DNA of 48,016 bases from the NCBI GenBank assembly GCA_022690815.1, contig JALCZJ010000021.1:1-48016 (forward strand), in the 5' to 3' direction. The notes beneath the pieces were generated by a model. It searched no databases. It was not told where the DNA came from and was given only the letters and a program-made list of their open reading frames with translations. Made by a program: the position numbers and the translations under genes. Source of the DNA: Ferrimicrobium sp. (GTDB lineage: Bacteria; Actinomycetota; Acidimicrobiia; Acidimicrobiales; Acidimicrobiaceae). Below are positions 1 to 48,016 of this stretch, piece after piece (positions within the stretch are counted from its first letter, which is position 1; each line of letters begins with the position of its first letter).

Positions 1-57
1 GCTTGTTGTGGATGCTTACCCGCCCCAGGTGCCGGCCCCTAGGACCCCACCAATGCC

Positions 58-127
58 ATGCAGTTTTGGTGTCCGCCACCGTGCAATTATTTGTCCGCCA
101 CTGTGCAGTTTTAGATGTCCGCTAACA
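58..127. mobile_element. IS21-family-like terminal repeats (element end)
   Basis: The 16-mer TGTCCGCCACYGTGCA occurs at 70-85 and 92-107. It is interleaved with TGCAGTTTT-RG-TGTCCGC units at about 59-76 and 104-122. Multiple short internal repeats close to a terminus, ending in CA (here at 126-127), are typical of IS21-family ends. No transposase is visible, so the body of the element either lies left of the window or is lost. The family assignment is an inference from the repeat style. Confidence 0.45.
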
Positions 128-680
128 AATGGTGAATGGAGCGACGTCCGTATCCCCCATCACCGGTTTACAATTGTTTGGTCACTACGAAGTCGATGCT
201 TTTGTCGTCGGCATCCTCTTGACGTTTGATCCTATCCACGCCGATAGCTGACATGACACTCGTTTGGCCATGACCAAACCCACATAGCTCTTGACAGCGT
301 CGCCTTACCCAATCAGGGTCTCCATGCCGGCCAACGGAGTACTCAGAGTGCGGGCGAACAATGGCAAGAATGGTTGCTCCGGGCCTGGCCTCATCAACGT
401 CAAGATCACCCTCTGCCTGGGACCCCGCTCACTTCGCTACGAATCAATCACCGGGGGGCTGGCGAGAACCCTGCTATCTTGGGTCCGAGTCGCTAGTGTC
501 CGAATGAAAGTGTCTACAAGCCAACTAGCAGGTGAGACTCATCATGTGACCCGACTAGGCCCCAATACTTCACGGATCGCCATACCCCCGGGCTCCATAT
601 GCCTCGGCCCCACTCTGTGGGTAACCCCTCCGAGACCGGCCTGCTGTCGGTGAAACGGGGATTCGATACCATCAGTTGGG
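128..680. other. Region without recognisable gene
   Basis: About 550 bases between the IS21-like end and the 3' end of the PilZ gene. Short open frames exist on both strands, but none has a ribosome-binding site plus a recognisable protein. It may be eroded mobile DNA. Confidence 0.4.
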
Positions 681-1955
681 CTAGGACAACGCACCGGCTC
701 CGAAGGTTGCGAAGGCCTCAAAGACCTCCGCGCCATCACTGTTTGACGTCAAGGTCGGCCAGATCGGACGCATCACAGCGAATCCAAGCTCTCTGATCAG
801 CAGAACAAGTGCGATGGGGTCCATCCAAAGTCCGGAGTCCATTGCACCAAATGACTCCGTTGGAAGCTCGGGAACCAGCTCCCGAAACACGGCGACACCG
901 CATGAATACCCGACAGGTCCAGACGAAGGTTGCGACGGCACCATGGCAACCGAGCGATCATGTTGTGATCGCTCGACTACCGATCGTGTCTTTGGTTGTC
1001 CTGCCATCGTTTGGGTCAAGGGCTCTTGGATGCCCTTGACCCATGACATGAGCACCTCGGCAACGCTCATGTTCCTATGCCGGGCACAGAGCACAAGATA
1101 AGGAGTCAGAACGCTGTCACGCACGATCACATCGCTCGTGGTGAGTCCCAGAAGATGGGCGAAGTCCCTGGGCTCACCGACGCGCGCCACTCCTATGAGC
1201 GAGTCGATGCGATGTCGTTCCGCGTGCGCCGCGGTCGGCACCATCACGGTCGCCGAGAGAGATCCCACCTCCAGCGTACAAGCGTCATCCTTCCAGCTGA
1301 TGGACTCGATCAGCGGAAACTCCAATCGAGTCTCGAGATCAAGCGAGGAGGAGGTCCTTATCTCAAGGTCAGAGAGCTTGTGACGCCGTTCCAGTTGGCT
1401 ACTCATGACAAGTCTCGCAATCGCGTCCTCATCCGAAAGCGCGAGTTTGCAAAACCTCGCCCGCCACAGATCGGCTTCGACGGCCACCAACTCGATCACC
1501 GCCTTGATATCCCGATCGACAAGGCGAAACGAGATCATCCGGCGCTGCCCTGGCGACGGGTGCTGATCGGGGATCACGCTGATCGCGACGCCGCTCACGG
1601 AGAGATCGCGGATCTCCATCGGGATCCCAACGCTAGGAGGATGAAGATAATAGGTGCCCGCCAGTGAGACCTCGACCCGTGGCGCCGAACGAGCGTTTAT
1701 CGGAACAAAACCGGTTTCGATCACTACCTCAGCACCACGAACCGCTGGTATCAGGTAAGCGCTGGCCACGAACCGCTCGCCAAAGAACACCACCATGGCC
1801 TCACAAGGACCAAATGAGCAAGCGCGCTCGCAAACTCCAACGCGGTTCCCATCGACCTGCGTCACCGTCGTCACCTCGAACGTGGCGTCCTGGTGCAACT
1901 CGATCCTTTTGCCCGGATAGCAAAGCGAGCTAGCTGGGCGAGACGCGTCACTCAT
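681..1955 (-). CDS. PilZ-domain (c-di-GMP-binding) protein
   Basis: A 424-residue protein counted from the ATG at 1955. The open frame continues upstream into malic enzyme, but that part is low-quality sequence and this ATG lies 19 bases after the malic enzyme stop. Residues 89-93 (RSAPR) and 117-122 (DLSVSG) give the canonical PilZ signature RxxxR...DxSxxG, which binds cyclic di-GMP in this family. Residues 15-80 look like the beta-rich YcgR-type N-terminal domain. The last 220 residues match nothing I recognise. The protein is probably cytoplasmic and may be a c-di-GMP receptor controlling surface or polysaccharide functions, which would fit the glycan genes to its right. It is likely co-transcribed with malic enzyme. 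The domain call is fairly firm; the output is unknown. Confidence 0.72.
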   Translation of the reverse strand: MSDASRPASSLCYPGKRIELHQDATFEVTTVTQVDGNRVGVCERACSFGPCEAMVVFFGERFVASAYLIPAVRGAEVVIETGFVPINARSAPRVEVSLAGTYYLHPPSVGIPMEIRDLSVSGVAISVIPDQHPSPGQRRMISFRLVDRDIKAVIELVAVEADLWRARFCKLALSDEDAIARLVMSSQLERRHKLSDLEIRTSSSLDLETRLEFPLIESISWKDDACTLEVGSLSATVMVPTAAHAERHRIDSLIGVARVGEPRDFAHLLGLTTSDVIVRDSVLTPYLVLCARHRNMSVAEVLMSWVKGIQEPLTQTMAGQPKTRSVVERSQHDRSVAMVPSQPSSGPVGYSCGVAVFRELVPELPTESFGAMDSGLWMDPIALVLLIRELGFAVMRPIWPTLTSNSDGAEVFEAFATFGAGALS

Positions 1956-1974
1956 GCGCTTGCTACGATCGAAC

Positions 1975-3381
1975 TCAGATCTCGTGCCTGACGATCCCCT
2001 CGGCTTGCGCCTCCCGGGCCACGGCCTCTGCCACCGCCAGGGCAACACCCTTGTTGAAGACTGAGGGGATGATATAGCTCGGTGAAAGCTCGTCGTCGAG
2101 GACCGCCGATGAGATGGCATCTGCCGCTGCGAGCTTCATCCTCTCCGTGATCGCCATGGCGCGAGCATCGAGAGCCCCCCGGAAGATGCCGGGGAAGCAC
2201 AAGACGTTGTTGATCTGATTCGGGAAGTCCGACCTTCCCGTCGCGATCACCGCGGCGATATCCTGGATCTCCTCGGGCATAACCTCAGGGGTGGGGTTTG
2301 CAAGCGCGAAGACGATCGGGTGAGCGTTCATGGTTGCGATTTCGGCGGCCGTCACGATCCCTGGCCCCGACACCCCAACGAAGACATCGGCGCCGACCAA
2401 CGCGGTGGCAAGATCTCCCATCCTTCGATCCTGGTTGGTGTTCTCAGCTAGCCAGAGCTTTGCCCCGTCGAAGTTCTCCCGATCGGAGAAGATCAGCCCC
2501 TTTCGATCAGCGACCAAGATTCGACCCACGCCAGCGTTGGCAAGGATCTTGGCACAGGCCACACCCGCCGCACCGGCGCCAGCGATGACGACCGTCATGT
2601 CCGAGATCTTGCGATCGACGACCTTGGCGGCGTTGCGAAGGGCTGCGAGCACCACCACCGCCGTCCCGTGTTGATCGTCGTGGAAGACCGGGATGTCGAG
2701 CTTTGACTTCAACGCCTCTTCGATCGCAAAACAGGCGGGGGCGGCGATATCTTCGAGGTTGATCCCACCAAAAACCGGCTCCATCGCCTCGACCGCGGCA
2801 ATGACCTCCTCGGGTCTGGTGACGTTGAGGCAGATTGGGAAAGCATCGATACCCGCGAACTCCTTGAACAGCTGGGCCTTGCCCTCCATCACCGGGATGG
2901 CGCCGTAAGGTCCAATGTTGCCAAGGCCCAGCACCGCCGAACCGTCGCTCACAATGGCCACCGAGTTGGCCTTGATGGTATAGGTGTGTACCGACGCGGG
3001 TCGCTCAGCGATCTCCATCGAAACCCGGGCCACCCCAGGGGTATAGGCCATCGAGAGATCGTCCCGGTCTTTGAGTGGTGACTTTCCACAGACCTCGATC
3101 TTCCCACCGAGGTGAAGCCTGAGCGTCCGGTCGAGCACGCTGCGCACATGGACACCGGATACCTCCTCCGCCTGCTCACGGATACGTTGAGCATGCTCCG
3201 GGTCAGCGGCGAGCACCGTGATGTCACGGACGATACGGTCGGCCTCAACCTCCACGAGGTCGATGCCCAGGATGTTACCGCCCGCATCACCGATCGCGGT
3301 GGTGAGTCGTCCAAGGGATCCAGGGGTATTGCTTAACTCGACACGAATCGTGACCGAGTGTGATACGTTAGGTTGTGCCAT
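1975..3381 (-). CDS. NAD(P)-dependent malic enzyme with N-terminal ACT domain
   Basis: A 468-residue protein that oxidatively decarboxylates malate to pyruvate. Residues 8-85 form an ACT-like regulatory domain (NTPGSLGRLT, GGNILGIDLV). The malic enzyme N-terminal domain follows (SPLKDRDDLSMAYTPGVA, IKANSVAIVSDGSAVLGLG), with the catalytic Lys in YTIKAN. The metal-binding stretch is FGGINLEDIAAP and HDDQHGT. A Rossmann NAD(P) domain (VVIAGAGAAGVACAKIL) lies near residue 265. The ATG at 3381 has no strong Shine-Dalgarno sequence. ACT-fused malic enzymes of this size are common in actinobacteria and may respond to an amino acid ligand. The gene leads a two-gene unit with the PilZ protein. Cofactor preference cannot be read from the sequence. 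Confidence 0.93.
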   Translation of the reverse strand: MAQPNVSHSVTIRVELSNTPGSLGRLTTAIGDAGGNILGIDLVEVEADRIVRDITVLAADPEHAQRIREQAEEVSGVHVRSVLDRTLRLHLGGKIEVCGKSPLKDRDDLSMAYTPGVARVSMEIAERPASVHTYTIKANSVAIVSDGSAVLGLGNIGPYGAIPVMEGKAQLFKEFAGIDAFPICLNVTRPEEVIAAVEAMEPVFGGINLEDIAAPACFAIEEALKSKLDIPVFHDDQHGTAVVVLAALRNAAKVVDRKISDMTVVIAGAGAAGVACAKILANAGVGRILVADRKGLIFSDRENFDGAKLWLAENTNQDRRMGDLATALVGADVFVGVSGPGIVTAAEIATMNAHPIVFALANPTPEVMPEEIQDIAAVIATGRSDFPNQINNVLCFPGIFRGALDARAMAITERMKLAAADAISSAVLDDELSPSYIIPSVFNKGVALAVAEAVAREAQAEGIVRHEI

Positions 3382-4262
3382 AGTGCAAGGCTAGTGGGCC
3401 AAATTGACGGGTTTGACCCTTCGATACGAAGCGTAGCTGTGTAACACCAAGGGGCACACGGCTCGTACAAGATGAGCGACAACGTTACAAAGCGGCGTTA
3501 GGGCAATCTTGGGCAACCTCTTTGATCAGAGCAGTCGATCAGAGCTATGACAACACATGGAGTCAGGCCTCGACGGGCCCCATCAACGATTAGGTCGTGA
3601 ACCATGACGAACTTTGCGCCCGAACAAGGGCAAGAGCCGCGATCGTTTGCTGGTTCCAGTCCTAGAACCAGACACGACCACATGTCAGCATCGAGAACAT
3701 GTCATCGCTTTGCCTTCGACAAGCTAGGGCGCTGGTGGTGTGTGGGTGCACAGCGTGTGCGCTGATTGCGTCAACCTGTTGACACCCTTACGACTAGAGC
3801 GATTCTCGTTCACCTCGTCGGACCTCGATGGCGATCAGTGACCCACGACACTCGTAATCCAAGGGGATCACTTTGTTCTTGCGGCACGCTCCTCACATCG
3901 AGAGCCATTGATCGCAAGCACACCTGTCGGCTGCGCCAACGGTCGGCCTTCAACCCGTCCCCCTGCTGCGAGCAATGGGCACGACTTTGGTGTTCGAGGC
4001 CTCAACGGGCCCTTCAAGCCCACCCTGTGAGCGAAGTCGACCATATCGTTGTCGACGAGTAGGGAGCAACTCGTCTGATTTCATCGGCTTGATCCATCCA
4101 AGACCTCGGTGTGCGCAGTCAAGTGCCAGATACTCGTCACATATCGGCCCAACAGCACGGGGTAAGCAGTTATGGTTGACCCCTAGAGGCCTCTCACGAC
4201 ACCCAACAGCCTCAACCGCAATCATGGCGAAATGAGATAGCTCCAAGCGAAGGGGTCACGAT
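3382..4262. other. Gene-poor interval with a short repeat pair
   Basis: Nearly 900 bases without a convincing gene on either strand. A roughly 20-base element (GGCCTC-R-ACGGGCCC...TCAA) occurs at 3566-3586 and again at 3998-4017. The last 100 bases should contain the promoter of the methyltransferase gene. Confidence 0.4.
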
Positions 4263-5204
4263 ATGGAACGAGAACAGATCATCCTTCACGGACTCGATCT
4301 CGAGCGACCGGGACTTGAGATCGGACCAAGCCACCGGCCAGTGGTTCCAAAGCGCTCTGGCTACGACGTCACAACCCTCGACAGCTGTACCGCCGAGGAG
4401 TTACGGCGCAAATATCGCGATGACGTCGACATCTCCCAGATCGAAGAGGTGGACCTGGTCTGGCATGGCGAATCCTATATCGACCTCGTCGGGGATCGAC
4501 GGTTCGCATGGATCATTGCTTCGCACGTGATCGAACACGTGCCTGATCTGATCGGGCTCTTACAAAGTTGTGAGTCGATCCTGACCGATGACGGAGTCAT
4601 CTCACTCGTCATTCCCGACAAACGGTACTCGTTCGATTACTACAGACCGATCTCTTCCATTGGTTCAGTCATCGACGCCCATCTCGATCACCGGGTTGAG
4701 CCGAGCGTTGGTGATGCCATCGACTACTACCTCTCAACAGTGCGACGCAGCGGCGTCGGTGCGTGGTACAAAGGGTTCCATGGTGACGATGAGATCGTTC
4801 ACGGTATCGACCAAGCCCGAATCGTTGCTAAACAACAGGACCCCTACGCCGTCTTCGATCAGTTCGACCCCCATCTTTGGATCTTTGTGCCCCAATCTCT
4901 CCGGCTGATGTTGGAGGATCTCTTTGACCTCGGTTACCTCGGGGTTAGAGAGTGCTATTTTCATCCCACCACGACGACCGAGTTCTACCTCCAACTGTCA
5001 CGAGGTGGAGCAGGTAATCCAATGGAACGAATCGACGCTCTCAAACAGCAGCGTTACGAGCTCTTCGACGACTCCTATGTCCTGCCCGAGGGATTCGATC
5101 GCGAGCGGTATCTCGAACTGAACCCCGACGTCGCCGAGGCCCACCTTGACCCTACCTTTCACTGGCTCACCTACGGTGCCATCGAGGGACGACCCTATCG
5201 ATGA
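4263..5204 (+). CDS. SAM-dependent methyltransferase with C-terminal NPDV module
   Basis: A 313-residue protein starting at ATG 4263, with AAGGGG about 8 bases upstream. Residues 19-28 (GLEIGPSHRP) match the SAM-binding motif I variant EIGPxxxP. IIASHVIEHVPD near residue 84 and LTDDGVISLVIPDKR near 108 are the class I methyltransferase core (methyltransf_11 type). The last 40 residues (YLELNPDV...WLTYGAIEGR) are a small module often found at the ends of glycosyltransferases and methyltransferases in capsule or O-antigen loci. It probably methylates a sugar or lipid-linked glycan in the cytoplasm, but the substrate is unknown. It starts the polysaccharide region and is followed by a convergent GT2 gene. 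Confidence 0.75.
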   Translation: MEREQIILHGLDLERPGLEIGPSHRPVVPKRSGYDVTTLDSCTAEELRRKYRDDVDISQIEEVDLVWHGESYIDLVGDRRFAWIIASHVIEHVPDLIGLLQSCESILTDDGVISLVIPDKRYSFDYYRPISSIGSVIDAHLDHRVEPSVGDAIDYYLSTVRRSGVGAWYKGFHGDDEIVHGIDQARIVAKQQDPYAVFDQFDPHLWIFVPQSLRLMLEDLFDLGYLGVRECYFHPTTTTEFYLQLSRGGAGNPMERIDALKQQRYELFDDSYVLPEGFDRERYLELNPDVAEAHLDPTFHWLTYGAIEGRPYR

Positions 5205-5485
5205 ACCGACCTCATCGATGAGTCAGCCCACCGATCGGCCAGCCGTCGCCGTTGACTCCAACGCTGGCAGTCAATGCGTTTCGGATCGCACCGGCGGGCT
5301 ATCGAATGAGGCTGGCAGCCGTTTCCCGGCTAGCGTTGTGGCGCTGACCCAACTCCATGAAGGTCGAGACCCCACAACGTTCAATAGCCTCGTACGGTCG
5401 CCGAACTCCTGGATAAGAGAGCATACCAATCTATCTCGGGCGGGACGAGGCGACGCGGCGCTCAATCTTAGAGTGTGATCAATCG

Positions 5486-6943
5486 CTACGAAGGGGGCCC
5501 TTGACCCAGCTTCGATCGCTGCTCCTCGATCCGCTTCAACTGTGCTAGCACCTTCGCATTCTCGGGGTCACCAGCCAGTGCGCGCTGATAGAGGTCACGC
5601 GCCGTCACCAAGTCACCACCGACGCGAAACGCATCGGCTAAAGCCGCGTCAGCCTTCCACTCCCAAAGTGCACGATCAGTCGCGACAACGCCGCGATATC
5701 GCCCACTTGTCTCCTTCGCCTTGGCGAAGGAGACTCTGGCCGACTGCAGCTTCGCCAATACCTGTTCCAATTCGATCGCACCCACTTGGAACCAGTGGTC
5801 TGGGTAGTACGGATCGGCCTCGGTCCCACGCACCGCAACCTGTCGCGCCTCTTCGAGCATGCCGCTGCGCTGATAGGCGATGATAAGGTTTGTACGCACC
5901 TCTGGCATCCGTGCAAACCAAGTGTAGACCGCTGACAGCTCCTCTGCGCGCAACAGTGCCTCAATCGCCTCATCAATGCGCCCCAGTGTCAACAACTCAC
6001 GCCCCAGAAAGCCCCAGGATGCGATGTCTTCAGGGCAGTCCTCGATGGCCTTGCGGAGGCGAACAACCTTGCGTTCAAGCTTGGCGGTCATGTCAACGAC
6101 CGTCGAATCGTAACCATCGTGAAGAAGTCGGACATTCACCGGGTATTGAGGCAACCCCTTGGGGCTGGTAGCCGTTCCTCCCCGCTCTTCGAGCTGTTCG
6201 TGAGCCCTCCCCCGCCAGACGATGTCAGGGCGGACCGGGTGCATTCGCTTCATATCGGTATTGGCACGAAGGCGACCGTCCGCATCGCGGTTGAGGTGAA
6301 CGATCCTTAAGACAAACGGTCCTTCGACCGTATCGAAGGCCCCCGGCGCGATTCGCAGCATCTCCTCGTTACCAGGCTCGAGCCACTCATCGCCATCGAT
6401 CCATAGCACCCAATCGGTCTTTACATGACTAAGTGCAAAATTTCGAGCCTCAGCAAAGTGATCGGTCCATTCGAAGTGATGGAGACGTAGATCAAATTCG
6501 CTCGCTATCTCCACTGTGCGGTCCGTACTCCCCGTGTCGACTAAGACGATCTCATCGACCACCCCAGCAACGCTTGCAAGACAACGTCGGATGCTCCGTT
6601 CCTCGTTGCGTACCACGATCGCCGCGGTGAGGGTGCGCTTTGGCACCTCGAGCAACCTTGCCAGCCATGGAGCTGGTTCGGTAGGCGGCGTATCGATAAA
6701 TCGTTGGCGCACCTGGTCAAACCAGATTCCAAGCGGGTCAAACAATGCTCCTCGCTGATAGGCAAGCCAGCTCTCCGCTTGACGATTGAGTCGGCTCAGT
6801 GCCTCACCGAGTAGGATCCACCCCTGGACAGAACGGGGCTCTTGGCGCACAAGTCGCTTCGCTAGCTCCAACGCCTGTTGGAGCTGCCTTTCATCAAGCA
6901 GTCTCCGGAACGCTGCGAGGTCCTCTTGGTTCACGCCAGTCAC
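5486..6943 (-). CDS. GT2 glycosyltransferase with TPR repeats
   Basis: A 485-residue protein. Residues 5-75 are TPR-like helices (QALELAKRLVRQEP, GWILLGEALSRLNRQAESW). A GT-A family 2 domain spans about 105-260 (TAAIVVRNEERSIRRCLASV, DEIVLVDTGSTDRT, WVLWIDGDEW with the DGD metal site). Further TPR-like helices fill 300-475. This arrangement is typical of a bacterial TPR-GT2 family involved in surface glycan or glycopeptide assembly; the sugar is unknown. It starts with GTG at 6943 (AAGGG close upstream), or possibly the GTG at 6934. It is a single gene convergent with the upstream methyltransferase. No membrane segment is visible, so it is probably cytoplasmic. Confidence 0.82.
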   Translation of the reverse strand: MTGVNQEDLAAFRRLLDERQLQQALELAKRLVRQEPRSVQGWILLGEALSRLNRQAESWLAYQRGALFDPLGIWFDQVRQRFIDTPPTEPAPWLARLLEVPKRTLTAAIVVRNEERSIRRCLASVAGVVDEIVLVDTGSTDRTVEIASEFDLRLHHFEWTDHFAEARNFALSHVKTDWVLWIDGDEWLEPGNEEMLRIAPGAFDTVEGPFVLRIVHLNRDADGRLRANTDMKRMHPVRPDIVWRGRAHEQLEERGGTATSPKGLPQYPVNVRLLHDGYDSTVVDMTAKLERKVVRLRKAIEDCPEDIASWGFLGRELLTLGRIDEAIEALLRAEELSAVYTWFARMPEVRTNLIIAYQRSGMLEEARQVAVRGTEADPYYPDHWFQVGAIELEQVLAKLQSARVSFAKAKETSGRYRGVVATDRALWEWKADAALADAFRVGGDLVTARDLYQRALAGDPENAKVLAQLKRIEEQRSKLGQGPPS

Positions 6944-7491
6944 ACACCCTTTCGCGTACGCTTATGCACAAAATAGCTGACCTACAGTGGAACTCATCTG
7001 TTGTGGAGCTAGGTCCTCACCCGGATCCACCTGGCTGTCCTTGCACCCTTGATACCGCTAGCTCCTCATTTGGTGCAGGCCACTCATTCTATCCTCCGAC
7101 GCCACTTCGGCCCACCTCTTGAACAGCTGATTCTGGCAACCCCACGATCCGATCTGCGCCGCTTGCGGATGCGTCAGATTGATCGCCTACACCCCGTGAA
7201 TCGCAGGCAGCACCCACCACAGCCACGCAATTCACGACCCAAGAAGCAAGGCAAGCGGCCGAATCGCAGGGCGCTTGGTGAGGGAACCAGGAGTGTGAGC
7301 GAGTCACATCGGCTCCAGTTAGGATATCTGCGTCACCAGAGGAGGAGCCGAACGCAGATGCCATCGTCGAACCGAGGGGTCCAGATGGACAAAGCCTGTT
7401 GGCGTGTCATTGGCTCAACGGCTGGCCAACGACACATGACGGAGATCGGCCTCGCTCAAGATCCGAGCCTCCCTCACATATGGTTTGATCG
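6944..7491. other. Intergenic, divergent promoter region
   Basis: About 550 bases between the divergent TPR-GT2 gene and the first giant GT2 gene. No protein or RNA gene is recognisable. It presumably holds promoters for both directions, but I could not pick a convincing -35/-10 pair. Confidence 0.35.
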
Positions 7492-9849
7492 TTGGGTCCA
7501 CAACTTGTGAGAGAACGGCTCCAGCACAGCGCCAAGAGGGTTCTTCCTGCTCGCTTGCGCCACCAACTCAGCGCGGCTCGCGAAGTGGCTCAAGACAACA
7601 GAGCACTCCTCGATCGGACGCTTGACTTTCTTCCCGGCGCCACTAAGGTCTGGACGCCGCTGGCCGATCGTCTCTTGCCAGGCAAAGCGACCGAGGCGAA
7701 CGAGTACGAGCAATGGTGTCAACGGTTCGTCGACAGCGACAGCCCCGAGGCGATTCGGAACTACGTGTTAGGCCTTGACAACCAGCCAGTGATCTCAATC
7801 ATCCTTCCGATCCATCAACCCAGTGCCTACGACCTCACGGCGGCCATCGATTCGGTCACGTCCCAGCTCTATCCCAACTGGCAGCTCTGTCTCATCGATG
7901 ACGCATCCCACGACGACCGCATCAGTGCCATCATCGCTCGTGCGGCGCTTGACGACCCACGCATTGTGGTTCGGGTGCACGCCAAACGCAGGAACGTCGT
8001 CAGTGCGATCAACCACGGCATCGACGCTGCCTGGGGTGAGTACGTGACCTTTCTCGATCACGATGACCTGCTGACCCCCGATGCGCTGTGTTGGGTCGTC
8101 GCCTCCTTGAATCAGCACCCCAGCGCAAAGCTCCTCTACACCGATGACGACAAGCTAACTCCAGATGGAGAGAGGGTCGACCCTTACTTCAAACCCGATT
8201 GGGATCCGGTGCTGCTACTGGGTCAAAACTACCTAAATCATCTCCTCATCGTTGAACGCAACCTCCTCCTCGCCCATAACGGAGTGCGCACCGGTAGCGA
8301 CGGTGTTCACGACTGGGACCTCGCCCTACGCCTCACCCACAACCTCGCTCCAGACGAGATCGTCCACATCCCAGCGGTCTGCTACCACTGGCGTGTCAAG
8401 GGATCCGCCCCAAGGCCTCTTATGGCCTATCCCTCGACGCTCGAGGCGGCCACTGAGATCCTCAGCGATGCGATGACACAACGTCAGCTGAACGGGACGA
8501 TCGAACCCGTCGGTGCCCTCGATCGTCTCATCCACTACACCCACGAGCACTCACCCCCAACCGTGCTGATCATCGCCTACCTCGACGACCAGAGCCAGCC
8601 GATGGCGCCCGATGAGCTGTCGCGGGCCCTCGCCTTGATTCAGGCCATCGACTACCCGGAGCCCACCATCGTTTTGCTGCTCCCTTCAGAGTCTCGTGCG
8701 AGCATCGAAGGAAGAGGCGAGCACTCCTCGACACCCCTCGGGGGTTCAGACAGATCACCCAACGTCGGACGACTCCAGGGGGCCAGAGGGCTTCGCATCG
8801 TTGACTATGACACAACGCATGGGATTGGCGCACAACTCAACCAGATCGTTGCCGATTCCGATGCCGAATGCGTCTGTCTTTTCCCGCTCACTAGCATGGC
8901 CCGCACCACGACGTGGCTACGCGAGATGGTTGGCTTGACTCAACTCGCCGACGTTGGGGCGGTCGGTGGACTGGTTGTCACCCCCGAAGGCACCATCGAT
9001 AACGCAGGAGTAGTCCTTGGTCTCGACGGCACTATTGAGCGTCGCTACCATGGCGACCCCGACCTGTCGACTGGACATCGGAACCGCCTTCGCGTCAACC
9101 AGAGCGTCACTGGCGTCACCGGTGGCCCCATCCTCACTCTACGTCAGCGCTTCATCGAGGTTGGGGGAGTAGATGATCGACTTGGTGGGGAACTCCGAGA
9201 TGTCGATCTTTGTCTCAAACTCAAGGACCACGGGTACCGGTGCTGCCTGACACCAATGGCTAGCTTCGTTCTTTCGGCCACCAGCGCGACGCAGATCGGC
9301 GACCCAAAGGTGCCGTCAAGCCAAGAGGCCATGACGCAACAGGGGCGATTTCTTGCGCGTTGGTCATCAAGCATCGGTTACGACCGTTACTACAATCCGA
9401 ACCTCGACATCGAAGCTGCGACCTTCTTTCCGAACCCTGCACCACCGCCCCATCGTCCGTGGTGTCCGACACCGCGATGGCAGGAGTTGCCAATGGCCCG
9501 GCCTGAGCGTTTCTTTCCCCTCCACTACGAGGCACTCGAGCCCAACGAATCGATCGCCTGTGAGCTCACCCTCGATGCGGCGAGCCAACTTACGATCTGG
9601 ATCGAGGCCTCAACCCAGGGGGCATGTCGCATCGATCTGATCGACCCAGCGGATGAGGTGGTCGCCAGTTTTGCCGCCTCGATCTCGGGGTCTCGGGCCA
9701 CACAACTCACCGGCGAGATCTGTAAGCCCCATCACGGGTCAACACGCTATCGCTTGGTGAACGCCTCGTCGATGACTGTGGCCATCGAGATGGTCCGCAT
9801 TGGGGTCGAGGAGGTATCGCTTCACGCTCGACTTAAAAGACTGGAGTAG
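7492..9849 (+). CDS. Large GT2 glycosyltransferase, second GT domain degenerate
   Basis: About 785 residues. A TGA at 7486 limits the start to TTG 7492 or GTG 7507, and neither has a clear Shine-Dalgarno sequence. Residues 98-300 form a full GT2 domain: VISIILPIHQP, LCLIDDASHDD, the metal site FLDHDD at about 188-192, and YHWRVKGSA. A second GT2-like domain (about 355-620) keeps the late motif RDVDLCLKLKDHGYR. It has no LNNDT-type metal site, the equivalent stretch being CLFPLTSMART, and no HYESKSRG motif. The last 110 residues are beta-rich and resemble the tails of two other GT2 proteins here. The likely role is adding successive sugars to a lipid-linked surface polysaccharide. The next gene follows after only 3 bases, so the two form an operon. 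Confidence 0.85.
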   Translation: MGPQLVRERLQHSAKRVLPARLRHQLSAAREVAQDNRALLDRTLDFLPGATKVWTPLADRLLPGKATEANEYEQWCQRFVDSDSPEAIRNYVLGLDNQPVISIILPIHQPSAYDLTAAIDSVTSQLYPNWQLCLIDDASHDDRISAIIARAALDDPRIVVRVHAKRRNVVSAINHGIDAAWGEYVTFLDHDDLLTPDALCWVVASLNQHPSAKLLYTDDDKLTPDGERVDPYFKPDWDPVLLLGQNYLNHLLIVERNLLLAHNGVRTGSDGVHDWDLALRLTHNLAPDEIVHIPAVCYHWRVKGSAPRPLMAYPSTLEAATEILSDAMTQRQLNGTIEPVGALDRLIHYTHEHSPPTVLIIAYLDDQSQPMAPDELSRALALIQAIDYPEPTIVLLLPSESRASIEGRGEHSSTPLGGSDRSPNVGRLQGARGLRIVDYDTTHGIGAQLNQIVADSDAECVCLFPLTSMARTTTWLREMVGLTQLADVGAVGGLVVTPEGTIDNAGVVLGLDGTIERRYHGDPDLSTGHRNRLRVNQSVTGVTGGPILTLRQRFIEVGGVDDRLGGELRDVDLCLKLKDHGYRCCLTPMASFVLSATSATQIGDPKVPSSQEAMTQQGRFLARWSSSIGYDRYYNPNLDIEAATFFPNPAPPPHRPWCPTPRWQELPMARPERFFPLHYEALEPNESIACELTLDAASQLTIWIEASTQGACRIDLIDPADEVVASFAASISGSRATQLTGEICKPHHGSTRYRLVNASSMTVAIEMVRIGVEEVSLHARLKRLE

Positions 9850-9852
9850 CCC

Positions 9853-12800
9853 GTGGACAACGACATGATCGACCTCTTCACCAGCGAACAACGTGCTCTC
9901 TTCGATGAAGTCATCAAGGCCAATCCACCCATCACCGCCATCATCACCGATGAGAGCCAACGCGTACTGGCCGATGTTTTGAGCGAGTACCTCCAGCTAC
10001 CAACGCTCACACAGCCACCCAATGAACGTGACTCACACATCTTTGTCCTTGCGAGTTATCGATACCTCGGCCCTGGCCTCTACCTGGTCGCCGACCAGCA
10101 GCATCTTCTGGGCCAGGTGAGAGTACTGAGCGGCCCGAGCGGCTCTCTCTTCCAGTCACCGCATCCACCCTATCTCGAGTTAGCCCTCGAAGATGGTACC
10201 CGATGGCTCTGTGGGCTCGCCGCTGATGGAGAGCAACCACGTACCGATGTACGCGCAGCTATCAGCCTACGCGAGAAGATTCCATCGGCTGTGTCGATCG
10301 CACTCGTCGGTGATGACCGACTCTGGGGAGTGCGTCTCGAGAGAGTCGAGCTCGCCGCCGATTCACTGGTGATCTTTTCGTGGCGAGCCCGCGAGAATCT
10401 GGAGATCAGCTCTTGCGACGGGATCGAAGTCGGCAATGCGGCTGGCGACGGCCTGGGTCAGTGCTTTCGCTTCGTTGCACCACATGCGACGATGACCCTG
10501 GCGATCAGCTCCGACATAGTAGCTGCTGCCGACACCCTCTCAATCACCTACGAGCTGCTTGACCAAGCGATCGATTCACCAACACGATGGCCACTCATCC
10601 ATCGCGGTCTCGGGGCCAAAACCCTCGCCAAGCTCGAAGCCTCACTGCGAGACGAGCCCGAACGTGCCCGTGGCTTTGACATCGAGCACGCCAACCAGCT
10701 CAAGCGCAGTGCGGCTACACTCGCCGAATCGGGATCACGCCTCGCACGTCTTGGCTCACTGGGCCTTCATCAGATCGGCGAGCGCATCGCCACACACCTT
10801 GCTCCGACGTCACCGACCCAATACGATGAGTGGCTTGCCCACTATGACCATTACGGCAAGACCGAGGTCCTCGGCTACCTCGCAGAGGCCGCCGACGTGC
10901 CGACCCTGAGCATCGTCATCCCAATCTTTGACCCCGACCTCGTCTATCTACAGGCCGCCATCAACTCGGTTGTCGAGCAACGCTGGCCCACAGCCGAGTT
11001 GATCCTCTCACTCGATGGCCCACAACCCGTTGACGTCATGGACTACCTCGATCACCTCACGCATACGATCCCCTACCTGAAAATCGTCACCTCCACCCAG
11101 CGCCACAACATCGCGATCGCCACCCAGTCGGGCATCGATGTCGCAACGGGGGACTTTCTCTGCTTCATGGACCAAGACGATACGCTAGCCCCTGACGCAC
11201 TCGCATGGGTGGCTGCCTATCTCCATGCCCTTCCCGACACCGAGTTGCTCTACACCGACGAGGATAAGATCGACGACCACAAGCGTTGTGAACCCTTCTT
11301 CAAACCGGACTTTTCACCCGAATATCTGCTCTGTGTCAACTACATCAATCACCTGAGTGTCCTGCGTCGCGAGACCTGCAACCGAGCAGGTGGCCTCGTT
11401 GCCGGCACGGAGGGGGCCCAAGACTGGGACCTACTGCTCCGGGTAACCTCGATGATCGCAAGAGAGCAGGTGGTACACATCCCGAAGGTGCTCTATCACT
11501 GGCGCTCACACGCCGGCTCAACGGCACAGAGTTATGCCGCAAAGCCCCAAGTGATCGCGGCCCAAGAGCGCGCCGTCAGCTCCCACCTAGCGCGCCAGGA
11601 CTACTCCGTGGCCTGGCTTGAGCGCCCGAGGAGCGCACCGATCTTCCTACTCCCTCACCTTCGTCCCACTCGTTCTCATCGCATCTCGATCATCATTCCT
11701 ACCAAGGACCACCTCAAGGACCTTCGCACCTGTCTTGACTCGGTGATGGCAAGCTATTATGGCGACATCGAGGTCGTCGTCATCGACAACAACTCGACCG
11801 AGCCCGAGGTGCTTGACTATCTCGATGGTGTCTCGGATCCAATCAGAGTCATCCACTATCGAGCACCGTTCAACTTTGCGGCCATGGTCAACTATGGTGT
11901 CGCCAACGCCACCGGGGATCTGGTCGTCCTGCTCAACAACGACACCCGCGTGATCAGCCCAAACTGGCTTGCCGAGATGGCCGCCCTCGCTGAGCGTCCC
12001 GACATCGGTGCGGTCGGAGCCAAGCTTCTCTATCCTGATGGCAGCGTCCAACACAACGGCGTCTGTCTCGGCATCGCCGGTAGTGCTGGCCACTACGGAT
12101 GGTCCAAGGACCACAGCGACCCTGGGGACCATGGTCGTGGCGTCGTCTTGACCAACTCCGCCGCCGTGACCGGTGCAGCGCTGATGGTGGAGCGGGACAA
12201 GTACCTCGAGGTGGGGGGACTGCATCCTGAGCTTGCGATCTCCTTCAACGATGTCGATCTCTGCCTCGCCCTCGGTGCAGCCGGTTATCGCTCGGTCGTC
12301 GTCCCTTCTGCGATGCTCTATCACTATGAATCCAAATCGCGCGGTTACAATGTCACCCGATCACAGCATTATCGCGAGGACCTGGAGTCATCACTCTTCT
12401 ATCGGCGGTGGGCCAGCCTTATCCCCAATGATCCGTACTACTCGCCAAATTTGAGCCGCGAACTCTTGCATATGTTCGAACCCGACGAGGAGCCACCACG
12501 TCTTCGACTGCCATTTGGCGAACGAGAAGAGATTTTCGAGTATCCATCGCCGCACGTCTCTGCCCATGAATCCTGGTATGAGCTCGCTCCTGATCACCAG
12601 CTACAGATATTGATTCCCCTCACCGAAGACCAGCTCCAGCGTGCCACCTACCTCAGCCTCACCGCGGTGTCGCCTAACTCAGCGTCGCCCAACTGTAAGG
12701 TCGAGCTCATGGGACCCGACCCCCAGGGCAACCCAGTGACCACTTCGTTTGTCAACGATGTCATCATGATCGATCTCACACCTTATCGAGATCTGCGCCC

Positions 12801-12978
12801 ACCACTGTGCCTGCGGCTGACAAACAAGGGCGCTCGCCCGCTGCTGCTTGGGTGCCTCGATCTACCATCGGGAATGGCAGCCCTGGGTTCGGCCAATGTC
12901 GTTGTACGGCTTTCGTACGCTCACGTCCGCTCGGCAACTGGTTCACACCGCTCAGTCGCCGAGCAGATCACCGACTAA
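9853..12978 (+). CDS. Giant GT2 glycosyltransferase with two GT domains
   Basis: A 1041-residue protein starting at GTG 9853 with GGAG about 8 bases upstream, 3 bases after the previous stop. Residues 1-330 are a beta-rich region of unknown function. GT2 domain 1 covers about 350-560 (LSIVIPIFDP, CFMDQDDTLAPDAL near 438, LYHWRSHAGSTA). GT2 domain 2 covers about 608-850 (ISIIIPTKDHL, VVIDNNSTE, LLNNDT near 692, FNDVDLCL, HYESKSRGYN). Both domains have intact metal-binding motifs. About 110 C-terminal residues are again beta-rich. Tandem GT2 proteins of this form act in rhamnan or O-antigen-like polymer synthesis at the inner face of the membrane. The exact sugar is unknown. Confidence 0.88.
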   Translation: MDNDMIDLFTSEQRALFDEVIKANPPITAIITDESQRVLADVLSEYLQLPTLTQPPNERDSHIFVLASYRYLGPGLYLVADQQHLLGQVRVLSGPSGSLFQSPHPPYLELALEDGTRWLCGLAADGEQPRTDVRAAISLREKIPSAVSIALVGDDRLWGVRLERVELAADSLVIFSWRARENLEISSCDGIEVGNAAGDGLGQCFRFVAPHATMTLAISSDIVAAADTLSITYELLDQAIDSPTRWPLIHRGLGAKTLAKLEASLRDEPERARGFDIEHANQLKRSAATLAESGSRLARLGSLGLHQIGERIATHLAPTSPTQYDEWLAHYDHYGKTEVLGYLAEAADVPTLSIVIPIFDPDLVYLQAAINSVVEQRWPTAELILSLDGPQPVDVMDYLDHLTHTIPYLKIVTSTQRHNIAIATQSGIDVATGDFLCFMDQDDTLAPDALAWVAAYLHALPDTELLYTDEDKIDDHKRCEPFFKPDFSPEYLLCVNYINHLSVLRRETCNRAGGLVAGTEGAQDWDLLLRVTSMIAREQVVHIPKVLYHWRSHAGSTAQSYAAKPQVIAAQERAVSSHLARQDYSVAWLERPRSAPIFLLPHLRPTRSHRISIIIPTKDHLKDLRTCLDSVMASYYGDIEVVVIDNNSTEPEVLDYLDGVSDPIRVIHYRAPFNFAAMVNYGVANATGDLVVLLNNDTRVISPNWLAEMAALAERPDIGAVGAKLLYPDGSVQHNGVCLGIAGSAGHYGWSKDHSDPGDHGRGVVLTNSAAVTGAALMVERDKYLEVGGLHPELAISFNDVDLCLALGAAGYRSVVVPSAMLYHYESKSRGYNVTRSQHYREDLESSLFYRRWASLIPNDPYYSPNLSRELLHMFEPDEEPPRLRLPFGEREEIFEYPSPHVSAHESWYELAPDHQLQILIPLTEDQLQRATYLSLTAVSPNSASPNCKVELMGPDPQGNPVTTSFVNDVIMIDLTPYRDLRPPLCLRLTNKGARPLLLGCLDLPSGMAALGSANVVVRLSYAHVRSATGSHRSVAEQITD

Positions 12979-13828
12979 CTCCGGACGCGCTCGCCGAATC
13001 AGCTGGGAATGCGCACGACCCCTGGGGCTACCATCAGCTCAGTAGCCCCCATTCGAGGTGGGGGCACTCAGCTAGAGAGGTGGCGGTCCGTGGCACTGCA
13101 CATGCCGTGACGCCCTTCTGATCGGCTCGCCCGTGGTCGATGGCTTAGGCAGGAATCGAAACGTCTACGACACAGAATAGAAGAAGGACGCCGCCCCCTC
13201 GCGACTGCCCAATGAGCTGTCGGACATGCATCCCCCCAAGAGGAGTCGTTGCCCCTGCGGGATGAGTCGAGTTTGCGGCAGAGTCACCAACTCATGAAGC
13301 TCGTTCCATTGAAGGCATCGCCACACCAAGAGGCGCTCTTCTGGCTGGCTTATGAACCTGAGCATTGCCTCGGCCCTCAGGCATCGACGAGCCTGCAAAG
13401 CCGCTGTCTGGTAGTGGTGGAGTACCCCATGAGGTCTGCAACCGTTCGAGCTAATGGAGCACCCCCCGATAGAAACGACCTCTGCTTCAGAGTCATGGGG
13501 ATGCAGCGACAAGGGTTGGGTGTAAGAGATCATTACCTTTGGTGGCACGAGTCGTGACGATGCTTTGGCGTAGAAGTGGCGTCAACGGTAACTGTTGGAG
13601 GCAGACGCCGTCAATGCTTGGGGACACCAAAATTTAGCCCACGGCTTTGAGTCTCTGACTGGTATCGCGTTCAGCTGAGAAATGCGCACAGTCTTCTTGA
13701 CGTAGGGGAGGCACACGTCACCGAGTACCAGGGAGGCCCTGTCACTGTTGTGTCGGAACAATCACTCATTGACGAGAAGGACCTGACGAGAACATGGGGG
13801 TGTGGTTCGCACTTTGGTGGGTTGCCCG
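12979..13828. other. Gene-poor interval between convergent genes
   Basis: Some 850 bases between the GT2 operon and the convergent MFS gene. Apart from the hairpin at 13045-13065 I see no feature. Open frames around 13165-13557 on both strands overlap each other and resemble no protein. Confidence 0.4.
13045..13065 (+). terminator. Stem-loop downstream of GT2 operon
   Basis: GCCCCCA (13045-13051) pairs perfectly with TGGGGGC (13059-13065) around a 7-base loop, 67 bases after the giant GT2 stop. No T-run follows, so it is at best a hairpin terminator or an mRNA-end stabiliser rather than a classical rho-independent signal. Confidence 0.4.
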
Positions 13829-15205
13829 TCAGGGTGCCACCCATTCGGGATGATCCTCCCATGCCGGTGATCTGGTACGCCGGGAGGGCTCGGTCTCGTG
13901 GAACAAGAGCAAAAGGGCGAATCCTGAAGCACCCATCAGCGCGGCAGCGGCCCAGAACGCGGCGGTGATCCCGCCTACGACGGCAATGCCGCCGAGCACC
14001 AGCGGCCCGACGGCGTAGCCACCGTCACGCCAGAGTCGGTAGACGCCAAGTGCCCCGCCGCGCCAGGAGGGATGGGCGGTGTCGCCGACCGTGGTGATGA
14101 GGTTCGGGTAGACGAGCGCCATCCCGAGACCCATAAGCGCGGCGCCGAGGAACCACACCCCGTGTGGGCCACTCGATACGATCACGACGATCCCGATACC
14201 GATGACGAAGGTACCCACGGTGATCGGCCCCTTACGACCGATCCGATCGGCGAGTGCTCCACTTGCGACCTGGCCGAGCCCCCACACCCAGGCGTACACG
14301 CCGACTAGGAGCCCCACCTCAAGAAGAGATATCCCCCGGCGGAGGAAGTACAGGGGGAAGAAGGCGGCCACCAGCGAGTCGGCGAACTTGTTGATGAACC
14401 CGGCCTGACAGACCGCCAGCATGCTGTGATCGTGAAAACTCATGTAGCTGGCGAGCCGGAAGAGCTTTGGCTTTGGCTCTGGGGTGGCGGTCGGCCAACG
14501 ATGGCTGGCTGCTTCTGCCTGGGCGAAGGGGAGGGTCTCTTTCGCGACGCCGAAGGTGACTAGGGCCCCGAGGGCCACCACGCCGAGGGCAAGCAGGTAC
14601 GGAGACGGGCGAAGCCCGTAGGAGGCGACGAGCAGACCGGTGACAAACCCACCGATGCCCACCCCGACATAGCCAGCGGACTCGTCGATCCCGACCGCGA
14701 GCCCCCGATTGACCGGTCCGACCAGGTCGATCTTGGCGGTGACGGCCATCGTCCAGGTGAGCGCCTGGTTGACGCCCAAGAACAGGTTGGCGACGATCAC
14801 CCACCACCAGGCCTGGGCGAAGATGATGAGCAGGGCGTAGGGAACGGCGAACGCCCAGCCGACCAGGAGCAGGGTCTTTCGTCCGTGATGGTCTGAGAGC
14901 CGACCCGACACCAGGTTCATCACGGACTTCACCGCCCCGAACGCCGAGATGAACGCGACCGTGTAGAGCACCGAGGTGACGCCGAAGGCCTGCTTGGCCA
15001 GCGGTGGAAGTGCCACGCGCTCGACCCCGATGGTCATCCCGATCATGAGCGTAATGAAGGTGAAGACCGAGAACTGCCACCAGTTCTGGCGAAGCCCTAG
15101 GCGATGGTGGCCGAGTCCAGCCAGGTCAGCCGCTGGTGACGATTCGCCGGGATCTGGTGTTGATGACGTCGGGGTGGGGAGTTGCGAATCTGTGGGCTCG
15201 GACAC
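13829..15205 (-). CDS. MFS transporter
   Basis: A 458-residue membrane protein with about 12 hydrophobic segments. Residues 1-35 are a Pro/Ser-rich cytoplasmic tail. The loop SGRLSDHHGRKTLLLVGW after the second helix, and GALADRIGRKGPI in the second half, are the paired MFS signature D(R/H)xGR. Start GTG 15205 is preceded by GGAG and lies 2 bases after the stop of the rhodanese remnant, so the two are translationally linked. MFS permeases of this kind occur in actinobacterial operons with ArsR-rhodanese and MBL-rhodanese genes. Export of a sulfur compound or metal-sulfur species is a reasonable inference, but the substrate cannot be read from the sequence. Confidence 0.87.
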   Translation of the reverse strand: MSEPTDSQLPTPTSSTPDPGESSPAADLAGLGHHRLGLRQNWWQFSVFTFITLMIGMTIGVERVALPPLAKQAFGVTSVLYTVAFISAFGAVKSVMNLVSGRLSDHHGRKTLLLVGWAFAVPYALLIIFAQAWWWVIVANLFLGVNQALTWTMAVTAKIDLVGPVNRGLAVGIDESAGYVGVGIGGFVTGLLVASYGLRPSPYLLALGVVALGALVTFGVAKETLPFAQAEAASHRWPTATPEPKPKLFRLASYMSFHDHSMLAVCQAGFINKFADSLVAAFFPLYFLRRGISLLEVGLLVGVYAWVWGLGQVASGALADRIGRKGPITVGTFVIGIGIVVIVSSGPHGVWFLGAALMGLGMALVYPNLITTVGDTAHPSWRGGALGVYRLWRDGGYAVGPLVLGGIAVVGGITAAFWAAAALMGASGFALLLLFHETEPSRRTRSPAWEDHPEWVAP

Positions 15206-15207
15206 CG

Positions 15208-15810
15208 CTAGCTCCAGTCGTCCAAATCAAGAGCGGCCCAGCCCTCCCAACCGTCTTCGAGGACCACGAGGTCTGGATGTCCGGCTCGCTCTGAGAGGCT
15301 GGCGCCGAGCGTGGCTCGGTAGTCGTGCCCACAGTGCACGGCGAGCGCCACGCCCCGAGGTAGCTTTAGGGATGCAGTCTCGATGTCGTGGGCCGGGAGG
15401 TTGACGCTGCCGGGGAGGTGGTCGGCGTACCACTCGAATGGCTCGCGCACGTCAATGACGGTCAGGAACCTTTCGGCGTCGAGGCGCTCGGCGAGGACCG
15501 CCGCGCTGATTGTCTCATAGCCGGTGAGTGTACGGCCAGACGTCTGCCAGATATCGATGCCACCGTCGAGCACTCCAACGACGCGTCCCGCTGGCCGCGA
15601 CGAACTCACGGGTGCCGGAGACGAAGTCGTTGTGCACGTGGGTCTCGAGCGCCCAGGCGAGGTGACTGACTCGCTAGTTGTGACCTCGAAGTGCTGGTCA
15701 ACGTCACGGACCGGGTCGATGACTACCGCTACTCCTGACTCGCGTTCGATCACGACGTGGGTGGCGTTGCCCAGCTCGGTGGTTTTCAGTGAACGGATTT
15801 CGATGGTCAT
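15208..15810 (-). pseudogene. MBL-fold/rhodanese protein with internal deletion
   Basis: The open frame reads through (about 200 residues) but is a chimera. The first 45 residues (THVVIERESGVAVVIDPVRDVDQH) are the start of a persulfide-dioxygenase-like metallo-beta-lactamase domain. From about 15660 to 15590 the correct frame is shifted by one base and reads LETHVHNDFVSGTREF, the HxHxD metal site. A junction near 15585 then restores the original frame directly inside a rhodanese domain (VLDGGIDIW). The second rhodanese domain (VIDVREPFEW, AVHCGHDYRA with Cys) is intact. Full-length relatives have about 450 residues, so most of the catalytic domain is gone. ATG 15810 fits the AGAGGGGG site better than the ATG at 15819. 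It may survive as a plain rhodanese. Confidence 0.75.
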
Positions 15811-15864
15811 CGTGCGCATCCCCCTCTTTAGCTCGTCAGACTTATCAACTAATCATATCAGCAT

Positions 15865-15882
15865 TTGAATATATTGAATATA
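15865..15882. promoter_or_regulatory. Tandem 9-bp repeat, candidate ArsR operator
   Basis: TTGAATATA occurs twice head to tail (15865-15873 and 15874-15882), in a very AT-rich patch between the ArsR-rhodanese gene and the MBL/rhodanese remnant. On the minus strand it lies just upstream of a possible -10 (TATGAT at 15857-15852). Its position and composition fit an operator bound by the adjacent ArsR-family regulator. Confidence 0.45.
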
Positions 15883-15920
15883 GCGCGGCGTTGCCTGAGA
15901 TACTCGGTCACCGAGCGTTC

Positions 15921-16652
15921 TCAGTGGTCTCGCGGGGGAAGCGAGCCCGGCTCTTCACCCACCGCCACGGGGAGCCCAGCGCGACGCCACTCGGGGAAGC
16001 CGTCCTCTAGGCGGATTGCATGCAAACCTCGATGGCGCAAGACACGCACGGCGGCGGGGGCGAAGACACAGTAGCGGCCGCGACAGTAGGCGACGATCTC
16101 GGTATCGGAGGGGAGGTTCTCGATGGCCTCTTCCAGCGTGGCGATCGGTACCGAACTTGCTCCTGGAATGTGCCCCGCACGGTACTCAACCCCCGGTCGT
16201 ACGTCGAGAACCGTCACCGCCCCTGTAGCGATGCGAGTCAGGAGTTCATCTCGTTCGATGACCTCAAGGTCCTCGGTTGGGCCGAGGTAGGTAGCCGCGA
16301 GGCGCCCGAGATCGTCACGGTTAACCTCTGCAACCGAGCGCAACGCCGCATATAGCTGCTCGACTTCATCGCTGGCGAGGCGGTAGTAGATCCGGGTGCC
16401 GTCTCGGCGCGAGCGCACGAGGCCAGCTCGGGCGAGGGTGCGCAAGTGGTGTGAGGCGTTGGCCAAGCTCTGGGCCGTCTCGGCGGCCACCTCCTCTACT
16501 GACCGCTCACCCTGGGCCAGCAGGTCGATGATCTCTACCCGCCGGCCAGCTGAGAGCGCTCCGGCTACCTCGGCCAAGGCGTCGAACAGCGCCGCCTTGG
16601 CGGCCCTTGAGCCCGGCCCGGTATCATCGCTGTCGTCATCAAGTATTCGCAC
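15921..16652 (-). CDS. ArsR-family regulator fused to rhodanese domain
   Basis: A 243-residue protein starting at GTG 16652. Residues 22-105 are a winged-helix ArsR domain (GRRVEIIDLLAQGERSVEEVA, ASHHLRTLARAGLVRSRRDG). Residues 132-232 are a rhodanese domain (VTVLDVRPGVEYRAGHIPGA) with active-site loop CRGRYC, where Cys190 is the expected persulfide carrier. This fusion is known in actinobacteria and alphaproteobacteria and is thought to sense sulfane sulfur, so repression would be relieved when the cysteine carries sulfur. It precedes the MBL/rhodanese remnant and MFS gene in the same direction, with a 100-base gap that contains the candidate operator. The architecture call is strong; the inducer is inferred. 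Confidence 0.9.
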   Translation of the reverse strand: MRILDDDSDDTGPGSRAAKAALFDALAEVAGALSAGRRVEIIDLLAQGERSVEEVAAETAQSLANASHHLRTLARAGLVRSRRDGTRIYYRLASDEVEQLYAALRSVAEVNRDDLGRLAATYLGPTEDLEVIERDELLTRIATGAVTVLDVRPGVEYRAGHIPGASSVPIATLEEAIENLPSDTEIVAYCRGRYCVFAPAAVRVLRHRGLHAIRLEDGFPEWRRAGLPVAVGEEPGSLPPRDH

Positions 16653-16981
16653 GAAGACTGTATCTTAGAGTCGTGCACCGTAGCGCGGCTCACTCCTTGG
16701 GGGGTCTGAGGCCTAACCGTAGACACCACATCTCGTACCCCATGAATAACCTGCAAACCCTTTCAAAGTTAAACTCAGCATAACCTCGATTTCCCGGGGT
16801 CGGCGAAATACAAAGGCCTCATCGTCTGTAGGGCAACGGCATGAACCAGCGGGTGCGTTGGCAGTTGCTAACGTGACGTCCGCTCGCGTTCTCGTGAGAG
16901 TCGACCGGCACGGTTCATGGAGGCGGCTGGCGTGCGGATATCTCGCCTTGGGCTCGCGACCTTGCTTGAAGGAGCAACACC
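16653..16981. other. Intergenic, promoter side of ArsR-rhodanese operon
   Basis: About 330 bases upstream of the regulator. No gene is recognisable. The block should contain the operon promoter. It ends exactly where the group II intron-like sequence begins. Confidence 0.35.
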
Positions 16982-17729
16982 GTGCGTGTAGTTGAGGCGT
17001 ATGCGAACGCGTACCCCGGGTGTAATCAGCGTGTCACCATCGTAAATGTGCGGTGCTACTCATGGCTCCACTGCATAGCCGCTAACAGCAGCGAACCCCG
17101 TGAACGCCTGGTTGACAGGCATGAGAGAGGTGAACACCCAGTTCAGTTCCCGCCGGACAAGGTAGACGCGAGCCGACGGTGTGGGGTGTTGATCACGGAA
17201 CGGGCGAATCGCTAACGCATTTGCACGCTATCTTGTGCACATGCGATGACGAATAGATGACACCCAAATGAGTTGGCACCTAGTTTGCTTTCTCAGAAAT
17301 TCCTTCGATAGGGAATTTTCAACCCTTACGCCTGGTTATCCCAGCTGGCATCTACTCTCTGGGGGTAATCAGTTGTCTGAGAGCAGGCAGAGTACATCAC
17401 CGCAGTGGAGCCTATACCGAAGGTTGGTGGACGTAGGATCCTCGATCACGTGACGCTCGCGCAAAGAGGGACACTAGCCGCGCGGATCTAGGACCATTAC
17501 CGCAACTACCGAGCGTATGAGGAGCCAACCCGCGCGCCTATCCCATCGCCTGCGCACAAGAATGTGTCGAGGCTGGTGGAAAGGCGCCGAATCCTGTCGT
17601 GCTTGAGCGCTTCTCCCTCTGGGCGGCGAGTGAGGCCGATCTTGGTATGTGGCCCACGACCTGGCCCGATGACTGAACCTTACAGTCGCCAGGTGGATAG
17701 ACCCTCACGGCCGGTGCTACCGGTCGGCA

Positions 17730-17924
17730 ATGGCTCCCGTTCTCCAGCGTGTCAGTCCCTACGTGAGACGTTGGGTGGGGAACAACTACCGGCGATGACG
17801 AACCGACGAGCGGTTCAAGCGGTGGCAAACCGGACTGTTCGAACGAGTACTCGGGCTGTTCGCCCAGTGGAAGTGGGTCCATGCCTGCATACTGACTGAC
17901 CGACGGATGAGAAGAGCCTGGTGA
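17730..17924 (+). pseudogene. Group II intron maturase, C-terminal fragment
   Basis: In this frame the sequence reads LQRVSPYVRRWVGNNYRR, an in-frame TGA at 17796, then ERFKRWQTGLFERVLGLFAQWKW. The pattern of an arginine-rich helix, then KRFKRW, then LFAQW a short distance before the stop matches the extreme C-terminus of group II intron reverse transcriptases. The catalytic YADD domain is absent. It is non-functional. Confidence 0.6.
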
Positions 17925-17947
17925 ATCGAGCGATTCACGCCAGAATC
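17914..17947 (+). ncRNA. Group II intron domain V remnant
   Basis: A 34-nucleotide hairpin. An outer stem begins GAGCC (AGC triad), an upper stem GTGAATC pairs through GATTCAC, the loop is four bases (GAGC), and a two-base bulge (CG at positions 25-26) sits exactly where catalytic domain V has it. Two pairs near the base are lost (AA where GU/G is expected), so it is probably inactive. Confidence 0.55.
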
Positions 17948-17982
17948 TGTGGGAGCCTGGGGGTGCGATTCCCACCGGCCAC

Positions 17983-18437
17983 TTGACCACTACCTTTGCC
18001 GTGCTCAGCAGCGCTATCGTATCGAGAGCTCTTCTGGAACCCTTGGCGGCATCGGTTTTGCTGCCTCAGCATGGAGCTGTGCACTACGCGACACCCATAT
18101 CAGCTGGGAAAAAGCGACCCGCGAAGCACGACTGTACCTCGTGGTGGGAAACACCCGCTTTCTCATTCTGCCCCAGTTGCGTGTCGTGAACCCCGCCTCG
18201 TACACCCTATTTCGTGTCGCTCGCCGTCCCCTTAGCGACTGGCAGCTCGTCTACGGTTACCAGCCTGTGCTCTTAGAGACCTTTGTCGGATCCGCCGCTT
18301 TGCCGGAGCGAGCTACCGGTTGAGCGAACTAGCTCCATGTCGGCCAGACCAAAGGCTGGGTCAAGCTTGACCACTACAAGCAATACGCTCTCCTGGTCAT
18401 GGACATCTTTCCCTATCCCCTGCACCGTAACCACGGT
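17983..18437 (+). pseudogene. DUF4338 (DruA-like) protein, broken
   Basis: From 17983 the frame in phase with 17949 reads GGIGFAASAWSCALRD, ATREARLYLVVGNTRFLILP, and DWQLVYGYQPVLLETFV. These are signature stretches of DUF4338 proteins, the family that includes Druantia DruA and many transposon-linked genes. Near 18290 the reading moves to another frame (FAGASYR) and near 18330 it returns to the first frame (LHVGQTKGWVKLDHY, VMDIFPYPL). Two frameshifts and a missing N-terminus make it a pseudogene. It begins immediately after the 3' end of the intron relic, so the intron probably inserted in or beside it. Confidence 0.68.
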
Positions 18438-18724
18438 CGCATCCTCGCTTTACCCAACTGAAAGCGCCGCGGGAGATCGGATTGGCCCGGGAGGATCGCA
18501 CTCGCACGGGTTCGCCCCATGTCTCTACGGGTGGAGGGGCTCAGTACATGAGTCTGCTGCATCATTGCCCGCTCGAATGGGTTTCGCTCCGCCAAGGCTA
18601 CCCTCGCACTCGTGATGTTGGCCTGTGGCCCGATTGACTTGAGGCTACCCATGAAAGAGCGAGTTGATCCACATGAATGTCAATGGAGCCCGGAACCTGC
18701 TAAGTAGGTATTAAGGTGTGCTGG

Positions 18725-20041
18725 ATGCGAGTTTGTGTGGTTGGGCTGGGATATGTGGGACTAGTTGCCGCAGTAGGGATTGCGAGTTCCGGGCATCAAG
18801 TTGTCGGATGCGATATTGATTCGAGCAAATTGGACACCCTGTCCGCTGGTAAGGTTCCGTTTTATGAGCCGGGCCTCGCTGAAGTCCTGTCCAATGTTAT
18901 GAGCCAGGGGACTCTGACTTTTATCCGCAATATAGAAGCCGCCGTTTCTGAGGTAGATATCGTTTTCTTAGCGGTTGGGACCCCATCTCAGGCGGATGGT
19001 AGTGCTGATCTCAGTTACTTAGATGCTGCATTTGCGAGTGTCTGCGACGCGGTTACTAGGGATATTATTCTGGTAGTGAGAAGTACTGTACCAGTCGGTA
19101 CGAACAGAAGGCTGTCACAACTAGCAAGGGAGTTGACTAGCCAGAGAGGGGTTGAGCTAAATATTGAATTAGTTTCTAACCCGGAATTCTTGCGTGAAGG
19201 TAGAGCGGTGTATGACGTTTTCAATCCGGATCGTGTAGTTGTCGGCACTAGTGACGGGAAACCTGTCCCCTTGATGGAGGACCTTCTGAATTCTCTCGGA
19301 TATTCATGTCCGGTTTTGACAATGAAGTTTGAGTCAGCAGAGATGGCTAAGTATGCTGCGAATGCGCTTCTCGCAACCCGAATCAGTTTTGCTAACGAAC
19401 TTTCACGACTCTGTGATGTGGTTGCGGCTGACATTACTGAGGTCACTTATGCTGCTGGTTTGGACGAACGAATTGGGCCACATTTTTTGAATGCTGGTGT
19501 TGGTTACGGTGGGTCCTGTTTTCCAAAGGACACGGCATCGCTAACCGCAATGTACAGGAGCTACGGGTTGGACGCTCCGCTTATATCTGCGGTTCAAGAG
19601 ATCAATGAGACTCAGCGGAAGTACCTGGTTGCCAAGGTTCTTCACCATTTTGGTGGGGACGTCTCAGGTCTTACCGTTACAGTGTGGGGTATCACGTTTA
19701 AGCCCGATACGGACGATACCCGAGAGGCTCCAAGTTTTGGAGTGATCGATGCTTTCCTCGCGGCAGATGCCAGAGTGCGCGTATATGACCCTGTTGCCAA
19801 CTCGATAGCACGTGCCAGGTACGGGCATGAGCCGAGAGTCTCCGTGATGGATAATATGTATGACGCGCTAGATGCAAGCAACGGGCTTATTCTTGTGACT
19901 GAGTGGGATGAATTCAAGGAAGCCGACTTCGACAAGGCTGTCACGCTAATGACTACTCCAGTTGTGTTTGATGGACGGAACGCACTAGAACCAGAGTTGG
20001 TCAGGCGGGCGGGATTGGATTATTTTGGCATAGGTCGTTGA
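18725..20041 (+). CDS. ugd: UDP-glucose 6-dehydrogenase
   Basis: A 438-residue protein from ATG 18725, with AAGG 8 bases upstream. A GTG three codons earlier is possible but fits less well. It oxidises UDP-glucose to UDP-glucuronate with two NAD+. The N-terminal Rossmann motif is VVGLGYVGLVAAVG. VGTPSQADGSADLSYL, STVPVGT and SNPEFLREG are family blocks. The catalytic cysteine is Cys265 in GYGGSCFPKD. The C-terminal UDP-binding domain includes WGITFKPDTDDTREAPS. It feeds the adjacent decarboxylase. Codon choice is visibly AT-richer than in the glycosyltransferases on either side, suggesting the cassette was acquired separately. Confidence 0.95.
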   Translation: MRVCVVGLGYVGLVAAVGIASSGHQVVGCDIDSSKLDTLSAGKVPFYEPGLAEVLSNVMSQGTLTFIRNIEAAVSEVDIVFLAVGTPSQADGSADLSYLDAAFASVCDAVTRDIILVVRSTVPVGTNRRLSQLARELTSQRGVELNIELVSNPEFLREGRAVYDVFNPDRVVVGTSDGKPVPLMEDLLNSLGYSCPVLTMKFESAEMAKYAANALLATRISFANELSRLCDVVAADITEVTYAAGLDERIGPHFLNAGVGYGGSCFPKDTASLTAMYRSYGLDAPLISAVQEINETQRKYLVAKVLHHFGGDVSGLTVTVWGITFKPDTDDTREAPSFGVIDAFLAADARVRVYDPVANSIARARYGHEPRVSVMDNMYDALDASNGLILVTEWDEFKEADFDKAVTLMTTPVVFDGRNALEPELVRRAGLDYFGIGR

Positions 20042-20075
20042 CTGTTCTAAGCCTTTTGATCTGGAGGTATGGAGT

Positions 20076-21014
20076 GTGAGGATTCTGGTCACAGGTGGTG
20101 CGGGCTTCATCGGTTCAAACTTGATTCACCGGCTTCTCGCCGATGGACATGTTGTTGTGTGCATGGACAATTTAAGTACCGGTCGGCTCAACAACATCAA
20201 GGCGTTCCTTGATTCTCGGGACTTCGAATTTGTGGAGGGCGACGTCAGGACGCCGTATGCATTCGAGGTAGATCAGGTCTACAACCTCGCGTGCCCAGCG
20301 TCGCCTCCTCGATACCAGGCTGATCCTATTGGGACGACGATGACAAGTGTACTGGGGACAAAGCACGCGTTGGAGTTGGGCCAGGCTACCGGTGTGCGCG
20401 TCTTGCAGGCTTCCACTAGCGAGGTTTACGGCGATCCGGAGGTCCATCCCCAATCGGAAGAGTACGTTGGGGCAGTCAATCCAGTGGGGCAGAGAGCGTG
20501 CTATGACGAAGGTAAGCGCGTTGCCGAGTCCCTTTGCTTTGACTTTCATCGGCAGTTTGGGACTGATGTACGAGTTGCCCGCATATTCAATACCTACGGT
20601 CCAATGATGGATCCAGACGATGGGCGTGTGATCAGCAACATGGTAGTGGCAGCACTACAGGGTCTGAAGCTACCGGTGTATGGATCTGGAGAGCAGACGC
20701 GCAGTTTTTGTTTCGTGGATGATCTCGTGGATGGCTTGATAGCCATAATGAATCAAACGGTAGAGGTTGGGCCGTACAATGTCGGCAATCCTGAAGAGAG
20801 ATCTATTGCAGAGGTGGGTCGGATTGTGGCCGAGGTAGTTGGTACTACGGTGTCTCTTGAGTTTACGGCACTGCCAGTGGATGACCCGAAGAGGCGGAGG
20901 CCAGATATTTCTCGGCTCACTGAGGCAACGGGCTGGAAGCCATCTAGGACTTTTCAGGAGGGCTTGGCTAGGACTGTCGACTATTTCAGAAGGGAGCTAG
21001 CTCGTGAAGCTTAG
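20076..21014 (+). CDS. UDP-glucuronate decarboxylase (UDP-xylose synthase)
   Basis: A 312-residue extended SDR starting at GTG 20076, with GGAGG about 8 bases upstream. The NAD-binding motif is [11 protein letters not shown]. The catalytic Tyr-Lys pair is in CYDEGKR, and the Ser/Thr partner in [41 protein letters not shown] and [15 protein letters not shown] are characteristic of UDP-xylose synthases rather than dTDP-glucose dehydratases. With the preceding dehydrogenase it would convert UDP-glucose to UDP-xylose through UDP-glucuronate. It overlaps the next gene by 11 bases, so the three form an operon. Confidence 0.88.
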
Positions 21015-21693
21015 TGTGGTAATCCCGTGCTATAACGAAGAGCAGACCATTCTTGAGCTTTTGAGGCGTGTCAACACGGTAGACCTAGATTTAGAGATGG
21101 AGTTAGTTGTTGTTGATGATGGATCGACAGACGATACCCCTCGCATTCTCAAGAGCCACTCGGACCTGTATACGCGATTAATTCTTCACGGGGTGAACCA
21201 AGGTAAGGGGGCGGCACTACGTACCGGATTTCAGGAAGTGACCGGTGATATTGTTCTCATTCAGGACGCCGATTTGGAGTACGACCCGCAAGAGTACCCA
21301 TCTCTGATTCAACCCATTTTAGATGGCAAGGCTGATGTCGTTTTTGGCTCCCGTTTTCAAGGTGGAAACTCTCGTCGCGTTCTGTACTACTGGCATACGT
21401 TAGGCAATCGGTTCTTGACGACTCTCTCCAATATGTGTACCAACCTCAATTTGACCGATATGGAGACTTGTTACAAGGTATTTCGGGCTGATGTCGCACG
21501 TCAACTCGACATCCAGGAGCGTGGTTTTGGTGTTGAGCCAGAAGTCACAGCTAAGGTGGCACGCATTCCGAAGATCCGGATCTATGAAGTAGGGATCGGC
21601 TACGATGGTAGGACTTATTCTGAAGGTAAGAAGATCGGCTGGCGCGATGGGGTCCACGCGCTGGTCTGTATCGCACGGTACAATCTTCAATAG
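21004..21693 (+). CDS. GT2 glycosyltransferase, DPM1/polyprenyl-phosphate type
   Basis: A 229-residue single-domain GT-A enzyme starting at GTG 21004 inside the previous gene. Motifs: [38 protein letters not shown], the metal site [10 protein letters not shown], and FGSRFQGG. The late block [11 protein letters not shown]...[16 protein letters not shown] is typical of dolichol/polyprenyl-phosphate sugar transferases. It has no transmembrane tail, so it is a soluble or peripheral form. It probably transfers a sugar to a lipid carrier, plausibly using the UDP-sugars made by the two upstream enzymes. The gene ends in the first copy of a 15-base tandem repeat. Confidence 0.86.
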
Positions 21694-21722
21694 TACAGTC
21701 TCCGATAGTACAATCTTGGATA
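21678..21722 (+). repeat. Three tandem 15-bp repeats across a stop codon
   Basis: GTACAATCTTCAATA (21678-21692), GTACAGTCTCCGATA (21693-21707) and GTACAATCTTGGATA (21708-21722) are head-to-tail copies with a few substitutions. The GT2 stop TAG (21691-21693) straddles the first junction, so the repeat period keeps the codon frame and repeats the stop. Confidence 0.75.
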
Positions 21723-21805
21723 ATAGTCTCGCGATGAGCTACTGAGGTAATTTGTCGACTTCGCTTAGCTAAATAACGTAGGGTGGGGCCGAGACGATTG
21801 TTGCT

Positions 21806-22085
21806 ATGGTTTGGCTTGAAGACTTGAAGGTGGAAGGTATGGGACGAAAGGGGAAAGGCAAGCGAGGTTTTAGCCGCGTTGTCAAAGACTCATCGCTTGG
21901 AGAGTGCCATAGGAAGTTGTCGTATAAGTGCCGGTGATCTGGATCATCGCTGTTCTTGGCCGACCGTTAACATCCACCATAGAAGTTATGCTCCAGATGT
22001 CATGCGACAAGGTCACGACTTCCTTTATCAGAGCGCATGTTTCGCTGCGAACTGTGCCTTGGTCGTCGACCGAGATCTCAACTGA
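21806..22085 (+). pseudogene. TnpB (IS605/IS607 OrfB) C-terminal fossil
   Basis: The first frame reads VWLEDLKVEGMGRKGKGKRG and VKDSSLGECHRKLSYKC, the RuvC-II glutamate region and the following helix of TnpB. After a frameshift it continues as SSLFLADR...KLCSRCHATRSRLPLSER and FRCELC, the CxxC...CxxC zinc ribbon. A second shift gives VVDRDLN, the RuvC-III aspartate motif. At least two frameshifts and two internal stops show it is dead. It flanks the right side of the UDP-sugar cassette. Confidence 0.72.
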
Positions 22086-22110
22086 GCAACAAATCTAGCG
22101 AACCACGTGA

Positions 22111-22853
22111 GTATCGCTATCTGGTACTTGACCATACAGGCGCTGAGCATAAAGCCGCGGTCGACTGGTCGAAACTCTCAATGCTGCTAGACGGGTACGA
22201 GATTGACAACAACACCTGTAGTTCGCGGGGGTGTGCCCGAACCGGTGGCTAAAGAGTCGTTGACGGAGGGGGAATGTGTTTCCCCGGCATTTGGCTGGGT
22301 ACCACCCCAGTGATCTAGAAAGCGTTGCCGTCACTAGCCCCGAGAAGACTATGGCCTGATGTGCTTGGCATCTATCCGTGACAATGGCACATTTAATTTT
22401 AGGTGCCCATCACCTCCTGGAGTACAGGTAGGTGGTAGTCCATCAGCGAGATACCTAGTAAGAGTTTGAGGAACGGTTGCTGGTGGTCTCGATCAGTCGC
22501 CCGCGAGGATCGGTAAGCAGCGACGGAGCACAAAACGCAAAGAGATGACGATCCCGGGAGGAGCGAACCTGCACCCAATGGCGAGGTGATCTTGTTCATA
22601 TCTTGATATTCGTTTGACGAATGCGAGTACACGAGAGATGTCCAAGGTGTGGCCGTTATCAACACGTGGTGAGGCCTGGTGCTGACCTCCATTGTGGGTG
22701 ATGAGATAAGCATGCATCTCAGCTGAATTTCGCACCTTCGAGCAAGCCGCACTCATGATCTTGGTCGAAGTTGTCAATGCCCATGTGCATGGCTGACCGC
22801 CGTGCGGCGCGTATGCCAACTATGCTCAGTCTAGCGTTACCGATGGTCAGAGG
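22111..22853. other. Unassigned region after TnpB fossil
   Basis: About 740 bases without a recognised gene. Minus-strand frames between 22400 and 22819 are open but resemble no family I know, and overlapping frames of similar length exist. It may be further mobile-element debris, and presumably also contains the promoter of the following membrane protein gene. Confidence 0.35.
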
Positions 22854-25595
22854 ATGGAAAGGTACCGGGTGGCACATACGAAAAACGATCGCCAAACACG
22901 AGACGTAGCCAGTGAGCGGGTCTCAGTCGGGCGGTTGCTACGAGAGGACTATCGGATCATCGCCTTGATTGTCGCGCTTCCTCTGGTGCTCTTGGTGCCT
23001 GCCCTCGCGCATCTAATCAACGAAGACCCTGTGATCACTCGTGGCCTGTTTGCCGAGCATGTGGTTCCGGGGCTCTCGTCCGGCTACGCCTACATCGATC
23101 CCAATGTTGGCTTCACGACCCAGGCGCTGGGCCACCTCGATGCGACCGATCTTCTCCACGGTATCATGCCGTGGTGGAATCCCTTTAGTGGTGCCGGTCT
23201 ACCACTCGCCGCTGAGCTTCAAAACGCTCCGTTCTTCCCACTGACCCTGCTGATGGCTCTGCACGGAGGGGTTGGTGTCGAGCTCGAACACGCGCTTCTT
23301 GGGGCGATCGCCGGCGTGGGGACCTACCTGTTGCTGCGAAGTCTTGGACTCTCTCGTCTGGCTGCATTGACGGGTGGGCTCCTATTCACGCTCAATGGGA
23401 CCTTCGCCTGGTTCGGTGATAATCCGAGTATCACCCTTGCCTTCATCCCCTGGGTCGTCCTTGGCGTTGAGGTAGCGATCCAGAAGACGCACCATCGTGA
23501 ACGTGGGACGTGGCAGCTCCTGGCGGTCGCAACCGCGCTGATGTTTCTTGCCGGGTTTCCTGAGACGGCATATGTGGCGCTCATCCTTGCTGGTGTTTTT
23601 GCGCTCTTAAGGATGAGCTACCTGGCACGCGCCGAGTGGCTCGGTACCCTTTGGCACCTCGTGCTCGGTCTCGGGGTCGGTGTGTTGATCGCGGCTATCT
23701 CGCTTGGGCCGTTCGCCGAGGCGCTCCCACACGAATATCTCGGTGCCCACGTTGGGTCATTCTCGCAGGTGTCGCTGCCGCCAGCGGGCGCAATTCAAGG
23801 GTTACTGGCTCCCTATGTCGCTGGCCCGATCTTTCGAACCTTCAGCTTGCCGTGGCTGACCTTTACCTGGTCCAACATTGGCGGCTACGTCAGTATTGCC
23901 CTTTTGCTCGTTGCCGCCTACGGACTTGTGACGCGGTGGGATCGACTCTCGATCGGCCTCGGGATCTTTGGTCTGTTCTTTGTCGGCAGGACTTATGGGA
24001 TTGCTCCCTTCTCGACCCTGGTCAACCTGTTGCCCGAGTCTCAGCGGGTCGCGGTCTTTCGCTACGCCAACCCATCGTGGGAGCTCGCACTCATCGTCTT
24101 GGCTGCCCGCGGGATCGATGCACTCTGTAACCCCACATCACGGCACCGTTGGGGTGTTCTAGCGGCTGCGATCACAGCCTTGTTGGCCTTCGCGGTCTTT
24201 GTCGTTAATCGAGTGGACCTGCGCGAGGTCTGGGACGACCCAGCGTTGCACTCCTGGATGTTGTGGTCACTGCTTGGCATTGTTGTGGTAACCGTGGCTA
24301 TTGTGGCCGTGTTGTTCACCTCGCGTCGTGGGCGAGGGGGAGTGCTGCTCAGTTCGATCATGGTTGTCAACGCCCTCGTTCTCTTCTGCGTGCCGATTGC
24401 GGCGAATCCGCGATCAGGTAGTGTCGATCACCGTGTACTCTCCTTCTTGGAGGCACATCTCGGTGACTACCGCGTCTTCTCTCTGTCCGTGTTGCAACCC
24501 AACTACAGTGCCTTCTATCGCATCCCCTCCGTCGACTACAACTACCTGCCGATTCCAAGCGACACTGTCTCTTGGATCACGGACTATATCGAACCGGAGT
24601 TCGCTGCGAACCCGGTAAGCATGAATGGCGCAAACACGCCCTTGAGCACTGCTCAGCCCTGGTCGCAGTCGCTTGAGCTCAACCTCAGGAGTTATGAGGC
24701 GATGGGAGTTCGTGACGTCCTTGTTGCCAAGGGGGACAACCCGTTCCAGATGACTGCTGAGGTACCGGCGGGCTCGCCGGTACAGGCAGGCCGGGCCATA
24801 CCGTCTGGACCAGGCCTCAAGATTGACGAACACACCAATCTCGAGGCGACCCTACCCACGCTTGAAACCTCAACGGCGTCGATTACCTCCTTGTCGGTGA
24901 CGACCGTTGCGCCGGATTCACACGTCAAGGGCATCATGGATGCTCGGATCTGCTCTGGGTTGACCTGTGTGAACGCAGGCGCATCGCTAGCGGCGGGGGA
25001 GTTTAAGGTAGTGTTTCCGACCTCGCTTGTGCTCCGACCGGGTCGTCCGGTCAGCTTGGAGCTCTCGTGGCCATCTCTGTCGCATCCTGTCGCGTTGGTC
25101 GATGCTCCCAAGAGTGGGGCACCGTTCCCAATGGCGCTCGATCAGCGGCCGCTCCCATCGACCAACGTGGTGTTCGGCATTGGAATGTCGACGATGAGCC
25201 AAGTGCACTTGGTCTATAGCGACGCGGCCACTTCGGTATACCAGCTCAACAAGGCGGATCCGATTTTTTCGGTGGCCGGCCGTGGTTGCAAGATTCTCTC
25301 CTACGAAGGCAGCTCAGCGCGCTACTCCTGTCAGGGTGCTGGCTCCTTGACCTATCGCGAGACGTCGTTTCCTGGTTGGTCGGCCACGCTTGGAGGCCAT
25401 TCGTTGGGGATTGCCACGGTGGATGGGCTGTTCCAGCGGGTGAGGGTTCCAGCCGGGATACACACGGTTCGCTTTCGGTATGCGCCTTTGCATGCGGGTC
25501 TCTTTGAGGGGCTTACTGCACTCGCGCTCATCGGGTTGATCATCAGCGTGATCGTCGACGCATCCGTCGGGCGCAGGCGGGCCAAGCGGGTGTGA
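22854..25595 (+). CDS. YfhO-like multi-spanning membrane protein
   Basis: A 913-residue protein starting at ATG 22854 in the context AGAGG-ATG. A helix at about 38-55 is followed by a long extracytoplasmic loop with the motif MPWWNPFSGAGLPLAAELQNAPFFPLT-like residues (about 103-130), characteristic of the YfhO/GT-C-related family. About ten more helices fill 140-520. Residues 530-880 form a large soluble beta-rich domain, probably outside the cell, and a last helix (about 885-903) ends in a basic tail (RRRAKRV). Family members are thought to act in glycosylation of cell-wall or lipid-linked polymers. The substrate is unknown. Location beside GT2 genes supports a role in surface glycan assembly. 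Confidence 0.7.
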   Translation: MERYRVAHTKNDRQTRDVASERVSVGRLLREDYRIIALIVALPLVLLVPALAHLINEDPVITRGLFAEHVVPGLSSGYAYIDPNVGFTTQALGHLDATDLLHGIMPWWNPFSGAGLPLAAELQNAPFFPLTLLMALHGGVGVELEHALLGAIAGVGTYLLLRSLGLSRLAALTGGLLFTLNGTFAWFGDNPSITLAFIPWVVLGVEVAIQKTHHRERGTWQLLAVATALMFLAGFPETAYVALILAGVFALLRMSYLARAEWLGTLWHLVLGLGVGVLIAAISLGPFAEALPHEYLGAHVGSFSQVSLPPAGAIQGLLAPYVAGPIFRTFSLPWLTFTWSNIGGYVSIALLLVAAYGLVTRWDRLSIGLGIFGLFFVGRTYGIAPFSTLVNLLPESQRVAVFRYANPSWELALIVLAARGIDALCNPTSRHRWGVLAAAITALLAFAVFVVNRVDLREVWDDPALHSWMLWSLLGIVVVTVAIVAVLFTSRRGRGGVLLSSIMVVNALVLFCVPIAANPRSGSVDHRVLSFLEAHLGDYRVFSLSVLQPNYSAFYRIPSVDYNYLPIPSDTVSWITDYIEPEFAANPVSMNGANTPLSTAQPWSQSLELNLRSYEAMGVRDVLVAKGDNPFQMTAEVPAGSPVQAGRAIPSGPGLKIDEHTNLEATLPTLETSTASITSLSVTTVAPDSHVKGIMDARICSGLTCVNAGASLAAGEFKVVFPTSLVLRPGRPVSLELSWPSLSHPVALVDAPKSGAPFPMALDQRPLPSTNVVFGIGMSTMSQVHLVYSDAATSVYQLNKADPIFSVAGRGCKILSYEGSSARYSCQGAGSLTYRETSFPGWSATLGGHSLGIATVDGLFQRVRVPAGIHTVRFRYAPLHAGLFEGLTALALIGLIISVIVDASVGRRRAKRV

Positions 25596-25995
25596 TCGCA
25601 CCACGTCTGGTCCTGGTCGCTTCGGTGATCATACGCGATCACCACTCAAAAGCGCCCGCCGAAGGCGAGCGATGGCTGTGACGGGCTCGCTCGCTTGAAG
25701 GTTGCTCTGTGGTGCTCGTCCAGATCACGAGTTTTGACAGGCGCTTTTGTATCTGGTGGGTACTGAGCGGCACAACGAGCTGAGCGGCACAACGTGAGAC
25801 GCGTGCGTGCAGTGTTCCTGTGGATGCCTGCACAACCACCATTGACGGAGTGCTATTGAACGCTTATTGGATCCGCTCCATCGAGATGATCTGGCGATCG
25901 CTGGGCCCGGCCACGTAACTTTGTCATGGCGTTCAAATCATCCCTGTCATCGTCTCTGTCATCGCCGATTGTTCCTGTGATCGTCGCGGTCAGCG
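25596..25995. other. Convergent intergenic region
   Basis: 400 bases between convergent genes. It holds the CTGAGCGGCACAACG tandem pair (25763-25794) and a C/G-rich palindromic patch near 25655-25695 (GGCGAGC...GCTCGCTCGC) that could be a transcription end. No gene is recognised. Confidence 0.35.
25763..25794. repeat. 17-bp tandem repeat pair
   Basis: CTGAGCGGCACAACG occurs at 25763-25777 and again at 25780-25794, separated by two bases, between two convergent genes. The function is unknown and it could be a simple duplication. Confidence 0.6.
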
Positions 25996-28503
25996 TCAGT
26001 GCAGCCGCTGTTCGACCCGCAGCCGTAGGTTGAGGTCGCGATCGATGGTGACTGCCTCGATGAGTAGCGGCGTTGTCCCCTCGTGGCCTATGGTGATGGT
26101 GTCGCCTGGCTTCGAGGTTGGGTCGAGTGGGATTGTGATCGGATCGAGATGGAGCCAGGACGGGACGGTCGGTGCACTGGAGTCTTCGATCCAGATTCGA
26201 TGAGGGGTGGTCGCATACGGCTCGGTCTCCATCGCCCAGATCACGACGCGGTCGATGGTGTGGTCGATGCCGTTGGGAAGGTCGAGTCGACATTCGATCT
26301 TGGCGCCGGGTTCGAGCACGATCGGGTTGGATGGGAAGTAACGCGCTGGCCGTGGGCATGGGAGTTCAACGCCCCGGTAGAACGGCAGCCAGGGGACGTC
26401 AACGCGCGGAGGCCATGCGGCACCACAGCCGACGTCGTCGATGGAGGCGTTCGGATTGTGATAGGGGTCGTTCAGGATCTGTGGCGCCCATTTGTGCCAG
26501 TAGCGGATCACCTCGGTGCCGTAACGACCCTTCTTGGTCGGCTCGGTGTCCATGCCACGGGACTTGGACTCGTGGTGAATGAGTTGAGCGGCTGGTGTGT
26601 AGCCAATGTGATAGCCCGCCTGGCTGAGCTTGAGGCAGAGGTCGATGTCGTTGAGCGAGACCGTGAACCCTTCGTCAAAGCCACCCACCTGTTCGTAGGC
26701 GGCCTTCGATGCGAGCATGGCGGCACCGGTGACCGCAGAGAGTCGCTGGGCCAGCATGATTCGGCCGCCATGGCCGTATTGATCGTCACTGCTGAGTTTG
26801 TAACGATGACCGGCTTCGCCGTTGATGCCCAACACGACTCCTGCATGTTGCACCGTATGATCCGGGAACCATAGCAATGCACCGACCGCCGCGATGTTGT
26901 CGTACATGCTCATCCCGACCATCTCGGTCAGCCATGAGGGGTTCATGGCCTCGGTATCGTTGTTAAGCATGCAGATCAGGTCGGCATTGATTTGACCAAT
27001 GGCCCAGTTGTGCATCGCGGCATAGTTGAATGGATGTGGATAATCCAGGACGCGATGTCGTGGGCGAGTAGCAACCTCTTCGAGGAAGGAAAGCGTCTCG
27101 GGCTCGTCACTCTCATTGTTGATGATCACGACCTCGTAGTCGGGGTAGTCGGTTATCTCGAGGCTGCTGAGGCATTGGGCGAGGAGATCCACATGGTTGC
27201 GCGTGGGGATGATGATGGCGACGTGTGGGGTGGTTGCAGGGATGAAATGTACGAGGTGGTAGGCATCTTGTAGCACGGGCTCGAGTCGGGCTTGCATGCC
27301 GCGTCGCTCCAGTGCCTCCTCGACTGCCGTCATGCCTGCGCGCTGGGCTGCTGGTTTGAGTTGGACTCGAATAGCCGTCGAACCGGCGATCATTCTCCAG
27401 TGATACAGAATCACTGGGATGTGGATGATCTGATCCTCACGTACGGCTTCGGTGATACGCAGGGCAAGATCCCAGTCTTGGGACCCATCCAGACCGGTTC
27501 GTTGTCCACGCAGGGCCAGCAGCTCTGCCCTGCGGACGACAAAGAGGTGGGTCATGTAGTTCTGCGCCAGGAGTAGGATCGGGTCGAAGTCAGGCTTAAA
27601 GTACGGGCTAAAGCGTCGCCCATCACTGGTGAGTTTGTCCTCATCCGAGTAGAGAACGACGGCGTTCGGGTGTGCATTGATCGTAGCCACGACCCAGCTC
27701 AGGCTGTGGGGACGCAACAGGTCATCGTGGTCGAGGAAGGCGACATAGTCCCCGGTTGCCATCGCAATTCCGTCGTTGGTGGCGGTGGCGATGTTGCCGG
27801 TTTCGGGGCGTAGGTGGGCGACGATACGCGCATCTTTCGCGACATACTCGTTGATCACGTCGAGAACCTCTGGGGTGGTGGAGCCGTCGTCGACGATGCA
27901 CAGCTCCCATTTGGGGTAGATCTGGGCTCGCACCGACTCAATGGCCTCACGGAGATAGACGATGGGCGAGTTGTAGGTTGGCATGACGATCGTGATCGTC
28001 GGCTGGAGGGTAAGCCGGTCCGTGAAGTTACGGATGGCGCCCTCGTCGATCTTGGTGTCGTATTCGCGCACCCATTTGAGGTAGGGTTCGATGTCGAGTT
28101 CATCGACCGCAGCCTCAGATGTGGTATCTGGGCCCGACTCTGCCACGGTGGCGTTGTCCCCCCCCTTGACGGGATCGACAGGCACTATTGAGGGGCGATA
28201 CTTGCGCATGAGGGCACCGAGTTGCGGGTTTTGCTGTAAAGCCTTGACGAGTCGTGGTGCGATCTCTGTCGTGAGCGTGTGAGAGGCGAGGCGGAGTCCC
28301 TTGGTCACCCGCCAGCTGGTGGAGTCGTGCATCTGGGCGAGCTGAGTGTTACGCTCGGCGATTTGGCGAGCCAGGTCGTCGCGCTCGATCGCTCGATTAT
28401 CGAGGACGAGGTGCAGGTAATCGACCTCGCTCAGGACCTCGGCGTCGCCAAGGTTGGTGATGGGGCTTGGGGCTTGGCTACGACGGCGCTTTGGGGGTGT
28501 CAT
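25996..28503 (-). CDS. Large GT2 glycosyltransferase with two GT domains
   Basis: An 835-residue protein. Residues 25-62 are a coiled coil ending in DSTSWRVTKGLR, a motif often found before GT domains in capsule proteins. GT2 domain 1 (about 168-380) has TITIVMPTYNS, CIVDDGSTTPE, AFLDHDDLLRPH and YHWRMIAGSTA. GT2 domain 2 (about 430-690) has VAIIIPTRNHVDLL, MLNNDTEAMNPSW, LNDIDLCLKL and HHESKSRGMD. Both metal sites are intact. The last 110 residues are beta-rich like the tails of the proteins at 7.5-13 kb. Its ATG lies within the last codons of purL (ATGA overlap, 28500-28503), implying translational coupling to purine synthesis. The sugar substrate is unknown. Confidence 0.88.
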   Translation of the reverse strand: MTPPKRRRSQAPSPITNLGDAEVLSEVDYLHLVLDNRAIERDDLARQIAERNTQLAQMHDSTSWRVTKGLRLASHTLTTEIAPRLVKALQQNPQLGALMRKYRPSIVPVDPVKGGDNATVAESGPDTTSEAAVDELDIEPYLKWVREYDTKIDEGAIRNFTDRLTLQPTITIVMPTYNSPIVYLREAIESVRAQIYPKWELCIVDDGSTTPEVLDVINEYVAKDARIVAHLRPETGNIATATNDGIAMATGDYVAFLDHDDLLRPHSLSWVVATINAHPNAVVLYSDEDKLTSDGRRFSPYFKPDFDPILLLAQNYMTHLFVVRRAELLALRGQRTGLDGSQDWDLALRITEAVREDQIIHIPVILYHWRMIAGSTAIRVQLKPAAQRAGMTAVEEALERRGMQARLEPVLQDAYHLVHFIPATTPHVAIIIPTRNHVDLLAQCLSSLEITDYPDYEVVIINNESDEPETLSFLEEVATRPRHRVLDYPHPFNYAAMHNWAIGQINADLICMLNNDTEAMNPSWLTEMVGMSMYDNIAAVGALLWFPDHTVQHAGVVLGINGEAGHRYKLSSDDQYGHGGRIMLAQRLSAVTGAAMLASKAAYEQVGGFDEGFTVSLNDIDLCLKLSQAGYHIGYTPAAQLIHHESKSRGMDTEPTKKGRYGTEVIRYWHKWAPQILNDPYHNPNASIDDVGCGAAWPPRVDVPWLPFYRGVELPCPRPARYFPSNPIVLEPGAKIECRLDLPNGIDHTIDRVVIWAMETEPYATTPHRIWIEDSSAPTVPSWLHLDPITIPLDPTSKPGDTITIGHEGTTPLLIEAVTIDRDLNLRLRVEQRLH

Positions 28504-30707
28504 CGGAGCTCACCTTCGTCTGATGGTCCAAGATCGAGGTGTAACCAGTCTTTGTAGACGAGCTGGTTGCCGCCGAGTACCCCGATGACGGCGGCCTCGA
28601 GACCCTCCTGATCGAGGTGGGAGCAGAGTGCCTCAGGGGTCTCGGTGGTGAGCAGGAAGCGGCTGGGATGCTCCCCGAGGAGCGCTATGGCCTCTGAGCT
28701 ACCATCTTGTGCGCCTAGGTCGTGCATCGTGATCCCTTGGCGGGCGAGTCGAGCGAGCCGCATGGCACCACCGAGGAGGCCCCCAGAGCCGAGGTTGTGG
28801 GCAGCATTGACAAGCTCGTCACCCTCGACCAGCGACGCTACCACCTGGAGGAGATGACCGAGTCGCTCGATATCGATGGCTGGGAATGCCCCTGCATCAT
28901 CACCGACGATCGATGCGAATACCGATCCTGTGAGTGTTGGCACCTCGCCGGTACCAACGAGAACCACCGTGCCATGGGCGCGTCGTGGATCGGGGACCGG
29001 GCGGTGTGGCTTTGGCCGAAAGCCGATGGTCGATACCACTGGGGTCGGGTCGATGTCGGATCCATGTGCTTCGTTGTAGAAGCTGACGTTGCCCCCGACG
29101 ACCGGGACGCCAAGCGCGCTGCAGATCTCGGTAATACCATCGACGGCGAGTGAGAACTGCCACATGACCTCAGGATGCTCGGGGTTACCGAAATTGAGGC
29201 AATCGACGAGCGCGACCGGGGTGGCCCCAACACAGGTGAGGTTGGCGAGCGACTCTGCTACCACCGCTTGGGTCCCATATTGTGGATCAGCCCTGGACCA
29301 GCGTTGGTTGCCATCGACGGAAAGCGCCATCGCGAGGTCCGTTGATCCAATACCTGGCGCTTGGACGCGAAGCAGGGTGGCGTCAGCCCCAGGAGATACG
29401 AGGGTGTTGCGAAAGAGCATGTGATCGTAGCGTGAATAGATGGCCTTCGGGTCAAAGGAGAGGGCATCGAGGACACGATAAGCGATCTCGTGCCAGTCGC
29501 TTGGCACCGCAACTTCACGACGAGATCGCTCGCGAAACTCGATCGGCTCCTTGATAGCTCGCTCGTAGAGTGGAGCCTCGTCGGCGAGGGCTGATGCTGG
29601 TATCTCGGCCACCATTGCGTCCTTGAAGTAGGCTCGTAGCACTCCGCGCCCCGCGTATGACCCATCTTCGTCGGGGGGTGTGACCTCTCCGATGACGGTA
29701 GCGAGCACCTCTTGCGCCTCACAGATGGCGAGCACCGCCTCCAAGTTGGTCGGCGTGACGATGGCGAGCATGCGCTCTTGGGACTCGGAGCACAGGATCT
29801 CCATAGGACTCATTCCTTGCTCCCGTACCGGGACGCGATCGACCCAGACGCTGATGCCGTTACCGGCGTTCGCGGCGGTCTCGGAGGTTGCACAGGTCAG
29901 GCCAGCACCCCCAAGGTCCTGAATGCCGACGACTAGCTTTTTGTCGAGGAGCTCAAGACAAGCCTCGATGAGCTTCTTCTCCTCGAACGGGTCACCCACC
30001 TGCACGGATGGGCGTTTCTCAGCAGAGGTTGCATCGAACCCGCTCGAGGCAAGCACGGAGACACCTCCAATACCGTCACGGCCGGTTGTGGCCCCCAAGA
30101 GAACGACATGGTTGCCAGCACCGGAGGCCAGCGCTCTGACGAGCCGGTCGGTGTGGGCAATGCCGACTGCGACCACGTTGACCAGTGGATTGGCACCGTA
30201 TGGTGCCGCGAAATGAATCTCACCCCCGACGGTTGGCACTCCGACGGCGTTGCCATAGGAGGAGATCCCCCCGACCACGCCGTCGAAGATCCAACGAGAT
30301 TGGGGATCATCTTGGTTCCCCATCCAGAGTGAGTCCAGCAGCGCGATTGGCCGAGCGCCGACGGTGAAGATATCTCGGAGGATGCCCCCGACACCGGTTG
30401 CCGCTCCTTGGGTCGGTTCGATGGCGCTGGGGTGGTTGTGACTCTCCATCCGTAGTGCGACCGAGATCTCTTCAGTTGCGGCGACCACGCCGGCGTTCTC
30501 ACCTGGCCCCATGATGACCCGCGGGCCTGAGGTCGGCAGTCTGCGAAGATGGAGTCGTGAAGACTTGTACGAACAGTGTTCGGACCACATGATGGAGAAC
30601 ATGGCAAGCTCAACGAGATTGGGCTCTCGGCCCAACTGATGAACGATGAGGTCAAATTCGTCGTCGGTAAGCCCTAGGGGCCGATAGATTTCGCTCTCCA
30701 CGCTCAT
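28500..30707 (-). CDS. purL: Phosphoribosylformylglycinamidine synthase subunit PurL
   Basis: A 735-residue small-type PurL, the ATP-dependent FGAM synthase core that works with PurS and PurQ in step 4 of purine synthesis. Start ATG 30707 (MSVESEIYRPLGLTDDEF) has AAGGG upstream. The frame is open further upstream but that part is not protein-like. Typical blocks are MWSEHCSYKSSR, GPGENAGVV, MESHNHPSAIEPTQGAATGVGGILRDI, GIQDLGGAGLTCA, and GGNVSFYNE in the second half. It lies apart from and opposite to the purA-purQ operon that encodes its partners. It overlaps the downstream GT2 gene by 4 bases. Confidence 0.96.
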   Translation of the reverse strand: MSVESEIYRPLGLTDDEFDLIVHQLGREPNLVELAMFSIMWSEHCSYKSSRLHLRRLPTSGPRVIMGPGENAGVVAATEEISVALRMESHNHPSAIEPTQGAATGVGGILRDIFTVGARPIALLDSLWMGNQDDPQSRWIFDGVVGGISSYGNAVGVPTVGGEIHFAAPYGANPLVNVVAVGIAHTDRLVRALASGAGNHVVLLGATTGRDGIGGVSVLASSGFDATSAEKRPSVQVGDPFEEKKLIEACLELLDKKLVVGIQDLGGAGLTCATSETAANAGNGISVWVDRVPVREQGMSPMEILCSESQERMLAIVTPTNLEAVLAICEAQEVLATVIGEVTPPDEDGSYAGRGVLRAYFKDAMVAEIPASALADEAPLYERAIKEPIEFRERSRREVAVPSDWHEIAYRVLDALSFDPKAIYSRYDHMLFRNTLVSPGADATLLRVQAPGIGSTDLAMALSVDGNQRWSRADPQYGTQAVVAESLANLTCVGATPVALVDCLNFGNPEHPEVMWQFSLAVDGITEICSALGVPVVGGNVSFYNEAHGSDIDPTPVVSTIGFRPKPHRPVPDPRRAHGTVVLVGTGEVPTLTGSVFASIVGDDAGAFPAIDIERLGHLLQVVASLVEGDELVNAAHNLGSGGLLGGAMRLARLARQGITMHDLGAQDGSSEAIALLGEHPSRFLLTTETPEALCSHLDQEGLEAAVIGVLGGNQLVYKDWLHLDLGPSDEGELR

Positions 30708-31349
30708 GGAGCTTACCCTTAGCACGCTTGCGCCTCTCTGCCTAGTCGGCATTTGATCGAAATTGCTCGATCGAGTAAACAGAGGCACTTGCGACGACTC
30801 GTCTAACACACCTGAGTGCGAACCCGTGCTTTGGTTGAACAGGACCGAAGGTTTGCGTGGGGAGCTCGCTTGATCGGTGTGGAGTGCAAGGAATCGAGAG
30901 CACGGTACAGTACCCCAGCCCAGTGCCCAGCCCAATGCCTCGCCGCCCCAATGCCTTGGCCAGATGCGGCACTGTGAGACCATTGGACGGCTCGGCTTGC
31001 ATGTGAACACAGTTGAGCCTATGAGAGCGCAATCCCCGTTTATCCGCGATCAAGCAACCTTGGTCCCCATTGGCTGCTGGGTCGTTGCAGTAGTCGGCTT
31101 GGTGATTGTTGACTTTTAGTGTACGCCCTTACCATGGCCACAGGATCGCCACCACACGTGATACCAGGGCCTGTGACCGTGACCCGAGGTGGTCTCCGAT
31201 GGATTCTCTGGTTATCGTGAGCACCCATGTGCCGCTCCAGAATACTTAATCAATGTTAAGCACTCCCTTTCTTTTCGCTCCCCAGCCGTCGAGTCTCCCC
31301 TGTCCCCACCACGGGAACAGGACTCATACGTTCGACACTGTTCATGTCT
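30708..31349. other. Intergenic: purL upstream region and IS607 right flank
   Basis: About 640 bases. The part near 30710-30900 should hold the purL promoter. The part near 31240-31349 probably holds the right end of the IS607-like element and, by analogy with TnpB systems, its guide RNA on the minus strand. A small inverted repeat CTTAA/TTAAG lies at 31245-31260. I cannot define the RNA or the element end. Confidence 0.35.
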
Positions 31350-32900
31350 CTAACTGTCGTTGTTGGCGACTGTGGTGTGCTTGGGGTAATGGCGTGAGCG
31401 GTAGTCTTGGCATCTGGTTGGATGCCATGACTTTGGATTCGGCGTACAGAACCTCTCGTTAAGGATCTTCTTCACATCCTTGTACGGAGTGAACCGGCTG
31501 ATCTCGCGATCTTTGATCCTTAATTTGAGGTTCATGGCAGCCACGTGATCTACATCGCCCCGCCGGTTGCAATCCCAGTGTGGATTACGACAATGAAACG
31601 CATCCCCATGTCGGTCGTCACGAGAGACATACCCACACGATGGCTTGGGACACGTTTGGCTGGTGTAGGCCGCGTTGACTGCTTTCATGTTGGAACCTCC
31701 AACATAGGCATGTACCGTCAGGCGTTCTTGATTCTCGTCTCTTGCCCATGACGCACAGAGTCGAGAGATCTTCTTGGATGTGGCCTTGCCACGTAAGTGG
31801 GAGAGGTCTTCGGTGATGATTGCTCGTGGTCGTTGACTGGGAAGTTGTTTGACTCTACCGTTTGCGCGGGTCCTGTTGCCATCACCGTATATCACTTCTT
31901 TGATGGTGGCACCTGATATCGTCTGAAGTTGGGCCTGAAAGCGTCGGAGTCTGGCTTGTTGCTTCTTGGTGCCGAGGTTGTTTCTCGCGATGCGTTTGGC
32001 ACGCTTAGAGCCAACGTCCTTCTTGGAGAGCGCGCGAAGCTTGTTTCTCGCCTTGCCGGTCTTGGTCCGGCCTTCGGTCATGGATGTCAAAGCCTGGCCG
32101 TACTCCTTGCCATGATGCACTCCAGCGTCATCGGTGCAGACCTCGGTAATTCCCCAGTCAAGGGCGACTGGTTCTCCTGTTGCCCCATCGAGGGGCGTGA
32201 TGTCATAGCTCACGTGGATAAAGGTGCGTCTTTGCTGGTCATCGAGCACGACACGGATGTTGCCAGATACCCGTGACCTACCCGCAAGCGGTAACACCAT
32301 GCGCTTGGCCTGAGTTTTGCCAACTACCTTGACATAACGCCTGGTATCGTTGTCTGACACTGAGTAGAGCGTCGAGTCCAAAGACATCTGGCGAGACTCA
32401 ATGACGGTGGGCCACGTGTCATCGAGTGCGTTTCGTATCACACGATGCAGATATGAGACAATCCTGGCTCGTACATCTGGGTCGAGCGTCACCGTGGGTA
32501 TCTCGGGCACACCAGCGCACATGATCCGCCCGATGGCCGAGTATCGGGCGAGACAAGCGTAGGCATAATGCCTCTCCTTCTCGTTTATGAATCGCCGCCC
32601 AATCTTTGCCTTAACGTTACCGATAGCCAAACGAGACTGAATATGGCGGACGCAAGTATCGACGGCATCAAAGGCTGCCTGGTCTACGAGGTGAACATTG
32701 AGACCGGCTGGGTACAGGCCCTGCTGCTTGGCATGGTCACGAAAGCTTCTCCCTCGATCAAGGAGATGCCACAGGCGAGGCTGTCGAAGACGAGTGACAA
32801 AGACACGCTTGGCATCGGTATAGTTCGCAATCACCGAGCACAGCTCTTCGTACTTACCCTTGTTCAGGGGCAAAGTAGCCAGTCGTAGCGTTCGCTTCAT
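31350..32900 (-). CDS. tnpB: TnpB RNA-guided nuclease, IS607-type
   Basis: A 516-residue TnpB from ATG 32900. An in-frame start ten codons earlier lies inside the recombinase and fits less well. RuvC-I is ALDWGITEVCTDD (Asp), RuvC-II is IITEDLSHLRG (Glu), and RuvC-III is RRGDVDHVAAMNL (Asp), so all three catalytic acids are present. The zinc ribbon is QTCPKPSCGYVSRDDRHGDAFHC followed by C six residues later, with wider Cys spacing than the usual CxxC pairs. TnpB proteins cut DNA under guidance of an RNA made from the element's 3' end, helping retention after excision. The start overlaps the current recombinase stop by 4 bases (ATGA). Confidence 0.88.
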   Translation of the reverse strand: MKRTLRLATLPLNKGKYEELCSVIANYTDAKRVFVTRLRQPRLWHLLDRGRSFRDHAKQQGLYPAGLNVHLVDQAAFDAVDTCVRHIQSRLAIGNVKAKIGRRFINEKERHYAYACLARYSAIGRIMCAGVPEIPTVTLDPDVRARIVSYLHRVIRNALDDTWPTVIESRQMSLDSTLYSVSDNDTRRYVKVVGKTQAKRMVLPLAGRSRVSGNIRVVLDDQQRRTFIHVSYDITPLDGATGEPVALDWGITEVCTDDAGVHHGKEYGQALTSMTEGRTKTGKARNKLRALSKKDVGSKRAKRIARNNLGTKKQQARLRRFQAQLQTISGATIKEVIYGDGNRTRANGRVKQLPSQRPRAIITEDLSHLRGKATSKKISRLCASWARDENQERLTVHAYVGGSNMKAVNAAYTSQTCPKPSCGYVSRDDRHGDAFHCRNPHWDCNRRGDVDHVAAMNLKLRIKDREISRFTPYKDVKKILNERFCTPNPKSWHPTRCQDYRSRHYPKHTTVANNDS

Positions 32901-33556
32901 GGTAAGAACCCCAGGACGAGGCTCTGACAACGTGTCATGCGCTGATATCCCTGGTTGCTTCTCGTAGTTGATCCATGACCTGTTTGTTCTGATGACTTTC
33001 CATATAGTCTGGCAGAAAATACCGTGACAATTTCAATCACGTCGCTAGCAAGGTCTTCTTCAAACGACGAATCTTCACTCGCGTTGATGATAATCACCTC
33101 GACGCCGAACTGTTCGCATAGTGCGAATACTAACTCTGAGCCAAAGCGTAGCAACCTGTCCTTGTGACTAAGGACTAGTCTTCCGACTTCGCCAGAGCAA
33201 ATACGGTGAATGAGTTGTTTCAAGCCTCGCTTGTTATAGTTAAGGCCAGACCCAACGTCGGATATTACCTCATAGGTCCAATCTTGGGCGGCGCAGAAGC
33301 TCTCTAGTAGAGCTACTTGGCGAGTAAGGTCATCCTTTTGCCCACTGGTCGATACTCGAGCGTATGCTATCGTAGCACGTGATGATGGTGCCAGATGGGG
33401 CGCTAAGCGACGTAGTTGAGCCAAGTCATAGCGCCGATCTCCTCCTGTTGTCCTTTCTGGTGGATCAATGCGTCCTTCTTCTTCCCATCGCCTAAGAGTG
33501 GATGGATGAACGCCTAGCTCTCTAGCGGCTGCACCGATCGAGACTAACTGGCTGAT
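32897..33556 (-). pseudogene. tnpA: IS607-type serine recombinase, start lost and 3' frameshift
   Basis: The catalytic domain is intact (IAYARVSTSGQKDDLTRQV with the nucleophilic Ser, LVLSHKDRLLRFG, DVIEIVTVFSARLYG). In the same frame upstream of the TTG at 33424 the sequence encodes a MerR-like helix-turn-helix (SIGAAARELGVHPSTLRRWEEEG), the normal IS607 TnpA N-terminus. However, no ATG, GTG or TTG lies between that domain and the TAA at 33589; the expected start position holds ATC (33556). Near 32998 a two-base loss (or one-base gain) shifts the frame: the alternative frame reads SHQNKQVMDQLREATRDISA and stops at 32935, matching the family tail. The protein is probably inactive or poorly made. 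Confidence 0.7.
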
Positions 33557-33600
33557 ATCTATAGATAAAATCAGTATTGATAAATATTAGATAAGAACAT

Positions 33601-34170
33601 TGGAGCTGTTGTCAGCCCGCATTCTCATCGACGATATCGTCTTCAGTGACATCACGAAGCGGGACAGTGCGACATCTCGTGGCCTTGGTGACCATGAGGC
33701 GGACGGGGTCCCTACCGGTCCAAGGGGCATCAAGAGAGACGTCGAAGCTCACAGCAACCTCCTCGAACGACGGTTGGAGGTCGACAGATGTCGTTCATCA
33801 GCGATCAAGGAATTTTCCCTTGGCACACTGCCCCAACGGCGAGGGCAATGATTCGCGTGCTGGACTTTCACCAGGCAAGCACAAAGGGTTACCTCCATCA
33901 CGACTCAAACCCGATTCCGATCTCAAGTTAGTGTCGAGAGCGTGTCTGTGAGGGTCTTGCGCCTTGTACCGCGATGGGGAGAGCCGCTTCGCGTTTGTGG
34001 GACACCGGATTGAGGTACGGCCTCACATGCGTGGTCCGCTTCTGCTCCGGTAACGTGATAACCCCGACCATCTGGCACGTCCAAGGTCTTGTCTGGTTGC
34101 GCCAGACGATGCGCCGGGTTCACACGCAAATACAATTCTCGAGGTTCACTGAGCGTCGAACCTTTGTACG
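33601..34170. other. Region between IS607-like element and TnpB fossil
   Basis: About 570 bases. Weak plus-strand frames near 33600-33950 resemble nothing I know. The later part may encode eroded upstream pieces of the TnpB fossil that follows, but I cannot read motifs in it with confidence. Confidence 0.3.
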
Positions 34171-34173
34171 AGA

Positions 34174-34377
34174 TTCGATACTGCTGACATGAACCCAGCT
34201 TGCACTATCCTCGCCGGTGAGTTGGCGAACACAGGACGTGCGTGGGTGCTAACACCGGTTTCCGGTGAGCAAACCCACTGTGGCTCCATAGAGCGTCAGC
34301 CATCTGATGTGGTTAAGCCACAAGACGGATCACCGGGGGCCAGCCCTCTTCGCAAGGGCAGCCCCACCGGCAAATAA
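34174..34377 (+). pseudogene. Possible TnpB C-terminal fossil
   Basis: The frame reads FDTADMNPACTILAGELANTGR and continues with a charged, Pro/Gly-rich tail to a stop at 34377. DTxDxNxAxxILA resembles the RuvC-III end of TnpB (DxNAA) and the tail composition is usual for actinobacterial TnpB. The coding end coincides with the large hairpin at 34333-34370, as expected if the guide RNA overlaps the gene end. The catalytic remainder is missing. Confidence 0.42.
34333..34370 (+). repeat. Three-tier hairpin, possible transposon end or guide-RNA scaffold
   Basis: CCGG (34333-34336) pairs with CCGG (34367-34370), GGGC (34337-34340) with GCCC (34361-34364), and GCCCT (34343-34347) with AGGGC (34355-34359), with small bulges and a 7-base loop. 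An AT-rich run (AAATAATAATATA) follows. It could be a terminator-like structure, a TnpB element end or part of an omegaRNA fossil. Confidence 0.5.
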
Positions 34378-34496
34378 TAATATAGGGGAGATCTCACGGT
34401 CGCCCTACGAGGGCGAAGTGTGAAACACTGATCCTTTGATCACCTGGTTCGTCAACAATTCCCGACCGCAGCCTCGCACGAGGATCGATCTCGTGG

Positions 34497-34877
34497 CTAG
34501 GCGTGAGGACGAATGCCGGCCTTGGCGAGCACGGCCGCGGGAACGCCGGCCTCGAGCCAGGTCTCGTAGCGGATGCCCTTGCGAGCAGAGTAGGAACCCG
34601 CGTACTCCACGAAGAGCTTCTCTAATTGTGTTCCATCGTTGGCCGACCCAAGCCGCTCAAGTTCGAGGTTGAGATCTGCCCTCTTCTGGAGCAGGTCGAC
34701 GCGCCGGATGCCGGAGACCTCCGTCAGTCTCTTCTCAATTTCCTCAAGCTGTGAACGCACCTTACCAACGTCACGCTTACGACCGCGACGGGGCTTTGAT
34801 GTCTCGAGGTGAGCAAGATAATCATTGATTGCCTTGTTCTCCAGTCGCAACGAACTTGTCGCTCCTCTTTCTGCCAT
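34497..34877 (-). CDS. Small conserved-looking charged protein of unknown function
   Basis: A 126-residue protein from ATG 34877, preceded by AGGGAG at good spacing, which decides the start over an upstream in-frame codon. Residues 1-20 (MAERGATSSLRLENKAINDY) are followed by a basic patch (KPRRGRKRD, 29-37), a predicted coiled coil (about 40-85, KVRSQLEEIEKRLTEV, LLQKRADLNLELERL) and a compact C-terminal unit (SYSARKGIRYETWLEAGVPAAVLAKAGI). I recall similar proteins in many actinobacteria without an assigned function. The basic patch plus the small C-terminal unit suggest DNA or RNA binding, but this is inference. It stands alone between mobile remnants and the purine operon. Confidence 0.65.
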   Translation of the reverse strand: MAERGATSSLRLENKAINDYLAHLETSKPRRGRKRDVGKVRSQLEEIEKRLTEVSGIRRVDLLQKRADLNLELERLGSANDGTQLEKLFVEYAGSYSARKGIRYETWLEAGVPAAVLAKAGIRPHA

Positions 34878-36050
34878 GTTGTTCTCCCTGCCTTTCAGAG
34901 ACTCATTCGATTCCAAGGTGATAGCCTGTAATCAACTTCTTGTACCTAACAGCTCATCGCTATCAGTTTGCGATTGTTATTGCTGTCCATCCATGACCAT
35001 CTGTCGTAGTATATTAGCAATGTTGAAAGTAATAAACCAACCAAGCGTTCAGCTTGAAATCATTATATTGGCTCCTGGCTTTCAACCCTGCTTACCACAG
35101 TGGTACGAGTAGTGCAATTTTAGTGCACCTTGATCCTAGAGATGCGCGGACAACGACGGCCCCTTCCGTTACGAGACCTCCAACTCTGAAGTACTGTCGA
35201 GTTTTTGCTGTGATTTTCTTGAATTTGTAAAGGTCTCAGTTTGCGCGAACGTGATTTCGATCCTCATTCTTGCAACTACACCACTGCCATCGAGATGGCC
35301 TGGTAACACCATCATTGCCATTTATCTTCGCCACAGAAGAGGTTAGGCCCCTGTCGGATTGCAATCGAATTGGGTTGCACTCGGTCGACCAGGAATGGAT
35401 GGGACGATGCCGGGTGTGCGAGACAAGGCGTCGCGCAACTACACCACCCCTGCATTGAAAACGTAATATGGTATTACCCAAGGGGAGACCACGTTTGTGT
35501 GTCAAGCTCCGAGCCGAGTGCCTACGTTCGGAGTCCTACAGTTGGAAACACCCCTGCCCCCTTGGCGTCGGATATGGTCCTCTCGGTGTCGGATGCGGTG
35601 CGCGTGTAAGCCTTTGATATTGAGTGAGGCTCAGCACCGCAGCATAGAGAACCCAAGAAACTCAACCGCAGAAACTGAACTCAAGCGTACTGAGGTCTGC
35701 GCACGTGAGTACGTGTCGTGCGTGAGCTAGAGCAGACGCAATAGCTCAATACGTCGAATCGCCGTTGATCTTGTCATCTCTTGGCATCAGCTTTGTTATA
35801 CTAGCTCCAGATTGTCAACCAGTGCTGGTTCTTGGCTTTGGGCGTGGCATCTCATAGGTAACCGGCGTGTGACAGCTCGAACAAAACAGCTTCCAAAGGC
35901 GTGGGCCATATTGGACACCCGATCAGCGTGCGCCCGTCCAGATGGAGGCGGGGCACCGACAGAGACGGCAAGGCATGCCTTGTGCGGGGAGGTAAGCTAG
36001 TCACCGGCCACGGCCATCGTCGTGATGATCGCATAAGGGAGCAGATTTCG
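34878..36050. other. Long intergenic region upstream of purA
   Basis: About 1.17 kb, including an AT-rich stretch at 34900-35060. A 13-base direct repeat GCAACTACACCAC occurs at 35272-35284 and 35435-35447. No gene or known riboswitch was recognised. The last 250 bases are the probable purA leader. Confidence 0.4.
35771..35802 (+). promoter_or_regulatory. Candidate promoter of the pur operon
   Basis: TATACT at 35797-35802 preceded by TGT forms an extended -10 element. TTGTCA at 35771-35776 is a -35-like hexamer, but the spacing of 20 is longer than ideal, so the extended -10 would have to compensate. It would give a leader of about 240 bases before purA. Confidence 0.4.
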
Positions 36051-37331
36051 ATGAGTACCACCGTTGTGTTGGGAACCCAGTGGGGCGACGAGGGAAAGGG
36101 CAAATTTACCGATCTCTTCGCCGCCGATATGGCGGCAGTCGTTCGCTATCAAGGTGGACACAATGCCGGCCATACCATCGTCGTCGGAGAAGAGACCTTC
36201 GCACTGCAGTTGGTGCCCAGTGGCATTCTCTATCCGCACGTTACCGCCGTCATTGCTAACGGCCTCGTGGTCGATCCTAAAGTTCTCTTTGAGGAGCTCG
36301 ACCTACTTGAGAGTCGAGGGATAGATACGTCGAAACTGGTGGTCTCCGGTAGCGCCCATCTCGTGATGCCCTATCATCACGAGATCGATCGCCTCACAGA
36401 GCGTTTTCTCGGAAAGAATCAACTCGGTACCACCCGCCGGGGTATCGGTCCGGCTTATGCCGATAAGTCGACACGAATTGGGTTGCGGGTGCAGGACCTG
36501 CTCGATGAGAAGATTTTTGCCGAGAAGCTTGAGGTGGTACTCAAGGAGAAGAACCAGATCTTGGCCAAGATTTACAACCGGTTACCGGTCGATGCCGACC
36601 AGATTCTCGAGGATTACCTTGGCGAATATGCACCTCGCATGGCGCCACGCATCGTTGACACCGTAAAGTTGCTCCATGACCTGTATGACCAAGGGAAGGG
36701 AATTCTTCTTGAGGGCGCGCAGGCGACCTTTCTCGACCTCGATCACGGCACCTACCCGTATGTCACGTCATCGAACCCAACGGCCGGAGGCGCCTGTACC
36801 GGCACCGGGCTTGGACCCCGCCAGATCGACCGGGTGATGGGTGTCGCCAAGGCTTATATCACCCGAGTGGGCGCTGGCCCATTCCCGTCTGAACTGACCG
36901 ACGAGATCGGTGATCTTCTTGTCGATCGCGGTCACGAATACGGGACCAACACCAAGCGCCGTCGCCGTGTTGGCTGGTTTGACCTACCGATGCTGCGCCA
37001 CGCCGCGGCGATCAATTCGCTGACGGACTTGGCGATCACCAAGGCCGATGTTCTCGATGCTCTCGACACCGTCAAAGTCTGCATCGGTTACACCGTCAAC
37101 GACGACTACACCGAGGATCTCCCGTATCATCAGTCTGATCTGCACAAGGCCCTGCCGGTCTATCAGGACTTTCCCGGATGGCGATGCGACATCGGGGACT
37201 GTCGCACGCGCTCCGATCTCCCGAAAGAGCTCATGAACTACCTTAGCTTCCTCGAAGACAAGGGACAGGTACCGATCTCCTGGCTTGGAGTTGGGCCAGG
37301 TCGCGACCAGGTCGTGGACCTTCGCGGATGA
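36051..37331 (+). CDS. purA: Adenylosuccinate synthetase
   Basis: A 426-residue protein joining IMP and aspartate with GTP to form adenylosuccinate. ATG 36051 has AAGGGAG about 9 bases upstream and starts [18 protein letters not shown], the family N-terminus with the P-loop-like motif. The frame is open 50 codons further upstream, but without homology. GGHNAGHT, the active-site segment [39 protein letters not shown], and [10 protein letters not shown]-type blocks are all present. It heads the plus-strand purine operon and overlaps purD by four bases (ATGA). Confidence 0.97.
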
Positions 37332-38581
37332 GAATTGTTGTCGTTGGTTCCGGGGCGCGAGAACACGCCTTGGCGCGAAACCTCTCGGCCGATCACGAGG
37401 TGATCGTCACCCCAGGAAACGCCGGCATGAGCCGCGATGTCGAGGTCTCTGACCGCGACCCGTCCGAGCTGGCGCCTGATCTGGTCGTCATAGGGCCGGA
37501 GGCTCCGTTGGTCGCTGGACTGGCCGATCGACTCAATGAGGGGGGCATCGTCACGCTTGGCCCGGGTGCTGAGGGTGCGCGACTCGAGGGTTCGAAGGCC
37601 TTTCTCAAACAGATCTGTGCCGAGGCCGGGGTGCCCACTGCCGCCTTTGGGGTCGCCACCTCCGTTGCGGAGGGCAGTGAGTTGTTGGATCGGTTCGGAC
37701 CGCCCTATGTGATCAAAACCGACGGCTTGGCTGCTGGGAAGGGTGTCCTCGTCACCAACGATCGCCAGGAGGCATATCAAGACCTTGTTGCCAAACTGTC
37801 CGGCACGGCCTTCGGTGAGGCTGGTACCCGTGTCGTGATCGAGGAGCCGATGGTGGGACCAGAACTCTCCGTCTTTGCGCTGTGCAACGGACGTGACTTC
37901 GTCCTCCTACCGGAGGCGCGTGATTATAAGCGATTGCGCGATGGTGATCTTGGCCCCAACACTGGTGGTATGGGATCGATTTCGCCGGTTCCCGGGGTCA
38001 AGAGCGAGGTTGTCGACACGGTGGCCGCGACGATCATCGAGCCAACGCTTGCGCGCCTCGGCGAGCGCGGCATCGAGTATCGCGGGATCCTCTATGCCGG
38101 TGTCATGCTCACCACGAGAGGCCCTCGCCTCGTCGAATACAACGTCCGTCTCGGAGATCCAGAGGCTGAAGCCGTCCTGCCACGGATCACCCGAGGCCTT
38201 GGAGAAGCCATGCTGGCGGCCGCAGTTGGTGAGACGATACCACCCCTCGAGGTGTCCTCGCAGTGTTGCGCTACGGTCGTCGTAGCGACGCCCGGCTATC
38301 CTGAGCATCCCATCACCGGACAGGTGATTACCGGGATCGATGAGGCCAGGGCATTGCTCGGAGTCAGCGTCTTTGCCGCGAGTGTAAAGGGTCAACTCGA
38401 GGTGCCCGGGCCTGAGCGTCGTGATACGGTAGAGCTCGTCACCAACGGTGGGCGTGTTCTGGCGGTGACCGGTCTCGGTGCTGATCCACACGCAGCAAGA
38501 GAGCGAGCCTATCGGGGAATCGAACGTATTAACTTTGATGGGCTGGTCGTTCGCCGGGATATAGGGTCTTACGTAGGTTGA
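37328..38581 (+). CDS. purD: Phosphoribosylamine-glycine ligase
   Basis: A 417-residue ATP-grasp enzyme making GAR from phosphoribosylamine and glycine. The N-terminus [16 protein letters not shown] is diagnostic. [11 protein letters not shown], the ATP-grasp loop [21 protein letters not shown] and the PurD signature around LGPNTGGMG are present, and the metal-binding block is [13 protein letters not shown]. The start overlaps the purA stop (ATGA), indicating translational coupling. Length is normal for the family. Confidence 0.97.
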
Positions 38582-38637
38582 TGTTGTCAATGCGGTGCCC
38601 GCGAGATGAGATGACTCCAACGACGAAGGAGCAGTAG

Positions 38638-39966
38638 ATGATTCCACGGTACGAGTCAGCGGAGCTGACAGCGATCTTCTCCGACCGCAACCGTATGCGC
38701 CTCTGGCGCGACGTCGAGCTTGCGGTCGTGCGTGCAATGGCTGATGCCGGCGAACTCGATGCAGCCGAGGTGGCTCCGCTCTTTGCCCATGAGGTGGCGA
38801 TCGACGATGCCTTTGTCGAGCAGGTGCTTGCCAGGGAGGCGATCACCAACCACGATTTGGCGGCCTTTGTCGACGTCTTGCAGGCTGCCTATGACGCCAA
38901 GGCCGCCCGGTTCATCCATTTCGGTCTGACCTCGTCTGACATCGTGGACACGGCGCTCTCGCTGCAGATCGTTGCCGCGATGGACCTGGTACTCGGCGCG
39001 GTGGATCACCTTTTGGCAACGCTGCGCACCCAGGCGTTGCGCTACCGGCGAACTCCGATGTTGGGTCGCACCCACGGGATGGCGGCCGAACCCACTACCT
39101 TTGGAGCCAAGCTTGCCCTTTGGACGCTGGCTTTGGATCGCGAGCGTACCCGGCTGGTGCGGGCTCGCCGCCAGATGGCCGTTGGCAAGCTCTCTGGAGC
39201 CGTTGGAACCTATTCGAACGTCTCCCCAGCGCTTGAGGCGATGGCGCTAGCGAGCCTCGATCTTGAACCCGCCCCTGCAACCCAGGTGATCGGGAGGGAT
39301 CGACACTGTGAGGTCATCATGGCATTGGCCTCGACGGCAGCGATGATCGAGAGCGGTGCCCTCGAGATACGCCACCTCGCAAGGGGCGAGGTGATGGAGG
39401 TCCAGGAGCCATTCGCCCCAGGTCAGAAGGGATCCTCGGCCATGCCCCACAAGCGCAATCCGATCCTCTCGGAGCGTCTTTGTGGTATGGCACGCCTGGC
39501 GCGCAGCTTTGTCATCCCAGCCCTCGAGGACGTCTCCCTCTGGCACGAGCGCGATATCTCGCACTCGTCGGTGGAGCGCATGATGATCCCCGATGCTTTT
39601 CAGTTGGTCTACTACATGGTGACACGTTTTGATCGGCTTGTGGGGGACCTCGTCGTGCACGAGGAGTCGATGGCGCGTAACCTGGCCACAACGCACGGGC
39701 TGATCTTCTCACAGAGCCTGCTGCTCGCGATGGTGCGCACTGGACTCGAGCGCGACGTCGCCTACCGTATCGTTCAGGAGGCGACGACACGGGTGCTTGG
39801 CGGAGCCGGTGAGCTTGGCGAGGTGTTGATGGCCGATGAGCGATGCCCACTCAGTGGCGATGAGATCAACGCATTGACCTCACTCGATCGTCTTTTGGAT
39901 AATCTTGATCCGCTGTTTCATCGTCTCAAAGGGTTGGAGGAAAGCCAATGGACCTCGATCTCATAG
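38638..39966 (+). CDS. purB: Adenylosuccinate lyase
   Basis: A 442-residue fumarase/aspartase-superfamily enzyme acting twice in purine synthesis (SAICAR to AICAR, adenylosuccinate to AMP). ATG 38638 has AAGGAG about 8 bases upstream. FGLTSSDIVDTA, the LGRTHGMAAEPTTFG segment with catalytic His, and the signature loop GSSAMPHKRNP are intact. The 56-base gap after purD contains the ribosome-binding site. The 3' end overlaps purC by 19 bases. Confidence 0.97.
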   Translation: MIPRYESAELTAIFSDRNRMRLWRDVELAVVRAMADAGELDAAEVAPLFAHEVAIDDAFVEQVLAREAITNHDLAAFVDVLQAAYDAKAARFIHFGLTSSDIVDTALSLQIVAAMDLVLGAVDHLLATLRTQALRYRRTPMLGRTHGMAAEPTTFGAKLALWTLALDRERTRLVRARRQMAVGKLSGAVGTYSNVSPALEAMALASLDLEPAPATQVIGRDRHCEVIMALASTAAMIESGALEIRHLARGEVMEVQEPFAPGQKGSSAMPHKRNPILSERLCGMARLARSFVIPALEDVSLWHERDISHSSVERMMIPDAFQLVYYMVTRFDRLVGDLVVHEESMARNLATTHGLIFSQSLLLAMVRTGLERDVAYRIVQEATTRVLGGAGELGEVLMADERCPLSGDEINALTSLDRLLDNLDPLFHRLKGLEESQWTSIS

Positions 39967-40829
39967 CGTCCGGGAAGGTCCGTGAGGTCTACGCGATCCG
40001 CGATGACCCCACGCAGTTGTTGATGGTGGCGACGGATCGTATCAGCGCCTATGATCGGGTCTTTGATGAGCCAGTCATCGATAAAGGGCGACTGCTCAGC
40101 GCGATCAGTGCCACCGCGTTTGCAGCGATCAGGAGTCGCTTTCGCACCCATTTCGTCGGGGTCGTAACCGATGTCAGTGAGGAATTTCTCGGACGGGCGA
40201 CCCTGGTTGAGCGGGCAAACATGGTGCCCGTGGAGTGCGTGGCACGCGGCTATCTGGTCGGTAGTGCCTACGAGATGTACCGGAGAACCGGCGAGGTTCA
40301 GGGCGTAAGACTCCCAGCTGGCCTCTCGTTTGGCGATGAGCTAACCGAGCCCATCTTTACGCCGACCACCAAGGAGTCCACCGGACACGACCGCCCATTG
40401 ACAGGTGCCGAGCTGCGCAACCTACACGGGAGTGAGTTGGCGAGCCAGCTCGAAGAGCGCACCAAGGAGATCTATCTCACCCTGGCTGCGTGGTTTCGAG
40501 ACCATCACCTGACGCTTGTCGATTCGAAGTTCGAGTTTGGCTTCATCGGCGATGAGCTTGCGCTCGCTGACGAGATCGCCACCCCTGACTCGAGTCGTAT
40601 CGTGCGAGGTCAGCCGGGGGTTGACCCGATGTGGCTCGATAAGCAGCTGCTTCGCGATTGGCTGAGCAAGCAGGGTTTTCGAGGTGATGGAGCCGCACCG
40701 ACCTTAGACGATGCGATCGTCGAGCGCGTGCGTTCTGCCTACGTTGAGGTCTACGAAAGCCTCTCGGGTCAATTGTTTACTGCGTGGCCTGGTGTAAGTC
40801 GTGGCTATCGTGGGAGCGATGTCTCGTGA
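39948..40829 (+). CDS. purC: SAICAR synthetase
   Basis: A 293-residue enzyme ligating CAIR and aspartate. ATG 39948 lies inside the end of purB, with GGAGGAAAG just upstream. SGKVREVYAI, ATDRISAYDRVF, PVECVARGYLVGSAYEMYRRTG, TTKESTGHDRP and the signature LVDSKFEFGF are all present, followed by the EIATPDSSR block. It belongs to the longer single-domain PurC type. A gap of about 190 bases to purS follows. Confidence 0.96.
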   Translation: MDLDLIASGKVREVYAIRDDPTQLLMVATDRISAYDRVFDEPVIDKGRLLSAISATAFAAIRSRFRTHFVGVVTDVSEEFLGRATLVERANMVPVECVARGYLVGSAYEMYRRTGEVQGVRLPAGLSFGDELTEPIFTPTTKESTGHDRPLTGAELRNLHGSELASQLEERTKEIYLTLAAWFRDHHLTLVDSKFEFGFIGDELALADEIATPDSSRIVRGQPGVDPMWLDKQLLRDWLSKQGFRGDGAAPTLDDAIVERVRSAYVEVYESLSGQLFTAWPGVSRGYRGSDVS

Positions 40830-41021
40830 TTTTGGGTCCGGGTCTCGGTGGATCGAGATGACCGTAGGCGCTGAGGTGCCATTACGAGCAATGACGAGTG
40901 ACTCGCCGGCCCCAGTATCGATTGGTTCGCTGACGAGTCCTGTGAGAACGGCTTGCACGAGACAAGCGATGCAACCGGCAGCGAAGAGTAATTGCTGATG
41001 GACAACAGAAGGAGAGGGTGA

Positions 41022-41285
41022 GTGACGATGCGCTATCGCGTGAGTGTGCGGGTCATGCCAAAGACAGGCATCAGCGATCCAGAGGGAAAGGCGATCCATG
41101 ATGCCGCGCACCAGCTCGGCTATCGCGAGGTTGACAGCGTGCATGCCGGGAAGTCCTTTGAGGTAGAAGGCGACTATGCGTCGGAGGCAGCGGCCCGTGA
41201 TGCAATCGGGTCGTTGGCTGAACGCCTCCTGGCGAATCCGGTGATCGAAACCTTTGTCATCCTCGATGTCGAGGAGCTCAAGTGA
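41022..41285 (+). CDS. purS: FGAM synthase subunit PurS
   Basis: An 87-residue protein, the small bridging subunit of the PurSLQ complex. GTG 41022 lies 7 bases after GGAG; the ATG at 41028 is an alternative but is too far from that site. RYRVSVRVMPKTGISDPEGKAI, LGYREVDSVHAGKSFEV and LLANPVIETFVI match the PurS fold blocks. It overlaps purQ by four bases (GTGA). Confidence 0.94.
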   Translation: MTMRYRVSVRVMPKTGISDPEGKAIHDAAHQLGYREVDSVHAGKSFEVEGDYASEAAARDAIGSLAERLLANPVIETFVILDVEELK

Positions 41286-41953
41286 TTGGGATCATCGTCT
41301 TCCCGGGTACGAACTGTGAGTTCGATGTCCAAGGGGCGTACCATGAGCTTGGTGTCGAAAGTGTGCTCATCGGCCATCGTGAGCAGCGCCTTGACGACTA
41401 CGATGCCGTCATCATCCCGGGGGGATTCTCCTATGGTGACTACCTCCGGACCGGTGCGATTGCGCGCTTTTCTCCTATCATGGAGGCCGTTGGACGTTAC
41501 AGTGAGAGCGGTGGTAGGGTGCTTGGTATCTGCAATGGATTTCAAGTCCTTACCGAGGCTGGCCTGCTCCCAGGGGCACTCCAGCGCAATGCCGGGCTGC
41601 GTTTCGTCTGTGGTGAGACGAGGGTACGGGTGGAGCAGAATCGATCGGTGTTGACCAGCGAGATGACGGTTGGGGAGGAGTTGTCCCTCCCGATCAATCA
41701 CTTTGAGGGCAACTACACAGCCGATGCTGCCACCCTCGAGCGACTTGAGGCCGAGGGACAGGTGGTCCTACGTTACCTACAGAATCCCAACGGTTCGGCC
41801 AACGATATCGCAGGTTTGGCCAACCTCGAGGGTAATGTTGTCGGGCTCATGCCGCACCCCGAGCGCGCAGGTCTCGGGTTTGGCTTGAGTCAGCAGGCTC
41901 GGTTGATGCTGCGATCGGTGCTGTCTTGGATGGGTAATTCCTTGGTGAGTTAG
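41282..41953 (+). CDS. purQ: FGAM synthase glutaminase subunit PurQ
   Basis: A 223-residue class I glutamine amidotransferase supplying ammonia to PurL. GTG 41282 overlaps the purS stop. Residues 4-12 (IIVFPGTNC) and [18 protein letters not shown] are typical. The nucleophile Cys is in [13 protein letters not shown], and the His/Glu of the triad are in LMPHPERA near residue 195. It is the last gene of the operon. purL, normally next to it, is about 11 kb away on the other strand. Confidence 0.96.
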
Positions 41954-42140
41954 TTTTATCGGGACATCTGGTCCTTCGTTGGCTGCAAACGACCTACGAC
42001 GTATCACCAGGTGGATAAGTCACTTCCTCGTTCTCTATCTCAACCGCATAGGTCGAGGCCCTAGTTTTCGTTCACGGTGGTCTCTGCCTTTGACGGGCGA
42101 CCCTATTGCATGTCTCCTGTAGGCAATCAGTTTGGGCTGA

Positions 42141-42314
42141 CAACAGCTCCAATTTGATTTCGGTCCCTCTGGTGCGATGGGTTCGGCCCTGTTCCGAGTG
42201 ACGGCAAGCTTCGTTGCGATTGCCATTATCGAGTGCGCCCTCTCTGTGCTGTTTATGCTGCGGCGCGAACGACAGGCGACAGGCGATAGCGGTCCTGCTG
42301 AAGAAGGAGTGGTA
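42141..42314 (+). pseudogene. C-terminal fragment of a membrane protein
   Basis: An open frame entered after a TGA at 42138 encodes one clear membrane helix (SFVAIAIIECALSVLFMLRRER) and a short charged tail. It runs without a stop into the ATP-binding gene that follows. In lactococcin 972-type export loci a large integral membrane protein precedes the ATPase, so this may be the last helix of such a protein. It is only an inference from position. Confidence 0.4.
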
Positions 42315-43000
42315 ATGGCGGAACCGGCCGACCACGTTGCCGCAATGACGGATGTCAGAAAGTCCTACGGGAGGCGCGGGGTGCTAGATCACTTCAACCT
42401 ATCGGTCGGCCGCGGCGAAATGGTCGCGGTGACAGGGCCTAGCGGCTCGGGCAAGTCGACGATGCTCAACATCCTGGGCATGCTTGAGCAGCCCGATGCC
42501 GGGACTGTCGAGATCTGTGGTGTTCGCAACCCGGAGCTGCGGAGCCGGGTCGGGCGGCAGCTCCTGCGTAGCAAAGTGGCATACCTGTTCCAGAACTTCG
42601 CCCTCATAGACGAGGGTACGGCGCGCTCGAATCTCACGGCGCCCCTGTCCGCCACCGGCGCCGCTCGGAGAGGTTGGAAGGATGCGATGCGCTCAGCGCG
42701 GTCGATCTCGACGTTGCCTTGGAGCAGCCGGTCGCTACGCTCTCAGGTGGTGAGCAGCAACGCCTGGCGTGTGCCCGCGCGCTGCTGCGTCCTGTTGAAC
42801 TGCTGCTGGCTGATGAGCCGACGGGCGCGCTGGACGCCGGGAACCGTGACGTGGTGCTCCGCCTGCTACAGGACCGGAATCAAGCGGGGGTCACCGTCGT
42901 CGTTGTCACGCACGATCCTGCGGTCGTCCGGGTATGCGGGCGAACGCTTCAGCTCGGGCAAACCACGATCGGTCTGGGTGCTCGGACTTCTAACATCTAG
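42315..43000 (+). pseudogene. ABC transporter ATPase, bacteriocin-export type, frameshifted
   Basis: ATG 42315 has AAGGAG 5 bases upstream. The first frame gives VRKSYGRRGVLDHFNLSV, Walker A GPSGSGKST and Q-loop YLFQNFALID. From about 42680 homology moves to another frame: LSGGEQQR signature, LLLADEPTGALD Walker B and VVVVTHDP H-loop. The stop is at 43000. All ATPase motifs exist, but a frameshift separates Walker A from the signature, so no full protein is made unless there is recoding. YLFQNFALID is typical of ATPases in lactococcin 972-type immunity/export systems. The upstream membrane fragment fits that context. Confidence 0.75.
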
Positions 43001-43122
43001 ACTTGGTGACGACGATCGATGCAGGATCCTGAACGCGAAGCGAGGCTGCTTTACGTGATCGGGAGGGGTTGCCCACGAGAGGGTGTCCCGTATCCCCGGT
43101 GAAGATTCTCGCAAGGGTGCCC

Positions 43123-43743
43123 CTATACGGACACCTCCACCAAGAGGTTGGTCGCGCCCGGACCCCGGCCACCGACGGCGCGTTCCGAGGCAGGGCGCAG
43201 GGCCTGGTAGAGCGTCTCGCGGCTGACGCCGGGCTCACGAGCGAGCACCGCCTTCGGTACGCCGTCTTCGACCTGGCGGCGCAGCTCGGCCACCTGGTCG
43301 TCGTTCAGGGGCCTCTTGCGTCCCCGGTAGGCGCACCGCTTCTTGGCCAGCTCGATGCCCTCGCGTTGGCGCTCCCGGATCAAGGAGCGCTCGAACTCTG
43401 CGCAGGCGCCCATCACCGACAGCAGCAAGTTCGCCATCGCGGTGTCGTCGCCGGTGAAGGTGAGCTGCTCCTTGACGAAGTGGACCTGTACTCCCTTGGC
43501 GGTGAGCTTGCGCACGATCGATCGTAGGTCATCGAGGTTGCGGGCCAGGCGGTCCATGGAGTGCACGACCACGGTGTCGCCGTCGCGGACGAAGCCGACC
43601 ATCGCCTCCAGCTCCGGCCGGCGTACGTCCATGCCCGATGCCGTGTCGGTGAAGGTCCGGTCGAGCGGCACGCCGTCGAGCTGGCGGTCGCTGCGCTGGT
43701 CGATGGCGCTCACCCTGATGTAGCCGACCTGCTGACCGCTCAT
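43123..43743 (-). CDS. Serine recombinase of the resolvase/invertase family
   Basis: A 206-residue protein from ATG 43743, with GGAGGAG ideally placed. The catalytic Ser is in GYIRVSAIDQ. VVVHSMDRLARNLDDLR and EFERSLIRERQREGIELA (helix E) are canonical, and a Hin-type helix-turn-helix (LNDDQVAELRRQVEDGVPKAVLAREPGVSRETLYQAL) occupies about 140-185. Proteins like this resolve Tn3-family cointegrates or invert DNA. No transposase is present in the window. Direct repeats just upstream may be its site. An open frame continues upstream but is not protein-like. Confidence 0.9.
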   Translation of the reverse strand: MSGQQVGYIRVSAIDQRSDRQLDGVPLDRTFTDTASGMDVRRPELEAMVGFVRDGDTVVVHSMDRLARNLDDLRSIVRKLTAKGVQVHFVKEQLTFTGDDTAMANLLLSVMGACAEFERSLIRERQREGIELAKKRCAYRGRKRPLNDDQVAELRRQVEDGVPKAVLAREPGVSRETLYQALRPASERAVGGRGPGATNLLVEVSV

Positions 43744-43758
43744 CGTCTCCTCCCGACC

Positions 43759-43802
43759 CGAAGTGTCAGGTTGGACCCTAAGAGCGTGCGAGCGAAGTGT
43801 CA
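43759..43802. repeat. Candidate res site: direct repeats upstream of recombinase
   Basis: CGAAGTGTCA occurs at 43759-43768 and 43793-43802, and GGACCC twice nearby (43773 and 43820 areas). Repeated TGTC-type boxes just before a resolvase gene are the usual layout of res subsites. The repeats are short, so this is tentative. Confidence 0.4.
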
Positions 43803-43979
43803 ACCAAATACCAAACGGACCCCAAACTGACGGCCCCCGCCGCTCACTCCTAACGTCCGGCTGGGGTACACCCCACGTGTACAGCTTGTCGCCCGGCAGA
43901 GGAAGGAACAGGCTTGCTCGCCACCTGGTGCTGCCGTCAATCGGCCCAGGTGAGGCGGTGGAGCCGGTCTGTGAACGTA

Positions 43980-44330
43980 TCAACCGCGGAGTCGTTCCTC
44001 TGGACGCTGGCGGGGACCAACGGCGAGGAACAGGGCGCAGCCGGCCGTGGCCGTCACTACAGCCACCCACCATCCGATGGGGTCCGTGGCAGGTCGGAGC
44101 GTCCAGGCCCAAGGCGCGATCTGGCCCGTTGGGCCCTCCCCCAGCGAGACGTTGACAACGACATCGCCAACTGGGAGGAACGCGGCGGCGCTCGAACCGA
44201 CCAGCGGCGCAGCGATCAGGCCCAGTCCCGCGAGACCGACGAAGTTCCGAACGACGAGGAGGGCCTGGCCGTCGGGTTGAGTAGCGGGTGGGGCCCCCTC
44301 GGGAGTGCTTACCGTGGCTTTCCGTTTCAT
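43980..44330 (-). CDS. Small membrane protein of unknown function
   Basis: A 116-residue protein from ATG 44330 with GGGA upstream. Residues 28-58 (VVRNFVGLAGLGLIAAPLVGS...) and about 83-106 (GWWVAVVTATAGCALFLAV) are likely membrane helices joined by an extracytoplasmic loop. The tail is arginine-rich. I recognise no family. It follows the 71-residue membrane protein gene by 33 bases in the same direction, so they look like an operon, possibly immunity or transport partners of the peptide locus to the right. Confidence 0.5.
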   Translation of the reverse strand: MKRKATVSTPEGAPPATQPDGQALLVVRNFVGLAGLGLIAAPLVGSSAAAFLPVGDVVVNVSLGEGPTGQIAPWAWTLRPATDPIGWWVAVVTATAGCALFLAVGPRQRPEERLRG

Positions 44331-44363
44331 TGTTCCCGGAGAGCCGCAACCGAACGAACTACA

Positions 44364-44579
44364 TCAGCCGGGGGAAGTCGGCGGCTGCTTGAGATGACCT
44401 GAGATTACGGTGACGTGGAGAGTGCTGGGCAGCAACACATGGGCGACATCCGCGGCCAGGCCAACCAGCAATGCGAAGACCAGGTACAAGACAAAGAGGT
44501 ACCCGATCCAGCCGAAAGGTGTCCAGTGGCGAGGTTCACCAAGCTTACGGAGAGTTCTTATCCGCAGGCTGTCCTCCAT
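44364..44579 (-). CDS. Small single-span membrane protein
   Basis: A 71-residue protein from ATG 44579 with GGAG 5 bases upstream. A charged N-terminus (MEDSLRIRTLRKLGEPRHW) precedes one long hydrophobic segment (about 24-45, WIGYLFVLYLVFALLVGLA) and a short tail. The good ribosome-binding site and the tandem arrangement with the next gene argue that it is real. Function unknown. Confidence 0.5.
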   Translation of the reverse strand: MEDSLRIRTLRKLGEPRHWTPFGWIGYLFVLYLVFALLVGLAADVAHVLLPSTLHVTVISGHLKQPPTSPG

Positions 44580-44710
44580 GTCATCTCCAGTCAGTTGGGG
44601 GCAGTGCCCGAGAACGTGTAGTGCCGATGAGCGTACACGTTGATGGTGATGGTCGGGTACTGGTTTAACACGCAGAGCCCCGTCGCCGGTGTCGAAGCAC
44701 GGGCATATCC

Positions 44711-44824
44711 CTATGAAAGGTCGTAGAACTGCGAGTTCACCCCAATGTAGTGCCTTGACTGAGCCACGAGGTTAGACACCACCTTCTCGGCGACGTCCGG
44801 AAGGCCGGTGAAATAGGTGGACAT
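44711..44824 (-). CDS. Possible 37-residue peptide or gene tail
   Basis: A short frame with balanced, protein-like composition (MSTYFTGLPDVAEKVVSNLV, then QSRHYIGVNSQFYDLS). The frame is open further upstream to the end of the hydrolase gene without a usual start, so it may be the last part of a truncated gene. No ribosome-binding site is convincing. Confidence 0.25.
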   Translation of the reverse strand: MSTYFTGLPDVAEKVVSNLVAQSRHYIGVNSQFYDLS

Positions 44825-44895
44825 GTAGGGGTGCGCGTCCGACCCGGGTCGGTCACAACGCGCCCCGCTCGATAACGCGATTCGAACGACGACGC

Positions 44896-45699
44896 TTAGC
44901 CAATCGCCTGCTTTACGACCTGGGCTGCTCGTTCAGGATCGGCGAGCACCACTAGCTCGCCCCACTCGCTCTCTAGCTCCACGACCGCTGTGTGTTCGAG
45001 CTCGTGAGCGAGCCTGCTGGTCAATTCGAGCGCCGCAGCCCGCTGGTCTGCCTGCTTGCTCAGCACCGGCGCCAGCGTCACTGGGGTTGTCAGGTTACCG
45101 AGGCGGTTCGCAACCCTTATAGGTCGGTACTTCTGTAGATGTTTGGCACGCTTCTTGAAATCCGCGATCATGTCATCGGCGACGGCCTGCCAAGACAGTG
45201 CCTCGCTTGTGTCGGTAGCGTCCCATTGCAGGTCCCGGACACTCATGTTCCTGCCCCGACGCCGACGAGCCACGCTCCTCACCTCGAGTCCAACAAGTTT
45301 CAACATCGCGTTTCCCCTGGCACGATCCATCACATCCCCTACGTAACGTTCGCTTCGGGGGTCCACATACTCAGGAAGAGCGGGCTGGATGAGAACCACA
45401 GATCGAACCGGTACACCCCCGTCTAGAGCAATGGCCAACGCGGTAGCTGTCGAAGTGGAACTGGAGACGAGTGCGATCTCGTCCAGCTCGAGGTGCGCCA
45501 CTAGCTCCATGACATCCTCTACCCTGTCCGCTTTAGCCTCGGACAGTGGCGACGCTCCGATACCGCGTTCATTCGGCAATACACACGTGTACGACGTTGC
45601 GAGTAACCGCACAACTCCCGACCACAGCCGCCGATCATACGATACTGGATGAAGAAATACTGTAGCCGGTCCCTTGCCATCAAGCTCGTAGTCAATCAT
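44896..45699 (-). CDS. Alpha/beta-hydrolase-like protein with atypical nucleophile elbow
   Basis: A 267-residue protein from ATG 45699, with GAGGAGG about 9 bases upstream. The fold is suggested by TVFLHPVSYDRRLWSGVV (oxyanion region), VLPNERGIGASPLSEAK and the strand-helix around IALVSSSTSTATALAIAL. The nucleophile elbow, normally GxSxG, reads SSSTS (residues 79-83): the serine is kept but both glycines are replaced. I see no clear C-terminal catalytic histidine. It may be an altered hydrolase or a non-catalytic relative. It starts 47 bases after the Cys-rich precursor gene in the same direction, so a role in immunity or maturation is possible. Confidence 0.62.
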   Translation of the reverse strand: MIDYELDGKGPATVFLHPVSYDRRLWSGVVRLLATSYTCVLPNERGIGASPLSEAKADRVEDVMELVAHLELDEIALVSSSTSTATALAIALDGGVPVRSVVLIQPALPEYVDPRSERYVGDVMDRARGNAMLKLVGLEVRSVARRRRGRNMSVRDLQWDATDTSEALSWQAVADDMIADFKKRAKHLQKYRPIRVANRLGNLTTPVTLAPVLSKQADQRAAALELTSRLAHELEHTAVVELESEWGELVVLADPERAAQVVKQAIG

Positions 45700-45746
45700 A
45701 CGACGCGCCTCCTCGTGTCGGTGGACTGTCGAAGCCCTGCGTGGGG

Positions 45747-46343
45747 CTAGAACCCGAGTGTACATTGAAGCGCACAGATACCTAAATCGATTCCCGCACA
45801 CGCGGCGCAAGCTGCACAAGTGATGGGATCTTCGCACAATTCACAGATTTCGAGACAGTCCTCAGTGACCCTGGCGGCAAGACACAAGATAACGCAGCGA
45901 AAGAATCCCCTCCGTGCATCGGGAAGGGCTTCAGCGGATGGCGACATCTCGGCCACGAAGCGGCCACCGACTAGATGGAGCGTACCAACAGGGTCACCCG
46001 AGACAGTAGACACTTGTAGTCCAAGCGGGTCAGAGTGGGCCGTGACGACGAGAGAAGGAACCGCAGGGCTGCTTTCAGGAACCGCAACCACGAGGACACT
46101 TGGCGCGGCAGGAACCACAGGCCTCAATGATAACGCATACAGCGTAGCGGATCGGGTGGTCCCAGGCTCTTCGGACTCAGACACAACCTGGCTCGTGGCT
46201 CCTGACCAGTTTGGAGGCCCGAAGACGGCACTCGCACGAACCACGTCAGGATGGCTCTCCAAGGCCGCACGGGCAGTTAACGACAGTGGCAAGGGTCTGC
46301 TTACCCGGACGCGACGAGGGGCGAGGATTGGGATGACACGCAA
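45747..46343 (-). CDS. Putative secreted ten-cysteine bacteriocin precursor (halocin C8-like)
   Basis: 198 residues if started at TTG 46343; a longer form with a leader is encoded upstream. Residues 25-145 form a cysteine-free domain rich in Ser, Val and Pro. The last 50 residues contain ten cysteines: FFRCVILC, EDCLEICELC, ITCAACAAC and GICALQC near the end. Halocin C8-type peptides are made as Tat-exported precursors with a long N-terminal (immunity) part and a C-terminal peptide of about 76 residues with ten cysteines. The similarity is in layout and cysteine count, not a proven alignment. The preceding CxxC protein could handle disulfides. The gene lies between that protein and the hydrolase-like gene. 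Confidence 0.6.
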   Translation of the reverse strand: MRVIPILAPRRVRVSRPLPLSLTARAALESHPDVVRASAVFGPPNWSGATSQVVSESEEPGTTRSATLYALSLRPVVPAAPSVLVVAVPESSPAVPSLVVTAHSDPLGLQVSTVSGDPVGTLHLVGGRFVAEMSPSAEALPDARRGFFRCVILCLAARVTEDCLEICELCEDPITCAACAACAGIDLGICALQCTLGF

Positions 46344-46412
46344 TGGTAGGATGCCGGCGGCTGCGGCGAGAGCTGCGAAAGAAGACGCTTTACCAAGTAG
46401 TTCGCGACGGCT
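46344..46412 (-). other. In-frame twin-arginine-like leader without start codon
   Basis: In phase with the precursor gene and directly after the TGA of the upstream gene, 23 codons read SRRELLGKASSFAALAAAAG then ILP. This has the (S/T)RRxxL and alanine-rich h-region of a Tat signal. No ATG, GTG or TTG lies in these codons. If the TGA at 46413-46415 were TGG, a GTG at 46430 would start a complete signal peptide. Confidence 0.55.
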
Positions 46413-46802
46413 TCAGGTCCGACCGCTCACCCCGGTTATCTGATCAGCTTGACGGGGAGGTTCCTTAATGGTGTACCCCGTGTACCCCCACACGTCTCTC
46501 AGCAGACGAGTGGAGCGCACTGGTCCGACGAGACGGGCAAGCTGCAAGCGTAATCGCAAACCGCGCCAGGTTGGTAGCTTCTGGCCGGTGCCCCGGCAGA
46601 GAATCGGCTCGAACCGGGACTGCAACAGAACTTGAATTGCTTCAGGCAGAGTTGGATCCTCATGACTGCGGATTGTGAGTTGTCCCTCGCAGATGGACTG
46701 TAGCGTTCGAGCGAGCTGGCTGCACGGAACGCAGTTGAGATCCGCGACGAGCATGTAGTTCGCTGTGGGTTGAGGAGCGGGGTCTTCGTCAGTGTTCGGC
46801 AT
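46413..46802 (-). CDS. Small CxxC thioredoxin-like protein
   Basis: A 129-residue protein from ATG 46802 with GAGG about 9 bases upstream. YMLVADLNCVPCSQLARTLQ (about 16-35) is a beta strand followed by CVPC at the start of a helix, the layout of thioredoxin-fold redox sites. The second half is arginine- and leucine-rich (TWRGLRLRLQLARLVGPVRS). It is probably a disulfide or redox partner of the ten-cysteine precursor encoded immediately downstream in the same frame. The frame of this gene and that of the precursor are one, separated only by a TGA. No exact family name is claimed. Confidence 0.6.
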   Translation of the reverse strand: MPNTDEDPAPQPTANYMLVADLNCVPCSQLARTLQSICEGQLTIRSHEDPTLPEAIQVLLQSRFEPILCRGTGQKLPTWRGLRLRLQLARLVGPVRSTRLLRDVWGYTGYTIKEPPRQADQITGVSGRT

Positions 46803-47402
46803 GGGGTGGTACCTCGATCTCAAACGGTGTGGTGTCCTGGTTACTGAGTGCTTTGGTGCTTCTGCATCATAGATGTGTTACTGCGTCAAGGACTGGTTAT
46901 CCGCAGGTTTATGAGGTGAGACGCGGTGGGAAGAGGCAGAACGCTCACTATGCTGCCAGCCAACCAGCCCAGTCGACGCGGTGAGTGCTCGGTATCATGC
47001 GGGCCGGTCGGTCAGTAGTCATGCAGTCGAGGGCCGACACAAGGGAAACTCCTGCAGGTTTCTTTCGCCCGGCGATACGGCATCGAAGACGACCGGAGAG
47101 CGTCAGCGCACCAACGGGACCATATCAATGACATTCGACCGGGGGTGGCCGAAGCTTCTGAAGTTGCATAGTCGTGCCATGTGTGCGTACGGCCTTCCCC
47201 ACCGGGACGGTTCTCTAGCAGTAGGCTTGTCTCTACAGGGGTCCAGGCGGTTCAAGGTCATCCCCAGGGCCACCACCACATGTCGTGCACCTCCTTTCGG
47301 GTTGTAGTGTCTGGGTGGTGAGGGTATGTGGGCGTCGGGTGCCGGCAGATCTGTCATTCCGCGTATTTTTCGGTCGGGTTGGGGGGCGGTGGCTGCGGGT
47401 GA
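46803..47402. other. Intergenic region upstream of the peptide locus
   Basis: 600 bases between the divergent peptide locus and the histidine kinase. Open frames at 46981-47307 (plus) and 47103-47357 (minus) overlap each other and resemble no family. The AT-rich part at 46860-46915 is the likely promoter side of the CxxC gene. Confidence 0.35.
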
Positions 47403-48016
47403 TCGACGGCGTACCTGGACGGCGAGCGGTCTTGCCTGTCGGGGTGGTTGTGGGCTTGGGGTGGCGGGCTGGCCGGGTTCCCTTCGACCCCGGCGGGTTA
47501 CGCCGGTCTGGTGGCGACGGGGGAGGCACGCCGGGATCTGTGGCGTTACAGCTGTCTGGCGGTGGCCGGGACGGGAGTGGTCGCGATCGGCGTGGCCCGG
47601 GGGAGGCCGGCGAGCGGGCCGGCGATCTTGGCCAACTCGCTGCTGGTGGTAATCGCCTGGGCCGCGGGTTGGGCGGTCCGCTCAACCCGCCAGCTGGCCG
47701 CTTCCCGGGTGTCGCTCGAACACGAGCAGGCCGCCAGGCGGCTCTCTGAGAACCGTTTGGCGATGAGCGACGTCCTCCACGACCGGGTCGGTCACACCCT
47801 GGTCGGGGTGCTCCGCCAGCTCGAGGCCGCCCAGGCGCTCTTCGAGGTCGACCCGGTCGGCGCCGGAACACTCATCGAGCGGGTAACCGGACGGGTGGGA
47901 GAAGCCATGGGGGAGGTGAGCGCCATGGTCGTCCAGAACCAAGAGCTGCCGGCAGCGAGAGCAGAGCTAGCCCCGACACCAGGTGGTGGTGGGGTGTTGG
48001 GAGACACCCTGGGCCG
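47403..48016 (+). CDS. NarL-type sensor histidine kinase, partial
   Basis: An open frame in phase 47403 runs off the window. It encodes LWRYSCLAVAGTGVVAIGVA and ANSLLVVIAWAAGWAVRS, two membrane helices, then a coiled linker (ASRVSLEHEQAARRLSENRLAMSD) and the HisKA_3 box VLHDRVGHTLVGVLRQLEAA with the phosphorylated His. The ATPase domain must lie beyond 48016. No good start exists in this frame (TTG 47448 is possible). The preceding 100 bases read membrane-like sequence in a second frame (RRAVLPVGVVVGLGW), suggesting an N-terminal frameshift. Very high GC compared with the rest of the window. Confidence 0.65.

Follow-up and report, generated by a model that had tools for sequence, protein, structure and literature searches.

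Organization of the locus

The window, that is, the whole stretch of 48,016 nucleotides analyzed here, carries on its minus strand a cysteine-rich reading frame followed by an alpha/beta-hydrolase-fold protein and two small membrane proteins (Table 1). The first-pass annotation had described this run as a CxxC protein, a precursor, a hydrolase and two membrane proteins, with the CxxC protein as a separate redox partner of the precursor. The ORFs of that run are present, but the CxxC and precursor ORFs are most likely one interrupted frame, and by homology the CxxC part serves as a leader domain within the precursor protein and is not a redox partner encoded by its own gene. Neither of the two small membrane proteins has a homologue in 97 loci at E values up to 1. 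The ABC ATPase relic reported nearby is real; it is frameshifted and lies on the plus strand, with the N-terminal half matching only positions 1-107 of the 206 positions of the TIGR03608 profile and the remainder of ABC_tran found in a different frame.

Table 1. Features of the locus and its surroundings in the window
Feature	Position	Strand	Basis
Leader half, thioredoxin-fold CxxC (CVPC motif), 129 aa, ATG 46802	46416..46802 (46413 including the stop)	-	Homology to the N-terminus of fused proteins
In-frame TGA dividing the leader from the signal-like segment	46413..46415	-	Sequence
Second half: signal-like segment, linker and ten-Cys C-terminus, 221 codons, without a usable start	45750..46412	-	BLASTP, shuffles, alignments A3/A4
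Signal-like segment SRRELLGKASSFAALAAAAGILPL, Tat-like RR	46341..46412	-	Position matches the [STNG]RxxF[LIV] segment of relatives
Ten-Cys domain, C3C8C3C2C5C2C2C7C3C	45762..45896	-	Identical spacing in G464 (L072)
Alpha/beta-hydrolase-fold partner, 267 aa, nucleophile position S81, without catalytic His	44896..45699	-	ATG after GAGGAGG
Small one-TM protein, 71 aa, GGAG ahead of ATG	44364..44579	-	Hydrophobic ORF
Small two-TM protein, 116 aa	43980..44330	-	Hydrophobic ORF
Lactococcin-972-type ABC ATPase relic, frameshifted	42177..43058; C-terminal half in another frame, 42674-43000	+	TIGR03608, ABC_tran

A reading frame most likely split by a stop codon

The CxxC ORF and the ORF annotated as the precursor lie in the same frame, and a single TGA is all that separates them. 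The 198-aa ORF that starts at TTG 46343 begins downstream of the signal-like segment; the full open frame is 221 codons long, and the 23 that precede TTG 46343 include no ATG, GTG or TTG. Both halves are collinear with one ORF of genome G070, and for neither half did any of 1000 shuffles score as well. A single BLASTP comparison of the second half with the G070 homologue L038 gave an E value of 4e-07, and when the second half was compared with G070 and G464, 0 of 1000 shuffles equaled the real score, also with the cysteines held in place. Because both halves match a single G070 ORF, we read the CxxC and ten-cysteine ORFs as most likely the halves of one gene divided by a stop codon.

Profiles A2 and A6 also match across the TGA, with one TGA inside the match, but the window leader is a row in both, so these matches are not independent proof of a single gene. 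Profile A8, which lacks the window row, found the leader half at E 1.4e-11 when run directly against the 399 ORFs of the window and did not match the second half; its genome-level search gave no match in the window's own genome at E values up to 0.001. Against the final part of the leader ORF in G464, residues 1-70 of the second half scored no better than shuffles did (z -0.1). The signal segment is therefore identified by its position and motif. In the window, the gene has probably been inactivated, or else was misread, and its partner ORF is still open. Inactivation appears probable because the ten-cysteine gene is disrupted in three of the four genomes that carry it (window, G464 and G144), the copy in G070 being the only one known to be intact.

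Leader, putative export signal and ten-cysteine domain

In the AlphaFold model of L038, residues 1-100 form a block with pLDDT values of 71-96. Thioredoxin-fold chains presumably make up the majority of the matches listed for residues 1-90 of this model; searching PDB sequences with a profile of the leader returned nothing convincing. DCC1-like thiol-disulfide oxidoreductases (PF04134) share the CxxC motif and a comparable length, but in the window family the CxxC domain is a leader joined to a putatively exported protein. PF04134 is weakly similar to 3 of the 24 rows of alignment A1 (best E 0.0026), and its score against L038, 15.5 bits, is well under the cut-off of 27.8.

The twin arginine of the signal-like segment is found only in the window, G464, L016 and L031, the other members having RK, RG, RA or RS, mostly RG or RA, which are atypical for Tat. 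The formate_TAT model matched 11 of the 24 rows of A1 weakly (best E 0.0012), and an AxA follows the signal segment in 21 of 23 members, the window lacking it. Proteins of the family are probably exported, and the earlier proposal of an exported cysteine-rich peptide stands as a candidate.

The packing of ten cysteines near the end of the precursor was borne out: all ten lie within 45 residues (173-217 of the second half) at a spacing of 3-8-3-2-5-2-2-7-3, including a CxxCxxC triplet, and this is the only stop-free 45-codon stretch with at least eight cysteines in the six frames of the whole window. Their positions are conserved across the four genomes with the ten-cysteine type, where all ten are in register in the window, G464 and G070 and the last six in G144; in G070 (L038) one loop is 9 rather than 5 residues long. 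The precursor alone has no close relatives in viral contigs, plasmids or genome contigs, and a search of 60 relatives gave only weak matches, in nine other genomes (best E 0.0137).

A modular family with exchangeable C-termini

Intact relatives occur in 16 other genomes of the 396 in the phylum and in 15 of the 39 genomes of one family, Rubrobacteraceae according to contig names. Each is a single ORF in which a thioredoxin-fold CxxC leader is followed by a Tat-like segment, a linker and a C-terminus that varies and is often rich in cysteine, and some form multi-copy arrays; two members (the M23-type L020 and L030) bear an M23 peptidase domain instead. Three of the five profile A2 matches in the order (G531, G758 and G403) were rejected, as their similarity is confined to the surroundings of the signal segment and they resemble ordinary Tat proteins; the weak rows G315 and G390 were also rejected, as they are not members on reading and are absent from the later search with profile A6. 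No Pfam or NCBIfam model spans the whole fusion in any of the 24 rows of A1 scanned, and a literature search at the level of titles and abstract beginnings returned nothing on it, which is no proof of its being unpublished.

Four genes of G070 combine a constant leader (74-96% identity) with varying C-termini (22-30% identity over the remainder). A comparison of G144 with G166, which are ~98% identical, shows the C-terminus and the hydrolase replaced as a cassette between conserved flanks: identity between contigs G144:C1 and G166:C5 is 98.3% as far as a point ~290 nt inside the gene and 98.8% past the swapped part. The swapped stretch of G166 has no obvious partner of its own. Downstream of other C-terminus types lie other, unrelated small membrane proteins. 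Across 20 members, 11 of the 12 pairs with homologous partners also had homologous C-termini, a count reached in 0 of 10000 shuffles; this test ignores common descent, used partners picked beforehand among candidate ORFs and left out the M23-type L020 and L030, L031 and the truncated L023. Together with the hydrolase following all four ten-cysteine genes, these pairs point to a cognate downstream gene. At the loose threshold the tie runs one way, because 30 of the 41 pairs with homologous C-termini share no partner.

The hydrolase-fold partner

An orthologue of the partner lies directly downstream in all four ten-cysteine loci (window, G464, G070 and G144). Of the CxxC-precursor-hydrolase order expected in relatives, the precursor-hydrolase part is thus kept, but the CxxC domain is fused and not a separate gene. 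The partner scores 27.8 bits against Pfam Abhydrolase_6 (cut-off 26.3), and structure comparison of its model gave 5hzg_A as the best match (Z 18.1, rmsd 4.5, 185 residues aligned), with Z values of 15.3-18.1 over the top 50 rows. The overall fold is common to alpha/beta-hydrolase-fold proteins (PF12697) such as RsbQ, KAI2/D14 and esterases. Unlike these, the four partners have S, D, H and E at the nucleophile position (window, G464, G070 and G144, respectively) and E, T, P and P, read from the alignment by eye, in place of the catalytic His. For the G070 partner, comparison with the solved structure 3om8 places His at the catalytic Ser position and Pro at the His position. None of the partners combines a Ser, Asp or Cys nucleophile with a catalytic His, in agreement with the first-pass description of an altered hydrolase. 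For a peptide that is exported, a pseudo-hydrolase in the cytosol would be a strange choice of immunity protein.

Alternative explanations and the preferred reading

The split could stem from a mistake in sequencing or assembly, or from a mutation that arose very recently within a population, in an otherwise intact gene of a working system; the 221 codons open past the TGA, with all ten cysteines in place, and the 60-contig assembly of the source genome would agree with this. We nevertheless consider it unlikely, as the copy in G464, the other member of the order, is broken elsewhere and that in G144 is broken too, which makes real decay a common event; moreover, the AxA site is absent from the window copy, and the GC3 of its second half is low (0.55 versus 0.65-0.75 for eleven genes of the window that are large or belong to the core). 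Recoding, in which both halves would be made as working products via readthrough of the stop, selenocysteine insertion or initiation at an unusual codon, is very unlikely. It could draw on the single TGA within one frame, and disruption of hydrolase-linked members in three of four genomes could hint at a regulated split, but each of the three lesions has its own position and type, and the G070 copy is intact. Furthermore, any SECIS-like or readthrough RNA structure after the TGA is no better than in shuffles (z +1.28), and at the TGA position, directly preceding the SR motif, relatives have mostly hydrophobic residues (I, L, V, M or F; P in L031) and not Cys.

The peptide of halocin C8 contains ten cysteines. 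The original proposal was a halocin C8-type bacteriocin, and halocin C8 and the window locus share an outline of putative export signal, long linker and ten-cysteine C-terminus, but in the window family a thioredoxin-fold leader precedes the signal and the candidate partner has a gene of its own downstream. The halocin C8 precursor is described as Tat-exported, with a C-terminal peptide and a long N-terminal part, HalI, that acts as the immune peptide (PMC11509114). The TIGR04449 domain model (cut-off 24 bits) matched neither the window protein at E values up to 10, nor the 24 rows of A1 at up to 1, nor G000 at up to 0.1; above the cut-off it matched 0 of 60 relatives (two of 60 below it), and one of 14 control genomes had a single match over it. 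The cysteine spacing presumably differs from that of halocin C8 as well. Membership of the halocin C8 type did not withstand this profile check and is extremely improbable. A non-antimicrobial role, as an exported cysteine-rich protein binding a metal or cofactor with the hydrolase-fold protein as its assembly chaperone, is doubtful. The CxxCxxC triplet could provide ligands, Tat typically exports pre-folded cofactor proteins, and chaperone-substrate pairs would also explain the joint swap, with which a chaperone role of the hydrolase fits equally well. However, strong diversification, multi-copy arrays, cassette swapping and unrelated downstream membrane proteins resemble conflict and not housekeeping, and two members carry the M23 peptidase domain instead.

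The preferred reading, to which we assign a probability of about 0.5, is that the locus is a probably inactivated member of a modular exported family whose peptide would be inhibitory and whose downstream gene would confer cognate immunity. The family fits a polymorphic bacteriocin-like group with cognate partners: as in polymorphic toxin and bacteriocin-immunity systems, a constant N-terminus is combined with swapped C-termini, a C-terminus-specific downstream gene and disrupted copies. It differs from them in that the leader is a thioredoxin-like CxxC domain and the candidate partner of the ten-cysteine type has an alpha/beta-hydrolase fold without the triad. The leader would stay at or inside the membrane and keep or oxidize thiols, signal peptidase would cleave after the AxA site, and the released cysteine-rich part would fold through disulfides and inhibit related bacteria. 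The downstream gene would shield the producer, in the ten-cysteine type as a binding pseudo-enzyme. In the window, the TGA leaves the leader disconnected from both export signal and peptide, so that the peptide is probably not made; with its partner ORF open, the locus would resemble an immune non-producer that keeps immunity alone.

More tentatively, with odds clearly short of even, the members may constitute a new polymorphic exported-peptide family in which the thioredoxin-fold CxxC domain is both built-in leader and redox chaperone and a cysteine-rich C-terminal warhead is swapped together with its immunity gene, which for the ten-cysteine type would be a dead alpha/beta hydrolase. The swapped locus of two near-identical genomes is a natural experiment, and the intact G070 member and its partner, from a Rubrobacteraceae-group genome assembled as one contig, would permit a direct test of the toxin-immunity pairing and of the leader. 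The family may be a new kind of bacterial peptide weapon and, if so, would represent a reservoir of bacterial peptides with multiple disulfides, unnamed in the model libraries scanned, whose grammar of leader, core and partner can be read.

A probable single, interrupted gene at the ten-cysteine locus

Every ORF that the first-pass annotation placed on the minus strand between 43980 and 46802 was found again on re-reading. That annotation described a separate redox gene followed by a precursor; we read the two differently. The CxxC ORF and the ten-cysteine frame share one reading frame, and both halves match, in kept order, L038, the intact fused ten-cysteine gene of genome G070, which makes a single gene interrupted by a TGA the most likely reading of the sequence. 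The codon immediately past the TGA opens SRRELLGKASSFAALAAAAG. From there to TTG 46343 of the second half lie 23 codons, with no ATG, GTG or TTG among them. The ten cysteines are packed into 45 residues with spacing 3-8-3-2-5-2-2-7-3; across all six frames of the whole window, this domain is the sole stop-free 45-codon stretch with at least eight cysteines.

Features of the window and of related loci
Feature	Position	Strand	Remark
CxxC ORF (leader half)	ATG 46802 to TGA 46413	minus	
Ten-Cys frame (second half)	45750-46412	minus	221 codons
Hydrolase-like ORF (partner)	44896-45699	minus	ATG 45699, 47 nt downstream of ten-Cys ORF; GAGGAGG precedes start
Serine-recombinase ORF	43123-43743	minus	Resolvase + HTH_7; between ABC ATPase relic and small membrane ORFs
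Serine-resolvase ORF	32897-33424	minus	IS607-like arrangement with next row (31350-33424)
TnpB/Cas12f1-like TNB protein	31350-32930	minus	
HisKA_3 histidine kinase	47448-48016	plus	cut off by contig end
G209 leader gene locus	L049:8366-9377		DDE transposase gene follows
G070 array (L051, L052)	G070:C1:2226000-2256000		four intact family genes, two fragments within ~21 kb
L059 subtilase (Peptidase_S8) + Big_5 protein	5346-8952	plus	precedes precursor gene

In one single comparison each, the leader matched L038 with E 6e-05 and the second half with E 4e-07. Shuffle tests against G070 (1000 shuffles) gave z 13.9 for the leader and 15.6 for the second half, the latter falling to 5.5 with all cysteines fixed in place (1000 shuffles), and the cysteine-free linker alone reached z 4.5, a score equalled by a single shuffle in 1000. 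Against G464, the values were 17.7 for the leader and 31.4 for the cysteine half, or 9.7 with cysteines held; residues 1-70 of the second half scored no better than shuffles against the end of that genome's leader ORF (z -0.1). Profiles that apparently cross the TGA include the window leader as a row and are not independent. A profile built without that row recovers the leader half (E 1.4e-11) and leaves the second half unmatched; run against the whole genome that carries the window, the same profile gave no match at E up to 0.001.

Disruption is common to several copies: the window has the TGA inside the gene, G464 carries leader and cysteine part in different frames, and in G144 the linker is shortened and the cysteine part out of frame, while the G070 copy is intact. 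Translation through the window TGA, by selenocysteine insertion or readthrough, is unlikely, since no stable structure follows the codon (z +1.28) and in most relatives that position is hydrophobic. Inactivation of the window copy is the likeliest explanation, and the TGA may also be a sequencing error. In G209, the leader gene is truncated: it stops immediately past the signal motif, with a DDE transposase gene behind it. The C-terminal part absent from this locus may instead open a second contig, G209:C139.

The ten-cysteine type and its partner

Four loci are of the ten-cysteine type: the window, G464, G070 and G144, the last found by reading. Among 397 genomes of the order, G464 is the only other convincing member. 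Searched with alignment A4, the family of G464 yielded that genome alone (1 of 2) and the family of G070 yielded G070 alone (1 of 39); the shortened G144 was missed. As the first-pass annotation expected, cysteine positions are conserved in homologues, all ten being in register in the window, G464 and G070, and six retained in G144 with identical spacing, 5-2-2-7-3.

The next gene on the same strand encodes an alpha/beta-hydrolase-fold protein in 4/4 of these loci. The proposed precursor-hydrolase order thus holds; the two small hydrophobic ORFs that come after the hydrolase on the window's minus strand had no homologues in 97 loci, G464 among them. At an E cut-off of 1e-3, the remaining loci numbered L040 and above yielded no further orthologue of this partner. 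At L020, the downstream ORF is a different alpha/beta-hydrolase-like protein with a canonical GHSSGG. The model of the window partner, built from four sequences with mean pLDDT 68 and 60 residues under 50, has the hydrolase fold (best match 5hzg_A, Z 18.1, rmsd 4.5, 185 aligned). In the order window, G464, G070, G144, the nucleophile position reads S, D, H, E and the catalytic His position, in the alignment as read, E, T, P, P, bearing out the suggestion of an altered hydrolase. Aligned to 3om8, the G070 partner has Ser replaced by His and His by Pro. The G144 hydrolase frame has no usual start ahead of its conserved N-terminus. We read the partner as a putative pseudo-enzyme, whose nucleophile Ser could be retained in the window.

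A modular family of fused genes

With the CxxC half alone as query, 19 of 396 phylum genomes match, our own counted; two weak rows of this search were dropped as lying, on reading, outside the family. Profile A6, to which several of its hit genomes also contribute rows, finds 17 of 396, again with our own: 15 in one family, probably the Rubrobacteraceae group (15/39 genomes), and one in another family. The host of the window appears to share the phylum Actinomycetota with the Rubrobacteraceae and to belong to an order, perhaps Acidimicrobiales, that comprises at least 30 numbered families in the searches. Non-truncated relatives are single ORFs of ~290-610 aa comprising the CxxC domain, an [STNG]RxxF[LIV] segment, a linker and a C-terminus, and their leader start is often preceded by a purine-rich ribosome-binding site. 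Among the rows scanned, the fused architecture is covered by neither an NCBIfam nor a Pfam model. L020 and L030 end in an M23 peptidase domain instead of a cysteine-rich C-terminus, and other C-terminus types have small hydrophobic proteins encoded downstream.

Exchange of the C-terminal part is visible between G144:C1 and G166:C5. The two share 98.3% identity along 7.1 kb that extend ~290 nt inside the gene, and 98.8% along 6.3 kb on its far side; the stretch flanked by these blocks encodes an 18-cysteine C-terminus in G166, and the six-cysteine remnant plus hydrolase in G144. Four G070 genes have leaders 74-96% identical and remainders 22-30% identical, and the array genes of this single-contig genome differ in their C-termini. 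Among 20 members, with the downstream gene assigned by choice among candidates, 11 of 12 homologous-partner pairs share homologous C-termini, a count reached in 0 of 10000 label shuffles, which ignore common descent. C-terminal BLAST was run without composition correction, so cysteine-rich similarity is generous; on this basis, 30 of 41 C-terminal homologous pairs lack a shared partner. The serine recombinase near the window locus suggests an exchange-prone site.

LuxR-type response regulators are encoded directly upstream of the family members in L053 and L061 and, by clustering, also in L054; together with the window's histidine kinase, they hint at two-component control of the family. The L059 subtilase, with related pairs in L058 and L061, is a possible maturation protease.

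Leader fold and proposed function

In the AlphaFold model on A2 (first row L038), residues 1-100 reach block pLDDT 71-96, the remainder is of low confidence, and the overall mean is 65. PDB chains matched by Foldseek over residues 1-90 are mostly ones we take to be thioredoxin-fold, such as the SasA N-terminal domain 6x61_B, with modest values (Z 5.7, rmsd 4.0, 79 aligned); the top row, 6kwj (Z 6.4), covers a different part of the model. Both CxxC cysteines are invariant across A2, and three of the 24 A1 rows show a weak match to Pfam DCC1-like. In the export segment, RR occurs only in the window, G464, L016 and L031, the remaining members having RK, RG, RA or RS; 21 of the 23 members that carry the segment have an AxA site behind it, the window and truncated L023 being the exceptions. 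For these reasons we can only infer export, via Tat or Sec.

The first-pass comparison with halocin C8 stands in general outline, Tat export and precursor processing being described in PMC11509114, whereas the family fails to match the curated halocin C8 model and membership is not supported. Architecture, conservation, swap and partner association can be read from the genes themselves, and beyond these we infer that the leader domain would act as a cytosolic redox chaperone, that export would be followed by cleavage at AxA, that the product would be a disulfide-bonded peptide acting on related bacteria, and that the downstream partner would confer immunity. A pairing of chaperone and substrate that serves a cofactor protein would explain both the hydrolase and its co-swap nearly as well, but fits the diversity of C-termini and the varied downstream membrane proteins less well. 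Polymorphic bacteriocin-like families with cognate partners are in general a known kind; compared with these, what is new here is the putative thioredoxin-fold leader together with the hydrolase-fold partner.
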